Positions 1 to 64,000 of a stretch of DNA of 64,000 bases are shown here, in pieces. Every line of letters begins with the position of its first letter. Position 1 is the stretch's first letter. The position numbers and the translations under genes are program-made. The DNA is from Fibrobacter sp. (GTDB taxonomy: Bacteria; Fibrobacterota; Fibrobacteria; Fibrobacterales; Fibrobacteraceae): the NCBI GenBank assembly GCA_024399015.1, contig JAKSIC010000001.1, positions 62,001 through 126,000 on the forward strand, given 5' to 3'. The notes under the pieces are model-generated. The model was not told where the DNA came from, made no database searches, and saw only the letters and a program-made list of their open reading frames with translations.

Positions 1-1670
1 TTGACGAAGCTGACGAAATGCTGGACATGGGTTTCGAAGAAGATGTGGAAACCATCTTGAGCGAAATTCCCGCAGACGCACAGCGCGCCCTCTTCAGCGC
101 CACCATGCCCAAGAAGGTGAAGGCCATCATCGACAAGTACCTGGGCGAATACGACGAAGCCTGCATTGAAAACAAGACCACCACTGTTGAAAACATTCAC
201 CAGCGCTACATGTTCATCAAGCAGGAACACAAGATCGAAGCTTTGGCCCGCGTGTTGGAAGGCGAAGACTTTGACGGTGTCTTGATTTTTGTACGCACCA
301 AGCAGAACACCACCGAAGTGGCTGAAAAGTTGGAAAGCCGCGGTTTCAATGTGGCTCCGCTGAACGGCGACTTGGCACAGTCCATGCGAGAACGCACCAT
401 CAACCGTTTGAAGATGGGCAAGCTTGATATTGTGGTGGCAACCGACGTGGCTGCCCGCGGTATCGACGTGGACCGCATTTCTCTCGTGGTGAACTACGAC
501 ATTCCTTTCGATACCGAATCCTACGTTCATCGTATTGGACGTACAGGCCGCGCAGGCCGCAGCGGCGACGCCATCCTCTTCATCACTCCCCGCGAAAAGC
601 GCATGCTGAAGATCATCGAACGCGCCACCCGTCAGCCCATCGACGAAATGGAATTGCCCACTGGCGAAATCATCAGCCAGAAGCGTGTTGCTGCATTCAA
701 GCAGAAAGTCAAGAGCGTTGCAAGCTACGGCGAACTGGATAAGTTCAAGACTTTGATCAACGAGCTGGTCGCAGAAGGCAACAACCTGACCTGCGGTGTG
801 GAAAACGAAGACGGCTCCGTGGCACCCCTCACTGCAGAAGACATTGCCGCAGCTGTCATCAAGATGTATCAGAAGAAGCAGCCCTTGTTTCCGGAATTGG
901 CCCCGCTTGACGCTCCCCGCGAAGCACGCCGCGCCAAGGAACGCGCCGCACGTGACGAACGTTCCGGCAAGGAAAAGGGCGGCCGCGACTTTATCGGAGC
1001 AGGCACCGCAGGCTTTGACGTCGAAGACAGAAAGCGTTTGAACAAGGAACGTAAGGAAGGTTTGAACGGCGTTGAAGAAGGTTACCTCCGTTACTACTTG
1101 GGCGTTGGCCGCTTTGACCGCGTCACTCCCAAGGATATCGTAGGCGCCATCGCAGGCGAAGCCAACATCAGCAGTAGCAACATCGGCCGCATCAAGCTTT
1201 TCGACAAGTTCAGTACTGTGGAACTTCCGCAGGCTGTTCCGCAGGATGTACTGGACATTCTGGCAGGCATCACCATCCGCGGTAACGACGCCAAGTTCCG
1301 CCTGATGACTGATGAACCTCCTGAACGCGATGAAGAAGGTACTCGCGAAGGCCGCAGTTTCCACCGTGAAGGTCGCAGCTTTGGCGGAGACCGTGGTTTT
1401 GGTGGTCGCGGCGGTCGCGGTGGCTTTGGCGGCAATCGCGAAGAACGTCGCGGAGGTTTCCGCAAGGACCGTGAAGGCCGCGGATTCGGCGGCGAACGTA
1501 AGTTTGGCGGCGACCGCGGTGACCGCAAGTTTGGCGAAAAGAAACCTGCAGGCAATCGCGAAGAACGTCGTCGTGAAAAGTTTGGCGAAAAGCCGTTCCG
1601 TAAGGATCACGACGAACGCGAGTTCGGCGACAAGCCCTTCCGCAGAACTCGTCGTTTTGGCCGTGGCTAA
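1..1670 (+). CDS. deaD: DEAD-box RNA helicase, C-terminal part (5' end outside window)
   Basis: ATP-dependent RNA helicase that remodels structured RNA during ribosome assembly or mRNA decay. The window opens inside motif II: the first complete codons, from base 3, read DEADEM. LFSAT (motif III) follows, then the second RecA domain with ARGID and the HRIGRTGRAG motif VI near bases 528-560. A DbpA-type RNA-binding domain lies at about 1080-1310, followed by a basic RGG-, FGG- and DR-rich tail to the TAA at 1668. The DbpA domain plus RGG tail points to the DeaD/CsdA group rather than RhlE. The N-terminal RecA half is missing only because of the window edge. A strong terminator follows, so this ends its transcript. 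Confidence 0.93.
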   Translation, partial: DEADEMLDMGFEEDVETILSEIPADAQRALFSATMPKKVKAIIDKYLGEYDEACIENKTTTVENIHQRYMFIKQEHKIEALARVLEGEDFDGVLIFVRTKQNTTEVAEKLESRGFNVAPLNGDLAQSMRERTINRLKMGKLDIVVATDVAARGIDVDRISLVVNYDIPFDTESYVHRIGRTGRAGRSGDAILFITPREKRMLKIIERATRQPIDEMELPTGEIISQKRVAAFKQKVKSVASYGELDKFKTLINELVAEGNNLTCGVENEDGSVAPLTAEDIAAAVIKMYQKKQPLFPELAPLDAPREARRAKERAARDERSGKEKGGRDFIGAGTAGFDVEDRKRLNKERKEGLNGVEEGYLRYYLGVGRFDRVTPKDIVGAIAGEANISSSNIGRIKLFDKFSTVELPQAVPQDVLDILAGITIRGNDAKFRLMTDEPPERDEEGTREGRSFHREGRSFGGDRGFGGRGGRGGFGGNREERRGGFRKDREGRGFGGERKFGGDRGDRKFGEKKPAGNREERRREKFGEKPFRKDHDEREFGDKPFRRTRRFGRG

Positions 1671-1690
1671 TTTGTAATGCACAACATTAA

Positions 1691-1721
1691 AAAAGCGCAG
1701 GCATTCCGCCTGCGTTTTTTT
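1691..1721 (+). terminator. Rho-independent terminator after the helicase
   Basis: Stem CGCAGGC/GCCTGCG (1696-1702 and 1708-1714) with an ATTCC loop and a run of seven T. Confidence 0.9.
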
Positions 1722-1732
1722 ATACTTATTTC

Positions 1733-2575
1733 ATGAATTCGTCTTTAATCTATATCATAGCCGTCATTATATTTTTGGCTCTTATTTTTGCCAAAACAAA
1801 AACAAACAAGAAACAAGCTCAAAAACGGCCCTATAAAAACTTCAAACATTTTGAAAAAGAAAATAGTAGAAAAAAGGCTTTCCAAGATCATGTTTTCGAG
1901 TTGGGAGGTTTCGGCGTAACCCAAGCACCAACGCGAAGTGAGGAAAGCTTCAACGCTACACCAGTTTTCAATGACGAACGAATCAACAATGACCCTCGGG
2001 GAATTTTTGGCGAAGCTGCAATGGCAGCTTTAGTGGCTAGAGTTTGCGACAATGACAAACGCCGTTATGTATTAATGCGCAATCTCTATATACCCACGAA
2101 AAACGGGACTACCGAAATTGACGCACTATTGTTACACCAATCCGGCATTTACGTTCTTGAAAGCAAAAACATTGCAGGCGAAATTTCAGGCGAACTTCAT
2201 GATGAACGCTGGACACAGCACATGAACAAGCAATTGGAACATACATTCCACAATCCCATTAAGCAAAACATCGGTCACATACTGCCTTTGCAAAAACACT
2301 TAAATTTACGTCGAGAACAATCTCATTTCATTTCCATAATTGTATTCAGCGATCGCTGCTTATTAAGAAAAGTCCCTGCAGACAACAGATTCTGGAACAT
2401 CATGCACTGCTGCGAACTACAAAAGACTTTACAAAAGACAATTGCAAGCAGAAAGACAATCTACACAACCAACCAGCTGGAAGATTTCTACTGGAAGTTG
2501 GAGCCCTGCATGCACCCCAGCGAAAAGGTAAAGGCAAGCCACAAAGCCTACGTGCAGAGCCGTAGCCGTTTTTAG
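1733..2575 (+). CDS. NERD-domain protein with N-terminal membrane anchor
   Basis: A 280-residue protein. Residues 5-20 form one hydrophobic helix followed by a basic stretch, so it is probably anchored with the rest in the cytoplasm. Residues 90-210 match the NERD (nuclease-related) domain: GEAAM with E94, then EIDALLL with D130 and VLESKN with E143 and K145. This is the arrangement of a PD-(D/E)xK nuclease core, with the acidic and Lys residues all present. The cellular role of NERD proteins is not settled. No Shine-Dalgarno is visible before the ATG; an AT-rich box sits just upstream. It stands alone, converging on the M16 peptidase gene. Confidence 0.82.
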   Translation: MNSSLIYIIAVIIFLALIFAKTKTNKKQAQKRPYKNFKHFEKENSRKKAFQDHVFELGGFGVTQAPTRSEESFNATPVFNDERINNDPRGIFGEAAMAALVARVCDNDKRRYVLMRNLYIPTKNGTTEIDALLLHQSGIYVLESKNIAGEISGELHDERWTQHMNKQLEHTFHNPIKQNIGHILPLQKHLNLRREQSHFISIIVFSDRCLLRKVPADNRFWNIMHCCELQKTLQKTIASRKTIYTTNQLEDFYWKLEPCMHPSEKVKASHKAYVQSRSRF

Positions 2576-2596
2576 AACATTACCAGAGTGTGCTTC

Positions 2597-2628
2597 GATT
2601 GCCGTGTTGCTACGCTCCTCGCAACGAC
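2597..2628. repeat. Small palindromic intergenic repeat (ATTGCCG...GCAACGA type)
   Basis: Lies between two convergent stop codons. It has imperfect inverted arms, ATTGC and GCAAC, around a CG-rich centre. It resembles the element at 59400-59424 and a widespread family of short palindromes with a GTCATTGCGAG-like core. Confidence 0.5.
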
Positions 2629-2643
2629 AATAAAAAGACGTTC

Positions 2644-3918
2644 CTAGAACTTCAAAAAGTCCTTCAGATCCGGTTTCTTGTGATCGCTGGGCTGAACTAC
2701 AGAAATAGAGTACTTGGCGTTTTCAAAAGCACTTTTCACCACGTCCACAATTTCTGTTTCCGTCATCTTCGCGATGCTCTTTTCCGTTTCTTCCATAGGA
2801 TTGAAATCGCCCAAGTGCAAGGTCTGTTCCGCCAAGCGCATCACACGCTTTTCAGGACTATCCGCACCCAAACGGATACCGCCAATAATATTGGTCTTGG
2901 TACGTTCCAATTCATCCTTGGCAAAGCCCTTGGCTATAAAGTTGCGAACTTCGTCAATGGAAAGTTTTAGCGCAGTCTTCAACTGGCGAGGTTCCGTTGC
3001 CAAGGAAACACCCCAGTCCATACAATCCTTATACACGTCAGCAGTGGTATAGACAGAATAAGCCAAGCCTCGTTCCTCACGGATTTTCTGGAACAAGCGG
3101 CTAGACATACCTGCGCCAATGGCCACGTTGAACACGGATAAAGCCAAGCGGTTCTTTTCCTCCAGCATGTGTTCGCCAAAGCTTACACCCCAGAAAAGGT
3201 TTGCCTGCTGGGTATCTTGCTTGCCAACGATTTTTACACCGGCGTTGCACTTATATTCATCTACCGGCCAAATCTTTCCAGACTTCTTTTTCGCAAACTT
3301 CTTGGTACACAAATCCACCAAGGCATCATGATCCACCTTGCCTGCGGCGCAAACGTAGATGGGCATATCATTCAATACCTGGCGTTCGTACTCCCACATT
3401 TGTTCGTGGGTCAAGTTGCGGACTTCCTTTACCGTGCCAGTAATGGAATGAGCAATGCCGCAGCCCTTGAAATGGATGTTGTTGAAAACATCCCCCGCCA
3501 CTTCCTCAGGTATATCATCGTAACTGCGGATTTCCTCGATGATAACCTTGCGTTCCTTTTCCATTTCTGCTTTATCGAAACGAGGATTCATCAACATATC
3601 CGCAATCACATCAATGGCCAGGCCCACATCTTCCTTGACAACGGTGGCATAGAAGCCCGTCTCCTGACGGGTGGTATAGGCTTCCAAATTTCCACCACGA
3701 TCTTCCAGAGAGCAAGCAATTTCGAATGCGGTTCGATTTTCCGTTCCCTTGAAAACCAAATGTTCGTAAAAATGGCTCAGGCCGAATTCATTTACCTTTT
3801 CATGGCGAGATCCACGAGGGAGCCAAGCCCCCAAAGCCACGGAATAAGCTTGGGGCATATAGTCGGTTTGAACAACAACACCATTGGGAAGGACTGTTTT
3901 GCGATAAATCTGCTTCAT
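2644..3918 (-). CDS. M16 family zinc metallopeptidase (insulinase-like)
   Basis: A 424-residue single-chain peptidase, similar in length to the processing-peptidase and YmxG-like branch of M16. The inverted zinc motif HxxEH is intact as HFYEH (H49, E52, H53), and the third ligand is probably Glu near residue 129 in the VIIEEI segment. The C-terminal half is the second M16 repeat, with the usual R/Y motif region (RGLAYSVYT). No signal peptide is seen, so it is likely cytoplasmic. The ATG at 3918 has no Shine-Dalgarno but has a TATTTTTT box seven bases upstream. The substrate cannot be inferred from sequence. Confidence 0.9.
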   Translation of the reverse strand: MKQIYRKTVLPNGVVVQTDYMPQAYSVALGAWLPRGSRHEKVNEFGLSHFYEHLVFKGTENRTAFEIACSLEDRGGNLEAYTTRQETGFYATVVKEDVGLAIDVIADMLMNPRFDKAEMEKERKVIIEEIRSYDDIPEEVAGDVFNNIHFKGCGIAHSITGTVKEVRNLTHEQMWEYERQVLNDMPIYVCAAGKVDHDALVDLCTKKFAKKKSGKIWPVDEYKCNAGVKIVGKQDTQQANLFWGVSFGEHMLEEKNRLALSVFNVAIGAGMSSRLFQKIREERGLAYSVYTTADVYKDCMDWGVSLATEPRQLKTALKLSIDEVRNFIAKGFAKDELERTKTNIIGGIRLGADSPEKRVMRLAEQTLHLGDFNPMEETEKSIAKMTETEIVDVVKSAFENAKYSISVVQPSDHKKPDLKDFLKF

Positions 3919-3925
3919 ACGGGGT

Positions 3926-3933
3926 AAAAAATA
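3926..3933 (-). promoter_or_regulatory. TAnnTTTT -7-like box of the M16 gene
   Basis: TATTTTTT on the minus strand, 7 bases before the ATG at 3918, with no Shine-Dalgarno between. This suggests a leaderless or near-leaderless transcript. Confidence 0.45.
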
Positions 3934-3979
3934 GCATTAGTTTGGTAAAAACGCATTTCTACGGCATTATTACAGTAAC

Positions 3980-3987
3980 TATATTTT
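3980..3987 (+). promoter_or_regulatory. TAnnTTTT -7-like box of the first diguanylate cyclase gene
   Basis: TATATTTT, 7 bases before the ATG at 3995. It is divergent from the M16 promoter box about 50 bases away. Confidence 0.5.
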
Positions 3988-3994
3988 TTTTCAT

Positions 3995-5146
3995 ATGGAT
4001 ACATCCTTGACTTGTATTTACGTGGTCAACATTTTCGGTGCGGTTCTCATTGCCGTAGTGTTGGCCGGTAACCTCTGGCGCCTCCCCCGCAGGAACTTGG
4101 AAAACGCAACCCTGTTCGCAATGCTTATTTGCGGTTTCCTGAACTGCATCATCGACCCGCTGGTCTTTACCTCCGACGGTCACGGCGGCACCCTGGCGAA
4201 GCTCACCAATTTCCTGGGCAACGGTTGGCTCTACGCATCCAACATGTACTGCTCCGTTCTGTGGTTCATTTTCTTGACCAGGCACGTTTGCGGCGGTGTT
4301 TCTAAAATTCATTCACGCATTCTCTCTGTAATTATCGCCATTGGCACCATCGGTGTTATTGTCAATGGTTTCTGCCCCTTCATTTTCTCCATCGACGAAA
4401 ACAACGTCTACCACAGACACTGGGGCTACTGGGTCTACACAGTGATTGACTACGGTATTACAATGGATAGCGTGGTGGTGTACTTCTGGAGCCGTATGCG
4501 TAACGGCGTCCTCAGATACTTCCCCATCTGGGTGTACCTGTTCCCCCTGATGCTGGGCACCTTGGCCCAGACCCTCTTCTACGGTATTTCGACCATCTCC
4601 TCCGGTCTTGCCATTTCCATTGCAGGCGTGTTCACCAGCTTGCAGAACGAACTGATTTTCAGGGACCGCCTCACCGGACTTTATAACCGAGTCTACCTGG
4701 ACCACCACCTGGCGATCTTCTCCAGAAAGCGCAATACCGTCATGACCGGTTTGATGCTGGACCTCAACTCCTTCAAGAAGATCAACGACGATTTTGGCCA
4801 CTCCGTAGGCGACCAGGCCTTGATCAACATGGCTGACATCCTTCAGCGCGTGGTGGGAAACATCGGCGTCGCCATCCGCTATGCCGGCGACGAATTCATC
4901 CTCCTACTGGACACCGAGGACGACGTTGTGGTGGACTACTACATCAAGGACATCCACAAGAGCCTGGCTGACTTCAACGAAAAGTCCCAGGCACCCTACA
5001 AGCTGTCCACGTCCATCGGTAGAGGCCAGCTGGATTTGAAGAACCACAACCTGGATGACTTCATCAATTCCATCGACCACGACATGTACGAGAACAAGAA
5101 GTCCTACTACGCCGCCAACGGCATGAACGACCGTAGGCACCGTTAA
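3995..5146 (+). CDS. Membrane diguanylate cyclase (GGDEF domain)
   Basis: 383 residues. About six transmembrane helices fill residues 1-215 and a GGDEF domain covers about 220-378, starting at the typical DRLTGLYNR. The domain would make cyclic di-GMP from two GTP. The signature is AGDEF (around residues 296-300), a variant tolerated in active cyclases. No RxxD inhibitory site stands five residues upstream, in contrast to the second cyclase at 12070-13584, so product inhibition by that site is not expected. The N-terminal membrane region resembles no sensor I can name. The gene is monocistronic, with its own promoter box and terminator. Confidence 0.9.
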   Translation: MDTSLTCIYVVNIFGAVLIAVVLAGNLWRLPRRNLENATLFAMLICGFLNCIIDPLVFTSDGHGGTLAKLTNFLGNGWLYASNMYCSVLWFIFLTRHVCGGVSKIHSRILSVIIAIGTIGVIVNGFCPFIFSIDENNVYHRHWGYWVYTVIDYGITMDSVVVYFWSRMRNGVLRYFPIWVYLFPLMLGTLAQTLFYGISTISSGLAISIAGVFTSLQNELIFRDRLTGLYNRVYLDHHLAIFSRKRNTVMTGLMLDLNSFKKINDDFGHSVGDQALINMADILQRVVGNIGVAIRYAGDEFILLLDTEDDVVVDYYIKDIHKSLADFNEKSQAPYKLSTSIGRGQLDLKNHNLDDFINSIDHDMYENKKSYYAANGMNDRRHR

Positions 5147-5176
5147 TTCAAAGTTTCGCTTCTAGCGTACGCAAGT

Positions 5177-5208
5177 AAAAAGGTTCCGCCCGGGACCTTT
5201 TCTTTTTA
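5177..5208 (+). terminator. Terminator of the diguanylate cyclase gene
   Basis: AAAAGGTTCC/GGGACCTTTT stem with a T-rich tail. Confidence 0.85.
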
Positions 5209-5247
5209 TTTCGAAGAAACGACCCGCAAGCCGAGCGTCGCGGCGGC

Positions 5248-5278
5248 ACAAAAAAAGAGCCCACCTTTCGGGGGGCTC
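5248..5278 (-). terminator. Terminator of the infC-rpmI-rplT operon
   Basis: Read on the minus strand: GAGCCC/GGGCTC stem followed by seven T. It lies about 50 bases past the rplT stop. Confidence 0.88.
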
Positions 5279-5329
5279 AATTTCTCGCGTCGATGATAGC
5301 TAACGCAATTTTTTGACTAGGTCAAAAAA

Positions 5330-5680
5330 TTAAGCAGCCTTCACAGCGTCCACGACCTTGGCAAATGCTGCCGGATCGGCAACAGCCATATCAGCGAGAA
5401 CCTTACGGTTCATCTTGATGTTAGCCTTGGAGAGCTTGTAAATGAACTGGCTATAGCTAATGCCGTGTTCACGAACAGCAGCGTTCAGACGAGTGATCCA
5501 CAGAGAGCGGAAGTCACCCTTCTTATCGCGGCGGTGAGCGTAGGCATACTGACCTGCATGGGAAACGGCGTCGATAGCAAGACGAATGTTGGACTTGCGA
5601 CGGCCATAGAAACCCTTAGCGGCCTTGAGGATATTTTTGCGGCGTTCGCGGGAAGGAACTCTAGTTTTTGCGCGTGGCAT
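5330..5680 (-). CDS. rplT: 50S ribosomal protein L20
   Basis: A 116-residue basic protein opening with [11 protein letters not shown] and continuing with the L20 hallmark [10 protein letters not shown]. It binds 23S rRNA early in large-subunit assembly and in many bacteria represses its own operon. It is last in infC-rpmI-rplT, 12 bases after rpmI, and is followed by the operon terminator. Confidence 0.98.
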
Positions 5681-5692
5681 TCTTGCACTCCT

Positions 5693-5890
5693 TTATGCTA
5701 CAACAAGCAGACGCTTGACGTGGTACAAATCGACTTTCTTAACGAGAGCGCCCTTACGGAGGTTACGCTTACGCTTGGTGGTCATCTTAGCTTGAATGTG
5801 GCGCATACCAGCACGCTTGAACTTGACGTGGCCGGAGCCGGTCAAGCGGAAGCGCTTCTTGGAACCGCTATGTGTTTTCATCTTAGGCAT
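5693..5890 (-). CDS. rpmI: 50S ribosomal protein L35
   Basis: 65 residues, the usual length, with the characteristic start MPKMKTHSGSKKRF. It sits between infC and rplT, the conserved bacterial order. The Shine-Dalgarno AGGTAAAA precedes the ATG. Confidence 0.98.
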   Translation of the reverse strand: MPKMKTHSGSKKRFRLTGSGHVKFKRAGMRHIQAKMTTKRKRNLRKGALVKKVDLYHVKRLLVVA

Positions 5891-5912
5891 TTTTACCTCG
5901 TTAGGTTAATGA

Positions 5913-6548
5913 TTAAGCCTCACCTGCTGCCTCGGGCGCGGTTACGGGCTTCGGTGCCTGGTCCTGCTGAGCAGCCTGGGGCTTCTTAGCGGTGCCAGCA
6001 CCACGTTTGGGACTATAGATGGAAAGCATTGTGTTGCCTTCGACTCTGGAGTCCATTTCAAGGTCGCCAAAGGCGGCCAAGTCTTCTTTTGCACGTTCCA
6101 TGAGGCGCTTGCCATAGTCCATGTGGGCCATTTCGCGACCGCGGAACTGCATAATAAGCTTCACCTTCATTCCGTCCTGAAGGAATTCACCAGCCTGCTT
6201 GATACGGTACAAGTAGTCGTTTTCTGCAGTCTTCGGGTGCATCTTAATTTCCTTAAGCTTGACCACGTGCTGCTTGGCCTTCGCGGCCTTGGCCTTCTTG
6301 ACCTGTTCGAACTTGAACTTGCCGTAGTTGATGATTTTGCATACAGGAGGCTTAGCATTGGGAGACACTTCCACCAGGTCCAGTCCGGCTTCCTTAGCCA
6401 TCTGGAGAGCCTTGTGGGTCTCGATGATGATGGCTTCGCCTTCGTCCTTTACAAGACGAATGGGAGAGATGCGAATATCTTCGTTGATGCGAGTGCCGTC
6501 GCTCTGACGGTTGGGCATTTGACGGCCACGGGGAGGTTGTAAGGCCAA
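5913..6548 (-). CDS. infC: Translation initiation factor IF-3
   Basis: 211 residues. IF-3 binds the 30S subunit, blocks premature joining and proofreads the start codon. The N-domain begins at RINEDIRISPIRLV and the C-domain carries the RGREMAHMDYG motif. The last ~25 residues are an Ala/Pro/Lys-rich tail not needed for the fold. The start is TTG at 6548, supported by an AGAGGA Shine-Dalgarno seven bases upstream. The in-frame ATG at 6518 has no ribosome binding site. A rare initiation codon on infC is a known autoregulatory device, because IF-3 discriminates against such starts. Confidence 0.95.
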   Translation of the reverse strand: MALQPPRGRQMPNRQSDGTRINEDIRISPIRLVKDEGEAIIIETHKALQMAKEAGLDLVEVSPNAKPPVCKIINYGKFKFEQVKKAKAAKAKQHVVKLKEIKMHPKTAENDYLYRIKQAGEFLQDGMKVKLIMQFRGREMAHMDYGKRLMERAKEDLAAFGDLEMDSRVEGNTMLSIYSPKRGAGTAKKPQAAQQDQAPKPVTAPEAAGEA

Positions 6549-6583
6549 GTTAAGTTCCTCTTGGTGAATTGTTTAATGTAGCG

Positions 6584-6591
6584 AAAAGATA
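6584..6591 (-). promoter_or_regulatory. infC: Probable -7 box of the infC operon promoter
   Basis: TATCTTTT on the minus strand, about 36 bases before the TTG start. This leaves a short leader that contains the AGAGGA ribosome binding site. Confidence 0.4.
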
Positions 6592-6655
6592 GAAAGTTTT
6601 ATAAAAATCTCCAATATCTTTTCAAGGAACCCCTTTAAAAATGGCCCATTTTTTG

Positions 6656-6663
6656 TATAATTG
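6656..6663 (+). promoter_or_regulatory. Probable promoter -10/-7 box of the tRNA-Gly gene
   Basis: TATAATTG, 9 bases before the mature tRNA 5' end. It fits both a sigma-70 TATAAT and the TAnnTTTG-like box of this genome. Confidence 0.5.
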
Positions 6664-6672
6664 GTCACACAA

Positions 6673-6744
6673 GCGGCGGTAGCTCAATGGTAGAGCCTTA
6701 GCCTTCCAAGCTAATGGTTGCCGGTTCGATCCCGGTCCGCCGCT
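6673..6744 (+). tRNA. tRNA-Gly (anticodon UCC)
   Basis: A full cloverleaf. The acceptor arms are GCGGCGG (6673-6679) and CCGCCGC (6737-6743), with a U discriminator. The D arm contains AGCTCAATGGTAGAGC. The anticodon loop is CTTCCAA, giving UCC, and the T arm is CCGGTTCGATCCCGG. The 3' CCA is not encoded. Confidence 0.97.
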
Positions 6745-6747
6745 CGA

Positions 6748-6774
6748 AGACCCTTCTACGGAGGGGTCTTTTTG
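6748..6774 (+). terminator. Terminator of the tRNA-Gly gene
   Basis: AGACCC/GGGTCT stem followed by TTTTT, starting four bases after the tRNA. Confidence 0.85.
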
Positions 6775-6794
6775 TTATATAAACCCTCCCCTAG

Positions 6795-6858
6795 CCCCTC
6801 CTCAAAGGAGGGGAATTTTTTGCAAGACATCACATACCCCTCCTCAAATGAGGGGAAT
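6795..6858. repeat. Two tandem copies of a CCCCTCCTCAAA palindrome
   Basis: Copy 1 (6795-6813) is CCCCTCC-TCAAA-GGAGGGG followed by AATTTTTT. Copy 2 (6837-6855) differs by one base in the right arm and is also followed by AATTT. Copy 1 could act as a second terminator. The minus-strand translation (FPSFEEG repeated) is a repeat artefact, not a gene. Confidence 0.7.
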
Positions 6859-6901
6859 TTCACGTTTCTTGGGAGGTCTTTATAAATATAGGGGGATTTT
6901 C

Positions 6902-7024
6902 TACATTTGCAAGCAAGCTTGCATGTGGGGCGGCTCGGCAAAGCCCAAAAGAAAACTTTTGGTCGCTGCACTCGCCTTTTTCCACATTTGCTCTTGTGAA
7001 AATTCTGCCCTTACGGAGGCACTT
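6902..7024 (+). promoter_or_regulatory. Promoter and structured leader of the methyltransferase gene
   Basis: A perfect TACATTTG box (6902-6909) would start a leader of about 110 bases before the ATG at 7025. The leader can form a TGCAAGC/GCTTGCA hairpin (6908-6923, overlapping the box) and a CCAAAAG-AAAA-CTTTTGG hairpin (6945-6962). GGAGG lies five bases before the start codon. Confidence 0.45.
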
Positions 7025-8185
7025 ATGCTTTTTGAACAGGCCATTGCCAACTGCATTCCCAACTACACCCGCGAAGCCGAATCCGCCCACGGCGAATCTC
7101 TCGCCATGCTGGATTACAAGGATGAACTGAAAATCAAGGATCAGGCCATCAAGGAATTCTGGGAAGTGAACCGTTTGGCTGGTTCTCCGAAGCCGGTGAT
7201 CGCAAGCCCCATGCCCCGCGGATACCGCACCACCAGCAAGCGCCGCGTGGCCATGGTTCCGGGCAACCTCCAGTTCGACCGTCAGGATTCCATGCTGGAA
7301 CCAGAAGAACACAACAAGATTTACGACCTGCTTTTCGAAAAGCTGATTACCCCGGCATACAAGCCGCTGGCATACGCCCTCAACTGGATCATCATCCGCG
7401 GCACCTACAAGTACCGCGTGGTCATTTTCAACATCAAGAAAATTGACGCCACCATCGTCCGCAAGCTGAAGCAAATTTCCGAAGTTCTCCAGCAGAGCCC
7501 ATTCCACGTTACCGCAGCACACGCCTACGTGGACACCACGGAATCCGACTACTACCTGGAAGCCAAGCGCCCCACAGAAGGTCTGAACTTCAAGCAGCTT
7601 TACGGCCCCCGCGAAATGACTTTGGACTTGGGACATTTCCGCCTTAAGTATCCCGTCACTGGTTTCAGCCAGATTAACGAAAGTCAGATCCACAACTTGA
7701 TCAAGGCTGCTGGCCGCATGATGGGCCTTACAAAGGAAGATAGATTCCTGGACCTTTACTGCGGTTACGGTTTGTTCAGTTTTGCCCTGGGCGAAGCCGC
7801 CAAGTCCGTTCTCGGCGTGGAATGGGAAGGTCCGTCCATCGAAAGCGCAAAGGCAAGCGCCAAGTTCCTGAAAAAGAACTACCGCTTTATCGCAGGCAAG
7901 ATCGATGAAGACTTTATCCACCTGCGTTTGCCCAAGCCGGTTCCCGGCGAGCCGGAAAAGATTTTGCTGGACCCGCCCCGCAAGGGTTGCGAGCCGGGAG
8001 TCATCAAGGCCCTGGTGATGCGTCACCCTGTTCGCGTCTGCCACGTCTTCTGCGGCACCGACGAAATCCCCGGTGCTCTGAAGGAATGGGAACGCTACGG
8101 TTACCACGTTCGTGAAGTGCAGCCTTTGGACTTGTTCCCGGGCACCCCGCACCTCGAAACCATCGTGACCTTGGAAAAGAAGTAA
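7025..8185 (+). CDS. RNA (uracil-C5) methyltransferase, TrmA/RlmC/RlmD family
   Basis: 386 residues from the ATG at 7025, chosen because GGAGG lies five bases upstream; a longer open frame before it lacks any start signal. It is predicted to transfer methyl from S-adenosylmethionine to uracil C5 in tRNA or 23S rRNA. Visible motifs are FSQINE, the Rossmann motif LDLYCGYGLFSF, LLDPPRKGCE, a nucleophile Cys in HVFCGTDE, and the C-terminal PHLET Glu expected as general base. The N-terminal TRAM domain and iron-sulfur cysteines of RlmD are absent, so the exact target nucleotide cannot be assigned. Confidence 0.85.
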   Translation: MLFEQAIANCIPNYTREAESAHGESLAMLDYKDELKIKDQAIKEFWEVNRLAGSPKPVIASPMPRGYRTTSKRRVAMVPGNLQFDRQDSMLEPEEHNKIYDLLFEKLITPAYKPLAYALNWIIIRGTYKYRVVIFNIKKIDATIVRKLKQISEVLQQSPFHVTAAHAYVDTTESDYYLEAKRPTEGLNFKQLYGPREMTLDLGHFRLKYPVTGFSQINESQIHNLIKAAGRMMGLTKEDRFLDLYCGYGLFSFALGEAAKSVLGVEWEGPSIESAKASAKFLKKNYRFIAGKIDEDFIHLRLPKPVPGEPEKILLDPPRKGCEPGVIKALVMRHPVRVCHVFCGTDEIPGALKEWERYGYHVREVQPLDLFPGTPHLETIVTLEKK

Positions 8186-8201
8186 CGACATTGACTATCG
8201 T

Positions 8202-9041
8202 ATGAAGATAATCATTTGTATCGCAGTCTTTTTCATCTTCATTGTCACCTGGTTTGCCATTCCCTATTCTCCGCTGAAGGGCGATTTTTCCACCGACAAC
8301 AAAACGCTAAAAGAAAAGTCAATTTTATACAAGGATAACGAAGTTTTCAAGGAAACCGATTTCGAAGCCACGCCTTCTGCAATCCAGAAGTACATCGCAA
8401 ACGCAGGCTACATCGGCACCCCAAAAATGAACTCCTTGCACATGGAGTACCTTGACGTAGATTTCAAGCAGGGCAAGAACGGTCCTAACTTGAAAATCGA
8501 TTATATCCAGAACAACTACGTCAAAGAACCTGCAAGAATGGCCTTGATTTTAAGCAGTATGTTTGGCATTCCGTTCCAAGGATACGATTATTATAGCGAC
8601 GGCGTTGGAGGAATGAAAGGCGTAATCGCAAAACTCTTGACACTCTTCGATCAGAAAGGTCTCGAGATGGACGTAGCTTGCCTAGCAACTTTCCTTGCAG
8701 AAAGTATGTTCTTCCCTAGTGTTTTGTTGCAAGATTACATAAGCCTAGAAGAAATCAACGATCATCAGGTCAAAGCCACCATCACGTTCCGCGAGCAAAA
8801 AGCATCCGGCATTTTCACATTCAACGAAAAGTACGAAATGACTTCCTTCACTACAAAGGACCGCGCCGTAGTCAACACCGACGGAACAACAGAAAACGTT
8901 CCTTGGACCGCGGCATGCGACAGGTATGTAACAGGGGCTGACGGCATCAAACGTCCCACCACATTCAAAGCCATTTGGAATTACTCCGATGGAGATTTCA
9001 TCTACTTTGATGGACAAATCTCAAGGATTGATTACGAATAA
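8202..9041 (+). CDS. DUF6544 (formerly DUF6920) family protein, membrane-anchored or exported
   Basis: 279 residues. Residues 3-20 are a hydrophobic segment that could be a signal peptide or anchor. The rest follows the pattern I associate with DUF6544: PARMALIL and FGIPFQGYDYYSDGVGGM in the centre, then AESMFFPSVLL, a PW near residue 227 and a closing IWNYSDGDFIYFDG. No enzymatic motif is recognisable and the function of the family is unknown to me. It starts 16 bases after the methyltransferase stop, so it may be cotranscribed, though no functional link is evident. Confidence 0.65.
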   Translation: MKIIICIAVFFIFIVTWFAIPYSPLKGDFSTDNKTLKEKSILYKDNEVFKETDFEATPSAIQKYIANAGYIGTPKMNSLHMEYLDVDFKQGKNGPNLKIDYIQNNYVKEPARMALILSSMFGIPFQGYDYYSDGVGGMKGVIAKLLTLFDQKGLEMDVACLATFLAESMFFPSVLLQDYISLEEINDHQVKATITFREQKASGIFTFNEKYEMTSFTTKDRAVVNTDGTTENVPWTAACDRYVTGADGIKRPTTFKAIWNYSDGDFIYFDGQISRIDYE

Positions 9042-9068
9042 GTTTTTACCAAAGGGAAGTGTATTTTC

Positions 9069-9076
9069 TAAATTTT
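9069..9076 (+). promoter_or_regulatory. TAnnTTTT -7-like box of the MFS gene
   Basis: TAAATTTT, 5 bases before the ATG at 9082, with no Shine-Dalgarno. Confidence 0.5.
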
Positions 9077-9081
9077 AAAAT

Positions 9082-10269
9082 ATGAATGAGAGTGTAGAAA
9101 AGCCCGCGCTTTGGACACGCAATTTTGTAACTTGCGCGGCCGCCAACTTTTTGCTGTTCTTCAGCTTCTACCAGTTGCTGCCAGTTTTGCCGCTGTACAT
9201 TTTCGAGAAATTCCAGACCGACAACTCCACGGCGGGCATCATCATTTCATTGTACACCATCGGTGCCCTTTGCTGCAGACCTTTTGCAGGTTTCCTTGTA
9301 GACAGCCTCAGCCGTAAGCCGCTGTACTTCTGGACTTTCTTCGCCTTTACCCTCTGCTTTATTGGCTACTGGGCACTTGGGCTTTTGCCGCTTTTGGCGG
9401 TTGTCCGTTTTATGCACGGCGTGTTCTTCGGCATTTCCACCACGGCAAGTAATACGGTGGCCATCGACGCATTGCCCAGCAGTCGGCGCGGCGAAGGCAT
9501 CGGCTATTTCGGAATCAGCGTGAACCTAGCATTCGCCACCGGCCCCATGACCGGCATGTTCCTTTACGAAGCCTTCGGATCCGATTTGGTGTTCGGCATT
9601 TCCATTGCACTTTGCGTTATCGGACTCATTCTTGTGAAGACCTTGAATGTGAAGCCGCGCCCAAAAGTCGCACGCCCGCCTCTTTCCCTGGATAGATTTT
9701 TCTTGACCCGCGCCATTCCGCAGTTCATCAACTTCATTTTTGTGGGCTTCGCCTACGGTCCCGTAACCAACTACATTTCCCTTTACGCCAAGGAACTTGG
9801 AATCGGCGGAAGCGGTTGGTTCTACGCCTTGATTGCCGCAGGCCTCATCATGAACCGCTTGCTGACGGGACGCCTGATTGATAGAGGCTGGCTCACACGC
9901 CTGGTGGGCATGGGCATGACCCTTATCGTGGCCGCCTACTGCATGCTGGCTTTCTGCAACAGCGCCGTGGTCTTCTTTGTTTCCGCATTCCTCATCGGTA
10001 CCAGCCTAGGCCTCATATTCCCGGGTTACCAGACCATGTGCGTGAACCTGGCCCGTCATGACCAGCGCGGCACCGCCAACAGCACTTACCTCAGTGCCTG
10101 GGATATCGGCATTGGTATCGGCATTTTGGCTGGCGGATCCATGGCCCAAAAATTCGGCATGCACCAGCAGGTCTTTGTGACATGCGCCATCGCTCTCACC
10201 ATTGCAGACATTATGTTCTGGGCATACACCTCCAAGCATTACTTGAAGAACAAGTTGGAAGGAGTCTAA
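9082..10269 (+). CDS. Major facilitator superfamily transporter
   Basis: 395 residues with twelve predicted membrane helices and a central loop near residue 190 (KPRPKVARPP). The loop between helices 2 and 3 carries GFLVDSLSRKP, a form of the MFS motif A (GxLaDrxGrr). Helices 4-5 contain the GISTTASNTVAIDALPSSRRGEG-like stretch typical of drug-efflux-like MFS proteins. The substrate cannot be told from sequence. It is followed after one base by the Nudix gene, so the two are coupled. Translation probably starts leaderless from the box at 9069. Confidence 0.85.
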   Translation: MNESVEKPALWTRNFVTCAAANFLLFFSFYQLLPVLPLYIFEKFQTDNSTAGIIISLYTIGALCCRPFAGFLVDSLSRKPLYFWTFFAFTLCFIGYWALGLLPLLAVVRFMHGVFFGISTTASNTVAIDALPSSRRGEGIGYFGISVNLAFATGPMTGMFLYEAFGSDLVFGISIALCVIGLILVKTLNVKPRPKVARPPLSLDRFFLTRAIPQFINFIFVGFAYGPVTNYISLYAKELGIGGSGWFYALIAAGLIMNRLLTGRLIDRGWLTRLVGMGMTLIVAAYCMLAFCNSAVVFFVSAFLIGTSLGLIFPGYQTMCVNLARHDQRGTANSTYLSAWDIGIGIGILAGGSMAQKFGMHQQVFVTCAIALTIADIMFWAYTSKHYLKNKLEGV

Positions 10270-10270
10270 G

Positions 10271-10879
10271 ATGAAACCCTGGAAGCTTCTTGATACGGAA
10301 TATCTGGTGAACGCCCCCTGGCTGAAAGTCGCCAAGGAAAAATGCGAACTGCCCAACGGAAAAGTCATTGATGATTTTTACACCTTGTGGCAACCGGACT
10401 GGGTTTTGATTCTCGCCCGCACCGCTGAAGGCAAGTGGGTCATGACGGAACAGTATCGTCACGGCACCGGCAAGATTGCCCTGGAATTCCCGGCAGGAAT
10501 TATTGACAAGGGCGAAACTCCGGAACAGGCTGCAGCGAGAGAACTGCAGGAAGAATGCGGTTATAGATTAGACGAGAGACAAAAGACGAGAGACGAGAGA
10601 CCCGATGGCGAATCCGGTCAAAATTCCCTCGAGCCTCGGGCCTCGAACCTCACCTATCTGGGAGCATACCCGGTGAATCCGGATCGTCATCGCGGCAAGT
10701 TCCATGTGGTGTTCATCGATGGTGTTGTACGCACAGGATCCACCAACTTCGACGAAACAGAAGAAATCGAATCCTCCGAAATGACCGACGAAGAACTGCA
10801 GGCAAAGATGCATGACGGCACTTTCAATCACCCGCTGCAAATGGCGGGCTACCTTAAGTGGAAACTGAGCCAGAAGTGA
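10271..10879 (+). CDS. Nudix hydrolase (ADP-ribose pyrophosphatase-like) with an in-frame inserted repeat
   Basis: 202 residues. The Nudix box is complete: G76 IIDKGE...REL..EECGY to residue 98, with the REUxEE metal-binding helix intact. The fold and the YPVNPDRH segment resemble the ADP-ribose/NDP-sugar pyrophosphatase branch. Residues 100-126, immediately after the catalytic helix, are low-complexity and charged. They are encoded by simple repeats (10568-10652) that look like an intergenic element inserted in frame, and homologues would be expected to run directly from the helix into NLTYLGAYP. Start at ATG 10271, with GGAG in the end of the preceding gene. Confidence 0.88.
   Translation: MKPWKLLDTEYLVNAPWLKVAKEKCELPNGKVIDDFYTLWQPDWVLILARTAEGKWVMTEQYRHGTGKIALEFPAGIIDKGETPEQAAARELQEECGYRLDERQKTRDERPDGESGQNSLEPRASNLTYLGAYPVNPDRHRGKFHVVFIDGVVRTGSTNFDETEEIESSEMTDEELQAKMHDGTFNHPLQMAGYLKWKLSQK
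10568..10652. repeat. Simple-sequence element inserted within the Nudix gene
   Basis: The left part repeats GACGAGAGA-type units three times. The right part repeats CCTCGAG/CCTCGGG/CCTCGAA. The length preserves the reading frame. Confidence 0.6.
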
Positions 10880-12009
10880 GCGACGCTTTTGTAGAACAGT
10901 CCCAAAGCGTTTGGCAAGAACAGCCCCGCCGCCCTATTCAAACTCCAATTCTCGTATTGGGATTGAATGGCGTCCCCGGTTACGCCCTCTTTAGGCATTT
11001 TAACAAACTGTTTGGCGGAACCGACGAAAGCGACGGCACCAGCGGGACAATCCATCCGGCGCCTCGCCATCCCGATGCAGCTACGCCACTTATCGGGATT
11101 CGCCCTATTAAACATCCCTGCGTTTTTGGACAGGACGTTGTTGCGATTGACGCGGAGGATACCGCAGGCCTTACTGCACTTTTTGAGAAATACAAATTCA
11201 AGACGGTGATTGACGCCAGCGGAAACTGCGCGCTGAAAGCCTGCGAATGCGACACACACAGAAGCCGCCTATTGAATTGCGAACAGGGCGTTGACGCAGC
11301 CCAGCTAGCGGCAGACTACAACTGCATATTCATACGAATTTCTACGGACATGGTGTGGAGCGGCAGCGAAGAAACAGCCCACCTTCGCCCTTACAAAGAC
11401 GAAGCTCCAAAGGACCCCATTCATAATTACGGCAAGCACCAGCTGGAAGCGGAAATGGAAATTCAGCGAATCAAGCCCGACGCCGTTATGCTTCGCGTAC
11501 CCCTTCCTATGGACTACGCTCCCGGCGGTTGCGCAGGCGCTATCGACTGGATCAGTTACCGTTTCCGCCCGGGCCGCCCCGCCACCCTCTATACCGACGA
11601 GTACCGCCGTCCCATCTATGGTGGAGACATGTGCCGTGTGGTTCAATACGTTTTAGAACATGAATTTCCCGCAGGCATTTACAACTGCGGAGGGCCGCGT
11701 CGCGTCACCTTGTATAACGCAGGCCAGCTGGTAAACGCCATCGGCGGCTACCCTCAGGAATTACTCCATGGCTGTCCACGAATTGAAGCAGGCCCCCTGC
11801 CCCCACGTGTAGGCGACCTGGACATTGACAGCAGCAAGCTCTACAGCCAATTGCCACCTGGCTTTATTCGCCCCTGGCCCTTTGACGACGCCATTGTCCC
11901 AACAAGCAGAAACTGGCACAAATTTTTCGGGCGCAACGAAACAGACAAGTACAAAGTAGGCAGCGAAGAAGCCATCTACCGTTTGCTAGTTCTTGGCGAA
12001 AAATACTAA
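10876..12009 (+). CDS. NAD(P)-dependent sugar-nucleotide reductase, RmlD-like SDR
   Basis: About 377 residues from GTG 10876, which overlaps the Nudix TGA (GTGA); a second in-frame GTG at 10858 is possible. It is an extended short-chain dehydrogenase: glycine-rich nucleotide loop LGLNGVPGYALFRHF, then a central ISTDMVWSG like the ISTDYVFDG of dTDP-4-dehydrorhamnose reductases, then the catalytic pair YGKHQLEAE. The C-terminal part (RPATLYTDEYRRPIYGGDMCRVV) matches the RmlD substrate domain. The true substrate is uncertain because no rhamnose or surface-polysaccharide genes are nearby. It is the third gene of a likely MFS-Nudix-SDR transcript. Confidence 0.78.
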   Translation: MSDAFVEQSQSVWQEQPRRPIQTPILVLGLNGVPGYALFRHFNKLFGGTDESDGTSGTIHPAPRHPDAATPLIGIRPIKHPCVFGQDVVAIDAEDTAGLTALFEKYKFKTVIDASGNCALKACECDTHRSRLLNCEQGVDAAQLAADYNCIFIRISTDMVWSGSEETAHLRPYKDEAPKDPIHNYGKHQLEAEMEIQRIKPDAVMLRVPLPMDYAPGGCAGAIDWISYRFRPGRPATLYTDEYRRPIYGGDMCRVVQYVLEHEFPAGIYNCGGPRRVTLYNAGQLVNAIGGYPQELLHGCPRIEAGPLPPRVGDLDIDSSKLYSQLPPGFIRPWPFDDAIVPTSRNWHKFFGRNETDKYKVGSEEAIYRLLVLGEKY

Positions 12010-12069
12010 GCAAAATTCCCTTCAAGCGAGGGATGACAAAGTCTGCGACGCGGGAGGAAACTGAACCGA

Positions 12070-13584
12070 TTATCCACGGTGGAACGTGAAGGACTTGCCT
12101 GCGATCTTCTTGCTTTCGTAAGTGCAGACATCGGCCTCTTCATACAACTTTTCAAACAGGGATCCCTTCGTGGCAAAAGTTGCACCAAGGCTTACAGAAA
12201 TCCTGTAATCTTCATGGTCCGCAATCTTTGCCTGGTCCAGCACATCAAAAAATCGCTGAATCACCTTGGCACCAAGTTCCTCGGTGTTTACGGAGGGCGT
12301 ATAAACCATAAATTCATCACCGCCCAGGCGCATCAACACATCGTTATCGCGGAAGGCCTTGCGCAGTGCGTCGGCCACAGCGAGAATCACCTCGTCGCCA
12401 GTCTGGTGTCCAAAGGTATCGTTCACACTTTTGAACTTATCAATATCAAATAAGCAAAGCATGCCGTCCCGACCTTCGTAAAGACGCGACTTGATCTTTG
12501 CGGTACCAGCCAGGCGATTGTAAAGCCCAGTCATGGAATCCGTTTCGGCCATGGTGGTCAGCTTTGCTTCGCGACTCTTTTGTTCGTTGATGTTTTCCAC
12601 CACGTAAATCACACGGCGAACTTCTTCCTCTTCAGAATTTCGTACAGCGATAAATCGGGCTCGGCACCAGCCAAAATTCACACCCATAAATTCATGGGTA
12701 ATAGTTCTTTTGTTTTTCAGACGTTCTTTCAACGAAGATACATCTACAAATTTCAAAACTTCATTCAGATATTCAGGAGCGGTAGTCGCATTCATAACTT
12801 TATTCAAACTTTCCTGGAAGCCCTGACAGCCACCAATTGCCGTTTGAATGTATTCGTTGGAGCGCACCATAAAGTAGGAATCATTGTCTATGTCCGCCTG
12901 AACCATGGATACATAGATATCCGCCATGGATTTCCATTGTTGAAGCTGGGCCTGACGTTCCTGGCCATTAGCTTGTTGTTCCCTATATTCAAAAATGAAT
13001 CTTTCCACCAAAGCCTTTTTGACATAGGAACCAAGAACAATACCCATCGCGGCAAAAATGCCGATATTCATGAATTCCTGTTTTCTGATGCTATCAGGTT
13101 TCAAATCCGTAAGTGAATAAATCGCAATAAAAACAATCCCGGTAAAGACCGTAAGCAAATTTATTCGTAGAGGCCGTTCTGCAAAAAACTGCGGAACAAC
13201 AAGTAAAAAGGCAACAAGGGTAATGGTCAGCTGATTGGGAGTGGACACAAACGTGAGAAACATTCCCGTCGCATAAAGGGAGGCTTCGAATGCACACAAA
13301 AGGGCCAAAAGAATCTTATGGCTTTTTGAAGAAAAAATATTGTTCAAAACGTAAACAATAAACGACAGCACTAGGCCGACAAAGTAGCCCGCGGTTTTTT
13401 GCGTGACACCATCAATGTTAGATGTCAAGCCCGTAATAGTCGCAGTGAAAAAGCCGACCATCGCAAGAAACGACAGTGAACGCAAAGCCAAACTATTGCG
13501 TCTGTCAATAACATCCTGCACATTCTTCATTTCTTTTGAATCAATTTGTGCATTAACAAGAAAATCTTTGATTTTAGATACCAT
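12070..13584 (-). CDS. Membrane diguanylate cyclase with PAS-like region (GGDEF)
   Basis: 504 residues. Five or six membrane helices fill about 35-190. A region of about 210-340 ends in VIYVVENINEQK, as PAS/PAC domains often do. The GGDEF domain starts at DSMTGLYNR (349 onward). The signature GGDEF is canonical (421-425), and an RDND inhibitory site (R412, D415) lies exactly five residues upstream, so cyclic di-GMP feedback is expected. The start ATG 13584 lacks a Shine-Dalgarno and has TAGATTTT seven bases upstream. The gene converges on the SDR gene. Confidence 0.92.
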   Translation of the reverse strand: MVSKIKDFLVNAQIDSKEMKNVQDVIDRRNSLALRSLSFLAMVGFFTATITGLTSNIDGVTQKTAGYFVGLVLSFIVYVLNNIFSSKSHKILLALLCAFEASLYATGMFLTFVSTPNQLTITLVAFLLVVPQFFAERPLRINLLTVFTGIVFIAIYSLTDLKPDSIRKQEFMNIGIFAAMGIVLGSYVKKALVERFIFEYREQQANGQERQAQLQQWKSMADIYVSMVQADIDNDSYFMVRSNEYIQTAIGGCQGFQESLNKVMNATTAPEYLNEVLKFVDVSSLKERLKNKRTITHEFMGVNFGWCRARFIAVRNSEEEEVRRVIYVVENINEQKSREAKLTTMAETDSMTGLYNRLAGTAKIKSRLYEGRDGMLCLFDIDKFKSVNDTFGHQTGDEVILAVADALRKAFRDNDVLMRLGGDEFMVYTPSVNTEELGAKVIQRFFDVLDQAKIADHEDYRISVSLGATFATKGSLFEKLYEEADVCTYESKKIAGKSFTFHRG

Positions 13585-13591
13585 ACAAGAA

Positions 13592-13599
13592 AAAATCTA
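13592..13599 (-). promoter_or_regulatory. TAnnTTTT -7-like box of the second diguanylate cyclase gene
   Basis: TAGATTTT on the minus strand, 7 bases before the ATG at 13584. Confidence 0.5.
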
Positions 13600-13619
13600 A
13601 TTCAAAATCTTTTCATCCA

Positions 13620-14405
13620 TCAGCAAAAATGCTTTAAAAAACCACGATGCAAGTCCTTATCCCCGTATTTATCCTCGACACCGGGCAAAAGTTCTTCTTC
13701 GGTATAGCCAGAAGCCAATCCCGTAAGCTTGATGCGGCGTTCTTTTTCACTATAAACAAAATGAATTCGGAACGTACGGTAGGCAAGTGTCCCACGAGAA
13801 AACTCCGGTTCCAAGGAGAGCCTACGGCGGGTTTCATCAAAGGGACCGTGGGCCAGCTGCACCTGAGCAAAACTGTACAGGTCAAATTCAGAGTTCTCGC
13901 GAATCCACCGATTAATTTGTTCAAAGCGTTCACCCATGTCAATCTGCCACAAGTCCAAATTCTGTTCTTCTACCCAGCCTGCTTTCGCATTGGGAAAAGC
14001 ATCAGCCATAGGAATGTAAGGCTTGACGTCAATAATAGGCGATTCATTCAGCAAGTCCGCTTCGTCTACATACAAAGTAAGACCTTCGATTTTCAAAAGA
14101 CGGACACAGCTAAGGCCAATAGGATTGGGGCGGTAAGGGCTACGGCTTGCAAAAGTGCCTACGCGATCGCGGCCCGGCGCAGGAACAGGCGGCCTGGTGG
14201 TGGGGCGCCAGCCTTCATTTTCATGAAACTGGAACAGAACCCAAATGCGTTCAAAGCCTTCCAAATCGCGAAGGGCCATTTCAAAATTACAACCGGCATT
14301 TAAAACGATGCGACCTGGATGACCAGCGAAAAGACGACCCTGTCGAGGAGCATCGTACTTGTATACAGCATCGCCAAAAAATGTTCCGATCGGTTTAATT
14401 TCCAT
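13620..14405 (-). CDS. trmO: tRNA (N6-threonylcarbamoyl-A37)-N6-methyltransferase TrmO (TsaA/VirR family)
   Basis: 261 residues starting at the MEIKPIGTF of ATG 14405. That start is preferred over an upstream in-frame start because the TAAATTTT box lies five bases before it. TrmO methylates t6A37 of tRNAs. Family signatures are intact: the VFQFHENEGW-like segment (LFQFHENEGW), GTFASRSPYRPNPIGLS, and ESPIIDVKPYIP. The C-terminal ~110 residues, including YSEKERRIKLTGLA, form the additional domain of longer bacterial TrmO proteins. Confidence 0.9.
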   Translation of the reverse strand: MEIKPIGTFFGDAVYKYDAPRQGRLFAGHPGRIVLNAGCNFEMALRDLEGFERIWVLFQFHENEGWRPTTRPPVPAPGRDRVGTFASRSPYRPNPIGLSCVRLLKIEGLTLYVDEADLLNESPIIDVKPYIPMADAFPNAKAGWVEEQNLDLWQIDMGERFEQINRWIRENSEFDLYSFAQVQLAHGPFDETRRRLSLEPEFSRGTLAYRTFRIHFVYSEKERRIKLTGLASGYTEEELLPGVEDKYGDKDLHRGFLKHFC

Positions 14406-14410
14406 GTGAA

Positions 14411-14418
14411 AAAATTTA
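14411..14418 (-). promoter_or_regulatory. trmO: TAnnTTTT -7-like box of trmO
   Basis: TAAATTTT on the minus strand, 5 bases before the ATG at 14405. Confidence 0.5.
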
Positions 14419-14563
14419 GAATTTCTTTTCTTAAAATTCAGCACTCCGTCAAATAAGATACTCCGCGTATCATATCGAAAAAGCTCTGCTGCTAAAAAGT
14501 CCTCTATGTAGCTGGTTTTTCAATGAAATCCATCTAAAAGAAACATTTTCAAAGCCTTTAACT

Positions 14564-14571
14564 TATATTTG
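14564..14571 (+). promoter_or_regulatory. TAnnTTTG box of the lipoprotein-subtilase cassette
   Basis: TATATTTG, 18 bases before the ATG at 14590, followed by an AAAGGA ribosome binding site. It probably drives the downstream three-gene cassette. Confidence 0.5.
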
Positions 14572-14589
14572 TAGAAAAAGGAATGCTTT

Positions 14590-15300
14590 ATGAAAAAGAC
14601 TTTTTGCCCAATTTTTTCCGTAGCACTCATCATGTTAGCTTGTTCTGAGGACAAGTCTACCACAGGCATTTCCATCGAGCCAAACGACTCTCCCGAAAGC
14701 TCTTTTTCAACAAACGACCAGGTCTTCATTGACAGCGTTTTCCAAGCTTACGATCCGATACAATTCGGTGAAGATTCCGGAAACGACCCCAGCGACGTTT
14801 CCAAGCCCACAACAGATTATGGTCTCAAGCAAAAGGAAACGGTTTACAACCATTCTTCGAATAACGGCAGCTGTTCCGTCTTCATAGATCGAAACGACAA
14901 TGCCGTTCAAAAATTCAAATCAATCATGCCAGGAATCAATGTTTCTTCCGAAACGATTCTCTTAAGAGGAAATGACGAGAGCAACTTTTTAGTCAACCTC
15001 CTATACGCAAGCTATAGCGATTGGAATAACGAGAATTTATGCGAAACAGAAATTGGATCCTATCTGCAAAAATGCAACGGCGACGACTGCCAAAAGAAAA
15101 TCATTGAGTCCAGTTGCAAAAGCAAACAAATTGTATATGTAAAGAAGGTTCAGTCAACAACCCTTGATGACATTTCGTCCGTCATGGTTAAAGAATGCGA
15201 AGATTTCGTCTCCACATTATCCGAGCCCGAAAAACAGCCCGGTGAATCCTGCGCCATGAACGAAAACAACGAAATCACCTGTGAAACAACTTCAAAGTAA
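14590..15300 (+). CDS. Cysteine-rich lipoprotein of unknown function
   Basis: 236 residues. The signal peptide MKKTFCPIFSVALIMLAC ends in a lipobox (LIMLAC), so the mature protein is probably a lipoprotein starting CSEDKS. After a Ser/Thr-rich linker the body carries eight further Cys, mostly in CETE, KCNGDDC, SSCK, KECED, ESCA and ITCE contexts. This suggests disulfide bonds outside the cytoplasm. I recognise no domain. It is the first gene of a cassette with a subtilase (13 bases downstream) and a TIGR02147 protein. AAAGGA precedes the ATG. It could be an inhibitor, substrate or surface partner of the protease, which is inference from context only. Confidence 0.72.
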   Translation: MKKTFCPIFSVALIMLACSEDKSTTGISIEPNDSPESSFSTNDQVFIDSVFQAYDPIQFGEDSGNDPSDVSKPTTDYGLKQKETVYNHSSNNGSCSVFIDRNDNAVQKFKSIMPGINVSSETILLRGNDESNFLVNLLYASYSDWNNENLCETEIGSYLQKCNGDDCQKKIIESSCKSKQIVYVKKVQSTTLDDISSVMVKECEDFVSTLSEPEKQPGESCAMNENNEITCETTSK

Positions 15301-15313
15301 ACTAGAATAAAGC

Positions 15314-17020
15314 ATGAGTCAAAAATCTACTGTAATTTTTCTTCTTTTCATTTCGACTTTTATTTTTGCAAAGACCACTTACTTACCCCCATTAGGAGAA
15401 GTGGAAAACATCGTATCTGATGATGTTTTAAATTTCATCAACGACAATACCAAGAATTCTTACACTCCATCAAAAATAAAAAAAAGTAATCATGACATTC
15501 TTGGTAGAAAAACTAGTTCATCGTATCCCCCTAATTTCGTTATTATTCCTGAAAAACACATGGATGTTGATATAGCTTTTCTTGACATCTACCCCAAAAG
15601 CATCAAAATATCCGGTCGTTACGAAATTCAAAATGGGGAAAAGAAATATTGGTTCAAAGAAAAAGCTGTATCAGAAAATGAATATTTCACCCTGTTCAAT
15701 AACAATCTTGACAAAAATTTCAGTAGCCCTGGATACAGAGCGTCTCTAACAGCAACAGAAATTCGCAATCTTTTGAACGGAAGCAGAAAAATTTACATAG
15801 ACAAAGTACAACCTATTACAAATGAAAATTTTGTCAATTACGACATAATTTTCACACTTTCAGAAATAAACACTCACGCACACAGTAACGATTACAAAGG
15901 TGAAGGAATCGGCATTTTTTTTGACGAGGAAGGAAAACCAAAGAATTCAAATGTTAATACTGCATACTACAGATTTGACTCACTATGTATCTCAGTCTCG
16001 GAAAAATCGCACGCAACAGGAGTTGCAACCGTTCTACAAAAAACAGCGCCCAAAGCATTCATTTACGGATTTTGCAATTTCGAGGCTCTACCAAACCCCT
16101 TTATTTACGATCCAAACATAATGATTGGATCTCATTCTTGGAGTACCACACCAAGCAATTATTATACGCCATTAGAGTATCAATATGATTCTTATACTTA
16201 CAATTATAGAATTGTAAATTTTTTTGCGGCAGGAAATCAAGTTATTTTAAATGAAGACTTTTATGTAAAAAGTCCCGCATTGACTCCTAACGTAATAGCA
16301 GTTGGAGCCATAAGTCCAACAAATTCCAGATACAAAGCCTATTCAAGACATATAAATCCCAATACAGATATTCAAAAACCTGAAGTAGCAAACTACGCAG
16401 AATTCATATTTCCCAACACAGAAACCTTCACTGATGACGAGAACCATACATGGAATGGGAGATTTGACAAAACTAGTGCGGCAACCCCGTACACTGCAGG
16501 AATAACAGCGGACCTATTTAGCCAACACCCGTTTTTCAAAGGTCATCCCGAATTAGTTAAAGCTCACTTTTTAGCCGCTGAAAAAATTCCAATTGTTGGA
16601 GCAGACGACTTTGACGAAGACAACTCAACGGTTGCAAAAGGCATAGCTACATACTCAAGTTTAGCATGGAACCATAGACTTCGGTATTGGAATGACGAAA
16701 ATTCCTGCTGTTTTGACAACAATAATAAAATCACGTTTACAGAAAGTGGCATCTTATCTAATTCGCATTATAGAATAGCCATTTCATGGTTAACACATCC
16801 TAACTACATACTTAATAACGGAACTCTCTCTCAAGATATTGATTTGAGAGTTTACCAAAATAACAGGCTCATCGCATACTCAAATAGTTCCCATGATCCA
16901 TTTGAAGTTGTAGACTTCATTACCTCTTCAAACGCAGATTTAACGATAGAAATTGAACGGTACGCCAATTCCGGTGATGACAATGTCATACTAGGCTACA
17001 GTTTTTGGAACGACATTTAA
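15314..17020 (+). CDS. Secreted subtilisin-like serine protease (S8 family)
   Basis: 568 residues with a signal peptide (MSQKSTVIFLLFISTFIFA). The subtilase core is divergent, but the catalytic set can be placed: Asp in GEGIGIFFDEEG, His in SHATGVATVL, the oxyanion Asn in FFAAGN and Ser in KTSAATPYTAG. Roughly 180 residues precede the core, enough for a propeptide. A C-terminal beta-rich domain (AISWLTHP...DIDLRVYQNN) resembles the jelly-roll domain found after many S8 proteases. The gene is visibly AT-richer than its neighbours, which suggests an accessory origin. It sits between the Cys-rich lipoprotein and the TIGR02147 gene. Confidence 0.8.
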   Translation: MSQKSTVIFLLFISTFIFAKTTYLPPLGEVENIVSDDVLNFINDNTKNSYTPSKIKKSNHDILGRKTSSSYPPNFVIIPEKHMDVDIAFLDIYPKSIKISGRYEIQNGEKKYWFKEKAVSENEYFTLFNNNLDKNFSSPGYRASLTATEIRNLLNGSRKIYIDKVQPITNENFVNYDIIFTLSEINTHAHSNDYKGEGIGIFFDEEGKPKNSNVNTAYYRFDSLCISVSEKSHATGVATVLQKTAPKAFIYGFCNFEALPNPFIYDPNIMIGSHSWSTTPSNYYTPLEYQYDSYTYNYRIVNFFAAGNQVILNEDFYVKSPALTPNVIAVGAISPTNSRYKAYSRHINPNTDIQKPEVANYAEFIFPNTETFTDDENHTWNGRFDKTSAATPYTAGITADLFSQHPFFKGHPELVKAHFLAAEKIPIVGADDFDEDNSTVAKGIATYSSLAWNHRLRYWNDENSCCFDNNNKITFTESGILSNSHYRIAISWLTHPNYILNNGTLSQDIDLRVYQNNRLIAYSNSSHDPFEVVDFITSSNADLTIEIERYANSGDDNVILGYSFWNDI

Positions 17021-17043
17021 AGTAAAACGTTTATTTTGTTCAC

Positions 17044-17865
17044 ATGAAAAGTATTCTTGATTACGAAAATTACAGAGAATATTTGCAAGACTTTTACAAG
17101 GAACAAAAAAGTCTTTCTGTTTTTTCTTGGAGAAAATTTTCATCAATCGCGGGCTTCACATCACCCGTCTACATGAAACTTGTATGTGAAGGAAAAAGCA
17201 GCTTAAGCAAATCCAAAATGGGTAATGTCGCACAAGCCCTCAATTTGATTGGCTACGAACGAGAATACTTTGAACAAATGGTAATTCTTGGAAACGCAAA
17301 AGTAGAATCCACAAAGGCTTCGGCTTTGCTAAAGATGAATAAAATCAGGGAAGACCATAAAATTCGGGTTGTACCAAACGAAGCATTTGAATATTACAGC
17401 AGTTGGGAAAATTCCGTGCTACGAGAATTGGCACCCCTTATGCCAGGAGCATCTCCAGAAGAAATCGCCAAAACTTGCAACGAGGAAGTTTCCCCAAAGG
17501 AAGTCCAGCGGGTTCTCGCTTTTTTGACTAAGCATGGCTTTTTGAAGAAAATCCAAGATAAAACTTTTGTGCAATCAGAAAAGGCCGTCATCGGTTCGAA
17601 ACGGGATCACTCGCTCGCCATCAAATCGATGCACAAAGAAATGGCAGAAATCGCGGTAAACGCCGTTGAACGATACAAACCTGATGAAAGACATTTTGTC
17701 GGAGCAACAATTGGTGTGGACGAAAATTCTTACAATGAAATAACTCAAGAAATTGAAAATTGTATCAAAAGAATTGCAGTCATTTCCGACAAACACGAAA
17801 ACATCAACCAAGTGTATCGATTGAACATTCAATTTTTTCCGATGTCAAAAAAAATTAAAACATAA
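17044..17865 (+). CDS. TIGR02147 family protein (DUF4423), probable DNA-binding regulator
   Basis: 273 residues with no signal peptide. It opens with SILDYENYREYLQDFY, the characteristic start of TIGR02147. Residues 20-80 (WRKFSSIAGFTSPVYMKLV) read as a helix-turn-helix. The region of about 120-265 is the DUF4423-type C-terminal part, with a winged-helix-like VQRVLAFLTKHGFLKK. TIGR02147 is a paralogous family that I know chiefly from Fibrobacter; its function is not established. It lies 23 bases after the subtilase, and a TATTTTG box five bases before its ATG also allows leaderless expression. A role in controlling the two exported proteins upstream is inference. Confidence 0.85.
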   Translation: MKSILDYENYREYLQDFYKEQKSLSVFSWRKFSSIAGFTSPVYMKLVCEGKSSLSKSKMGNVAQALNLIGYEREYFEQMVILGNAKVESTKASALLKMNKIREDHKIRVVPNEAFEYYSSWENSVLRELAPLMPGASPEEIAKTCNEEVSPKEVQRVLAFLTKHGFLKKIQDKTFVQSEKAVIGSKRDHSLAIKSMHKEMAEIAVNAVERYKPDERHFVGATIGVDENSYNEITQEIENCIKRIAVISDKHENINQVYRLNIQFFPMSKKIKT

Positions 17866-17907
17866 ATTCTATTATTGCATTAGTCCCTATTCCACTGGAG
17901 TTTTCCA

Positions 17908-18924
17908 ATGAAAGCATCGACTTTTGCATTCAAGATAGCTACCGCGGCAATTCTTGTCGCAGCAACAGTTTTTACAACATCCTGCAATTCCGAAAAGCAG
18001 AACATCCGTTTCGGTTCCGGCAACAAGGGCGGTCTTTACGATAAGTTCGCCAACAGTTTTGCTGAAACTTTTAACAAGGCAAACGGCAGCATTCAAATTC
18101 AGGTGAAGAACACCTCTGGAACTTCTGCAAACATCCGCCTCATTGAAGAAGGCTTCATTGACTTCGGTATTGTACAGGCCGATATTTTGAAAGACTACTT
18201 GATGCGCAGCCGCATGCGTCACGCCATCGCCGCTGTAGCAGGTCTTTACACCGAATCCATCCAGATTGTTGTTGCAGGCGATTCTGAAATCAAGTCCGTT
18301 GCAGATCTCGTGGGCAAGCGTGTGGCTGTGGGCGAAGAAGAATCCGGCGTGCTTCGCAATGCAGAAATCATCCTGGAATCCTACGGAATTTCTTTGGACA
18401 AGGTGGACGCCAAAAAACTCAGTTTCAAGGAATCTGCCGACGCCTTGAAAGCTGGCGAAATCGACGCCTTCTTCTGCACCGCAGGTATTCCCACCCCCTC
18501 TATTAGCGAACTTGCAAACAGCAAGAACATCCGACTTCTTTCCATCGGTGAAGCTGACGCCGCCCGCATCATGGGACTCCATCCGGAGCTCACCTCTAGC
18601 GTCATTCCCGCAGGCACCTACGCAGGCCAGGAAGCCGACCTGCAGACCCTTGGTGCAAAGGCAATTCTCGTAGCAAACCAGCTGATGGACAACGCTACCG
18701 TAGCTAAGGTCGCCGAATCCGTTTTCGCAATCGCCGCAGCAAACATTGCGTCCGCCTCCACGGCCAATTCCATTGCCGTAGCAACAGCTCTTGAACATGC
18801 CACCGCCAACATTCCCGTAGCCTTCCATCCGGGCGCCGCAGCATTCTACGCCAGCAAGAACGCTAAAGTAGAAGTCGTCGAACCCCTCCAGGCCCGCGGT
18901 CCCATTCCCTCTACAGGCGACTAA
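17908..18924 (+). CDS. TAXI family solute-binding lipoprotein
   Basis: 338 residues. The signal peptide ends in TTSC, a lipoprotein site, so the protein is probably membrane-tethered. The body matches TAXI (TRAP-associated extracytoplasmic immunogenic) binding proteins: FGSGNKGGLYDKFANSFAE at the start, then NTSGTSANIRLI, GIVQADIL, and SVADLVGKRVAVGEEESG further in. TAXI proteins normally serve TRAP transporters with a fused DctQM membrane subunit. No TRAP membrane gene follows here; instead gltS begins nine bases later behind a strong AAGGAG. This protein therefore likely feeds a GltS-type symporter. GGAG precedes its ATG. A few binding proteins of this class take glutamate, consistent with GltS. 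Confidence 0.9.
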   Translation: MKASTFAFKIATAAILVAATVFTTSCNSEKQNIRFGSGNKGGLYDKFANSFAETFNKANGSIQIQVKNTSGTSANIRLIEEGFIDFGIVQADILKDYLMRSRMRHAIAAVAGLYTESIQIVVAGDSEIKSVADLVGKRVAVGEEESGVLRNAEIILESYGISLDKVDAKKLSFKESADALKAGEIDAFFCTAGIPTPSISELANSKNIRLLSIGEADAARIMGLHPELTSSVIPAGTYAGQEADLQTLGAKAILVANQLMDNATVAKVAESVFAIAAANIASASTANSIAVATALEHATANIPVAFHPGAAAFYASKNAKVEVVEPLQARGPIPSTGD

Positions 18925-18933
18925 GGAGAAACC

Positions 18934-20124
18934 ATGTTCACATTATCTTTAGACATGTACCAGACCTTGGCCCTGGCCGTCATCGTTCTCGTTTTCGGCG
19001 CCAACCTGAAAAAGAAAATCAAATTCCTGGAAAAGTTCTGCATTCCCTCCCCGGTGGTGGGTGGCATTGTATTCGCTTGTATTTCCTGCACTTTGTACAA
19101 GCTAAATCTTCTGGAATTCCAGTTTGACGAAACCTTGAAATCCATCTGCATGATGGTGTTCTTCACCTCCGTAGGTTTCAACGCCAACTTGAAGATTTTG
19201 AAGAGCGGTGGCATCAACCTGATTCTCCTCCTGATCTGCGTCTGCGTGCTTATCGTATTTCAGAATTCCCTGGCAGTTTTCCTGGCCAAGTTGCTTCACG
19301 TAAGCCCGCTGGTAGGCCTTTCCGCAGGTTCCATCTCCATGGTGGGCGGCCACGGTACCGCAGGCGCCTTCGGCCCGGTCCTTGAAGACTTCGGCATGGA
19401 AGGAGCCACCACCCTCTGCACCGCTGCAGCAACCTTCGGCCTTGTGGCAGGTTCTCTCATGGGAGGCCCCCTGGGTCGCAAGCTCATCCTCAAGCGCGAT
19501 CTTCTGAAGTCCGCCAAAACCGAAGACAAGACAGAACTTAAGGAAGAGCAGAGCAAGTACAAGCGTTCCGCAAAGCGCTACTCCACCGCAGCCTTCCAGC
19601 TGGCCATCGCCATGGGCTTCGGCACTTTGGTTTCCACCCTTCTTTCCAAAACCGGCATGACCTTCCCCGCCTACATCGGCGCCATGATCGTTGCCGCCAT
19701 CATGCGTAACATTTGCGAATACAGCAGCAAGTACGAAGTCCACATGGGTGAAATCAGCGACGTGGGTGGCATCTGCCTTTCATTGTTCCTGGGCATCGCC
19801 ATGATCACCCTGAAGCTCTGGCAGCTCACCTCCCTGGCCTTGCCTTTGGTGGTGTTGCTCTGCGCACAGACCTTGCTCATGTTCCTGTTCGCCTACTTCA
19901 TCGTGTTCAATGTGATGGGTCGCGATTACGATGCCGCGGTACTTTCCGCCGGCGTTTGCGGTTTCGGCATGGGTGCAACCCCCAACGCCATGGCCAACAT
20001 GCAGGCCATCACCAACCGTTTCGCCCCCGCCGTGAAGCCCTACCTGCTGGTCCCCATCGTAGGAAGTATGTTTGCAGACTTCATTAACAGCCTCTGTATT
20101 ACTTTCTTCATCAATCAGTTCTAG
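18934..20124 (+). CDS. gltS: Sodium/glutamate symporter family protein (GltS, ESS family)
   Basis: 396 residues with about ten membrane helices in two inverted halves. ESS-family landmarks are clear: FCIPSPVVGGIVFA near residue 36, FFTSVGFNANL near 77, and the SGSISMVGGHGTAGAFG-like reentrant segment (GSISMVGGHGTAGAFG). A matching C-terminal half follows, with GVCGFGMGATPNAMANMQA. E. coli GltS has the same landmarks. The gene starts nine bases after the TAXI binding protein with AAGGAG five bases before the ATG, so the two are almost surely translated together. The substrate is glutamate by family, but the unusual partner could shift it. Confidence 0.92.
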   Translation: MFTLSLDMYQTLALAVIVLVFGANLKKKIKFLEKFCIPSPVVGGIVFACISCTLYKLNLLEFQFDETLKSICMMVFFTSVGFNANLKILKSGGINLILLLICVCVLIVFQNSLAVFLAKLLHVSPLVGLSAGSISMVGGHGTAGAFGPVLEDFGMEGATTLCTAAATFGLVAGSLMGGPLGRKLILKRDLLKSAKTEDKTELKEEQSKYKRSAKRYSTAAFQLAIAMGFGTLVSTLLSKTGMTFPAYIGAMIVAAIMRNICEYSSKYEVHMGEISDVGGICLSLFLGIAMITLKLWQLTSLALPLVVLLCAQTLLMFLFAYFIVFNVMGRDYDAAVLSAGVCGFGMGATPNAMANMQAITNRFAPAVKPYLLVPIVGSMFADFINSLCITFFINQF

Positions 20125-20126
20125 CT

Positions 20127-20201
20127 AGTGGTTAGTGGTTAGTGATTAGGAACGTTCTTGACCAGAAAAAACTGTTTACTAACCACTGTCTACTAAACAC
20201 T
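20127..20201. repeat. Hairpin repeat made of AGTGGTTAGT units
   Basis: Two overlapping left arms AGTGGTTAGT (20127-20136 and 20134-20143) face a perfect right arm ACTAACCACT (20178-20187) and a degenerate one (20192-20201). T-rich sequence follows, so it may terminate gltS transcription. Confidence 0.65.
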
Positions 20202-20206
20202 TTTTC

Positions 20207-20214
20207 TACATTTG
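20207..20214 (+). promoter_or_regulatory. prfA: TAnnTTTG -7-like box of prfA
   Basis: TACATTTG, 6 bases before the ATG at 20221. It is an exact match to the Bacteroidota-type consensus. No Shine-Dalgarno is present. Confidence 0.6.
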
Positions 20215-20220
20215 CACGCG

Positions 20221-21288
20221 ATGAAAGATAAAGCACGTAAACTCATTGAAAAGTACGAAGAACTGGAATCCGAATTGGGCAATCCCGATGTTCTTGGTGA
20301 CCAGGCTCGTTACAACAAGATCCATAAGCAGTACAAGGGTATTGAAAAGGCCGTGATCAAGGCCAAGGAATACCTGCAGATGGTCAACGACCAGGAAGAA
20401 TGGAAGATGGCTCTGGGCGATTCCGACCCGGAAATGGTTGCCATGGCCAAGTCTGAACTGAGTTCCATCGAAAAGGCACTGCCGGGTCTTACCGACGAAT
20501 TGCAGATTCTCATGGTTCCCAAGGATCCGTGGGACTTCCGTAACGCAACTATCGAAATTCGTGGCGGTACCGGCGGTGACGAATCCGCACTGTTCGCTGG
20601 CGACCTCTTCCGTATGTACCGCGCCTATTGCGAAAAGATGGGCTGGAAGATCACCATCCAGGACCTGAGCGAAGGTACTGTGGGCGGCTACAAGGAAATC
20701 CGCGCCTACATCGAAGGCGATAGCGTTTACGGCACATTGAAGTTTGAAAGTGGCGTTCACCGCGTGCAGCGCGTGCCGGAAACTGAAACCCAGGGCCGTG
20801 TTCACACCTCTGCGGCAACTGTTGCAATCCTTCCGGAAGCAGAAGAAGTGGACGTTGAAATTCGCGAAGCCGACATTCACATGGACACCTACCGTTCCAG
20901 TGGTGCTGGCGGTCAGTACATTAACAAGACTGACTCCGCAGTGCGTTTGACCCATATTCCCACAGGCGTGGTGGTGAGCTGCCAGACTGAACGTTCTCAG
21001 TTGCAGAACCGCTTGCACGCTATGGAAATGCTCCGTTCCAAGATTTTGGATGAAGTCATCGCCAAGAAGGAACGTGAAGAAGCTGCCAGCCGTAAGGCCC
21101 TCGTGGGTACCGGCGACCGCTCCGCCAAGATCCGTACTTACAACTATCCGCAGAACCGCGTGACCGACCACCGTATCGGCCTCACCTTGTACAACCTGGA
21201 CCAGGTTGTGGCAGGCGACCTTCAGGAAGTCATCAACGGCCTCCAGATGGCAAACGCTCAGGAAAAGTTGGGCAAGTTCCAGGCTTAG
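20221..21288 (+). CDS. prfA: Peptide chain release factor 1
   Basis: 355 residues. It recognises UAA and UAG and triggers peptide release. The GGQ motif is present in [16 protein letters not shown]. The codon-reading loop has VPETETQGR, a PxT motif of RF1 rather than the SPF of RF2. The ATG at 20221 is chosen because the TACATTTG box precedes it by six bases; an in-frame TTG three codons earlier overlaps that box. prmC follows 18 bases later, the conserved pairing of RF1 with the enzyme that methylates its GGQ glutamine. Confidence 0.97.
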
Positions 21289-21306
21289 TCTGGCAAGGAA
21301 AGCGCG

Positions 21307-22227
21307 ATGGCAACACCCGCAAATAACGGTCCCATGACGGTTCTTGAAATCTTGAACCGCACCAAGGTCTTCTTTGAAAAGAAGGGCGTTCCTGACCCGC
21401 TGCTGGACGCACAGCACATCATCAGTTTCGGCCTCCAGATGAAGAACCGCATGGATCTTTACCTGAACTTCGAAAAGCCCTTGACTCCGGCGGAACTGGA
21501 TACCCTCCGTCCGCTGGTGGCACGCCGCGCCAACCGCGAACCGTTGCAGCACATCATTGGCGACACAAGTTTCCGCGGATTCATCATCAAGTGCGACGCC
21601 CGCGCCCTCATTCCCCGTTCTGAAACCGAAGACATCGTGGACATGGTGAAGAACTGCGTGAAGGAAGTGGAATCTCCCTTCGTGGTGGAAATCGGCACCG
21701 GTTCCGGCTGCATCGCCATCTCCTGCGCCAAGGAAATGGAAACCGCCAAGGTTCTGGCCTGCGATATTTCCGAAGACGCTCTCGCTCTCGCGAAAGAAAA
21801 TGCAGAAGCCAACGAACTGAACAGCGACAAGCTGGTCTTTGCCCAAGGCGACTTGCTGAACGCCGTTACCGCCGAAGCTCTCGCCTCCGCAGGCTTCAGC
21901 GCCGACAAGAAGATTGACTGCCTGGTGGCAAACCTCCCCTACATTCCGGATTCTGAAAAGGGAAAGCTCCAGCCGGAAGTGGACAAGTTCGACCCGGCAC
22001 TCGCCCTCTATGGTGGCGCCGACGGTCTGGATCTGGTTCGCAAGCTTCTCCAGCAGACCGAGGGTCGCCTCGCCAGTGGCGCAATGATTTTCCTGGAAAT
22101 CGGTTCCGAGCAGGCAGAAGTTTTGAAGGCCGAAGCCTCCAACTATCCTTGGCTGGAATTCGCTGGTATTCATAAGGATTACTGCGACAACATCCGCTTC
22201 GTAAGCTATAAATGTACAAGGGGCTAA
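21307..22227 (+). CDS. prmC: Peptide chain release factor N5-glutamine methyltransferase
   Basis: 306 residues. It methylates the Gln of the GGQ motif in release factors using S-adenosylmethionine. The N-terminal helical domain ends near EPLQHIIGDTSFRG. The methyltransferase domain carries VVEIGTGSGCIAIS and the substrate-binding tetrapeptide as NLPY (VANLPYIP), a conservative variant of NPPY. AAGGAAA lies before the ATG. The last four codons and the TAA fall inside the GGGGCTAACGCCCC repeat, so the C-terminus CTRG is element-derived. Confidence 0.95.
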   Translation: MATPANNGPMTVLEILNRTKVFFEKKGVPDPLLDAQHIISFGLQMKNRMDLYLNFEKPLTPAELDTLRPLVARRANREPLQHIIGDTSFRGFIIKCDARALIPRSETEDIVDMVKNCVKEVESPFVVEIGTGSGCIAISCAKEMETAKVLACDISEDALALAKENAEANELNSDKLVFAQGDLLNAVTAEALASAGFSADKKIDCLVANLPYIPDSEKGKLQPEVDKFDPALALYGGADGLDLVRKLLQQTEGRLASGAMIFLEIGSEQAEVLKAEASNYPWLEFAGIHKDYCDNIRFVSYKCTRG

Positions 22228-22331
22228 CGCCCCCTGGACCCCCAACGAAAACTTGTTGCACAAGTTTCCGGTGTGGAGGGTGCATCCCTCCAACCCACCC
22301 CTAGATTCAAACATCGGGCTAACGCCCCTTA
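22216..22331. repeat. Composite hairpin element after prmC
   Basis: Contains four short hairpins: GGGGC-TAAC-GCCCC (22220-22233), ACTTG/CAAGT around 22251-22265, GGAGGG-TGCA-TCCCTCC near 22276-22292, and a second GGGCTAACGCCC near 22317-22328. The repeated core and layered hairpins point to a dispersed intergenic element. Confidence 0.55.
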
Positions 22332-22346
22332 GAATCAAAAAGAAAA

Positions 22347-22378
22347 AAGGCCCGGTCGAAACCGGGTCTTTCTTTTTC
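22347..22378 (+). terminator. Terminator after prfA-prmC
   Basis: CCCGGT-CGAA-ACCGGG stem followed by TCTTTCTTTTT. Confidence 0.85.
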
Positions 22379-22414
22379 ATCTAACCAACAACTAAGGAAA
22401 CAACACTCTATGGG

Positions 22415-22630
22415 CTAAGGCATTGCGCAGCCCAGCATTGCCAATACATAGGTTTCACTTTCACCCATGCGATAAAGCGGCAGCAAATCCTCGTCATCTA
22501 CAAATCCATCGGAAAAGCCATTCATCTGCAGCTGTTCGCCAATGCGACGCTTGAACATTTCAAACCCACTCATCCAAGGGTTCTGTTCCGGGACTTCAAC
22601 AACATTCTTCTTAACAACTCTCTTCATCAT
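22415..22630 (-). CDS. Small hypothetical protein (about 71 residues)
   Basis: The start is ATG 22630, or the adjacent ATG 22627; AAAGGA lies just upstream. An open frame extends further 5' but has no start signal and crosses a promoter-like box. The peptide begins with a basic patch (MMKRVVKKN), followed by NPWMSGFEMFKRRIGEQLQMNGF and an acidic DDEDLL. It has no membrane segment and no domain I recognise. It sits downstream of the sigma-TPR-TPR genes on the same strand. Its own box (TATATTTA near 22708-22715) lies just after a perfect 11-bp inverted repeat, so it may be separately controlled. Confidence 0.5.
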   Translation of the reverse strand: MMKRVVKKNVVEVPEQNPWMSGFEMFKRRIGEQLQMNGFSDGFVDDEDLLPLYRMGESETYVLAMLGCAMP

Positions 22631-22722
22631 TTTTCCTTTAAAGCACCGATTAGCAACTTCATTATCGTTAATCATAAACCTTTCATTCACTAGTGCTTTT
22701 CTGTACACGTAAATATAGAAAC

Positions 22723-22749
22723 GACGATTGTCAATTTCTGACAATCGTC
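22723..22749. repeat. Perfect 11-bp inverted repeat between two minus-strand genes
   Basis: GACGATTGTCA and TGACAATCGTC separated by five bases. It lies 8 bases upstream of a TATATTTA box for the small protein and 24 bases after the TPR lipoprotein stop. It could be an operator or a weak terminator; the T content downstream is modest. Confidence 0.7.
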
Positions 22750-22773
22750 ATCTATCCCAAATTTTTCTGATTT

Positions 22774-24693
22774 TTATTCGAAGTCGTACATGCTGTTGTA
22801 CGTATTCTCAAGGATTTCTTCTTCCTTGCTCTTGACTTCGACTTTCTTTTCTTCAGGTTTCTTGCTCAGGTTTTCATAATACTGGGCAGAAAGTTTATCA
22901 ATGTGTTCTTCGCTGTTCTTTACACGTTTACGCAAACGTTCTATATCCTTGTCCTCAATAGTCAAGCGGTTATTGAGAATCCTGGCGCATTCAATACCCC
23001 ACGGAGTACTCTTGTATTTGTCACGAATGAACCTGAAAACGGTAATGGCACTATCCTTCATTTCAGGATTCATCTGGAAATAAATTCCCTTCATATAAAG
23101 AGCCTGCACGCCGGACTGGGTTTCAGGATACTCTTGATACAAACTGTCAAAGGCTGCTGCGGCCTGTGCATAGGCGGAATCCACTTGTTCCATTTGATCC
23201 AACGGAGTTTCAGTGGCTATGGTCCACAAACTTTCTGCAGCAAGATAACGTTCCTTGGCAAGGTCTTCACGAGTCTTCAAGGTCACGCGCATACCCAAGT
23301 TGGCCTGAGCCTGCTTGCCATATTCAGTGTCCGGGTACTTCTCGATAATTTCCTTATAGATTTCTTCGGCACCATCCGGATCATGCATAAACTCATCAAG
23401 GATAAAAGCCTTTGCATAAGTAGCCTTCAGGACCTGAACGCTATCCTTGGACTCTTCGATGATTGCACTCAAGCGGGTAATTGCACTATCAACTTCATCC
23501 AGCTTAAACAGGAACAATTCTGCAATCTGGAACTCGGAACTAAAGAATCCGGACAAGTTAGGAATGGAATCCTTCGTTCGCAAAGTATCGTTTTTGTTGC
23601 GCATCGCAATCAAACGTTTCAACGCATCTCTACGACTACGGCTTTCCTGGCCCCATTCACTAATACTTCTTGCCATAAAGCTACTGTCGTAATAAACAAT
23701 AGCCTGTTCGTAATTCAACTTCTTGTTCTGTTCGTAATCGCCCAAAGCATAATAGCTGCGGGACGAATACTCGGTACGCGGATATTCGGTATTGACCTTC
23801 TGAAGAATAACGATAGCATCGGCATATTTTTCCGCCATCATAGTTGCTTCGCCAATACGCACCAAATACTGCGAACGTGCAGGAGCATATTCTTCATTCT
23901 TGTACAATTCCTTATACTCGTCGGCAGCCTTCAGGAAATCCTTGTTCTTGATCAAGCATTCCGCAGCCTGTTCGCCTGCTGTCTGACGTTCTCTAACGTT
24001 CAGCATGGAAATTTCATCAGCGGTGTAATGCTCGCGGGACTTGGTCCATTCTTCCATCTTATAGTAAAGGCCGGCAAGTCTAAAGTGGGCCTTGGCTCGC
24101 ATAAAAGGAGTTCCCGAGGTGTCTGCAAGAACAGCCTCCAGGGAAGCAATTGCCTGCTCGGGGAAATCAGCCTTTTCATCCAGCAAGGACAAAAGATTCA
24201 ATCCCTGGAAATAATAGGGATGATCCTTTCTTGCAACGACCGGTTCGAGGGCGAAGCGGCTAATGTTGTATTCACCGTTCTTGTACAAGCAGTAAGCACG
24301 CTGATACTCCACCGTAGTCATGGAATCGTTATCGGAGAAGTATCTTTCGAATTCGTCGTACTTGGTAATGGCCTTGCCCCATTCCTGCTTGTGGCGGTAG
24401 GATTCACCAATCATGAACACGGCTTCGGCTGTACGCTTCTTATTTTCCGGGAAACGTTCCAGGACTCGAGAGCCTTTTTCAATAACCTTATCGTACTTGA
24501 GTCGTTCATCAGCACCCGGCATGGAATGTTCTGCATCGGGAACTGAATCTAGACGAGCCTGGCGCATTTCTGCAGCTTCGTCATAAATGCGTTCTGCATT
24601 GAACATGTGATTCAAATAAGCACAGCAAGTGCAACCCTCAAAGACAAGGGCCACCAAGGCAAGGGTGATTATTTGAAATCTACGCATATTCAT
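22774..24693 (-). CDS. TPR-repeat lipoprotein (outer-membrane assembly/YbgF-like repeats)
   Basis: 639 residues. The signal peptide MNMRRFQIITLALVALVFEGC ends in a lipobox, so it is probably tethered in the envelope. Many tetratricopeptide repeats follow from about residue 60 to 560, several of the BamD/YbgF type (for example EIIEKYPDTEYGKQAQ and FPENKKRTAEAVFMIGESY). The last 60 residues are a charged coiled-coil-like stretch with many Glu and Lys. TPR lipoproteins of this kind scaffold envelope complexes. The partner is unknown. It lies 21 bases after a second TPR protein and downstream of the sigma factor gene, in one apparent operon. Confidence 0.82.
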   Translation of the reverse strand: MNMRRFQIITLALVALVFEGCTCCAYLNHMFNAERIYDEAAEMRQARLDSVPDAEHSMPGADERLKYDKVIEKGSRVLERFPENKKRTAEAVFMIGESYRHKQEWGKAITKYDEFERYFSDNDSMTTVEYQRAYCLYKNGEYNISRFALEPVVARKDHPYYFQGLNLLSLLDEKADFPEQAIASLEAVLADTSGTPFMRAKAHFRLAGLYYKMEEWTKSREHYTADEISMLNVRERQTAGEQAAECLIKNKDFLKAADEYKELYKNEEYAPARSQYLVRIGEATMMAEKYADAIVILQKVNTEYPRTEYSSRSYYALGDYEQNKKLNYEQAIVYYDSSFMARSISEWGQESRSRRDALKRLIAMRNKNDTLRTKDSIPNLSGFFSSEFQIAELFLFKLDEVDSAITRLSAIIEESKDSVQVLKATYAKAFILDEFMHDPDGAEEIYKEIIEKYPDTEYGKQAQANLGMRVTLKTREDLAKERYLAAESLWTIATETPLDQMEQVDSAYAQAAAAFDSLYQEYPETQSGVQALYMKGIYFQMNPEMKDSAITVFRFIRDKYKSTPWGIECARILNNRLTIEDKDIERLRKRVKNSEEHIDKLSAQYYENLSKKPEEKKVEVKSKEEEILENTYNSMYDFE

Positions 24694-24714
24694 TAAAATA
24701 CAAAAAACCTAAAA

Positions 24715-26430
24715 TCAATATTGATTCAAATACCTGGTATAATCACAAAGCTTCAACCCCGGCGGCAAGGCAGACTTGTCAAAACGAATCATGCGGACTT
24801 CCGCAGACTTGCCCACCACGCGAGCCATCAATTCAAAGTTGTCCTGGGTTTCCCAAACAGCGGCATCAAGAACAAGTCCATCGCCACAGTCCGTTTCACC
24901 AGTGCTATTGCCAATACCGGAAATTCTGGAATTTTGCTTAAGCAATCTAGAGTACACCTCCGGAGCCATACCAAAATGATTGGAATTGGAAGAGGAGTCA
25001 AAAACCACAACGTGAACTTCCCTGAAATGGTTCAAGGAGTCAAACACAACCGTATAGGTGTGCATATACGGAGCGGTGTAGAAGGATTCCTGCCATACGT
25101 TCTTTGCCACCGGGCGGAAATTGCTGATGGAATACTTCTTGAAGAATTCCTTCGGTGTGGCGCCATAGCGTACAAGGTAGTGACCAAGCATCGTAGAAAA
25201 GTCGTGTTTCGTTGCAGGAGCGTTTGTTCCACGCAAGCTATCAATGGCGCGATTCAAGTTCGCAGTCAATCCGTCGTTCTTCACCACCGGAGCCACACGA
25301 ACAACATTACAATCCTGAAGACGCTGCTGAATTTCCGGATATTCCGGATCAGCCTTTTGAATCATCTGGAACTGCTGACGAGCCAAGTCAAAGTTTCTGC
25401 CCTTCACATAGGCACGGCCCAGCGCTTCGCGCAAAGGCAGATTCTCGGGGTAACGTTCAACTAGCGGTTCGAGAATGTCATAGGCAGTCTGAGCCCTATC
25501 CTGGGGAGACATGGCAATGCCTGCGCCCGGGCCAGGAGGAGTCTTTTCACCAAGGGTAGCCGCAGCATCACGAGCCTGAGAAAAATCCGGACGGAAAGCG
25601 AGGATACGCTGGTAGATTTTTTCAGCCGCATCAAAGTGTCCCTGGTATTCGTTAAGGAAACCCTGCAGCAAGAGCAAGCGCACATTCATCGGATACTGGG
25701 TAAGCGCATATTCCACAACTGCGGAGCAGCTATCCAATTCACCATTCTGATGGTAAATCTCAGCCAACAACTCGTATGCCTTGGGGACATCGCCATTGGA
25801 AAGACTGATGACCGTGCGAAGTTCTCCAGAAGCCTGAATGGACCTGGAATTGTTCATCAAAAGCTGGGCAAACCAAAGTCTAGCTTCCACAAGGGACGGT
25901 GCCTTCTCGACCGCAGCACGAGCAAGTTCCATGGCAGCAGCTTCATTGCCTGCGGTGTAGAAATTTCGGCTGTCCAAATAAGCGGCAATACCGGAACCAG
26001 GGAAACGGCCCTGCAACTTTCCGATAAGCAAAGCCTGGCGATCACGCTGGTTGTCAGAAAGCTGATCCATTTCGAACATGGTATTTACTTCACCCCAAAC
26101 CGCGGGAAGCAGATCAGGATACAAGGCGACAATACCATCGAAAATATCGTAGGCAGAGTTGTACACTCCAGAATGGAAAAGCTCAGTAGCACGACGCAGT
26201 TCAGTTTGAACCTGAACCGGAGACTTGGCCATTGCATTCGCCATATCAGGAGCGTCACCACGAGCGATAGATGTTCCTGCAGGCAAGCCGTAGGGTACTC
26301 CACTTACCGTGATTTTAGACGGGCCATAAATACCATAAACGCGCCAGCCGGCAAAAGCCAGCAGCGCACCGCAACACAAAGCCAAAAACAGGTATGCGGC
26401 CTTCTGTGCTCCCGAAGTTTTTTTAGCCAT
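24715..26430 (-). CDS. Membrane-anchored TPR protein
   Basis: 571 residues. A signal anchor at about residues 10-30 (AAYLFLALCCGALLAFAG) follows a short basic N-terminus, which puts the bulk outside the cytoplasmic membrane. Tetratricopeptide repeats cover about 75-390, with typical AYDIFDGIVALYPD and AAEKIYQRILAFRPDF helices. The last 150 residues form a non-TPR domain rich in aromatic residues that I do not recognise. The ATG overlaps the sigma factor stop (TAATG), so translation is coupled to it. The gene belongs with the next TPR lipoprotein. Confidence 0.8.
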   Translation of the reverse strand: MAKKTSGAQKAAYLFLALCCGALLAFAGWRVYGIYGPSKITVSGVPYGLPAGTSIARGDAPDMANAMAKSPVQVQTELRRATELFHSGVYNSAYDIFDGIVALYPDLLPAVWGEVNTMFEMDQLSDNQRDRQALLIGKLQGRFPGSGIAAYLDSRNFYTAGNEAAAMELARAAVEKAPSLVEARLWFAQLLMNNSRSIQASGELRTVISLSNGDVPKAYELLAEIYHQNGELDSCSAVVEYALTQYPMNVRLLLLQGFLNEYQGHFDAAEKIYQRILAFRPDFSQARDAAATLGEKTPPGPGAGIAMSPQDRAQTAYDILEPLVERYPENLPLREALGRAYVKGRNFDLARQQFQMIQKADPEYPEIQQRLQDCNVVRVAPVVKNDGLTANLNRAIDSLRGTNAPATKHDFSTMLGHYLVRYGATPKEFFKKYSISNFRPVAKNVWQESFYTAPYMHTYTVVFDSLNHFREVHVVVFDSSSNSNHFGMAPEVYSRLLKQNSRISGIGNSTGETDCGDGLVLDAAVWETQDNFELMARVVGKSAEVRMIRFDKSALPPGLKLCDYTRYLNQY

Positions 26431-27281
26431 TAATCTTCCAAAAAGTCAGCCAGCTTTTCCTTGTGTTCCTTGCTCTTCTGCAAGCGACGCAAAGTCTTGT
26501 TCTTGATCTGGCGGACACGTTCACGGCTCAACTTCAAGTCTTCGCCGATGTCTTTCAAGGTGGTATCTTCAACGGTATCCAAGCCGTAGAACATACGCAA
26601 AATTTCTTCTTCTCGCTGCGGCAAGGAGGACAGGGTTTCCTGGATCAACTTCTTGCGTTCTTCCCTTTCCATGTCTTCGTCCTGGTTGCCTTCGGAGCCA
26701 AGAACGTCCATGAGGGTGCTAACGGATTCGCTGCTGCTAGAAACTGTGGTGCTGTCGCCGATAGGAGCATCCAAGGAAATATCCACAATCTTTTCCATGA
26801 CTTCCACGATGTCCCTTTCAAAGGGAGAGAATTCATCCATGGCGATGGTCTTATCGTAGTCACCGTCGTTCTGCATCAAGGCGCGCTTAAAACGGTTTAC
26901 CAAGGCAAGCTTGTTAGGCGGAATTCGGACCGCGCCCACTTGTTCAAACAAAGCCTTCTGAATGGACTGACGAATCCACCACACTGCGTAGGAGATGAAC
27001 TTCACGTCCTTGTCCATATCGAAGCGCTTGGCTGCCTTGAACAAGCCCAAGTTACCTTCGTTGATCAAATCCAAGAGAGAAAGTCCACGGCCCTGATATT
27101 TGCGAGCCACGCTAACCACGAAACGGAGGTTACCGCGAATCAAGCGCTGGAGGGCGGACTTACGAATTTCTTCGGTGGATCCGGTCTTGATAATGGTCAG
27201 GAGAGCCGACTCCTCCTGAGGAGTCAGTGTCGGGAACCGATTCAAGTCTCGGAAATAGAGGGCTTCGTTTGCATCACTCAT
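26430..27281 (-). CDS. Short sigma-70 factor, primary-type (RpoD/SigA-like) without region 1.1
   Basis: 283 residues. Region 1.2 starts at ALYFRDLNRFPTLTPQEE. Regions 2.1-2.4 contain NLRFVVSVARKYQGRGLSLLDLINEGNLGL and FISYAVWWIRQSI. Region 4 carries LPQREEEILRMFYGL and the helix-turn-helix LKDIGEDLKLSRERVRQIK. The absence of region 1.1 and of the large non-conserved insert, plus the overall length, closely match the primary sigma factor of Bacteroidota. That agrees with the TAnnTTTG boxes in this window. It may be the housekeeping factor or a close group 2 relative; one window cannot decide. AGGTGA precedes the ATG. It is the first gene of an operon with two TPR proteins. Confidence 0.92.
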   Translation of the reverse strand: MSDANEALYFRDLNRFPTLTPQEESALLTIIKTGSTEEIRKSALQRLIRGNLRFVVSVARKYQGRGLSLLDLINEGNLGLFKAAKRFDMDKDVKFISYAVWWIRQSIQKALFEQVGAVRIPPNKLALVNRFKRALMQNDGDYDKTIAMDEFSPFERDIVEVMEKIVDISLDAPIGDSTTVSSSSESVSTLMDVLGSEGNQDEDMEREERKKLIQETLSSLPQREEEILRMFYGLDTVEDTTLKDIGEDLKLSRERVRQIKNKTLRRLQKSKEHKEKLADFLED

Positions 27282-27337
27282 ATCATTATCACCTAAAATT
27301 CAATAACTCGAAATAAGATTTGAACAAATATGGTTTT

Positions 27338-27634
27338 TTACGCCAAATCCGTCAATTCCTTCAATTTATCATAAGGGTAAATTCCAGAATTATGGCCATC
27401 GCTAAAAGCCAGAGAGGCTGCATAACGGCCAACAGACTGAACCTTTACCAACTTGATGTCTTCCGGCACCGTAGAATCGTCCAAAAGCTTCACACCGGTA
27501 TGCTCATCTACACACAGGGCGCAAGGGCATGCACAGCGCAACTTACGGATGGAGCTGGCTCCGCGGCTACCGTCGGTCCATTCAAAGCCAAGCTTGCCGT
27601 CGGCGGTTCTAAAAACTTTCTTAGGCTGAATCAT
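27338..27634 (-). CDS. DUF971 (GBBH-like N-terminal) domain protein
   Basis: 98 residues covering the whole domain: LGFEWTDGSRGASSIRKLR, then CACPCALCVDE with four Cys, then VQSVGRYAASLAFSDGHNSGIYPYDKL. This small domain is often encoded beside Mrp or fused to it, and is suspected to help iron-sulfur cluster handling. The ATG overlaps the mrp stop as TAATG, so the two are translationally coupled. The Cys cluster could bind metal, which is inference. Confidence 0.88.
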   Translation of the reverse strand: MIQPKKVFRTADGKLGFEWTDGSRGASSIRKLRCACPCALCVDEHTGVKLLDDSTVPEDIKLVKVQSVGRYAASLAFSDGHNSGIYPYDKLKELTDLA

Positions 27635-28758
27635 TAGACTTCCTCCACCGGCAACTGTTCAAATTCGTAGTTAAAGGTCTTGAGAACGCCATCGCCTTCG
27701 TGATCAAAGATGGAGATGGTTCTGACCATGGCGTCGGCCGCTTCCATAAAGGCCTTTGCAGATTCGGAGTTGGGATTGCTCAACACTGCAGGAGTACCCA
27801 AGTCGCCACAGTCGGCAACGGCAGGTTCCAGAGGAACCTTGGCAATGAGGGGTACGCCCCACTTTTCTGCGATCTTGGCACCACCACCCTGACGGAAGAT
27901 GTAGTGGGGTTTGTTGCACTGGTCGCAAATGAAGTAGCTCATGTTTTCCACGATACCGATGACAGGCACGCCCACGTTGTCGAACATGGCGATACCCTTA
28001 CGGCAGTCAGCCAAGGCGACTTCCTGCGGAGTGGTCACCACCACGGCACCTGCCATGGGGCAGTTCTGGGTCAAGGTCAGCTGGATGTCGCCAGTTCCTG
28101 GAGGGAAGTCCACCAGAAGGTAGTCCAACTTGCCCCAACGAACATGATGAATGAAGTGCTGGATCATCTGGCTCACCATAGGACCACGCCAGATGGTAGC
28201 CTTGTCGGAATCTGCGAACATGCACATGGAGACGATGCTTACGCCGCCCTTGGCTTCAACAGGGGCAATGGTATTGTCGTCGAAAACCTCAGGAGCCTTG
28301 TCGATGCCGAACATGAGGCCCATGCTGGGGCCGTAAATATCAGCATCAAGGATACCCACGCGGGCCCCAGACAAACTTAGGGCCATGGCCAAGTTTGCGG
28401 TGACTGTGGACTTACCCACGCCACCCTTACCGCTAGCCACAGCCACCACATGGGCCACTTCGCCGATGTGGGAATTCTTCGGAGCCTGTGCTGCGGAATT
28501 ACCGGTTGCACCGCCTTCCTTGGCAGTGAAAGTCACATTCACTTCTGTTGCACCAAGGCTCTTCACAATCGCAATGCACTGATCCTTGAACTGGTCACGA
28601 ATCGGGCAAGTCGGCGTTGTCAGTCGAAGGTCAAAGGAAACCCTCGTGCCGTCAATTTTCAAGTTCTGCACAAAGTCCAGTTCCACAATGTTCTTGTGGA
28701 GATCCGGATCCTGCACTGCGCAAAGAGCTCTTAAAATAGTTTGTTCATTCAACTGCAT
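27634..28758 (-). CDS. mrp: Mrp/ApbC/NBP35 family iron-sulfur cluster carrier ATPase
   Basis: 374 residues. An N-terminal MIP18/DUF59 domain (about 5-78) contains the TTPTCP motif near residue 50. The deviant Walker A SGKGGVGKST lies at 109-118, DADIYGPS near 139, and the family motif FPPGTGD near 218-224. The cluster-binding CxxC is C278-C281 in FICDQCN. It is expected to hold and transfer a 4Fe-4S cluster in the cytoplasm. It lies ten bases after the ABC ATPase gene and overlaps the DUF971 gene. Confidence 0.94.
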   Translation of the reverse strand: MQLNEQTILRALCAVQDPDLHKNIVELDFVQNLKIDGTRVSFDLRLTTPTCPIRDQFKDQCIAIVKSLGATEVNVTFTAKEGGATGNSAAQAPKNSHIGEVAHVVAVASGKGGVGKSTVTANLAMALSLSGARVGILDADIYGPSMGLMFGIDKAPEVFDDNTIAPVEAKGGVSIVSMCMFADSDKATIWRGPMVSQMIQHFIHHVRWGKLDYLLVDFPPGTGDIQLTLTQNCPMAGAVVVTTPQEVALADCRKGIAMFDNVGVPVIGIVENMSYFICDQCNKPHYIFRQGGGAKIAEKWGVPLIAKVPLEPAVADCGDLGTPAVLSNPNSESAKAFMEAADAMVRTISIFDHEGDGVLKTFNYEFEQLPVEEV

Positions 28759-28768
28759 AGTCGCGTTC

Positions 28769-30214
28769 CTAGTTCAAGGAGAACTTGGGCATTCTCAACA
28801 AATGGGTCATGCAAGGCGGCCATTCTTCTTCGTAATGGCTAACCAAAATCAATGTAGTTTCTTTGGAAAGAAGCTGGAGCAAGTGGAACAGCTTTTCGCG
28901 GTATTCACCCTTCAAGCCCTGGGAAGGTTCGTCCAGCAAAAGCACTTCAGGCGGGCGCATCGCGGCGCGAGCCATGAGCACCAAACGCTTATCGATGGGA
29001 GACAAAGTGCGGATGTTCTGATCCACATCTTCAAAGCCCAGGTAGGCAAGCATTTCGCGGGCCTTCTGCTTCTGCGCCCAGGAAGGATACTCCACCTTGC
29101 AAAGCTGGGTGGTAAAGCCCGTGCAAAGGACTTCCAGAAGAGTCAAGTCTTCGCGGTACTGCAAGGCGAGTTCCGGAGAGAAGAAACCAAACTTTTCCTT
29201 ATGTTCCCAAACATTCAAACCATGGCCCGGACGTTCGCCCAAAAGAACCATTTCATTCTTGTAAATCTGCGGGTGGTCTGCAGTGAGCAAGCCAAGCAAC
29301 GTACTCTTGCCGGCACCATTCTCACCCATGATGGTCCAGTGTTCACCCTTGCGAATGCACAAGCTCAAGTTCTTGATAACGTCGGTGTCACTAAAGCGGA
29401 CATTCACGTTTTTCAAATCAAACAAAACTTGAGATTTTTCATCAGCGCCCTGAACGCCATCAACAGCAATCGAGTTCTGATAAAATTCGGCAGCATCGTG
29501 GGCAACACCAGTCTTCAAGTCTACAACCTGGTAATCCTTCAGTTCCGCCTTCTTGTACTTCGGTGCGGAAGCAGACTTGGGCAATTCACCCTGGTATTCC
29601 ACAAAGGTCTTGTTCTCGTAAACGAAGGCCGGAATTTCCGGAAGCAATTCATCTTCACGGGCCAAGCGAACAGCAATCTTCAATTCAGAACCGCGGCTAC
29701 GAGCAAGGTCAGCCACACAGCCTGCCAAGTGGGCGCGGTATTCCGGATCAAGGCCGCCAAACAAATCATTAAAGTAAACCCACTGGGGCTTTTCCATCCA
29801 CATACGTGCCAAAAGAACTCGGCGTAATTCTCCGTTGGAAAGGCTCAGCAACTTACGGTCCAAAATGCCCATGGCCAGGTCCGCAATCTTCAAAGCTTCA
29901 TCGAGTTTGGTAGTATCCGTTTCAGCCCACGCCATATCTTCGATATAGCGATCTGTCTGCAAAAAGAACTTCTTGTCCAAAAGCAAGTTCTTCACCAGCG
30001 GAGCCTCGGTATCATAAAGGCTCACAAAACGCTGCTGCCAGAACGGAGCCAATGCACGTTGGATACGGCGCTGCATCGCCTCCGACATTGTGGAGACTCC
30101 CGTCTGCTGATTCAAGAAATAAGTAATGACTCTGTCGAGATCCTCGCCATCGGTGCTAAAAATCTGCACCTGGGGAAACTTCTCAATCAAAGCTTCAAAA
30201 CGCTTAAATTCCAT
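28769..30214 (-). CDS. Tandem ABC ATPase of the ModF/PhrA type, N-terminal domain degenerate
   Basis: 481 residues from ATG 30214, chosen because TAAATTTG lies five bases upstream. The second domain is complete enough: Walker A GENGAGKST, Walker B VLLLDEPSQ and the H-loop VSHYEEEWP, though its signature is degenerate (LSPIDK). The first domain keeps a signature (LSNGELRR) and a Walker B-like VYFNDLFGG but has no recognisable Walker A, so it probably does not hydrolyse ATP normally. There are no membrane segments and no permease nearby. Proteins with this layout are soluble and of unclear role. It heads the ABC-mrp-DUF971 operon. Confidence 0.82.
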   Translation of the reverse strand: MEFKRFEALIEKFPQVQIFSTDGEDLDRVITYFLNQQTGVSTMSEAMQRRIQRALAPFWQQRFVSLYDTEAPLVKNLLLDKKFFLQTDRYIEDMAWAETDTTKLDEALKIADLAMGILDRKLLSLSNGELRRVLLARMWMEKPQWVYFNDLFGGLDPEYRAHLAGCVADLARSRGSELKIAVRLAREDELLPEIPAFVYENKTFVEYQGELPKSASAPKYKKAELKDYQVVDLKTGVAHDAAEFYQNSIAVDGVQGADEKSQVLFDLKNVNVRFSDTDVIKNLSLCIRKGEHWTIMGENGAGKSTLLGLLTADHPQIYKNEMVLLGERPGHGLNVWEHKEKFGFFSPELALQYREDLTLLEVLCTGFTTQLCKVEYPSWAQKQKAREMLAYLGFEDVDQNIRTLSPIDKRLVLMARAAMRPPEVLLLDEPSQGLKGEYREKLFHLLQLLSKETTLILVSHYEEEWPPCMTHLLRMPKFSLN

Positions 30215-30219
30215 GGGCG

Positions 30220-30227
30220 CAAATTTA
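30220..30227 (-). promoter_or_regulatory. TAnnTTTG -7-like box of the ABC-mrp operon
   Basis: TAAATTTG on the minus strand, 5 bases before the ATG at 30214. Exact consensus match. Confidence 0.6.
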
Positions 30228-30252
30228 GAAAAAATCCTGTTCGCCCATAAAG

Positions 30253-30281
30253 TAAAAACTCCCGACATCACGCCGGGAGTT
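30253..30281 (-). terminator. Terminator of the first FISUMP gene
   Basis: Minus strand AACTCCCG/CGGGAGTT stem followed by TTT, 12 bases after the stop at 30293. Confidence 0.75.
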
Positions 30282-30292
30282 CATCAAAATTA

Positions 30293-31006
30293 TCATTCAT
30301 CCTTTACACAACGAACAGACAAAGCCTCATTGCGTTTTTTCAAACTAACCGAGTCATCATCCTTCGTCAGGCAAAGGGCGAACATGTCGTAATTCGTTCC
30401 AGAAAGCGTTCCATAAGACCAAGATTCTTCGCTATATCCAGAAGAAGACCAGAAGCAAGCAGATTCGCCTGGAGTAGAAACCTCAACCATGCCATACTTC
30501 GAATCCTTGGTAACGTAACCAGATCCGACTGCTGAAAAACCAGATTCATTACTGCCACCATTCAATGTCCAGCCAAGGGGAGACTTCAACGCCTTCCCAC
30601 CGATTTTAGATACAGCCACAGAATCTTCGTTGTCCGTTCCGACAAACGTTGAATCCACAAAGGAAATCAATTCTACAAACTCATTATACCGAGGCAAATG
30701 CCAACCTTCTGGACAAACGAGTTGAGCTTCATTTGCATAATAATTATGGCCATTTAAGGAATCAAAATTTGTTGCGTTGCCATAAGCTCGAATGGAATCA
30801 TCCCCATACCCCAAATTCTGTGCCATCCAAACCTTGTCACCAATCTTCACCGTTTTATAGACACTGCTATCGCGAGGATCAATCATGGTTCCATATTCAA
30901 TTTCAGAATTCAGATAATCTTCAGCAGTAAATACCGGATTCTCAGCTTCGTCTTCACCATTTTCTGGACGTTTCTGACAGCTACCGGTCATCAAAGCTAT
31001 TTGCAA
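30293..31006 (-). CDS. FISUMP-domain lipoprotein with damaged 5' end
   Basis: The body is a clear Fibrobacter succinogenes major paralogous domain: VYKTVKIGDKVWMAQNLGYG, CPEGWHLPRYNEFVELI, CFWSSSGYSEESWSY and a final ALSVRCVKDE. The N-terminus reads IALMTGSCQKRPENG, which looks like the last part of a lipoprotein signal. However, only about ten residues precede the Cys and an in-frame TGA stands immediately before the first possible TTG. An internal ATG at 30991 would leave four residues before the Cys. There is no ribosome binding site. The gene has probably lost its signal peptide start by deletion or frameshift. Family function is unknown; members are usually exported. Confidence 0.72.
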   Translation of the reverse strand: MQIALMTGSCQKRPENGEDEAENPVFTAEDYLNSEIEYGTMIDPRDSSVYKTVKIGDKVWMAQNLGYGDDSIRAYGNATNFDSLNGHNYYANEAQLVCPEGWHLPRYNEFVELISFVDSTFVGTDNEDSVAVSKIGGKALKSPLGWTLNGGSNESGFSAVGSGYVTKDSKYGMVEVSTPGESACFWSSSGYSEESWSYGTLSGTNYDMFALCLTKDDDSVSLKKRNEALSVRCVKDE

Positions 31007-31103
31007 TCACGTCCTTGCCTTCGTTATCGTTGGGATCTGCAGACTTACCAATCTATTAAAAATCATCAGCAGAAGGTTCTCCCGAATAACAAAAAGCGTT
31101 GTT

Positions 31104-31143
31104 AAAAAAACAGCAAAAAAACTCCCGGCAAATTTGCCGAGAG
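31104..31143 (-). terminator. Terminator of the esterase gene
   Basis: Minus strand CTCTCGGCAAA/TTTGCCGGGAG stem, then seven T, a short break and more T. Confidence 0.85.
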
Positions 31144-31202
31144 CTTTATTAAAAAGAGAGAATTTACGTTAAAGCGTTGCGGTCTTCGTGATCCGCCATC
31201 GA

Positions 31203-32639
31203 TTAGAACTGGGTGAAGAATTCCCAAGTAGTCTGGGGAACCCAGGACTTAGTCTGACCCGGGTCCTTATGATCCCAGATATGGCCACCGTTCTGAGTAC
31301 ACCACTTCACCGGGAAACGTTCATCCACAGTCTTGTAGTCATAGCAAACATGAGGACCGGAGCCGCCATATTCAATGGCCTTTTCACCGCTTGCGTCAGT
31401 GAAGTTCGGGCCATTATGCTTGAGCGCAGTGTTACGAGCAGCACGACCAAGTTCCGGAGTACAGAGGTTATCCTGCAAGGCAACCACGCCCATCCAAGCA
31501 ATAGACTTACCAGAATGTTGCGGGACCCAAATGTTGATTTCTGCAGTTTCATAAGCAGCCACACCGCGGAGCAAGTGCTGACGGTTTCTGGAGAGACCGT
31601 TAGTGAACATGGAACCGTAGCTAAAGCCTGCAGAGAATACGCGGGAAGAGTCAATGCAAAGATTGCTCTGGAGGTCTGCCAAAAGTTCATCGAACAAGGT
31701 ATAATCCGCTTCCGCCCAAGGAGCCTGATTACCGTTGCCTTCCGGAGCCACAAAGATGGTGGTCTTCTCGGTATCCAGCGGCTTCATGCCATAGTAGCCT
31801 TCTTGCTGAACACCACCAGCCCAGCCGCCCATGCAGTGCATACCGAACACAAGGCGATAAGGCTTGTTGTTGTCATAGTTATCCGGAATATCAATGCGGA
31901 TGGTTCGCTTGCCCTTGCTCCACTGGAAGTCATAACTACCAGACTTTACGCGGTTCCAGGTCTTGCCGCAACCACGGGTAGGAACAGGAGCGTTGCCCTT
32001 TGCCCAACCAAAGTCAAACTGTTCTTCAGCGCCAACAGCTCTCTGCAAGGTCAGCACGACATTTGTATCCAGGTTGTTCAGCGAAACATTCAAAGTATCG
32101 TAGCCATCCATGATCACCTGAAGTTTTTCGCCGGCCGCATCCTTTTTTAACGCCTTCACTTCAGGATTACCGAAGTTTGCACCATAGGAACCGCTGGCCG
32201 TAAACTTCAAATTCTGAATGGCGTTACCCATTTTCACTCGAGCAAAATAAGTTCCTTCAGCTTTCACAAAACCACGAAGATCCACGGAACCAGAACCTTG
32301 AAGAGCCTTGTTCAAGACACGGACACCTACGGCATCAAAAATCTGCACCTGAACAGGACCGGAATTGGACTGAGAGAACGAAAGAATTCCATCGGACACA
32401 TGAACGTATCCCGGAGCAACAACCGGGGCCAAGCCTTCAGTAATGGAAACATCACGAAGAGTAAACTTACCCACGCCATCGCTGGAAGTAGAAAGATTCA
32501 ATCCAGGAAGGCTAACGGAAGCTCCTTCAATAGCAACTCCCTTTTCATTAGTAACCTTACCGGTCAAGATAAAAGCATTTGCCGCAGATGCCGCGAAAGC
32601 AAGTGCCAAACCAACAGAAGCAAAACCCATACGCTTCAT
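31203..32639 (-). CDS. Secreted CE1-like esterase (PHB-depolymerase/feruloyl esterase type)
   Basis: 478 residues with signal peptide MKRMGFASVGLALAFAASAANA. Residues 24-80 are a carboxypeptidase-regulatory-like beta sandwich. Residues 96-146 (VQIFDAVGVRVL...GTYFARVKMG) look like a type A secretion sorting domain in an internal position. The alpha/beta hydrolase follows from about 205: oxyanion-type GMHCMGGW, nucleophile S340 in GFSYG, a likely Asp in ALQDNLCTP and His in GGHIWDH. The fold suggests attack on ester side chains of plant xylan (ferulate or acetate), fitting a fibre-degrading organism. The exact substrate is inference. AAGGAG lies six bases before the ATG. Confidence 0.82.
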   Translation of the reverse strand: MKRMGFASVGLALAFAASAANAFILTGKVTNEKGVAIEGASVSLPGLNLSTSSDGVGKFTLRDVSITEGLAPVVAPGYVHVSDGILSFSQSNSGPVQVQIFDAVGVRVLNKALQGSGSVDLRGFVKAEGTYFARVKMGNAIQNLKFTASGSYGANFGNPEVKALKKDAAGEKLQVIMDGYDTLNVSLNNLDTNVVLTLQRAVGAEEQFDFGWAKGNAPVPTRGCGKTWNRVKSGSYDFQWSKGKRTIRIDIPDNYDNNKPYRLVFGMHCMGGWAGGVQQEGYYGMKPLDTEKTTIFVAPEGNGNQAPWAEADYTLFDELLADLQSNLCIDSSRVFSAGFSYGSMFTNGLSRNRQHLLRGVAAYETAEINIWVPQHSGKSIAWMGVVALQDNLCTPELGRAARNTALKHNGPNFTDASGEKAIEYGGSGPHVCYDYKTVDERFPVKWCTQNGGHIWDHKDPGQTKSWVPQTTWEFFTQF

Positions 32640-32728
32640 ATCAAACTCCTTTTTATGGGCTCACCAGGCCCGAACTTTAAACTATATCCTCCCGAAAATT
32701 TTTTATCATATAGCAAAGCAAATGTTGT

Positions 32729-32741
32729 GGACAATATGTCC
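32729..32741. promoter_or_regulatory. Short palindrome in the esterase-mqnC divergent promoter region
   Basis: GGACA-ATA-TGTCC lies between the divergent starts and could be a regulator binding site. Evidence is only the symmetry. Confidence 0.25.
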
Positions 32742-32790
32742 AAAAACTTTTACACACTTTAGGTATCTAAACTTTAATAAATTAGCTAAT

Positions 32791-33849
32791 ATGAACGAAA
32801 TTCTACAAAAAGTTATTTCAAGTGTAAAAAATGAGGATTTTTATTCTACACGTTTAACCCCTACAGAGGGTCTTGAAATCTTAAGAAACGTTCCTTGGAC
32901 CGAAGTGGTTGAAGCAGCCGATCAAGTGCGTCAAGCACGCCTTCCCGGCAACAAAGTAGGCTATACAGCCTTCAGAATCATCAACTACACCAACATTTGC
33001 GAAGTCACCTGCAGTTTCTGCAGCTTCTGCAGGCCCGCCCGTAGCCCCGAAGCCTACGTGCTCTCCCTGGACGAAATCCGTCAAAAGACCATCGAAGCCA
33101 AGGCCAAAGGCGCTAATCAGATTTTCCTGCAGGGCGGCGTCAACAAGGAAATTCCCCTTTCCTATTACACAGACGTTCTGAAAATGCTTACACAGGAAAT
33201 GGGCGTTACCGTACGAGGCTTCTCCCCCGTAGAACTGGTCCGCATCGCGGAATACAACAATTTGAGCCTGGATGAACTTCTGGACATTTTCAAGGAAGCG
33301 GGCCTCAGCTCCGTACCCGGCGCCGGCGCAGAGATCCTCAGCGACCGCATGCGTCAGAAACTGAGCCCGCGAAAGCTTCCTGCACAGCAGTGGTGCGACG
33401 CACTGGCCGCCTGCCATAAAAAGGGCCTACCGGGAAGCGCAAACATCGTCTTCGGCAGCGACGAAACCGACGAAGAAATCATCGAACACCTGGAATACGT
33501 CCGTAAGACCCAGGACATTGCCCAAGGTTTCAAGAGTTTCGTTGTTTGGACTTTCCAACCCCAGACAGACAACTTCCCCATCCGTCATGTTCGGGGGGAC
33601 GAATACCTGAAATTACTGGCCCTCAGCCGTCTTTATCTGGACAATATCCCTCATATTGAGGTTTCTTTGCTGGGAATGGGCCTTTCTTTGGGAGAATTGG
33701 GCCTGCACGCCGGCGCCGACGACATCAACAGCATCGTCATCGAGGAAAATGTTCTGCAAAACCACGGACTTTCCACTATCGAGGAAGCCGAAACCTTTAT
33801 CAAAAACGCAGGTTTCACCCCTTATCGACGTAACTTGAACTTCGACTAG
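32791..33849 (+). CDS. mqnC: Cyclic dehypoxanthinyl futalosine synthase (radical SAM)
   Basis: 352 residues. It is the radical SAM cyclase of the futalosine route to menaquinone. The cluster motif is C70xxxC74xxC77 in NYTNICEVTCSFCSFC. QGGVNKEIPLSYY, RGFSPVE, GAGAEILSDR and FVVWTFQP follow the MqnC pattern; the WTFQP end distinguishes it from aminofutalosine synthase MqnE. The start is ATG 32791: the longer open frame upstream runs through the divergent promoter region. TAAACTTT lies about 16 bases upstream. The other mqn genes are not in the window. Confidence 0.9.
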   Translation: MNEILQKVISSVKNEDFYSTRLTPTEGLEILRNVPWTEVVEAADQVRQARLPGNKVGYTAFRIINYTNICEVTCSFCSFCRPARSPEAYVLSLDEIRQKTIEAKAKGANQIFLQGGVNKEIPLSYYTDVLKMLTQEMGVTVRGFSPVELVRIAEYNNLSLDELLDIFKEAGLSSVPGAGAEILSDRMRQKLSPRKLPAQQWCDALAACHKKGLPGSANIVFGSDETDEEIIEHLEYVRKTQDIAQGFKSFVVWTFQPQTDNFPIRHVRGDEYLKLLALSRLYLDNIPHIEVSLLGMGLSLGELGLHAGADDINSIVIEENVLQNHGLSTIEEAETFIKNAGFTPYRRNLNFD

Positions 33850-33879
33850 TTGACTTCCTGTCAAAAACACCCATTTTTA

Positions 33880-33915
33880 GACAAAAATTTAAGGCGGCCT
33901 TCATCAGGTCGCCTT
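33880..33915 (-). terminator. Hairpin terminator of the 20-residue peptide gene
   Basis: Minus strand AAGGCGACC-TGATGAA-GGCCGCCTT (one mismatch) followed by AAATTTTTG. It has no T tract in the plus direction, so it serves the minus-strand unit. Confidence 0.55.
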
Positions 33916-33944
33916 CAACTTTAGCCTTTGTCGTACGTCTTGTA

Positions 33945-34007
33945 TTAAATCAGAGCCTTGCCGGACTTGAGCTGTTTAATGACGAGGTAAGCAAGCAGAC
34001 AGTACAT
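33945..34007 (-). CDS. Putative 20-residue membrane micropeptide
   Basis: The open frame codes for MYCLLAYLVI followed by KQLKSGKALI and TAA. An ideal AAGGAG sits five bases before the ATG, one of the best ribosome binding sites in the window. A hairpin with T-rich tail lies 30 bases downstream, so promoter-distal signals of a full transcription unit are present. The peptide is half hydrophobic and half basic, like small membrane-associated regulators or type I toxin-like peptides. No relative is known to me and length alone makes chance possible. Confidence 0.45.
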   Translation of the reverse strand: MYCLLAYLVIKQLKSGKALI

Positions 34008-34192
34008 AATCACTCCTTCTTTTGTGATATCGATTACAACGGCGCCAATATTAACAATTTTTTACTAACACTTCAAGGGAAAAAATGATATAAGGGTGAA
34101 AATTTTTATTTATCATCTTTACACTTTTTTGCGGTTTTACTTTACAAGCATAAAACCCAGCCTTTTCGCCCATCTCGCGCCGTGAAATTTGG

Positions 34193-34200
34193 TAATTTTG
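34193..34200 (+). promoter_or_regulatory. TAnnTTTG -7-like box of batD
   Basis: TAATTTTG, 5 bases before the ATG at 34206. Exact consensus match, no Shine-Dalgarno. Confidence 0.6.
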
Positions 34201-34205
34201 GCAGT

Positions 34206-36026
34206 ATGAAACGAATCTTGTTCCTTTGTCTCGGCATGGCAATTATGGCTAACGCCCGTCCGTCTCTTCAGTTGAACACGGAAAGGGTTGAAGCCGGAAA
34301 GAATTTTGGTTTGCAAATGGTGTTCCCACTGCAGGAACTTCCTGAGAACAGAAGCGACCTACAGTTTACCGCCCAAAACGGATTTACCCTCACCAAGATC
34401 GACAGTACCGATCAGGTCATACGCCCCGGTTTCGACGACATGTTCGAATCCTTCTTTGGCGGTGGCGGCCGTGGTGCTTACAAGGCTCGTATCTACACAT
34501 TTAATTTGAAGGCCCCAAAAAAGACCGGCCGTATTAACGCCGGCCAGATTTTCCTGACCATCGATGGCCAGAAGCGCGCCATCAGCGGAGATATTCCCGT
34601 CGATGTGCAAAGAGCCTTCAGCGACGATGCACTAACCGTCACATTGAAGCCGTCCAAGACCACCATCTACGAAGGCGAGCAGATTTCTGTAACGCTCGGT
34701 TTCCACACCTACGAACATTTCGAAGGCAACCTACAGGCAACCGACATGAGCACTGGCGATGATTTCATCGTTCACCGCAGCGATCTCGCCAACATGAAAT
34801 TCGAACCTGTTGAGAATGCACGCCGAGAACTTCAGGCTAGCGCAAAGTTCGCATGGCTCAGTCCCACAAAGAGCGGCAGCCTCCAAATTCCGTCTTTCAA
34901 GTTCAAGTACACCAAGCGTGGTGAACCTAAGATCGTCGAAGAAAAGAAGCAGATGGGCGGAATGTCTTTCTCCAGCCGCACCGTCAAGCAGGAATCCATC
35001 GACGCAGAAACTTCCACCCAGCCGCTGAACATTACCGTAAAGCCGTTGCCTACCGAAGGCAAGCCAGCAGAATTTTCCGGCATGGTGGGCAACTATAGTT
35101 TCAAGGCCGATTTTGATCGCACAGAACTCAAGGTCGGCGAAGCCATGACACTTTCCATCAGCATTAAGGGCGATGGCCTCCCCGGCTCCATTGTTGATCC
35201 CAAGCTTCCGGACTTCAGCGACTTCAGATCTGTTCCTCCCGAAAACAACATCACGAAAAAGATCGTAGGAAACAAGGTTGTCACCACCAAGAACACCAAG
35301 GTGTTCCTCTATCCCAAAAAGAAGGGCGAATTCACCATTCCTGAAATCAAGTATTCCTGGTTCAATCCGGCAAAGAAGAAATATGAAACTGCTGTTGCAG
35401 GCCCGTGGACCATCACCGTGGAAAAAGGTGAAAACGCACCGGAAGCCATGTTCCAGGCTCCTGTCGCCGCAAACGCAGGTCCCGCCGCAGTACAAAAGCA
35501 GGAAATTGAATCCTTGGGCAATGACATCCGTTTCATCCACAACATGAAGGGTTCCGTTGAATCCCCCGCACCTTACAAGAGCATTTGGTACTGGGTACTG
35601 TTCCTTGCCGCCATTCCGTTCTATTTCATCGTCACCTTCGCCGTAGCCCGCAAGCGCAAGAACAGCAACAACGTGGCCTTGGTTCGTAAGGGCAAGGCAA
35701 ACAAGCAATTGAAGGTTCGTTTCGCAAACGCCAACGCAGCACTGGCCAAGGGTGACGCCAAGGCTCTCTACGCAGCACTGGAAAACGGTCTAGTAGATTA
35801 CCTCAGTGACCTCACCAACGTAGAATTCAAGGGCATGACCCGCCCGCAAATGAAGCAGGAACTTGAATCTCGGAACGTCAAGTCCGAAACCGTAGCTGCA
35901 ATCGACAGCTGGCTGGAAAAGTGCGCTTTCGCAAGATTCGCTCCAGTAAATCCGTCCGCCGAAGAGCAAAAGCAGATGCTCAAGGATGTGGAAACCCTCT
36001 GCGAAAATCTTGACGGTTTGAAGTAG
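34206..36026 (+). CDS. batD: BatD family protein (aerotolerance-associated, membrane-anchored)
   Basis: 606 residues. ATG 34206 gives a proper signal peptide (MKRILFLCLGMAIMANA) and sits five bases after a TAATTTTG box; an earlier in-frame ATG at 34182 would put charged residues first. BatD features: repeated beta-sandwich domains, GNYSFKADFDRTELKVGEAMTL near the middle, VFLYPKKKGEFTIPEIKYSW, and a C-terminal membrane helix (SIWYWVLFLAAIPFYFIVTF) followed by a cytoplasmic helical tail. In Bacteroides the Bat operon was linked to aerotolerance. batE follows, but moxR, batA and batB are not beside it here. Confidence 0.86.
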   Translation: MKRILFLCLGMAIMANARPSLQLNTERVEAGKNFGLQMVFPLQELPENRSDLQFTAQNGFTLTKIDSTDQVIRPGFDDMFESFFGGGGRGAYKARIYTFNLKAPKKTGRINAGQIFLTIDGQKRAISGDIPVDVQRAFSDDALTVTLKPSKTTIYEGEQISVTLGFHTYEHFEGNLQATDMSTGDDFIVHRSDLANMKFEPVENARRELQASAKFAWLSPTKSGSLQIPSFKFKYTKRGEPKIVEEKKQMGGMSFSSRTVKQESIDAETSTQPLNITVKPLPTEGKPAEFSGMVGNYSFKADFDRTELKVGEAMTLSISIKGDGLPGSIVDPKLPDFSDFRSVPPENNITKKIVGNKVVTTKNTKVFLYPKKKGEFTIPEIKYSWFNPAKKKYETAVAGPWTITVEKGENAPEAMFQAPVAANAGPAAVQKQEIESLGNDIRFIHNMKGSVESPAPYKSIWYWVLFLAAIPFYFIVTFAVARKRKNSNNVALVRKGKANKQLKVRFANANAALAKGDAKALYAALENGLVDYLSDLTNVEFKGMTRPQMKQELESRNVKSETVAAIDSWLEKCAFARFAPVNPSAEEQKQMLKDVETLCENLDGLK

Positions 36027-36036
36027 GGAGATGTTT

Positions 36037-36807
36037 ATGAAGAATTTGATTAAAATCTTTGCCGTTTCCGCCACACTGTTTTTCGCCCAGTCTGCTTTCG
36101 CCGCAAACACATGCCCAGGCATCGATGCAGGTACCAAAGCGTACAACGAAAAGGATTACGAAAGAGCCATCGACGAATGGCGTTCCTGCGTTGACAACGG
36201 CATCCAGGATGCAGATCTTTATTACAACCTGGGCAACGCTTACTTTAGAAACGCAAAGCTCGGCTTCGCCATTTTCTATTACAAGTCAGCCCTGCGCCTC
36301 AACCCCAACGACGCAGACATCCAGCACAATCTTGCCTACGCCCAGGCAATGACCAAGGACAAGGTGGAAGAGGACGACGAAGAAAATCCCCTTCTGGCAG
36401 GCCTGTACAAAGCCCACCACGCTCTTTCCCTGAAGGTTCAGTTGTTCATTCTCCTCGGACTCTTCTGGCTAATCGTTCTTGCAGCCGTCGGCAATCGCAT
36501 AAGCCTCAGCGAAAAGCGTAAGAACGTCTTTATGGGAGCAATCTTCGCATTGACTGCAGTCGCAAGCGTCATCGTCATAAGCGCAGGTTACAAGATTTTC
36601 CTTGCTGAAACGGAAGTCTCCGGAGTCGTCACCGCAGCCGACGCCGATGTTACCAGCGCGCCCGACAACAAGGCACAAACCCTCAATACACTTTCCGAAG
36701 GTACCTCCTTTGAAGTACTTTCCCAGCAGGGCGCCTTCGTGGAAATCCGTCTTGGCGAGAAGGTGAAAGGCTTTGTAAAACACAGTGATGTTGGTATTAT
36801 TAAGTAA
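36037..36807 (+). CDS. batE: BatE-like TPR and SH3-domain membrane protein
   Basis: 256 residues from the ATG at 36037: GGGAG stands six bases before this ATG but directly abuts the one at 36031. Signal peptide MKNLIKIFAVSATLFFAQSAFA. TPR repeats cover about 30-105 (DLYYNLGNAYFRNAKLGFAIFYY). Two membrane helices lie at about 135-185 and a bacterial SH3-like domain occupies the last 60 residues. This layout is typical of BatE. It starts ten bases after batD, so the two act together in the envelope. Confidence 0.86.
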   Translation: MKNLIKIFAVSATLFFAQSAFAANTCPGIDAGTKAYNEKDYERAIDEWRSCVDNGIQDADLYYNLGNAYFRNAKLGFAIFYYKSALRLNPNDADIQHNLAYAQAMTKDKVEEDDEENPLLAGLYKAHHALSLKVQLFILLGLFWLIVLAAVGNRISLSEKRKNVFMGAIFALTAVASVIVISAGYKIFLAETEVSGVVTAADADVTSAPDNKAQTLNTLSEGTSFEVLSQQGAFVEIRLGEKVKGFVKHSDVGIIK

Positions 36808-36831
36808 CACCATCAAGCTTAAATAAAATAC

Positions 36832-36865
36832 AAAAAGAGCCTCCCCATCGGGAGGCTTTCTTTTT
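36832..36865. terminator. Bidirectional terminator between batE and sprA
   Basis: AGCCTCCC-CATC-GGGAGGCT with T-rich flanks on both sides. It serves the two convergent transcripts. Confidence 0.88.
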
Positions 36866-36885
36866 AGTTGATCGCTGCGCGACCT

Positions 36886-39800
36886 TTAGTTGAATCTCAG
36901 CATCAAGGCCAGTTCGAACTGCAGGATCTGGCGCAGGTGAGCCGTTTCATCATCCAGCTTTTCGTGAATCTGACGGTATTCAATGTAGGAGCTCAAGCTA
37001 GCCATCTTATTGAACTGGTAACTTGCCGCCGGACGAATGAACCATTCATGAGTGCGGGACGGAACCGTTCTGTCTGTCAGGTGCAACTTCGGGTTATAAA
37101 CAGTCGTCGTTTCCTTTCCTCCAGTCGGAGCTTCATAACTCCACTGTTTGAAGATTCCATCCGTCCCAGAATCCTTGTCCCACATATCGTAGGTTTCACC
37201 CGGATCGTATTCCTTACGGATAGTCTTCTTAAAGTCATAACCGGCGGTAAACTTCAAGTCAATCGCATCCTTGAACTTGTAGAACCACTTCCAAATCTTC
37301 ACCGCCTTATCAAGCTTCAGCGGATAAGTCACAGTCACATCATTTCCGATGTTGATGGAGAAGTCGTTATACAGAGAAGTATGAATCCACGGAGTTTCCC
37401 AGAAGTAGTCCGTGGTATCCTTCGGGTTGCCTTCAAATCCATTCGGATCGGAGGGGCGCCAATCCGTTCTAGGAACAACTTCTTCCTTCGGGCGGCGATC
37501 AGAATCTTCAATCTTCAATCGCAGAGAGTTTTCAATACGCATGCTATTCTGGAGCAAGAACGTAATGCGAACCAACGGATTGAAGTTAATAACCTGGGTC
37601 CAGGAATCTTCTGCGCTCTGGAACGGGCGTACAGAAGTCGTGTAGGTATAGTCAAAGCGATGGTTGGTTGAAACGCTGCGGAAAGAATTCAAGAAGCTAA
37701 TCTTCTGAGCGAAATTCGGAACATTCACATTAATTCCGAGTCTCGGCCAAACCGTTGTCGTATCAATGTACAGAGGATATTCGCGAGACTGGGAGAAATC
37801 CTGTTTCCACTGCAAGTCACCGGTCAGACCAATGTCCCAAATCGGCAAGGTAATACCAGTATTGATTTGGAACTGACGGGACACTGCATGACGGAAATTA
37901 CCCTGATAAACAAGAGTATCCACATGATGGTTACGATACTGGCCAAAGCCAAGGTAATCATTGCGGCTATCCAGGCCCATGTCGCCGGAAACAATATTCC
38001 AAAGTCCGCGGTTACGATATCCGTTACCGATACCCAAGCCATACAAGTAATACTGAAGCGGGGTAACGCCCTGATCTTCGTACAGCTGAGCCAAGGTGAA
38101 GTTTTCACCTACGGTATTTGTACTTGCATTCCAATTGAACTTGATTTCACGCCACTTAATCTTTTCAAAGGCCTTGGTAACAGCAGATTCCTTACCAGCA
38201 AAGTTCTTAACGAAATCAAGAACCTTGAAGGACGGAGAGAATTCAAAACGGCTGGTCTGAGAAATCGTCCAGTAGTTCTTATCAATGTCCGTTTCATCCC
38301 TCAAGTCGAAGTCATTGGGGATAGTCTTCAACTGATTAAAGTCGGAATTGAAGTTCATGCTAAACGGCAGGAACGGAACAATGCGAGGATTAAAACCAAT
38401 CTTGAACTGTTGAGAACGAGAACGTTCGTTACGCAGAATACCATAGGAACGACCATACTGCTTGCGACCCACACTATCCACCTTATAGAACACCGTCTTT
38501 TCAGAAAGGATCTGGTAGGAATCAGGGTTCTGCATATCAATGGCCATAGTATCACCATTGGGCAAAACCGTTGCAACGGTGTCATAAGGAACTTCAACAG
38601 ATCTGCTGCTATCTACAGATACATACACTCTGCGGTCTGTATGGTCATAGTCAAAGATGTAGTCGCTGGCAAAAAGGCCACCATTATGAGTGGTAAAGAA
38701 GTTTTCCTTGGTAAAGCCCTCCCTGTCGCCACCACCGAACATATCACGTTTGATGTTCAAGGAATAGCTTGTGGTGAGGAAGGAGAAGATGTTCCAGCGC
38801 ATGTTCAACTTATGATTCAATTCCGTGGTATAGGTAACAACCTTATCTACCTGCGGATCGATATAATCCGGGTCACGGCTTTGGTTCACATAGCGAACAT
38901 AGCTCAAGTCAAACAAGGTCAAGTCAAAGGTTTGCGGCCAAGGTTCGAAATCAGCCTTTGCAATATCCTTCAGCCAAGTGTACTTGGACAAGCTTTCGAA
39001 AGGCTTAAACTTAAACATGCTGAAAGTACCCAACTTATATTCCAATACCGTATGGTAGGAATAAGTAGAGTCTGCCGTAGTTGTGCTACGTCCTTCAGAT
39101 TCGTTATAGCTATAGCTGAATGCCGGACGTTCCAAGAACATCTGTGAAAGAACTTCACCGACCTTGGTTTCGTGGGCCTTGTAATCCTTACGGAAGCTAA
39201 TACCAAAATTCTTTTCGCGAACAAAGGATTGATAACCCTTGGAGGCAGCGCTATCACGAAGTTTCTCTTCTTCAGACCTAGAATCAATTTCAAGTTCATT
39301 CTGGAACATGTCACTGGTCAAGTCAATGAAGTTACTCTTCTTCAAGTGCAAGTCATCTGTGGGCTTCATGTACGGACGTTTCGTCGTTGTATGATAACCC
39401 ATAGAAAGAGGAATGTGGAAACCAGCGGTGTCATTCATGAACTTGTTCAAGTTCATGGTAAAGTCGCCGGCCACATCCAGCTGGGAAGCGGCATCAGAAA
39501 TCTTCGGTTTCGGAGATCCATTGGAAGTGGAAAGGGTGGCGAAACTACCATCCTGATAACGCACCGTACCAGAAAGAGATACAAAGTCAGCAAAGTTCAC
39601 CTGGCCACCGACGCGAGCTGCATAACCCCAGTCCGTATCCATATCAGACAGACGCATATCATTAAGCCAGAATGTACCCTTCAGGTCTTCTTCAGCAGCA
39701 GAAGAGTCTGCGATAATAACAAAGCGAATCCAGTCAATGCTGGTGATAGAAGGATTACCAACTAGACGAATCTTTTCTTCACGATCGATTTCGTTCTTCT

Positions 39801-42800
39801 TCGGTTTGATTTCCTTTTCTACAGCAGTCATGTAGGGCGGGTGGCGAAGTCTCTTCAAATCAGAGAACTCCGTAAGGTTCATCGCAAATGCGTTGTCCAG
39901 CCAGTTTTGTTCATGGCAGTCCTGCACGCGTTCACCGCAATTCAAGTTCAGCTTAACCGGGCGGAAGCTCCATTCATAGTAATCAGAGGAACCATCTAGA
40001 GAACCTTCACCAAACTGGAATGCAAATCGAATCGGGGCCTTGTCCGTAGAAGAAGAATCTTCAAAATGGATTTCCAACTTCAAGGACTTGTAGCTGGAGA
40101 AGTCCTTCTTATCCGTTTCAAAAATACGAGTAACACCAACTTCCTGGCCCGGCTTCATGTTATGGTAATCAAGAGCAAGAGCAGTTTCCTTCAGCGGAGC
40201 GTTCGTCTCGGAATCACGTTCCGTCGTGGTGTTGGGAGACTTGTGGTACTTTTGAGAATCTTCACGGTTATTGATCGTATACACCTTAACAAAGGTGGTG
40301 TCCGTTGTGCTTACAGATTCGGACACTTGCTGTTCAATGCCGTTCACTTCAACAATCTGAGAATTTTCATTGGAGCTTGTACGGTAGAAATCAGCCACTG
40401 TGGTTTCTTCCCAGGCATTGCCAACAACAGCAAGTCCTGCCACCTGAACCTTTGCTTCTGCAACACCAGGATTCAAACTACCGAGCCAAAGTCTTGTATA
40501 CTGAGCTTCAGAAAGAATCGTCAGATAATCGCTACCTGTAGCAGACACAATGGTATCATACTGGTTCAGAGGAATCTGCCACTTACGCCAACCGTTCTTC
40601 AAGTCTTCGGAATAGATATTCTTGGTATCGGACAAGTCGATTCGATAACGGACAAAGCTAATGTCCATATCCAAGGAACCGTTCTTGTTGATATCTTCGG
40701 TATCGTAGGCGCGTTCACCGGAGTTGTTTTCTGTACCGTTGATGTACACCGGCGGATCGCTTTCTTCATCAAGATCATCGTTGAAATTATCGCGGGCAAG
40801 ATCCGTCACTGAAGCGTCTGCAGAGGATGTGTTGAAGACAGAAGAATCGCAACCGGAGATTCGGCAATCCCAAATCACACGAGATTCTTCAGCGCCAGTC
40901 ACGCCATCCAGGCCCTTATCATGCAAGGCGGTTGTTGTACCAAGGTCATTTTCACCTTCATACATTCTATCCGGAGCATAACCATTAATAGAGATATCTT
41001 CGCTAACAAGACCCAAATCCAAATAAATGGAGCCTACATTACCACGAGCAACAACTTCGATGTATTTCATGTTGCTCATATCCTGGTAATAGGCGCTATT
41101 CGGGCGCATCACACCACCCCAGGATTTTCCAGACAAATTGTCATTTGCACGCAGGGTCATCTTCAACACGGTCAAATGCTGATTATCCACATCGGAGTTA
41201 CCAACCTTCGGGTAGATGTTCTTGTACAGTTCGGTAATGTTACTGTGCCAAATAAATTCGCCCTGATGACGGTAGTCCAAATCCTCGATATAAGTAGACG
41301 GATCATAGCTTGCGCCGCCCGGCGGAGATGCCTGGTACCAGGAAAGTCTTGAAAGCGGATAGGTCAAGCCAGAAGACGTTGCTTCGAAATCTTCAACCAA
41401 GGCAGAAGTATTGTCACTGGTGTTTGCATTATGGCGGCTTGCAGCGACTTCTGCTTCAAAGCGCCAGCTAGAGGTTGCAGACGTATTAATACCAGGAATC
41501 TTGTTCACCAACTCGGTCAATGCAGGCACGGAATCCTGCAAGCGAAGGTTCATTCCGAGCAAGGTGCTGGAATAAGGTTCGCTGCCCAAAACCGGGGTTT
41601 TTGCAGTTGTGCTCTGGCTCTTGTACAAAGCGGTCAAGCCGAACACAGAACCCGCACCAAATCCGTAAAGATCCAAAGGCAATTCTGCACGGGCACCAAG
41701 CAACAGCTTGTTATCAATTTCAAACAAGGGCTCGCATTCAAAGGAAACCTTGATTTCCTTATTGGGATCCAGAGCTCGTTCACTCAACAATTCAATCTGG
41801 CCCAATTCGTAGTTGACTTCGTAGTCCGTTCCACGAATAAGGGTTGTAGAACCTGCGGTCACCTTTTCAGTGCCCGGGGAAATGTCCATACAGGAATTTC
41901 CATTCACAGAATAGCTGGAGCTGGGGTCTCGGACACTCAAGGTAGAGTTACGGCGCTTACCCACAGACTCAAAGAAGAAACGACTGGTGAAACGGTTCAA
42001 GTTATACACCGGCAACGTATAAAGCTGAGCCATTGCGCTGGAGGAATCCAGCAAGCGCAACGGTTCCAAGCAGTTTTCTCTTGCTCGTTCCAAAGCGTTG
42101 GGAACATCCTTATACACGGAATCCGAGTAAGGCTTACAGGGAAGCCACATTTCACCTGTATAGGAGCCGGAGGCATTCTTCGTAAAGATGGTAGCGTCAT
42201 TCACCAAGGGGCTACCTGTGGACTCGTCCACCAGGCCTAGAGTCTTCAAGAAGGAACCGGCAATGCCAGCCTTGTTCTTCATACGCAAAACAAAGTTGGA
42301 AGCGCTTGCATCGGAAATTCCGATGTTATACACATTACGGAGCATCAACTTGTCGATATCCGTCAGTTCAGAAAGGGCGGCATCCCACTGAATAAGGATA
42401 AGTCTAGAATCATCGCGGACAGTCGTTCCAATACGGCCAGAACCATCGTTGCTCCAGCTAGCAGCAATCAAAACATTGCGGTTCGCACCATTGATTTTAA
42501 CAATACCGGTTTTAGGATCGTAGGTGAATTCAGAACTCGGAATTTCGACCATTCGTTCCACAAGCTTTTCAATAGTCTTACCGGAAGGAGTCTTATACAC
42601 AACCTTTGCATTATCAATGACACCAGTCACCGCATTTGTTGCACCACGCTTATAAAGCTTAAGGTTCGTAGCAGGATAGTTAGCAGTCTTGTTTCCAAGG
42701 ACAGCGGCATTGATATAAGCCGTTCTTGCTTCGTGGTTCAAGAAGTAGTAGCGGTAAGAAATAAACTGCTTATCCAGCACCTGGAATTCTGAAGTGGATT

Positions 42801-43788
42801 CATTTGCCTTCAAGGAGTATTCTTCCTGGGAACCACCATCCTGAGATGCGATAGTAGTCAGGCGCCAGTCGCCCAATTTCCAGTCAGCCTTGATACCAAA
42901 CAAGCCCTGGTGGTTTTCGGAATAACCCGTAAGTTCAGTACCCGTCAGAGAAAGATTGGTGGTACCAGCTTCCACGCGCTGAAGGATATAATCCTCGAAT
43001 TCACCCTTGAAGGATTCTTCATAAACCACACGGACCTGGTTCTTTGTTCCAAGGCCTTCTTCCACATTCTGGATTTCAACGGTGATGTACGGACCGATCT
43101 TACCCTTCACCATGAAGTTCGGGGTGTAGTTCAAAGTAGGGCTAGGCCAAAGGCTAGTCTTGGTACTACCCTCAGCATTGTCGTATTCACCATAGCCCTT
43201 CAAGCGAATATCCATGGTACCCTGGAGCATCAGCTTCGGTTTGTCCAAACCAAAGTCCCTCATCCAGGCAGGCATGGTCACAGGAATGGTGATGTCAAAG
43301 ACAGAACCTGTCTCCGGGGTTTCGTAACCTTCGTTGGCCTTACCCACAAGACCATTCAACCACAAGCTCTTGCGGCCAATATCGTACATGTCGGAAACGT
43401 AGTCGGTCAATTCCGGATAATGGGCAGACCAAAGAGTTGTGGTATCGCGGGAAACAGAGTTCACACGCTTTTCGCTGACATCCATTTCACGGGTGGCCAC
43501 ATCGATATCGTGGCTAAACACCTGACCCTTGCTGGTGTTCATCAAACGAGGAGAAGCACCAATACCGCCAAAGGGCAGCAAGCCATTCAACGGGTTAACT
43601 GAAGGCGGTAAAGAAATGTACTGCAGAGTGGGCTGCCATTCCGTTTCAGCCGGATCAGCAGCATTTGCTTCGGAGTCTTCGGCACTGGCGGACACAACAG
43701 AAGCGGAATCGCTCTGAGACCAGGCGAATCCTGCAGCTACGGCAACACCCATAGCAAGCCACCAATGTTTCAAACCAGCAAAAGCCAC
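36886..43788 (-). CDS. sprA: SprA-type outer-membrane translocon of the type IX secretion system
   Basis: 2300 residues, the size class of SprA, which forms a giant single-chain beta barrel exporting type IX substrates. It starts at GTG 43788 with an N-terminal signal (LKHWWLAMGVAVAAGFAWS). The SprA N-region is recognisable: MLQGTMDIRLKGYGE, then VKGKIGPYITVEIQN, then VVYEESFKGEFEDYILQRVEAG and GLFGIKADWKLGDWRL. Long alternating beta-strand segments continue to an aromatic C-terminus (ELALMLRFN). Hairpin TGTCGC/GCGACA lies in its leader (43814-43829). Fibrobacter is known to carry a type IX system; no other T9SS gene lies in this window. Confidence 0.88.
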   Translation of the reverse strand: MAFAGLKHWWLAMGVAVAAGFAWSQSDSASVVSASAEDSEANAADPAETEWQPTLQYISLPPSVNPLNGLLPFGGIGASPRLMNTSKGQVFSHDIDVATREMDVSEKRVNSVSRDTTTLWSAHYPELTDYVSDMYDIGRKSLWLNGLVGKANEGYETPETGSVFDITIPVTMPAWMRDFGLDKPKLMLQGTMDIRLKGYGEYDNAEGSTKTSLWPSPTLNYTPNFMVKGKIGPYITVEIQNVEEGLGTKNQVRVVYEESFKGEFEDYILQRVEAGTTNLSLTGTELTGYSENHQGLFGIKADWKLGDWRLTTIASQDGGSQEEYSLKANESTSEFQVLDKQFISYRYYFLNHEARTAYINAAVLGNKTANYPATNLKLYKRGATNAVTGVIDNAKVVYKTPSGKTIEKLVERMVEIPSSEFTYDPKTGIVKINGANRNVLIAASWSNDGSGRIGTTVRDDSRLILIQWDAALSELTDIDKLMLRNVYNIGISDASASNFVLRMKNKAGIAGSFLKTLGLVDESTGSPLVNDATIFTKNASGSYTGEMWLPCKPYSDSVYKDVPNALERARENCLEPLRLLDSSSAMAQLYTLPVYNLNRFTSRFFFESVGKRRNSTLSVRDPSSSYSVNGNSCMDISPGTEKVTAGSTTLIRGTDYEVNYELGQIELLSERALDPNKEIKVSFECEPLFEIDNKLLLGARAELPLDLYGFGAGSVFGLTALYKSQSTTAKTPVLGSEPYSSTLLGMNLRLQDSVPALTELVNKIPGINTSATSSWRFEAEVAASRHNANTSDNTSALVEDFEATSSGLTYPLSRLSWYQASPPGGASYDPSTYIEDLDYRHQGEFIWHSNITELYKNIYPKVGNSDVDNQHLTVLKMTLRANDNLSGKSWGGVMRPNSAYYQDMSNMKYIEVVARGNVGSIYLDLGLVSEDISINGYAPDRMYEGENDLGTTTALHDKGLDGVTGAEESRVIWDCRISGCDSSVFNTSSADASVTDLARDNFNDDLDEESDPPVYINGTENNSGERAYDTEDINKNGSLDMDISFVRYRIDLSDTKNIYSEDLKNGWRKWQIPLNQYDTIVSATGSDYLTILSEAQYTRLWLGSLNPGVAEAKVQVAGLAVVGNAWEETTVADFYRTSSNENSQIVEVNGIEQQVSESVSTTDTTFVKVYTINNREDSQKYHKSPNTTTERDSETNAPLKETALALDYHNMKPGQEVGVTRIFETDKKDFSSYKSLKLEIHFEDSSSTDKAPIRFAFQFGEGSLDGSSDYYEWSFRPVKLNLNCGERVQDCHEQNWLDNAFAMNLTEFSDLKRLRHPPYMTAVEKEIKPKKNEIDREEKIRLVGNPSITSIDWIRFVIIADSSAAEEDLKGTFWLNDMRLSDMDTDWGYAARVGGQVNFADFVSLSGTVRYQDGSFATLSTSNGSPKPKISDAASQLDVAGDFTMNLNKFMNDTAGFHIPLSMGYHTTTKRPYMKPTDDLHLKKSNFIDLTSDMFQNELEIDSRSEEEKLRDSAASKGYQSFVREKNFGISFRKDYKAHETKVGEVLSQMFLERPAFSYSYNESEGRSTTTADSTYSYHTVLEYKLGTFSMFKFKPFESLSKYTWLKDIAKADFEPWPQTFDLTLFDLSYVRYVNQSRDPDYIDPQVDKVVTYTTELNHKLNMRWNIFSFLTTSYSLNIKRDMFGGGDREGFTKENFFTTHNGGLFASDYIFDYDHTDRRVYVSVDSSRSVEVPYDTVATVLPNGDTMAIDMQNPDSYQILSEKTVFYKVDSVGRKQYGRSYGILRNERSRSQQFKIGFNPRIVPFLPFSMNFNSDFNQLKTIPNDFDLRDETDIDKNYWTISQTSRFEFSPSFKVLDFVKNFAGKESAVTKAFEKIKWREIKFNWNASTNTVGENFTLAQLYEDQGVTPLQYYLYGLGIGNGYRNRGLWNIVSGDMGLDSRNDYLGFGQYRNHHVDTLVYQGNFRHAVSRQFQINTGITLPIWDIGLTGDLQWKQDFSQSREYPLYIDTTTVWPRLGINVNVPNFAQKISFLNSFRSVSTNHRFDYTYTTSVRPFQSAEDSWTQVINFNPLVRITFLLQNSMRIENSLRLKIEDSDRRPKEEVVPRTDWRPSDPNGFEGNPKDTTDYFWETPWIHTSLYNDFSINIGNDVTVTYPLKLDKAVKIWKWFYKFKDAIDLKFTAGYDFKKTIRKEYDPGETYDMWDKDSGTDGIFKQWSYEAPTGGKETTTVYNPKLHLTDRTVPSRTHEWFIRPAASYQFNKMASLSSYIEYRQIHEKLDDETAHLRQILQFELALMLRFN

Positions 43789-44060
43789 GTTTTTCTATAG
43801 TCCTAAAAACCCTTTTGTCGCTTGGCGACATTTACCCTATAAAATACTGAATTTCACTTTCAAAAACTCGGTACAAAAGGGCGAAACGCCAGGAATTTGC
43901 GGGAAATTAGCAAATATTTCATTATCCGATTCTAAAATCACAAGTTATTGACCTTTTTTGGGCATTTTCGACATAAAAAGCACTTCAATCCAGCGAAAAT
44001 ATCACATACAACGTTTTTTCACAATGATTTTGTAAATTAGGACGACCGAGGAGGAAACTT

Positions 44061-44783
44061 ATGAAAAACTTGCTTTTAATCATTCTTGCGGCAGCCAGCA
44101 TCGTTTTTGCACAAACGCCAGAAGAGACTTCTCCCAACCAGAAACAACCTTCCTTGGATACACACAGCGGCGTGTACTTTGAGGCAAGCATAGGCGGCAA
44201 GCTAATTGACTATTCACACGACAATAAGAACGGCTGGTTTTCTAGTTATGAAGAAGAAATCGTACACGGAGATGCCATCTCTGCCGGTTTCAAGGTGGGC
44301 TGGCTAGAAAAAAACAGTGTCGCCTTTTATGGAACCTTTGACTACACCTGGATAAGCGGAAGTTACAAATACATCGAGCACAGAATAGTCAGCCAAAATA
44401 AGCACGATTATTCCATCCTCATTGACGCAAATCTATTTTACCTAGGGGCCGGCATGCTTTTTTACCCTTTCCGTAACACAAAATCCATAATGAGGGGTTC
44501 CTACGTCGGAGGAGCTTTTGGCTACTACACAACCAACGGAAATAACAGGGATTGTGATGAACATGTTCAATTGAAAGGGCGTGGAGCCGCCTTTAAATTA
44601 GAGATAGGAAAAGGCTGGCATATCACCGATTCTTGGCTGTTAGGTATTGGAGGAACATTTTTCACAGGAGTCACAAACAAGAGTAGCATCGATTCCAGCA
44701 ATCCCAACCTTCCCATCAGCGATATATTTATCCGTGATATTAGCACAAACTTCGGACTAGAAATTAAAATCATCCGAAAATAA
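44061..44783 (+). CDS. Outer-membrane beta-barrel protein, unknown role
   Basis: 240 residues with signal peptide MKNLLLIILAAASIVFAQ. After a proline-rich linker the chain alternates short amphipathic strands with glycines (GVYFEASIGGKLIDYS, AISAGFKVGWLEKNSV, GAAFKLEIGKGWHIT) and ends in a strand LEIKIIRK. This pattern fits an eight-strand barrel of the OmpA-like/opacity class. No conserved domain is recognisable. GAGGAGG lies before the ATG. It is monocistronic, divergent from sprA across about 270 bases that show only AT-rich sequence and the sprA leader hairpin. Confidence 0.65.
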   Translation: MKNLLLIILAAASIVFAQTPEETSPNQKQPSLDTHSGVYFEASIGGKLIDYSHDNKNGWFSSYEEEIVHGDAISAGFKVGWLEKNSVAFYGTFDYTWISGSYKYIEHRIVSQNKHDYSILIDANLFYLGAGMLFYPFRNTKSIMRGSYVGGAFGYYTTNGNNRDCDEHVQLKGRGAAFKLEIGKGWHITDSWLLGIGGTFFTGVTNKSSIDSSNPNLPISDIFIRDISTNFGLEIKIIRK

Positions 44784-44790
44784 CTTCAAA

Positions 44791-44820
44791 AACGCCCCTG
44801 GTATCAACCAGGGGCTTTTT
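44791..44820 (+). terminator. Terminator of the outer-membrane barrel gene
   Basis: GCCCCTGGT-ATCA-ACCAGGGGC followed by TTTTT. Confidence 0.9.
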
Positions 44821-44884
44821 GCGACCTTTGACCACTTGGCAACTTGCTGCCTATGTGGGCATGACCACCTTTAGGTGGGAACGT

Positions 44885-45035
44885 TGACTAAAGCGGGATC
44901 CGCGAATAAAAAGGCACTTGGTCTTTGACCAAGTGCCTTTTTAGGAGAGGTTGGGCTTACGAGACGAACTCTATTGATTCCAGCCCAACCGGTCTTATTC
45001 CGCTTACAGCGGAATCTGTGTGACTAAAGCGGGAT
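44885..45035. repeat. Direct repeat TGACTAAAGCGGGAT flanking the carboxylase terminator
   Basis: An exact 15-base repeat at 44885-44899 and 45021-45035. The second copy includes the stop and last codons of the carboxylase gene; the first looks like a stray copy of that tail. Confidence 0.5.
44909..44942. terminator. Bidirectional terminator downstream of the carboxylase gene
   Basis: GGCACTTGGTC-TTT-GACCAAGTGCC flanked by five A and five T, so it works in either direction. Confidence 0.85.
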
Positions 45036-46646
45036 GTTAGCGTGCTTCTTCCAAAGGCGCTTCTGATCCTTAGTCTTCAGAGCGTCAAAGGCAGTCACAA
45101 GGCGCTTACGTACGTCTTCCGGCTTGATGACTTCGTCAACCACGCCCATGGCAGCGGCAACGTAGGGGTTCATCAATTCGTCTTCGTACTTGGCGATGCA
45201 AGCGGCGCGTGCAGCAACCGGATCCGGTGCAGCAGAGATTTCCTTCTTGTTGATGATTTCAACAGCACCTTCTGCACCCATCACAGCCACCTGAGCGATA
45301 GGCAGAGCGAAGACGTAGTCTGCGCCCACATCCTTAGAGTTCATGGCGATGTAAGCACCACCGAAGGCCTTACGGAGAATGAGGGTAACCTTAGGCACAG
45401 TTGCTTCGGCGAAGGCGTACAGGAGCTTTGCACCGTGGCGGATAATGCCAGAGTATTCCTGCTTGCTACCCGGCATGTAACCCGGAACGTCCACGAGAGC
45501 GAGGAGAGGAATGTTGAAGGCGTCGCAGAAGCGAACGAAGCGGCCAGCCTTGGAGGAGCCGTCAACGTCCAGAGAACCAGCGAGAACCTTGGGCTGGTTA
45601 GCGACGATACCGATAACTTCACCGTTCAGGCGAGCGAAACCGATAACAACGTTCTTACCCCAGTCCTTCTGGACTTCAAAGAAGCTGTCAGAGTCAGCGA
45701 AAGCAGCGATAACGGCGCTAACGTCGTAAGCCTGCTTGTAGTTGTCCGGAACGATGTCCTGGATAGAAGCGCTCTTGTCTTCAACTTCAGCGCAGGTAGC
45801 TTCCTGCTTGCTGAGGAACTTCTTGAAGAGCTTCTTAATGCCGTTTTCGTCAGCCTTTTCTTCCATCTGTTCAGAAGCAGAAATCGGCTTGCACTTGTTG
45901 CCCTGGGGCAGGTAGCTGAGGAGCTTACGGACACCTTCCAAAGTCTGCTTGTCATCGTCGAACATGAAGTGAGCCACGCCGGACTTTGCAGTATGCACCG
46001 GAGCGCCGCCCAGTTCGGCAGCGGTGATGTTTTCACCCATGACCTGCTTAACAACAGCGGGACCGGTAAGGAACATCTGGGAGGTAGACTTGGTCATGAA
46101 AATGAAGTCAGACAAAGCCGGAGAGTAGCAGGCGCCACCAGCGCAGGGGCCCATGATCACGGCAATCTGAGGAATCACGCCAGAAGCCCAAACGTTACGG
46201 GCCATGATGGCGCTATAGCCAGCCAGGGAGAACACACCTTCATCGATACGAGCTCCACCGGAGTCGTTCATAGCAACGAACGGGCAACCAGCTTCAACAG
46301 CCATATCCATAACGCGGCAAATCTTTTCTGCATGGCACTGGCCCAAGGAACCACCACCAACGGTGAAATCCTGGGAAGATGCGAAGACCAAGCGGCCATT
46401 CACCTTACCGTAACCGGTCACAACGCCGTCACCCAAAACGACCTTGCTTTCCTTGAGAACGCGGTTGCTGGACTTACGAAGAGCACCGACTTCTACGAAA
46501 GTGCCTGCATCGAACAGCATTTCCATGCGTTCACGTGCGGTATACTTACCGGACTGGTGCTGCTTATTGACGCGATCAACGCCACCGGCAGCCTGTGCTT
46601 CGCTCAGGTACTTTTCCAGGCGAGCCATATGTTTTTCGTTCCACAT
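45024..46646 (-). CDS. Acyl-CoA carboxylase/decarboxylase carboxyltransferase subunit (biotin-dependent)
   Basis: 540 residues from ATG 46646; an upstream in-frame TTG overlaps the AAGGAG ribosome binding site and is unlikely. Carboxyltransferase of the propionyl-CoA carboxylase beta / methylmalonyl-CoA decarboxylase alpha family, with two crotonase-like halves. Acyl-CoA-binding GGSLGQCHAEKI and ...GGARIDEGV lie in the N-half, MGPCAGGACYSPAL follows, and FGGAYIAMNSKDVGADYV lies in the C-half. It would move carboxyl between biotin and an acyl-CoA, plausibly in the succinate-propionate route. The linker at about 280-325 is longer and charged. The biotin carrier and other subunits are not adjacent. 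Confidence 0.9.
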   Translation of the reverse strand: MWNEKHMARLEKYLSEAQAAGGVDRVNKQHQSGKYTARERMEMLFDAGTFVEVGALRKSSNRVLKESKVVLGDGVVTGYGKVNGRLVFASSQDFTVGGGSLGQCHAEKICRVMDMAVEAGCPFVAMNDSGGARIDEGVFSLAGYSAIMARNVWASGVIPQIAVIMGPCAGGACYSPALSDFIFMTKSTSQMFLTGPAVVKQVMGENITAAELGGAPVHTAKSGVAHFMFDDDKQTLEGVRKLLSYLPQGNKCKPISASEQMEEKADENGIKKLFKKFLSKQEATCAEVEDKSASIQDIVPDNYKQAYDVSAVIAAFADSDSFFEVQKDWGKNVVIGFARLNGEVIGIVANQPKVLAGSLDVDGSSKAGRFVRFCDAFNIPLLALVDVPGYMPGSKQEYSGIIRHGAKLLYAFAEATVPKVTLILRKAFGGAYIAMNSKDVGADYVFALPIAQVAVMGAEGAVEIINKKEISAAPDPVAARAACIAKYEDELMNPYVAAAMGVVDEVIKPEDVRKRLVTAFDALKTKDQKRLWKKHANIPL

Positions 46647-46826
46647 AACGTTAGAACTCCTTCTTTGTAATAATTTCGTAGCCAAAGATAAAAAACGGCT
46701 GAAAAGCGGTCAACAAATATTGTAAACTCCCCCATATATAAGTAAGATGTGACAATATTTTAAAGAGAATCCCCCAAAAATGCATAAAAAAAAGCCCCCG
46801 ATTGTTAACCAGGAGCCTTTTTGTAA

Positions 46827-46891
46827 GGGCGTAGCCTTCCTCTTCCCCACGTTTGGGAAAGGAGGAGCTCGAGGAGGGCGAAGCCTTCCTC
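46827..46891. repeat. Intergenic repeat with GGGCGNAGCCTTCCTC ends
   Basis: Two copies of a 16-base unit (46827-46842 and 46876-46891, one mismatch) surround a TTCCC-CACGTTT-GGGAA hairpin and a GGAGGAGCTCGAGGA stretch. It is similar in style to the CCCCTCC palindromes at 6795. Confidence 0.5.
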
Positions 46892-46898
46892 GTTCATA

Positions 46899-48791
46899 TT
46901 AGATAAAGGCTTCAATGCCTTCGCGGCACTTTTCCCACTGCTTGTTCTTCTTGCAGAGAAGGTCAAGCATCTTTTCGTAGGTAGCAGTGTTGGCGAAGCC
47001 CTTCCACAAGCGACGTTCCACAGATTCACCGCTATCCTTGTCGATGGTGGTGATGGTGTCGTAGTAGTTGGAGTTATCCTTGAATTCGCTGATGAGGATA
47101 CCCTTCAAGTCTTCGGTGTAGATCTTGGAAGCGTACTTCAAAATAGATTCGTTGAAGTTCAGTTCGTTTTCAACCAACCATTCAAAGTCCTGGATCGGAT
47201 CTCCGTAGATGAGCCAGTGCTTGAGGGCGAGAGCCACGACCAGGTCCTTGACGGCGCTGCGGAAGATGAACTTGTCTTCGAGACGGCCGTTCCAGGTGAT
47301 GCGGGTCAGCGGATTATCGTCGTTAGCTTCGATGGAGACGCCCTTACCCGGGGTAACCTTACGGATCTTAATCGGGAGACGGCTCAAGAGCTGCCAAGCC
47401 TTGGTGAAGGCGATGGTCTTACGGACGAAAGACTGTTCCTTTTCCGGAGCAACGCGAACGAATGCACCGAAGCAGCGCTGGTACAGAGTTTCCTTATCGA
47501 AAATGCAATCAGAAGAACGGCATTCAGAGAGCTTACCATCCATCATGAAGAGGGTCTTGGCAAGTTCCGGACGCATACGGACTTCAAGCTTACGGGTACG
47601 GGCCTTCAGGCGGACACCGTCCTTATAAACGTAAGTAAAGCCTTCTTCCTGGTAACGCTGCCAAATAAAGAACTGCAGGTCGTCAGCAGCACGCAGATGG
47701 TAGCTGAACACCGGGTTCTGGCGGTTGTTAGCCATGGTCACCTGGTTCAGGAAGTTGTCGGCACCAGGATACGGAACCACAACCTTCACGAGAACCTTGG
47801 GGTTCACCGGCTTCTTGCTCTTCTTGGCATACTGTTCGTAGGTGAAGAGGGACTGAGCACCGTTAATAATCTTCGGGCGTTCAATGAAGAGAACCTTCTT
47901 GCCGTCGCGATCCTTCAAGCGCAGGTCATCGCCGGTAAGAGTCATACCGTTATGGAGGAACGGGAAGTCTTCCACGTTCACGTTCTGGTCGTCGTTGCGT
48001 TCCATGGTCTGGAAGGCGTCGATAAGAGCTGCGTTGGTATGAGTGAGGTTGCCGAGGTAAGTACGGATGTTGCTGGAGACGATAGCCATGTTGTGCTTGG
48101 TCTTCAGACGCTTACCCAGGTTAACGTGGTAGTCAAAAATGGTGCGAATCGGGCAGAAACCGAGGAAAAGTTCGCCGTGGTCGCTGGTCATGTGGAGCGG
48201 TTCGGACTCCATTACAATTTCGAGCTTGTCATCTGCGGAACGGAAATCACGGGTCAAATCGTCGTGTTCGGCAACAATTTCGAGCTTTGCCTTGACTTCG
48301 GTCTTCCAGAGGCCGAGCTTACGACGCATATCCTTAAGGGTACGTTCCAGTTCAGAGTCGGTCAAATCACGGCTTGCGCGGGTGCGGAGCACGGTGATTT
48401 CGAGAGTTTCCATGTAGGGACGGCTTGCCGGGGTATCTTCTTCTTCCTCTTCGGCATCGTCGGAAATCTTGTTAACTGCCCACGGGTCGGCTTCTTCGCG
48501 GAGGGACATGAAGAACGGGTTGGTGGGGTCGCTAGTGCGGAAAACAGCAATCTGGAGCTGCTTCAAGTCGGAATTCAGGTGCTGGACAACCTTTTCCAGC
48601 GGAGTATCTTCATCCAGGAAGATGAAGAATTCCATAAAGCCCTGGGAATATTGGAAACCATGGAAGCAACCATTTTCGTCGAGGTTTAGGTGTCTGAGCG
48701 CCTTAATTCGATCAGTAGGATCATTAGGATTGAGACTCAAAAGACTAGCGACAAAAGCTAGACGGCGTTCCTGCGATTTCGTTAATTCCAT
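46899..48791 (-). CDS. AIPR family protein (abortive infection phage resistance domain)
   Basis: 630 residues from ATG 48791, chosen for GAGG five bases upstream. The centre matches the AIPR domain: SSNIRTYLGNLTHTNAAL near residue 255, FLHNGMTLTGDDL, and IINGAQSLFTYEQY, followed by a conserved VTMANNRQNPV. AIPR proteins were named from plasmid-borne phage abortive infection in lactococci and recur in defence islands. The N-terminal 230 residues are acidic and unfamiliar, with an EEEEED run. The gene stands alone with its own promoter and shows ordinary local codon use, so recent transfer is not obvious. Molecular activity is unknown. Confidence 0.75.
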   Translation of the reverse strand: MELTKSQERRLAFVASLLSLNPNDPTDRIKALRHLNLDENGCFHGFQYSQGFMEFFIFLDEDTPLEKVVQHLNSDLKQLQIAVFRTSDPTNPFFMSLREEADPWAVNKISDDAEEEEEDTPASRPYMETLEITVLRTRASRDLTDSELERTLKDMRRKLGLWKTEVKAKLEIVAEHDDLTRDFRSADDKLEIVMESEPLHMTSDHGELFLGFCPIRTIFDYHVNLGKRLKTKHNMAIVSSNIRTYLGNLTHTNAALIDAFQTMERNDDQNVNVEDFPFLHNGMTLTGDDLRLKDRDGKKVLFIERPKIINGAQSLFTYEQYAKKSKKPVNPKVLVKVVVPYPGADNFLNQVTMANNRQNPVFSYHLRAADDLQFFIWQRYQEEGFTYVYKDGVRLKARTRKLEVRMRPELAKTLFMMDGKLSECRSSDCIFDKETLYQRCFGAFVRVAPEKEQSFVRKTIAFTKAWQLLSRLPIKIRKVTPGKGVSIEANDDNPLTRITWNGRLEDKFIFRSAVKDLVVALALKHWLIYGDPIQDFEWLVENELNFNESILKYASKIYTEDLKGILISEFKDNSNYYDTITTIDKDSGESVERRLWKGFANTATYEKMLDLLCKKNKQWEKCREGIEAFI

Positions 48792-49048
48792 TTTTTCCTC
48801 AATTGATAAAAGCAAAAGCTAGGATCCTATTCAGGGCCCTATCTAATACATTTATATATTATTGCTATAAAAATAGTTTCAAAACCCCCTTTTTGAATAC
48901 AAAATAAGAAACTTTTTTAATTTTTTTGCGAAATATCACGTTTTTTAGTGCCCAAACGGGCAAAAATCAAACATTTTACATTTTTTAAGGGGCTCGTTAC
49001 TCTTTCCGCTTTAAAAATGCTATGATTTAGTTCATAGGAGTTTTTGAT

Positions 49049-49801
49049 ATGAATTTGCTAGATGTCATCGCCAAGGCCAAGGCCGAAAAGGCCACCTCGT
49101 TAGATCTGTCCCAGAAGAACCTCCGACTCCTTCCGCCGGAGCTTTTCGAGCTGGACTCTCTCGAAGAACTGATCCTGGACCGCAACCTCCTGGTGGAGCT
49201 GCCGGACGATATCGGCAACCTCAAGAACCTGAAGAAGCTCTCCGTCAGTGAAAACGACTTGATGGACCTGCCGGAAACCATCGGCGAACTCACCAAGTTG
49301 GAACACCTGTACCTGGGTTACAACAGCCTTTCCGAACTTCCGGACTCCGTAGGCAACCTGAAGAACCTCCAGCAGGTGAACATTGCCAAGAACCAGCTTC
49401 TGGACCTGACCAACGAAGTGGGCAAGTGGGTGAACGTCACCAAGCTCTCCCTCCACGACAACATGCTGTCAGAAATCCCGGCAACCTTGGGCAAGCTCAA
49501 GAAGCTCAAAAAGCTCTACCTGGACAACAACGATCTCACCAGCATTCCGTCCGCACTGGGTCACCTGGAAAACCTGGAAATCCTCATGGTCTCCGGCAAT
49601 AGCCTGGGAGCCATCCCGTCTGAATTCGGTGAACTCAAGAACCTGAAGGAACTTGTCCTGGACGCAAACCAGCTGGCAACCCTTCCGGAAAGCCTCGCTG
49701 AATGCGACAAGCTGGAAACCATTTCCGTCATCGAAAACCCCATGGAAGGCGGCATTCCTCGCGTGCTGCTGGACAAGAAGGGCCTCAAGATTGACCAGTA
49801 A
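49049..49801 (+). CDS. Cytoplasmic leucine-rich repeat protein
   Basis: 250 residues made almost entirely of about ten 23-residue LRR units of the form LxxLxLxxNxLxxLPxxIGxLxx (for example LEELILDRNLLVELPDDIG). There is no signal peptide or membrane helix, so it is predicted cytoplasmic, presumably a protein-binding solenoid. AGGAG precedes the ATG. The last codons overlap the probable TTG start of the first S41 protease gene, which ties it to that operon although the proteases are exported. Confidence 0.88.
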   Translation: MNLLDVIAKAKAEKATSLDLSQKNLRLLPPELFELDSLEELILDRNLLVELPDDIGNLKNLKKLSVSENDLMDLPETIGELTKLEHLYLGYNSLSELPDSVGNLKNLQQVNIAKNQLLDLTNEVGKWVNVTKLSLHDNMLSEIPATLGKLKKLKKLYLDNNDLTSIPSALGHLENLEILMVSGNSLGAIPSEFGELKNLKELVLDANQLATLPESLAECDKLETISVIENPMEGGIPRVLLDKKGLKIDQ

Positions 49802-51092
49802 GATTTGCAGAAATCTTGCAACTATGGCGGCGATGGTTTTCGTCGCCTTTTTGCACTTTGGATGTAGCGACTTTTTCCATCCTGTAGAAAGCACCCCTAC
49901 CCCAACAGAATACCAGTTCAATTACTGGCTCTTGCAAAAGACCTACCTGTATGAAGACGACCTGCCAGGGCTAGATCCCGACGGAGACTCCGTAGAAAAC
50001 CTCTACAAGCAGTTGCAAGATCCCTACACAAAGTACATTCCACCTTCCAAGAGCGAATCTGTAAATACGCAGCTGAACACAAGCTACGTACCTGGAGACG
50101 TGGGAATGATGTACGCTATTGAATCGAGAATAGACCATCCGCTAATCATCTATCGAGTCTTTCCCAACAGTCCGGCCAGCAGAGCTGGCGTCCCTCGTTA
50201 CGGAAACATCATTAAAATCAACGACATCGACCTGGTCAAACCCGCAGACGACCCTACAGGAACATCGGTCTACAGCACCTATGATTCAGAATTGAGCCGC
50301 AGCAAGACTGTTTCCCTAACCGTAGTCAAAGGTCTTGATACATTGCATTTTGAATTGACAAAGGAAGATATTTACGCACCGACAGTCTTTATCGACACCG
50401 TAAACGGCATTACCGTAATAACACTAGACGGATTTAAGCCAACCACAGCCGACAAAAACAACGGTTCCTACGGCGAATTAAAAGCCTATCTTGACTCCAC
50501 CAAGAACGAAACAAACGTCAGAATACTAAACCTTTTAGACAACCGAGGCGGACACGTAAACCAATGCGTTCCCATGGCGGACCTATTCGTTTCCCAGGGA
50601 CCACTTTCCACGCGATCCTGGGTATCATTCAACGGTTGGGGCGAAAGAGAAAAGCATCACAGCACAACCTCTGCCGTAGCAGGAGATGCCGGAGAAAACC
50701 ATCCGTTCATCCTACTGGTCAATGAAGGCAGCGCTAGTTGTGCGGAAATTTTCACCGCAGCTGTTGCAGAAGGCGCTGGCGTCCCCGTTGTGGGCACAAC
50801 CTCCTTTGGCAAAGGCATTGGTCAAACCACCTGGACCACCATTGATAATGGTCTCGCTATCATTACAAATCTTGAATTCTTAACTCCCAAGGGAAACTCC
50901 TATCACAGAAAAGGAATCGTTCCCGATTACACTTGTGAAGGCAAGGCTACCATCGCATGCGGAGTGGAATGGGCAAAAAAATTATACGGACATGAAACCG
51001 ATTTAAAAAAGAAAGCATCTAACTTCATCGAAGTAGAACCCATCCGTCGAGATCAAGATTTCTTTGGCGGTGCCTATATCGAAGGAAATTAG
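49791..51092 (+). CDS. S41 (C-terminal processing) peptidase-like lipoprotein
   Basis: 433 residues if TTG 49791 is used. This choice gives a full lipoprotein signal (basic MTSKICRN, hydrophobic core, lipobox FGC at Cys25); the first ATG, 49824, would lack the basic start. A PDZ domain lies at about 105-200 (VFPNSPASRAGVPRYG). The S41 core has ILNLLDNRGG, the nucleophile Ser in NEGSASCAEIF and the Lys base in TSFGKGIGQ, so the Ser-Lys dyad looks intact. It overlaps the LRR gene and is followed after 24 bases by a paralogue. The protein substrate in the envelope is unknown. Confidence 0.82.
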   Translation: MTSKICRNLATMAAMVFVAFLHFGCSDFFHPVESTPTPTEYQFNYWLLQKTYLYEDDLPGLDPDGDSVENLYKQLQDPYTKYIPPSKSESVNTQLNTSYVPGDVGMMYAIESRIDHPLIIYRVFPNSPASRAGVPRYGNIIKINDIDLVKPADDPTGTSVYSTYDSELSRSKTVSLTVVKGLDTLHFELTKEDIYAPTVFIDTVNGITVITLDGFKPTTADKNNGSYGELKAYLDSTKNETNVRILNLLDNRGGHVNQCVPMADLFVSQGPLSTRSWVSFNGWGEREKHHSTTSAVAGDAGENHPFILLVNEGSASCAEIFTAAVAEGAGVPVVGTTSFGKGIGQTTWTTIDNGLAIITNLEFLTPKGNSYHRKGIVPDYTCEGKATIACGVEWAKKLYGHETDLKKKASNFIEVEPIRRDQDFFGGAYIEGN

Positions 51093-51116
51093 TATATAGG
51101 GAAAAAGGAGATAATC

Positions 51117-52622
51117 ATGAGTAAATTAACAAGCCTAGCTTATTTAGGAGGAGCCTTAGCTCTTGCCGCCACAATCAGCGGTTGTGACGCATCGGGAACC
51201 GAGCCAATATTCAGTCCCGACAACGGCAATATATCATCCTCTTCCCGAGACTGGCATCGTTCTTCTTCAAGTACTAAAGAAACATTCCCCGAAGCAGAAC
51301 TGCAATTCAATTACGAAGTCCTGGACTACTTCTATCTGTATGCTCACAAAAACAAAAATCTGAGTGATCACGATGAACTCGGGGACTTCGAAGAATATTA
51401 CAACCCCGCAAGATTCCTTCCCGTAAACACAAGCTACTGCATTGAAGGCGGGGACTTCGAAAGAGTCTGCAATATGTACGAACATATGTCAGACCCATTC
51501 ACCCGCTACTACGATCCGGCTTACGCCTCCCGCATTCTTCAGTATCTAACCGAATCTGAAGCTACAGTCGGCATTGGCGCAGAAATCAAAATTGTCTTGG
51601 ACACCGATACAGGGGACACTTCTATAATCGTAGATCAAGTTTACGAAAACGGTCCTAGCGACAAGGCCGGTTTGATGGTCGGCGACACAGTCGTAAGCAT
51701 CAACGGAAACAAGCCCGTAAATAACGCAGGCATTGACAAGTTAACCTCCGGCAATGATGGAGAAAAGATTGAGTTCGTTGTTCAGCGAGATGGCGAAACC
51801 AAGACTATCACAGTAACCATCGGCGAGTTCAACTCTCCCACCGTGTATCTCTCTTTCAAGGATTCCATCCCCGTCATTAAAGTTACGGAATTCACTTCCT
51901 ACACCGTAAACGAAGACGGTACCTACGGTGAATTCGTAAAGGCTCTGAACAAGATCAAGGACGACTACAAGGCTGTCATTATTGACCTTCGCGACAATCC
52001 TGGTGGCGATGTAGATCACTGCAACAATATGTCCGCTGAACTTCTCAGCAAGGGCGACACCATCATCATCGACCTCGAAACCGACGTAGACTCCAGCGGT
52101 TCCGGAAGTTTCATTGAGTACTTCCAGAAAATCGACACCACGACCTACGTTGCAGAAAAGGACGGCATTGGTAAGGATCTTTACTACGTGTTCCTGGCAG
52201 ACTCCGGTTCCGCAAGCTGCGCCGAAGTTATGTTGTCCGCAGCGACCGTCAACAAGAAATCTCCTGTCGTGGGTCAAACCTCCTACGGCAAGGGCATCGG
52301 CCAGTATGTCATCGAAACATACGCTTCTGGTTTGTCCCTCGTTACCGGCCTGCGTTCTATGGACAAGGACGGTGGCGTCTACCACAAGGTGGGCATTGAA
52401 CCTGACTACCCGCTTAACGACGAAAATGAACAAATGGCTAAGGCCCTTGAAATTGCAAAGAACGCAGTCAACGGCAATAAGGAAGAAAGAACCAAGGGTT
52501 ACGGCACAACTTCCACCGGACATTTCGCCAAGGCCAGATCTACAACAAGTTTCGCAGTACCGCGCAACAAGAAAGACCTGATGCAACAAATGAGCGGTGT
52601 TTACAAATTCAAGAACCGCTAA
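51117..52622 (+). CDS. S41 peptidase lipoprotein, paralogue of the preceding gene
   Basis: 501 residues. The lipoprotein signal ends in ISGC, followed by a serine-rich linker (SSSSRDWHRSSSSTK) typical of exported Fibrobacter proteins. A PDZ domain lies at about 150-235 (ENGPSDKAGLMVGDTVVSING). The S41 core has IDLRDNPGG, the nucleophile Ser in DSGSASCAEV and the Lys in TSYGKGIGQ. The core is closer to the CtpA consensus than that of its neighbour. AAAGGAG precedes the ATG. A terminator follows, closing an LRR-S41-S41 operon. Confidence 0.9.
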   Translation: MSKLTSLAYLGGALALAATISGCDASGTEPIFSPDNGNISSSSRDWHRSSSSTKETFPEAELQFNYEVLDYFYLYAHKNKNLSDHDELGDFEEYYNPARFLPVNTSYCIEGGDFERVCNMYEHMSDPFTRYYDPAYASRILQYLTESEATVGIGAEIKIVLDTDTGDTSIIVDQVYENGPSDKAGLMVGDTVVSINGNKPVNNAGIDKLTSGNDGEKIEFVVQRDGETKTITVTIGEFNSPTVYLSFKDSIPVIKVTEFTSYTVNEDGTYGEFVKALNKIKDDYKAVIIDLRDNPGGDVDHCNNMSAELLSKGDTIIIDLETDVDSSGSGSFIEYFQKIDTTTYVAEKDGIGKDLYYVFLADSGSASCAEVMLSAATVNKKSPVVGQTSYGKGIGQYVIETYASGLSLVTGLRSMDKDGGVYHKVGIEPDYPLNDENEQMAKALEIAKNAVNGNKEERTKGYGTTSTGHFAKARSTTSFAVPRNKKDLMQQMSGVYKFKNR

Positions 52623-52644
52623 AACAAATATTTCAAACAAAAGA

Positions 52645-52676
52645 AAAAGCTCGGCTTAATTCGCCGGGCTTTTTTC
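52645..52676 (+). terminator. Terminator of the LRR-S41-S41 operon
   Basis: AAGCTCGGC/GCCGGGCTT stem followed by TTTTT; A-rich on the other side, so possibly also used by the convergent M23 gene. Confidence 0.82.
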
Positions 52677-52702
52677 GTTCAAATTCAAAAGCTATACAGC
52701 CA

Positions 52703-54013
52703 TTACTTCAGCGTGCGCATGCGGACCAGAACATCCGTGGAGTCGTTGGCCTTTACTGCGGGCGCTGCGAGAGTCAAATCAATCTGCTGACGAATTTCAG
52801 CAACTTCCTTCTGAAGGCGAGCAAGACGTTCACCCGTAAGTTTCGGGGCTGCAATCATAGTCTTGCTGGCAGGGTTGATCCAGGCACCCTTTTCGTTCTT
52901 GAAGCCTAGGTGAAGATGGGGGCCTGTACTACGGCCGGTAGAACCTACCCTTCCAATAACCTGACGAGCGGCCACACGGGCACCGACACCCACACCACGA
53001 GCGGACATGTGCATGTACCAGCTTTCAGAGTTGTCCCTGTGGCGGATAGCCACCTTGTTTCCACTGTATTCGTCATAGCCGGAAACAGTCACCACACCTT
53101 CTGCCACAGCATAAATTGGAGTTCCAGAAGGGCTACCATAGTCAATACCATGATGAGTCTTGCGTTGGCCCGTAATCGGATGAATTCGAGTTCCAAAGGG
53201 ACTCGTAATATGCAAACGGTCCAGAGGATAACGAAGACCATCAAAAATCAAGGCGTCACCAGATTCGGTATAGTGAGCATTGAAGGTGCTCTTGGGATCC
53301 GGATCCTCGTACTTGAAGGCTTCGTGATGGCCAACAACACGGCCATCAAATTCTGCATAAACGACCTTGCCATTGATCCAAATTGAATCCTGATAAAATT
53401 CTTCTTCCAGAAGGATGCGGAACTTATCGCCGGGACGAGCCATGGGGAAAGCCACCTTGCACTGCAGAACTCCACTGACAATGCCAACCATGCGACCAGG
53501 GATACCCACACGGAACAAGGTTCCATTCAAGGTGCTGCCCTCAGCAAGAGCACCTTCAAAAATAGACTGACGGCGAGTTACCGGCTTTTCAATTCGACTA
53601 TAAACGTAGCCCGTATCCGTTTTGCTCATCATATGGATTGTTGCCGGATTAGGAGCATAGCGGAATCGCTGAACGCTTCCAGTGCTGTCCAAGGCTGCAA
53701 AAAAGACCTGTCCCACGCGGAGCTTGGAAAGTTCCACACTGTCCTGCATTCCAAGCACCAACTTGCCGCGTTCCTTTTCGTTGATATGCATACGCAAAAG
53801 CACTTGGAACAAGCCATCGCCAGCGCGAACAGTGTCGTTTTCAATAGTCCAATTTTCAGGAAGCTGCTGTGCTTTTTCTACTTCAGCGGAAAGGGAATCA
53901 ATTTTTGCACGAAGTTTGTCCCCTTCACTTTTCAGGGACTGGATTTTTTCTTCTTCGTTACAGCCAAGCAGGCAAACTGCGGCAACAATAGACAAACAAA
54001 CCAAACGGATCAC
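52703..54013 (-). CDS. M23 family murein endopeptidase lipoprotein
   Basis: 436 residues from GTG 54013, which has TGAGGA six bases upstream and opens a clean lipoprotein signal (MIRLVCLSIVAAVCLLGC). A coiled coil of about 30 residues follows. Then comes an OapA/LysM-like region starting near TVRAGDGLFQVLLRM, and the M23 domain at about 265-400 with zinc ligands in THHGIDYG and HLHLGF. It should cleave peptidoglycan cross-bridges in the periplasm, like MepM. All metal ligands (H, D, H) are present, so it is probably active rather than an EnvC-like activator. Confidence 0.92.
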   Translation of the reverse strand: MIRLVCLSIVAAVCLLGCNEEEKIQSLKSEGDKLRAKIDSLSAEVEKAQQLPENWTIENDTVRAGDGLFQVLLRMHINEKERGKLVLGMQDSVELSKLRVGQVFFAALDSTGSVQRFRYAPNPATIHMMSKTDTGYVYSRIEKPVTRRQSIFEGALAEGSTLNGTLFRVGIPGRMVGIVSGVLQCKVAFPMARPGDKFRILLEEEFYQDSIWINGKVVYAEFDGRVVGHHEAFKYEDPDPKSTFNAHYTESGDALIFDGLRYPLDRLHITSPFGTRIHPITGQRKTHHGIDYGSPSGTPIYAVAEGVVTVSGYDEYSGNKVAIRHRDNSESWYMHMSARGVGVGARVAARQVIGRVGSTGRSTGPHLHLGFKNEKGAWINPASKTMIAAPKLTGERLARLQKEVAEIRQQIDLTLAAPAVKANDSTDVLVRMRTLK

Positions 54014-54084
54014 GGAAATCCTCAACAAACAATGGGCTTTCGCCCAACCAACACTTTTTATTTACAATGCAAAATAATAAAAAC

Positions 54085-54122
54085 AAAAAAGATTCCCTGG
54101 GGTTAACCAAGAAATCTTTTTT
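54085..54122 (-). terminator. Terminator of the FKBP gene
   Basis: Minus strand AAAAAAGATT/AATCTTTTTT outer stem with inner GG/CC pairs. Confidence 0.75.
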
Positions 54123-54146
54123 AAAAGAGCGTATTTCCGTTGGAAA

Positions 54147-55019
54147 TTACTGAGCAGCTTCTGCCGGAGCAGCGGCAGGCTTAGCTTCAGCCTTCGGAGC
54201 AGCCTTCTTCACAGCCTTCTTTTCTGCCTTCGGAGCTTCAACCTTTGCCGGTTCAGCCTTTGCAGGTTCAGCAGCCGGAGCTTCCATAGCGTGGGTGTCG
54301 ATCAATTCCATTTCGAACACGAGAGTGCTGTTGCCCGGAATCTGCGGACGGCCATTCGGACCGTAAGCGAGGTCGCTAGGAATCCATGCGGTAACCTTTT
54401 CGCCAACCTTCATGAGCTTGAGCATTTCGGTCCAACCCGGAATCACAGCGGAAATCGGGAATTCCAGCGGTTCGCCACGATCGATAGAGCTATCGAACTT
54501 GGTGCCGTCAAGAAGAGTACCGGTGTAATGAACCTTAACAATGTGGCCATCTTCCGGAGTTGCACCAGTGCCTTCGGTGATTACTTTGTACTGAAGGCCA
54601 GAAGCGGTGGTAACAACGCCTTCTGCAGTCTTGTTCTGAGCGAGGAATGCTTCGCCAGCAGCCTTGTTGTTAGCAGCTGCGATACTATCCTTAGCCATCT
54701 TTTCAGCCTGACGCTTCTGAGAGAGGTCGGTCAAGGTCTGGAAAATGGTAGAGTCGTTCATCAGGAACTTTGCGGAATCTTCGTTGTAACGTTCCTTGAA
54801 TGCCTGAATGAACACATCGATATCGAGGTCGATGGAATCACGGGTCACCAGCTGGTAATGAGCCTGGTTGCCAAAGTGAGCACCGAGAGCATAGCTATAC
54901 TTATCTTTTTCAGTAACGAGAGAGGTCTTTGCCTTGGGAGCAGAAGACTGGCAAAGCTGATCGCAGCCAGTCATGGCGAGAGCGAGAGCACCTGCAGCAA
55001 TAATCAATTTTTTGTTCAT
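54147..55019 (-). CDS. FKBP-type peptidyl-prolyl isomerase lipoprotein
   Basis: 290 residues from ATG 55019, chosen for GAGGA just upstream. The lipoprotein signal ends in AMTGC. An N-terminal helical FkpA/Mip-like dimerisation domain covers about 35-120. The FKBP domain occupies about 140-235: VKVHYTGTLLDGTKFDSSIDRG, VIPGWTEMLKLMKVGEK and IPSDLAYG, with family-typical active-site aromatic residues. The C-terminal 55 residues are Ala/Lys/Pro/Glu-rich, likely a flexible tail. It would assist folding of exported proteins. Confidence 0.94.
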   Translation of the reverse strand: MNKKLIIAAGALALAMTGCDQLCQSSAPKAKTSLVTEKDKYSYALGAHFGNQAHYQLVTRDSIDLDIDVFIQAFKERYNEDSAKFLMNDSTIFQTLTDLSQKRQAEKMAKDSIAAANNKAAGEAFLAQNKTAEGVVTTASGLQYKVITEGTGATPEDGHIVKVHYTGTLLDGTKFDSSIDRGEPLEFPISAVIPGWTEMLKLMKVGEKVTAWIPSDLAYGPNGRPQIPGNSTLVFEMELIDTHAMEAPAAEPAKAEPAKVEAPKAEKKAVKKAAPKAEAKPAAAPAEAAQ

Positions 55020-55084
55020 ATCATTCCTCATATTTGTAAGACGCTTTGAAAAATAACAAAAACTCACCCTAAAAGAGTATTGGT

Positions 55085-55108
55085 AAATCTTTTTTAATGA
55101 AAAGATTT
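55085..55108. promoter_or_regulatory. Inverted repeat upstream of glmS
   Basis: AAATCTTTT-TTAATG-AAAAGATTT, a perfect 9-bp dyad ending 38 bases before the glmS ATG and just before a TATATTGC box. It is an operator candidate; alternatively it is chance AT-rich symmetry. Confidence 0.35.
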
Positions 55109-55145
55109 CATATATTGCATATGGTTAATAAATCAGGGAATAGTT

Positions 55146-56972
55146 ATGTGCGGAATTGTCGCTTATACAGGACAAAGTGAAGCCCTGCCTATTTTGGTGG
55201 GCGGTTTAAAGAAATTGGAATACCGTGGCTACGACAGCTCGGGTATCGCTGTCATCCAGGACGGAGCGATCCACACAGTCCGTGCCTCAGGCAAAATCAG
55301 CGCTCTTGAAGAAAAACTGAAGAAGGACGTGGTAAACAGCACCATAGGTATCGCCCACACCCGTTGGGCAACCCACGGTGCCCCCACCGAACAGAACGCC
55401 CATCCTCACCAGAGCTACGACGGAAACATTTCCATCGTTCACAACGGCATTATCGAAAACTACGCCAGCCTCAAAAGAAAGCTCCAGGCTGACGGTGTTG
55501 AGTTCAAGTCTGAAACCGATACCGAAGTTGTGGCTCATCTCATTGCAAAATTCTACAAAGGCAATCTGAAGGACGCTGTTCTCAAGGCAATTTCCCTCAT
55601 CGAAGGAACCTTCGGTCTCGCCGTAATTTGTAAAGATCGTCCCGGAATTCTTATTGGCGCCCGCCGTGGCAGCCCCCTGATTCTCGGCATTGGCCAGAAT
55701 GAATTCTACCTGGCAAGTGACGTCTCTGCAATCATTAGTCACACTCAGAAAGTGGTTTACCTCGATGACAACGACGTGGTAGAAATCAAGGACGGCACAT
55801 ACAACCTGCTGAACACCTTGAGCCAGCCGGTACAGCACGAAGTCCAGGATGTGGAATTCGATGCAGACTCCATCGCCAAGGGCGGCTTCGCCCACTTCAT
55901 GCTGAAAGAAATTTTTGAACAGCCGGAAGTTCTCCGCAACACCATGCGCGGTCGTCTGCTGGCAGCTGAAGGAAACGCAAAGCTTGCAGGTCTTGACACC
56001 AACATCAAGGAACTTCGCAACATCAACCGAATCATCATCACCGCCTGCGGTACTAGCTACTATGCAGCCATGGTAGGCGAATATATGATCGAAGATTTGG
56101 CAGGCGTTCCCGTGGAAGTGGAATACGCATCTGAATTCCGCTACCGCAACCCCATTATCAAGCCGGGCACTTTGGTGTTGGCAATTTCCCAGTCCGGTGA
56201 AACTGCAGACACCCTGGCCGCACTTAAAGAAGCTCAACAGAAGGGTGCCACCGCTCTCGCCATTTGTAACGGCGTCGGCTCCACCATTGCACGCACCAGT
56301 GATGGCGGCGTCTACCTCCACGCAGGCCCAGAAATCGGCGTGGCCAGCACCAAGGCTTTCACTTCTCAGGTAACGGTCCTTGCGATGATTGCATTGCTGC
56401 TTGGCCGCCAGCGTCGTCTTTCCTTTGAAAGTGGCGCAGACATCGTGAAGTCCATGCAGGAACTTCCGGAACTTGTAGAAAAGACTTTGAAACTTTCCGA
56501 CCAGATTGCAGGCATTGCCCACCAGTACGTGAAGGCAGGAAACTTCCTCTACCTGGGTCGTCACTACAACTACCCCGTGGCTATGGAAGGCGCATTGAAG
56601 TTGAAGGAAATCAGTTACATTCACGCAGAAGGTTATCCTGCTGCAGAAATGAAACACGGTCCCATCGCCCTCATTGACGAGAACATGCCGGTTGTCGTGA
56701 TCGCCCCGAAGGACGCACTCTTCGACAAGGTTATCAGCAACGTCCGTGAAATCAAGGCTCGTGGCGGCAAGGTCATTGCCATCACCACCGAAGATTGCCA
56801 CCCGTTGGACGAAATTGCAGATCATCTCATCAAGGTTCCCAAGACCCTCAGCATGTTGATGCCCATCCTCACCTGCATTCCGTTGCAGCTCCTTGCCTAC
56901 CATATCGCAGTGCTTCGCGGTAACGATGTGGACCAGCCCCGAAACCTGGCCAAGAGCGTTACCGTGGAATAA
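55146..56972 (+). CDS. glmS: Glutamine-fructose-6-phosphate aminotransferase (isomerizing)
   Basis: 608 residues, the standard length. It makes glucosamine-6-phosphate for peptidoglycan and lipopolysaccharide. The N-terminal glutaminase begins MCGIVAYTG with Cys2 becoming the nucleophile, and HTRWATHG follows. Two SIS domains follow (TACGTSYYAAMVGEY, AISQSGETADT, EISYIHAEGYPAAEMKHGP). The C-terminus reads DQPRNLAKSVTVE, as in GlmS of other bacteria. AGGGA precedes the ATG. No glmS ribozyme is recognisable in the 75-base leader. Confidence 0.98.
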   Translation: MCGIVAYTGQSEALPILVGGLKKLEYRGYDSSGIAVIQDGAIHTVRASGKISALEEKLKKDVVNSTIGIAHTRWATHGAPTEQNAHPHQSYDGNISIVHNGIIENYASLKRKLQADGVEFKSETDTEVVAHLIAKFYKGNLKDAVLKAISLIEGTFGLAVICKDRPGILIGARRGSPLILGIGQNEFYLASDVSAIISHTQKVVYLDDNDVVEIKDGTYNLLNTLSQPVQHEVQDVEFDADSIAKGGFAHFMLKEIFEQPEVLRNTMRGRLLAAEGNAKLAGLDTNIKELRNINRIIITACGTSYYAAMVGEYMIEDLAGVPVEVEYASEFRYRNPIIKPGTLVLAISQSGETADTLAALKEAQQKGATALAICNGVGSTIARTSDGGVYLHAGPEIGVASTKAFTSQVTVLAMIALLLGRQRRLSFESGADIVKSMQELPELVEKTLKLSDQIAGIAHQYVKAGNFLYLGRHYNYPVAMEGALKLKEISYIHAEGYPAAEMKHGPIALIDENMPVVVIAPKDALFDKVISNVREIKARGGKVIAITTEDCHPLDEIADHLIKVPKTLSMLMPILTCIPLQLLAYHIAVLRGNDVDQPRNLAKSVTVE

Positions 56973-57013
56973 AAAAGGCAAAAGTCGCGAGGGAGCTCCC
57001 CTCAAAAAAATTA

Positions 57014-57047
57014 AAGGGCGTTCGTTTTAGGCGAACGTCCTTTTTTT
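57014..57047 (+). terminator. Terminator of glmS
   Basis: GGGCGTTCG/CGAACGTCC stem followed by TTTTTTT. Confidence 0.88.
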
Positions 57048-57065
57048 GTTTTGATTTTACAACAG

Positions 57066-57635
57066 CTAATCTTTCACGCAGCGAACAGAATAATAGACTT
57101 CCGCGTCGAAATATTCTTCAACTACGGAAACACCAAAATGAGAACTGCGCAGGACATAGGCGAAGGAACAATCAATCACATCACTATCTTCACCGCATTC
57201 GTCCACATACGTAGAACTCCAGAGATAGGCGTTTTCTTCTGCATAGGAAATTTCATCTTGGCCACCAAAGCTACCTGACAGTTGCATTGCAAACCCATTA
57301 GGATTAAGAACAAACTTAGTTCCATTATTCAAAAGAGCAACAAGTTCCCCCTGCACAGGCAGATGCCAACCTTCGGGGCAAATCTTTTTCGCGTCTTCCC
57401 AACGGTAGTAACGGCCAAACTTTGAACAGTTGTCCCCATCATAACAGTAGCTTCTCGGAACCTTGTAATTCAGGTTTTCGGCCATCCAGACCTTGTTTCC
57501 GACTTTCACCGTTTTATAGACGATCCCATCTCGTTTATCAACTAATTGCCCAGCCAAACTTTGGCCTACCAGAAGAAGCAAGCACAGGTACACACCTAAT
57601 TGGATTTTTGAAACATTCAATGGAAACCATGCCAT
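57066..57635 (-). CDS. FISUMP-domain exported protein
   Basis: 189 residues from ATG 57635, with GAGGGG seven bases upstream. A signal peptide ends near LLLVGQSLA. The remainder is one complete FISUMP domain: VYKTVKVGNKVWMAENLNYK, CPEGWHLPVQGELVALL, YLWSSTYVDE and YYSVRCVKD at the end. The Trp/Cys-rich core resembles C-type-lectin-like folds, but no function is established for this Fibrobacter family. Unlike the copy at 30293, this one has an intact start. It is monocistronic and convergent with glmS. Confidence 0.88.
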   Translation of the reverse strand: MAWFPLNVSKIQLGVYLCLLLLVGQSLAGQLVDKRDGIVYKTVKVGNKVWMAENLNYKVPRSYCYDGDNCSKFGRYYRWEDAKKICPEGWHLPVQGELVALLNNGTKFVLNPNGFAMQLSGSFGGQDEISYAEENAYLWSSTYVDECGEDSDVIDCSFAYVLRSSHFGVSVVEEYFDAEVYYSVRCVKD

Positions 57636-57674
57636 AATCAAACCCCTCGTTTTAAATAAAAATAAATACTTTTC

Positions 57675-57682
57675 TACATTTT
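57675..57682 (+). promoter_or_regulatory. TAnnTTTT -7-like box of scpA
   Basis: TACATTTT, 6 bases before the ATG at 57689, with no Shine-Dalgarno. Confidence 0.55.
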
Positions 57683-57688
57683 ATTCAA

Positions 57689-59395
57689 ATGGAACAAGAT
57701 CTTTTGGAACAGGAAGAATACGAAGTCCGCATTGGAGCCTTCAACGGCCCCATGGATTTGCTTGTGTACCTGGTGCAGAAGAAAGAAGTTCCGCTGGAAC
57801 AAGTTTCTATCGCAGAAATTGCAGACCAGTTCCTGGAATGGGTAAACGTTTATAGCGAATCCGCCAGCATGGATCTCTCTAAGGCTGGAGACTTCCTCTC
57901 CATGGCAAGCCGATTGATGGCCCTGAAGGTCCAGGAACTTTTGCCCGCCGAAGAACGTGATCCGGAACTGGAAGAAGAATATAACGCCGACCGCGAACAG
58001 TTGATGAAGGAAATGCTGGAATACCAGCGCTTCAAACAAGTGGCCAGCGGTCTCCAAGAAATGGAAGGCGAAAACTTCGGTACGTATTCCCGCGGCCGCC
58101 TGGAAAAGACCCAGGCCGACGACGACACTTTGGCAGATGCAAATATCTGGCAGCTGTTCCGTGCCTACCAAAAGAGTTTGAAGACCAAGATCTCCGAAAC
58201 GGTTCACCATATTGAATTGGACTACGTTACCATTCAGGACCGTCAGCAGGCCATCAACAACTTCCTCAGCGTAAACGGCCGCGCCCTTTTCGAAGATCTT
58301 CTGGAAAACGATTCTCACCCCATCGTCGCTGCCGTTACCTTTATGGCTATGCTTGAGATGATCAAAACCGACGAAATCGTTTTCCGTCAAAGCGAATTGT
58401 TTGGACCTATCTGGATTTACCGCAAGAAGAACAACGCAGAATTCGCCGACGAAATGGCTCGCGAAACCGTATTCTTCTCCAAGGACCCCGAAGTCAAGGG
58501 CGGCCTTGTGGAAGCAATCCGCAACCAGGCCATGGCCCGTTCCCAGGAACAGACCGTTGGCGACCTGGCAGCCGTCATGCGCGAAGCGGTTCAATGGGCA
58601 AGCAATGGTCGCAACGTTTCCGATGAAGACCTCACCGCCATGCTGGAAGGCAAGGTGGACATGTCCGACGTTCAGGAGAACCCCTTCGCAGAAATGATGA
58701 AGGAAGACGAGGCTGCCGAGAAGGCTATCGCAGGCGAGACCCCTGTTACCGCAGAAGCGCCCACCCCAGTTGCAGACGCATCCGCAGCTGTTCCTGCCGA
58801 GGTTCCCTCTGCACCCGTTGAAAATGTTTCCGAAACCGCAGAGGAAGCTTCCAGCGAAGAACCTGTGGTTGAACGCCTAGCCGAATTCATGGACGAGGAA
58901 GAATTCGAGGATGACGCTGAGTTCGTTGATGAAGAATTCGTCGTCGAGGAAGATGATGACGATTTCACACCGGTCGTGGTCACCTCCAACGACGATTTCG
59001 AAGAAGAAGAGCCCTCCGTAAAGCCCGAAGCAACAGCCGAAGCAAGCGCTGCACCGGAACAGCAGATGTCCGACGAGGAATTTGCCGAATTCATGAGAAA
59101 GGCTCAGGAATTCTACAACCAAAATGGAGCATCATCCTCCCCCGCCGTTGCACCTGCAGAACCTGCAGTAAAGCCCGTTGCAGAACCTTTCGAAGAAAAG
59201 AAGCACGTCTTCGAACCCAGTGAAGAAACAGAAGTCAAGTCTACCACACAGCCAGTCTCCAAGCCAGAGGAAAGCAAGGACGACGAAAAGGAAGACGAGG
59301 ACGACGGTCCGTTCTTCGCAGGAAACGAAATGACCGATGCAGAATATATTGCCTACCTCACCAGAAGCGCCAAGAACTTCGGCAAGAAAGAATAG
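57689..59395 (+). CDS. scpA: Segregation and condensation protein A with long acidic C-terminal extension
   Basis: 568 residues; ordinary ScpA is about half that. Residues 1-250 are canonical kleisin: FNGPMDLLVYLVQKKEVPL, ADQFLEWV, LSMASRLMALKVQELLP, then a winged-helix end with FMAMLEMIKTDEIVFRQSELFG. ScpA bridges SMC heads in chromosome condensation. Residues 250-350 are helical. From 350 on the chain is rich in Glu, Asp, Ala and Pro with runs such as EEDDDD and DEEEFEDD, probably disordered. scpB does not follow. A repeat element sits on the stop codon. Translation is probably leaderless. Confidence 0.88.
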   Translation: MEQDLLEQEEYEVRIGAFNGPMDLLVYLVQKKEVPLEQVSIAEIADQFLEWVNVYSESASMDLSKAGDFLSMASRLMALKVQELLPAEERDPELEEEYNADREQLMKEMLEYQRFKQVASGLQEMEGENFGTYSRGRLEKTQADDDTLADANIWQLFRAYQKSLKTKISETVHHIELDYVTIQDRQQAINNFLSVNGRALFEDLLENDSHPIVAAVTFMAMLEMIKTDEIVFRQSELFGPIWIYRKKNNAEFADEMARETVFFSKDPEVKGGLVEAIRNQAMARSQEQTVGDLAAVMREAVQWASNGRNVSDEDLTAMLEGKVDMSDVQENPFAEMMKEDEAAEKAIAGETPVTAEAPTPVADASAAVPAEVPSAPVENVSETAEEASSEEPVVERLAEFMDEEEFEDDAEFVDEEFVVEEDDDDFTPVVVTSNDDFEEEEPSVKPEATAEASAAPEQQMSDEEFAEFMRKAQEFYNQNGASSSPAVAPAEPAVKPVAEPFEEKKHVFEPSEETEVKSTTQPVSKPEESKDDEKEDEDDGPFFAGNEMTDAEYIAYLTRSAKNFGKKE

Positions 59396-59443
59396 CTTTG
59401 ATTGCCGCGCTGCGCTCGCAATGACATGTTTCGGCAAGAAAGA
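59378..59443. repeat. Palindromic element flanked by a 14-base duplication at the scpA 3' end
   Basis: TTCGGCAAGAAAGA occurs at 59378-59391 (last scpA codons) and again at 59430-59443. Between the copies lies ATTGCCGCGCTGCGCTCGCAAT, a near-palindrome. This looks like insertion with duplication of the flank. Confidence 0.6.
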
Positions 59444-59448
59444 CTAAT

Positions 59449-59481
59449 GAAAAAGCACCGCAAAAAGCGGTGCATTTTTTC
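59449..59481 (+). terminator. Terminator of scpA
   Basis: GCACCGC-AAAAA-GCGGTGC followed by ATTTTTT; A-rich on the other side, so it may also serve the convergent zinc peptidase gene. Confidence 0.85.
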
Positions 59482-59520
59482 TCAAAAAATTCAAATCAGC
59501 AAGAGTCCGACGACACCTTT

Positions 59521-60237
59521 TTAATCGTCGTTTCGCCCGCCCAAAAGTCCTGCGCGATACGCCCAGTAGAGCAATTGCATAATGGAGCCGATGGCTGCGG
59601 CAACATATGTAAGACCTGCAGCAAACAGAACTCCACTTACAGTATTGTACTCCCTACCCTGGGCAACGATTTCCATACGGGCCAGAGCTTTCTTGGCGCG
59701 GGCGGAAGCATCAAATTCAACAGGAACGGTAACCAAGGTGAAGAGTGTTGCGATTGCAAACAACAGAACGCCCACAATAGCCAGAGAATAGCCCAAAGCA
59801 CGTCCGGCGCCCATCAAGATTATACCGATAATTACAAGCCACGGACCCAAATTAGAACCGACATTTGCAGCAGGAACAATGAAGGAACGGAGCCACATGG
59901 GGAAATAGCCCTGGGCATGCTGAATGGCGTGACCCACTTCGTGAGCAGCAACACCCGCAGCGCTGGCATTACGACCATGATACACTTCCCTAGACAAATT
60001 CAAAGTCTTGTTCAGCGGGTTGTAATGGTCAGACAAGAAACCATGATGTTCAAGAATCTGAACATCAGTCACACCTGCATCCATCAAAATTGCCTTTGCA
60101 ATTTCGGCACCTGTCAGACCGCTGGAAATCATCACTTTCTGGCCAGCGTTAAAACGAGACTTTACCATCCAAGAGACAATGCCAGAAAGGGCCAAGGTCA
60201 CCAACAGGATGGACATATATAAAGGATCGAACATCAT
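59521..60237 (-). CDS. Membrane zinc metallopeptidase, YugP family (neutral zinc metallopeptidase 2)
   Basis: 238 residues. One N-terminal helix (residues 6-24), the zinc motif HEVGH (H99, E100, H103) in VAAHEVGHAIQHAQGY, then three or four membrane helices and a DASARAKKAL segment, all as in YugP. The substrate is unknown. The start is ATG 60237, or the adjacent ATG 60234; AGAGGTG lies upstream. A GCGGC-GTT-GCCGC hairpin and a TACATTTA box stand in the short leader. Confidence 0.9.
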   Translation of the reverse strand: MMFDPLYMSILLVTLALSGIVSWMVKSRFNAGQKVMISSGLTGAEIAKAILMDAGVTDVQILEHHGFLSDHYNPLNKTLNLSREVYHGRNASAAGVAAHEVGHAIQHAQGYFPMWLRSFIVPAANVGSNLGPWLVIIGIILMGAGRALGYSLAIVGVLLFAIATLFTLVTVPVEFDASARAKKALARMEIVAQGREYNTVSGVLFAAGLTYVAAAIGSIMQLLYWAYRAGLLGGRNDD

Positions 60238-60289
60238 AATCTAACACCTCTTTCGCGGCAACGCCGCACTTTCTTTCTCTATAAATGTA

Positions 60290-60317
60290 CAAAGAAACGG
60301 GCGCAAAAAGCACCCGT
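60290..60317 (-). terminator. Terminator of the export operon
   Basis: Minus strand ACGGGTGC-TTTTT-GCGCCCGT followed by TTTCTTTG, about 35 bases after the permease stop. Confidence 0.75.
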
Positions 60318-60351
60318 TTATCAGCTAATCTCAACCTTTCGTCAGAAAAAT

Positions 60352-61542
60352 CTACATATCACCAGTTTTCAAACCGGAACCGTCCCTGAATCGGGTCAAA
60401 AGCAGTCCAAGGACCATGTAGAAAACACCCTGTATTGCCAACGGATAAAGCAACGGTGCTGCATCAAAAATATCGGCACCACGCTGTTCAATGGCAAGCC
60501 AAGCGGGAATTGCAAATGTGGAAGGAATTGCACTTGCGATGGCCTTCATCCATCCCGGAAGCAAATAACTGGGCCAGCTGAAATTTCCAAGGAAGAGCAC
60601 AGGCATACTCAAGAACAGGAAAATCTGCACACTGGTTTCGCGACGGAGGAACACCTGGGAAAGAACCATACCGAAATTGATGACACAGAACAGGAACACC
60701 ACCGCGAAAACAACCATAGGCAACAATTCGCCACGGCGAGGGAAGTCGAACACGTTATAGACAACAAAGTGGTAGAACAGAATGAACGTGCAGTAATGAG
60801 CGAAATATGCAAGAGAGCGACCGAAGTAGCGGTAATGCATACGTTCGTTTTCTACAGGACTATTCTGAAACTTGCCGCGGAAACGGCGGTGGCCGCGGGG
60901 ACCACCCAAAACGCAAATGCCAATAACTAAGGTCTGCTGGAGAATCAACACCAAAACACTAGGCACAACATAGTTGGAATAACTTCCTGTGCTGTTGTAC
61001 ATGGTCTGGATACTGATTGGCACCGGATCGCGCATAGCCATAGCCTTTGCCGCAGGAACCTTCTTACCCAAGGCAATTCGTTTCACCTTAGTTGTAGCTC
61101 CCACCGTCAAAGCACAGGTGGTAAATGCAGTACCGATGTTACCATGAAGCATTACATAGGCGCCATGGGTAAACACATTCACATTCACGCTGTTGCCATT
61201 ACGCAAGTCCTTTTCCATGTCCGCAGGAATCACCATAAAGCCGTAAATTTCTTCGCGAGCCAAGGCTTCTTCCGCTTCACGAACATCCGAGAACACGTAG
61301 CGGACACGGATCTGTTGGGCAGATTCCGACATCTGCGTCAATTCGCGGGACATTACCGTATGGTCAAGGTCCACCACTGCAACGGGCACCTCGGAAACAG
61401 TCTGGTTCATATAGGGTGTGGGATAGTAGAAAGCGTAGATAACGCCAGCAACCACCAACAGCAAAACTGCCGCAGGATCCGTATAGAACAATTTCCATTC
61501 CGTGAACGCAACTTTCAGCAAGCGCTTGAAAAGATCAAACAT
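60352..61542 (-). CDS. ABC-2 type permease (second of pair)
   Basis: 396 residues. Layout of the YhhJ/YbhR group: one N-terminal membrane helix (AVLLLVVAGVIYAFY), a large external domain of about 150 residues (EVPVAVVDLDHTVMSREL...), then five membrane helices with a LFLSMPVLFLGNFSWPSYLLPGWM-type segment before the last two. GAGGAGG precedes the ATG. Its start overlaps the preceding permease gene by eight bases. With the HlyD adaptor it should form an efflux system. Confidence 0.88.
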   Translation of the reverse strand: MFDLFKRLLKVAFTEWKLFYTDPAAVLLLVVAGVIYAFYYPTPYMNQTVSEVPVAVVDLDHTVMSRELTQMSESAQQIRVRYVFSDVREAEEALAREEIYGFMVIPADMEKDLRNGNSVNVNVFTHGAYVMLHGNIGTAFTTCALTVGATTKVKRIALGKKVPAAKAMAMRDPVPISIQTMYNSTGSYSNYVVPSVLVLILQQTLVIGICVLGGPRGHRRFRGKFQNSPVENERMHYRYFGRSLAYFAHYCTFILFYHFVVYNVFDFPRRGELLPMVVFAVVFLFCVINFGMVLSQVFLRRETSVQIFLFLSMPVLFLGNFSWPSYLLPGWMKAIASAIPSTFAIPAWLAIEQRGADIFDAAPLLYPLAIQGVFYMVLGLLLTRFRDGSGLKTGDM

Positions 61543-62722
61543 TTTCGACCTCCTCTACTGCGAATTTGCTTTTTTCTGCGGCCGCCTCGCGAGCCAGGCG
61601 CTTTTCCCTCTTGGCAGCATACTTCCAGCGGGCAAACATAGAGAAGTTTCCCAGCAACTGCCAGAACAAAGCCATACCCAGAAGAATCACGATGGATTCC
61701 CAGGCGTGGGCCTTGCCAATAGGGCCAAGAAGCATAGATGCCTGAACCTTGAGAAGATGAGTCAACGGAAGGATAAAGGCAAAGCAGCGTACGGCAAATG
61801 GCATTGCCATCAGCGGGAATGTCTGACCAGCAAATGCAAACGCAGGGCCTGCAATCACGCCAGCCACACTGGTGGAAATACGCATGCTTCCAGTAACGCC
61901 AACGAAAGTCGTTCCTGCACCAACGCAGGCGATAATCATGATGAGCTGGGAAGCAGACACCACGATGAACTCATCAAGAGTCATGGGAGCAAGGAAACGA
62001 TGGGTGTAAGCGTAGGATCCCACCATGGAAAGCCACAAGATGACAATCATAGGGAGAATGGTCGCCAGGCAAAGCACCGTACGAGAACCTTTCGCTGCAG
62101 CCAGGAACTTTCTCAGACGGCGTTCACGAAGAGGATAGCTCATAAGGTATGCCGCCCCAAGAATTGCTGCCAGGTGGAACACAGATGTCACAAGGCCCAT
62201 ACCAAGGAATCCCTGGTAATTACTTTCTGCGTTACCCACGGACTTGATCTGAACACTGACAGGATCTTCCATGGACTTTGTGTACAAATTAGATCCGATG
62301 GAAGAGAATACAGAACGGATTTCCTTTGTCGCAAAAGTATTGGTCAAATAATTCTGGCCACTGGAATAAATAGGAACCACAGGCGTTTCCAAACGGAGAG
62401 CCTTTTGTTCCATGTCATAGGGCAACACAATAAAAGCCTGCAAGTCACCACGGATGATCGCATGTTCACATTCGCTAAGGTCCGCACAAACCATTGCCAC
62501 GTCAATGACGGGGCTAGCCCTCAAACCTTGTTCGAATTCATCTGCCAACTGAGAGCGATCCTGTTTTACGATTCCAACAGGAACGTGCTGGACAATTTCA
62601 GCAGAGAAAACATCCAGCATGAATACAGAAACACCAACGGGCAGAACAAGCAACACCAACCACAATACGAGATTGTGGTTGAGATAAAGCAGGCGAACAG
62701 TTTTAAGAAAATTCTTTAGCAC
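61535..62722 (-). CDS. ABC-2 type permease (first of pair)
   Basis: 395 residues from GTG 62722. It has the same architecture as its neighbour: an N-terminal helix (LVLWLVLLVLPVGVSVFML), an external domain with VPVGIVKQDRSQLADEFE, and five C-terminal helices, ending in a charged Lys/Arg/Glu tail of about 35 residues. The pair probably forms a heterodimer, as in YbhS-YbhR. No ATP-binding subunit is encoded in the visible part of the operon. Confidence 0.86.
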   Translation of the reverse strand: MLKNFLKTVRLLYLNHNLVLWLVLLVLPVGVSVFMLDVFSAEIVQHVPVGIVKQDRSQLADEFEQGLRASPVIDVAMVCADLSECEHAIIRGDLQAFIVLPYDMEQKALRLETPVVPIYSSGQNYLTNTFATKEIRSVFSSIGSNLYTKSMEDPVSVQIKSVGNAESNYQGFLGMGLVTSVFHLAAILGAAYLMSYPLRERRLRKFLAAAKGSRTVLCLATILPMIVILWLSMVGSYAYTHRFLAPMTLDEFIVVSASQLIMIIACVGAGTTFVGVTGSMRISTSVAGVIAGPAFAFAGQTFPLMAMPFAVRCFAFILPLTHLLKVQASMLLGPIGKAHAWESIVILLGMALFWQLLGNFSMFARWKYAAKREKRLAREAAAEKSKFAVEEVENV

Positions 62723-62747
62723 AAGCTCACCAAAATACTTTTAAGGA

Positions 62748-63749
62748 TTACTGGATTTGGTCAACCGGGAAGAGAACGCTCATACCAGGGCGGAGATTTT
62801 CAACTTTTTCCTTCGGACGGAGGCGAACTTCGAAAGACTTGAGATCGAAACCGCCACTTTCCTTGGAGCTGCGCCAGGTTGCGTAATCACCTACGGAAGC
62901 AATGTAAGTCACTTCCATATCCACGTGCTTGTCCAATGCCGGAATGAACATGTTGAAAGTCTTGCCCTTGGAAACATTCTTCAGCATATCTTCACGGAGG
63001 TGGAAGACTGCCCAGGAATCATCAAGGTCAGTAATTGCGACAACGGGCATGCCGGAACCAACCACTTCGCCTTCTTCAACAAGCTTGACGGAGACTTCGC
63101 CTGCAATAGGAGCACGAATCTTGGTTTCTTCGAGGTAAGCATCCACTTCGGCATTAGCACCGCGAGCTTGCATCACGAGAGCTGCGGCAGCAGCCTTGTC
63201 TTCGGAACGAGCACCTGCGAGAGACTGATCGTACTGAGCGCGGGCAGCGTCTGCAGCGGATTGGGAAGCTCTCATCTGAGTTTCTGCTTCGTCGCGCTTC
63301 TGCAACGGGAGCACGCCTTCATTATAAAGTTTCTGTACACGGTCGTAGGTATTCTTTGCGAGGTTTGCAGCTTCCTGAGCACGGTCAGCCATAGCCTTCA
63401 AAGCAGTCACGTCTTCGGAGCGAGCGCCATTCTTAGCCTTGTTTGCCTGTGCGCGAGCGGCACCAAGAGCACCCTGGGCCTGAATCTTCTTTGCTTCAAT
63501 TTCCGGGCTGCTGATGACAGCAACGATCGCACCCTTGGTCACCATGTCGCCTTCATGGAAGAACAAACTTTCCACACGGCCAGGCACCTTACCGGCAACA
63601 AGAACGCGACGAGCTTCCATCTGCCCCTGCAGATAAGCCTCGCGAGGCTCCGTAGCAAACTTTTGCAGTGTAGTGATGCCAAGAACAATCAAGGCAATCA
63701 AAGAAAGAATGACTAAAATCTTGCCAATAACTTTAAGAACTTTAAGCAT
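62748..63749 (-). CDS. HlyD-family periplasmic adaptor (membrane fusion protein)
   Basis: 333 residues. N-terminal membrane anchor (VILSLIALIVLGITTL), then a lipoyl half-motif with GKVPGRVESLFFHEGDMVTKG. A long alpha-helical hairpin of about 110 residues is rich in Ala, Lys and Glu, with two NGARSEDV/AGARSEDK repeats. The second lipoyl half is IRAPIAGEVSVKLVEEGEVVGSG, followed by a beta barrel. It links an inner-membrane transporter to an outer-membrane TolC channel. AGGAG precedes the ATG; the first permease follows after 25 bases. Confidence 0.93.
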   Translation of the reverse strand: MLKVLKVIGKILVILSLIALIVLGITTLQKFATEPREAYLQGQMEARRVLVAGKVPGRVESLFFHEGDMVTKGAIVAVISSPEIEAKKIQAQGALGAARAQANKAKNGARSEDVTALKAMADRAQEAANLAKNTYDRVQKLYNEGVLPLQKRDEAETQMRASQSAADAARAQYDQSLAGARSEDKAAAAALVMQARGANAEVDAYLEETKIRAPIAGEVSVKLVEEGEVVGSGMPVVAITDLDDSWAVFHLREDMLKNVSKGKTFNMFIPALDKHVDMEVTYIASVGDYATWRSSKESGGFDLKSFEVRLRPKEKVENLRPGMSVLFPVDQIQ

Positions 63750-63761
63750 AATGAACTCCTA

Positions 63762-64000
63762 TTAATTTTCAGATGCGGGGGTAGTAGATTCAACGGAAGT
63801 TTCTGCTGCGGGTACAGCTTCGACGGAAGCAGGCTCTGCGGGAGCGGAGGCGGCGGCCTCTGCGGGAGCAGTTTCTACCGCAGGAGCGGATTCAGCAGAA
63901 GCGTCTGCCGGCAGAGCGGCTGTGGCAACTGCATTTTCAGTTGCAGGCAGAAGCACCGGAGTGGTAGCGGGAGCAGTCACAGCGGCATCCTGCCTCACTT
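63762..64000 (-). CDS. C-terminal tail of a probable TolC-family outer-membrane protein (5' end outside window)
   Basis: Only the last ~79 residues are visible: VRQDAA followed by a long Ala/Pro/Glu/Thr/Val tail with repeated APAEAA-like units, ending PASEN. By itself this low-complexity tail cannot be assigned. Its place 12 bases before a HlyD adaptor and two permeases makes a TolC-type channel the likeliest identity, as is usual for this operon type. That is inference. Confidence 0.45.
   Translation of the reverse strand, partial: VRQDAAVTAPATTPVLLPATENAVATAALPADASAESAPAVETAPAEAAASAPAEPASVEAVPAAETSVESTTPASEN

Follow-up and report, generated by a model that had tools for sequence, protein, structure and literature searches.

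We found that two adjacent genes in the window (the whole 64,000-nucleotide stretch of Fibrobacter sp. DNA that was analysed) very probably encode a single transport system belonging to the TAXI-GltS class, in which a TAXI-family solute-binding lipoprotein would capture L-glutamate or a close analogue for import by a GltS symporter. To our knowledge, binding-protein-dependent secondary transporters were long held to be limited to the TRAP and TTT families. Jaques et al. 2025 described the TAXI-GltS system BP0402/BP0403 of Bordetella pertussis, measured L-glutamate binding by its TAXI protein (Kd 180 nM), and reported TAXI genes of conventional size either before or after gltS in several bacteria as well as TAXI-GltS fusions, mostly from Lachnospiraceae, of which 14 are in InterPro; the functional coupling of TAXI and GltS in the Bordetella system, the authors state, 'needs to be experimentally verified' (PMC12344293). 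The initial annotation of this locus, which was aware of no characterised example, is overtaken by that work as regards the class, the glutamate binding and the fusions. Fibrobacter goes unmentioned in the accessible text of the same paper (PMC12344293), and the pair described here is a clear further member of the class with unusually clean genomic support. The present analysis adds the lack of a TRAP membrane gene in a whole genome, the predominance of TAXI pairing within one clade of GltS, fusions outside Lachnospiraceae, natural TAXI-less controls and an association of GltS with Bmp proteins, the last of which may be new.

The TAXI gene (17908..18924, + strand) encodes a protein of conventional size (338 aa) that scores 232.7 bits against TIGR02122 TRAP_TAXI (cut-off 84.35) and matches PF16868 at E 8e-49. 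It is followed in the same orientation, after a gap of 9 nt, by the gene for GltS, a sodium/glutamate symporter of the ESS family (18934..20124, + strand, 396 aa), which scores 362.2 bits against TIGR00210 (cut-off 310.75) and matches PF03616 at E 2e-115 over positions 2-368 of 368, indicating that the protein is complete. The open reading frame list, the sequence and the profile scores thus agree to the base with the initial annotation, which had placed a TAXI lipoprotein gene 9 nt before a complete, same-strand gltS preceded by AAGGAG. This AAGGAG (18923-18928) overlaps the TAXI stop codon TAA (18922-18924), so that stop and gltS ribosome-binding site share the sequence TAAGGAG (18922..18928, + strand). 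Because the two frames are in register, a lone TAA splits what is otherwise one frame of 738 codons. The TAAGGAG overlap is kept in all 10 aligned relatives of the genus with both genes, and a genome of another genus (G108) has TAAGGGAG at the same position. The genes probably form a two-gene operon joined by this overlap of stop codon and ribosome-binding site; the promoter and terminator scan of the region gave matches at chance level.

One TAXI and one GltS are present in the host genome (3.3 Mb, 99.85% complete), and no match to DctM (PF06808) was found in the whole of it, while seven control genomes did match; no TRAP membrane gene therefore co-occurs with this TAXI. In a survey of 111 genomes of the family Fibrobacteraceae, in which TAXI and GltS were counted above the profile cut-offs, each was present in 12 genomes, with 11 of the 12 TAXI genes directly adjoining GltS and 11 of the 12 GltS having TAXI as a neighbour. 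The pairing is thus conserved among related Fibrobacter genomes. The twelfth TAXI, from another genus (G098), adjoins a genuine DctM that scores 322 bits; this is how TRAP systems are usually arranged, and it gives the survey an internal control. The gene order tsaA-like, TAXI, gltS, prfA, prmC is shared by the paired Fibrobacter genomes and G108, that is, by two genera, and most genomes of the genus have neither TAXI nor gltS, indicating that the pair is accessory. The shared syntenic site fits an ancestral operon that would have been lost in most members, and transfer would also be possible. In the window, a variable cassette of three genes (14590-17865) separates TAXI from the tsaA-like gene. 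These genes encode a lipoprotein, a subtilase-like protein and a TIGR02147/DUF4423 'Fsuc_second' paralogue; they are missing in the nearest relative (G052, 97% DNA identity around the site) and partial in G049.

Beyond the family, we scanned one genome per species (~85,000 species) with the GltS alignment and took the best 80 loci. TAXI was adjacent or fused in 72 of these best 80, as a separate same-strand neighbour in 58 and as a TAXI-GltS fusion in 14, and the remaining 8, one of which is a partial GltS match, had no TAXI. TAXI-gltS adjacency is well beyond chance, which is ruled out as an explanation by the 11-of-12 pairing in the family together with these 72 loci. By their record titles, the hosts are mainly gut and rumen Selenomonadaceae, Lachnospiraceae and Oscillospiraceae, along with Fibrobacter; the few from other phyla are single MAG contigs in which binning errors are possible. 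By the same titles, fusions occur outside Lachnospiraceae in Lawsonibacter, other Oscillospiraceae and one Desulfovibrio MAG. The 88 rows of the TAXI-linked clade group together in the GltS tree (SH-aLRT 97), and the TAXI-less members are scattered inside it, suggesting losses. For TAXI and GltS that are paired, the patristic distances show a correlation of r = 0.70, compared with a highest value of 0.21 in 1000 permutations, and of r = 0.75 when Fibrobacter is left out; both trees are quick searches with many forks open.

Two draws of loci that were not chosen by similarity show that TAXI pairing belongs to particular GltS lineages and not to GltS at large. Among Oscillospirales, TAXI lies upstream of 3 of 13 clear GltS and downstream of two GltS from a more distant lineage; among 30 Clostridia loci inspected, 6 have TAXI upstream, 2 have a Bmp protein and 22 have neither. 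Each draw includes its centre genome, where the pair was known beforehand. The two downstream cases (L162:2600-4968 and L163:2674-5172) have TAXI directly after the distant-lineage GltS on the same strand, 125-162 nt away, and so show the pairing in a separate layout.

The GltS without TAXI bear on whether the symporter needs TAXI. G042 (L032:2340-4724) has gltS at the same syntenic site, with a GltS 90% identical to that of the window, and in place of TAXI a gene for a lipoprotein with a Fib_succ_major domain; no contig gap is visible there, and the assembly is fragmented and 70% complete, so TAXI could lie elsewhere in that genome. None of 145 conserved-column residues is changed in the GltS of G042. 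Such GltS inside the clade, one of them at the identical site, indicate that TAXI may be dispensable. GltS could then be an ordinary lone sodium/glutamate symporter, with TAXI assisting it by increasing affinity or by keeping glutamate close to the membrane without being required, as characterised GltS proteins function without a binding protein (PMC12344293). We consider this possible but clearly the less likely reading, since the long co-inheritance, the 14 fusions and the coupled translation make a close stoichiometric role likelier than that of a loose helper. Across the eight TAXI-less members, Gln297 was the only column conserved in TAXI-linked GltS that was changed in at least three, and the loss of conserved columns was consequently unusable as a docking footprint on GltS.

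With these exceptions in mind, the core proposal of the initial annotation, that a binding protein cooperates with an ESS symporter in place of a TRAP membrane partner, is strongly supported by the neighbourhoods (58 adjacent and 14 fused among the best 80 loci of the GltS survey), the fusions, the co-phylogeny and the lack of DctM. A dependence of transport on TAXI is putative, and several close GltS have no TAXI beside them, namely that of G042 and those at seven further loci, of which one matches in part.

The TAXI protein begins with a predicted lipoprotein signal peptide (17908..17985, + strand) that has a hydrophobic N-terminus and ends in TTSC, with Cys26 as the predicted lipidated residue. 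By eye the TTSC lipobox is weak; its cysteine is present in 74 of the 76 aligned TAXIs, and the lipoboxes of Fibrobacter relatives are more typical (e.g. LGAC, LSAC). The TAXI domain follows directly after the signal peptide. It is 24-30% identical in sequence to solved TAXI proteins, which are also the top Foldseek matches for the TAXI part of the model (TMt 0.77-0.82); three of the best-ranked structures contain bound glutamate. The dN/dS of TAXI against relatives is well below 1, and both genes are under purifying selection. For most pairs in the genus dN is ~0.23 for TAXI and ~0.05 for GltS, so that TAXI changes several-fold faster at the protein level, which may be the ordinary rapid evolution of exposed lipoproteins. 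The TAXIs of the Fibrobacter operons also share a conserved C-terminal tail (18901-18921 in the window), GPIPSTGD in most and with STGD also in G108, that neither the TRAP-linked TAXI nor the Firmicutes TAXIs have.

The ligand-binding residues point to glutamate. Tyr44 (18037..18039, + strand) and Gln90 (18175..18177, + strand) align with Tyr45 and Gln93 of VcGluP (8s4j), the main glutamate contacts, and Glu116 (18253..18255, + strand) aligns with the minor contact Glu125; all three are invariant in the 78 aligned TAXIs with a residue there. In VcGluP, the substitutions Y45A and Q93A lower glutamate affinity 213-fold and 990-fold, respectively (PMC11574862). The secondary contacts vary, with VcGluP Tyr46, Tyr200 and Met201 replaced by Asp45, Cys190 and Thr191, the last two at uncertain alignments. 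Judged from these residues, the ligand is probably glutamate, which the pair most likely imports with high affinity. An ESS transporter that depends on a binding protein but carries another substrate, such as glutamine, pyroglutamate, D-glutamate or 2-oxoglutarate, seems rather improbable to us: other TAXI proteins bind other acids, the Tyr and Gln are common to glutamate, glutamine and pyroglutamate binding in VcGluP, several secondary contacts differ from VcGluP and alr precedes TAXI-gltS in Lachnospira eligens, but L-glutamate is the substrate of the best-studied members of both families and the main contacts do not vary. In L. eligens (L045:1824-5197), this alr (alanine racemase) gene lies directly before TAXI-gltS with a gap of 4 nt, prompting the question whether D-amino acids are involved.

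The glycine-rich motifs GGHGTAGAFGP and CGFGMGATPNAMANM of GltS are invariant or nearly so. The GltS model, with a pTM of 0.80, resembles the elevator transporters CitS and AspT (Z 20-24 over ~360 residues) much more closely than it does the Na/H antiporter rows (Z 10-14), so the modelled fold is that common to CitS and AspT. A search by sequence for a solved GltS structure gave none at E < 1. When the pair of the window was read through its stop as one chain, AlphaFold folded each part well but placed the two relative to each other without confidence (pTM 0.56); the alignment rows for this chain included 12 natural fusions and 8 Fibrobacter read-throughs.

The ligand residues, the Foldseek matches and the GltS model together make capture by TAXI and elevator import by GltS the best explanation. 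The membrane-anchored lipoprotein would capture L-glutamate or a close analogue in the periplasm, close over it and hand it to GltS, perhaps by direct physical transfer, and GltS would move it inward by an elevator movement that the sodium gradient may drive. Uptake would then need TAXI or be improved by it. The conserved pairing, the fusions, the trees that track each other, the invariant contacts and the lack of DctM all argue that the pair, read from its genes, is a binding-protein-associated ESS transporter. It is highly improbable that TAXI and GltS are neighbours with no functional relation or that TAXI serves a TRAP system elsewhere, for although adjacency by itself is no proof of interaction and many relatives have weak partial DctM-like matches, these are short, low-scoring and probably from other ion-transporter families, a distant TRAP system is ruled out by a host genome without DctM, and conservation, fusions and co-phylogeny all speak against it.

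Comparison with known systems places the Fibrobacter pair within the TAXI-GltS class and also sets it apart. BP0402/BP0403 likewise couples a TAXI lipoprotein gene to gltS with no TRAP membrane gene nearby, has the Tyr/Gln ligand residues (Y219/Q263 in BP0403) and a GltS modelled as an elevator transporter. In contrast, BP0403 is 503 aa long and carries an additional alpha/beta domain at its N-terminus and a helical domain for dimerisation, both absent from the 338-aa, single-SBP-domain TAXI of the window. Its gene follows gltS and overlaps it by 3 bp, while here TAXI lies upstream with a 9 nt gap. The Lachnospiraceae fusions have the same order as the window, TAXI first and GltS second, and the GltS parts of the nearest fusions are 63-73% identical to the GltS of the window; the fusions are one protein, whereas here there are two, one TAA apart in an open frame. 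VcGluPQM, the TAXI TRAP transporter of Vibrio cholerae (PMC11574862), also uses a TAXI binding protein, in which the main ligand residues are equivalent, but its membrane partner is a fused DctQM, of which the Fibrobacter genome has none. E. coli GltS (ESS, TC 2.A.27) belongs to the same membrane family with a full-length match and functions without a binding protein (literature cited in PMC12344293), whereas Fibrobacter GltS belongs to a clade that is almost always paired with TAXI.

TAXI is not the only kind of binding protein gene that adjoins gltS. Bmp proteins are ABC-transporter binding proteins, and their family is unrelated in sequence to TAXI. In Monoglobus pectinilyticus (L046:2972-5191; L178), a Bmp/PnrA-like (PF02608) binding lipoprotein gene lies directly before gltS with no gap, and in another Clostridia order such a gene lies 27-30 nt upstream of gltS in G632 (L187:433-2694) and G818 (L196). 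Between the two orders, the Bmp proteins share 34% identity, and we found no mention of Bmp together with GltS in the openly accessible literature. This gene-level association, in three genomes of two orders, is suggestive. We tentatively propose, at somewhat less than even odds, that ESS symporters are general acceptors of binding proteins, taking TAXI upstream, downstream or fused and unrelated Bmp/PnrA-like lipoproteins in at least two Clostridia orders. If so, this elevator family would have recruited binding proteins of unrelated folds more than once, and the ligand of Bmp-GltS could differ from glutamate.

In summary, Fibrobacter joins the TAXI-GltS class. The compact pair of conventional size and the natural fusions are simpler test objects than the Bordetella protein, and the TAXI-less relatives at the same site offer a natural control on the need of GltS for TAXI. 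Within one large clade of GltS from gut bacteria, the pairing with TAXI is the rule and not the exception.
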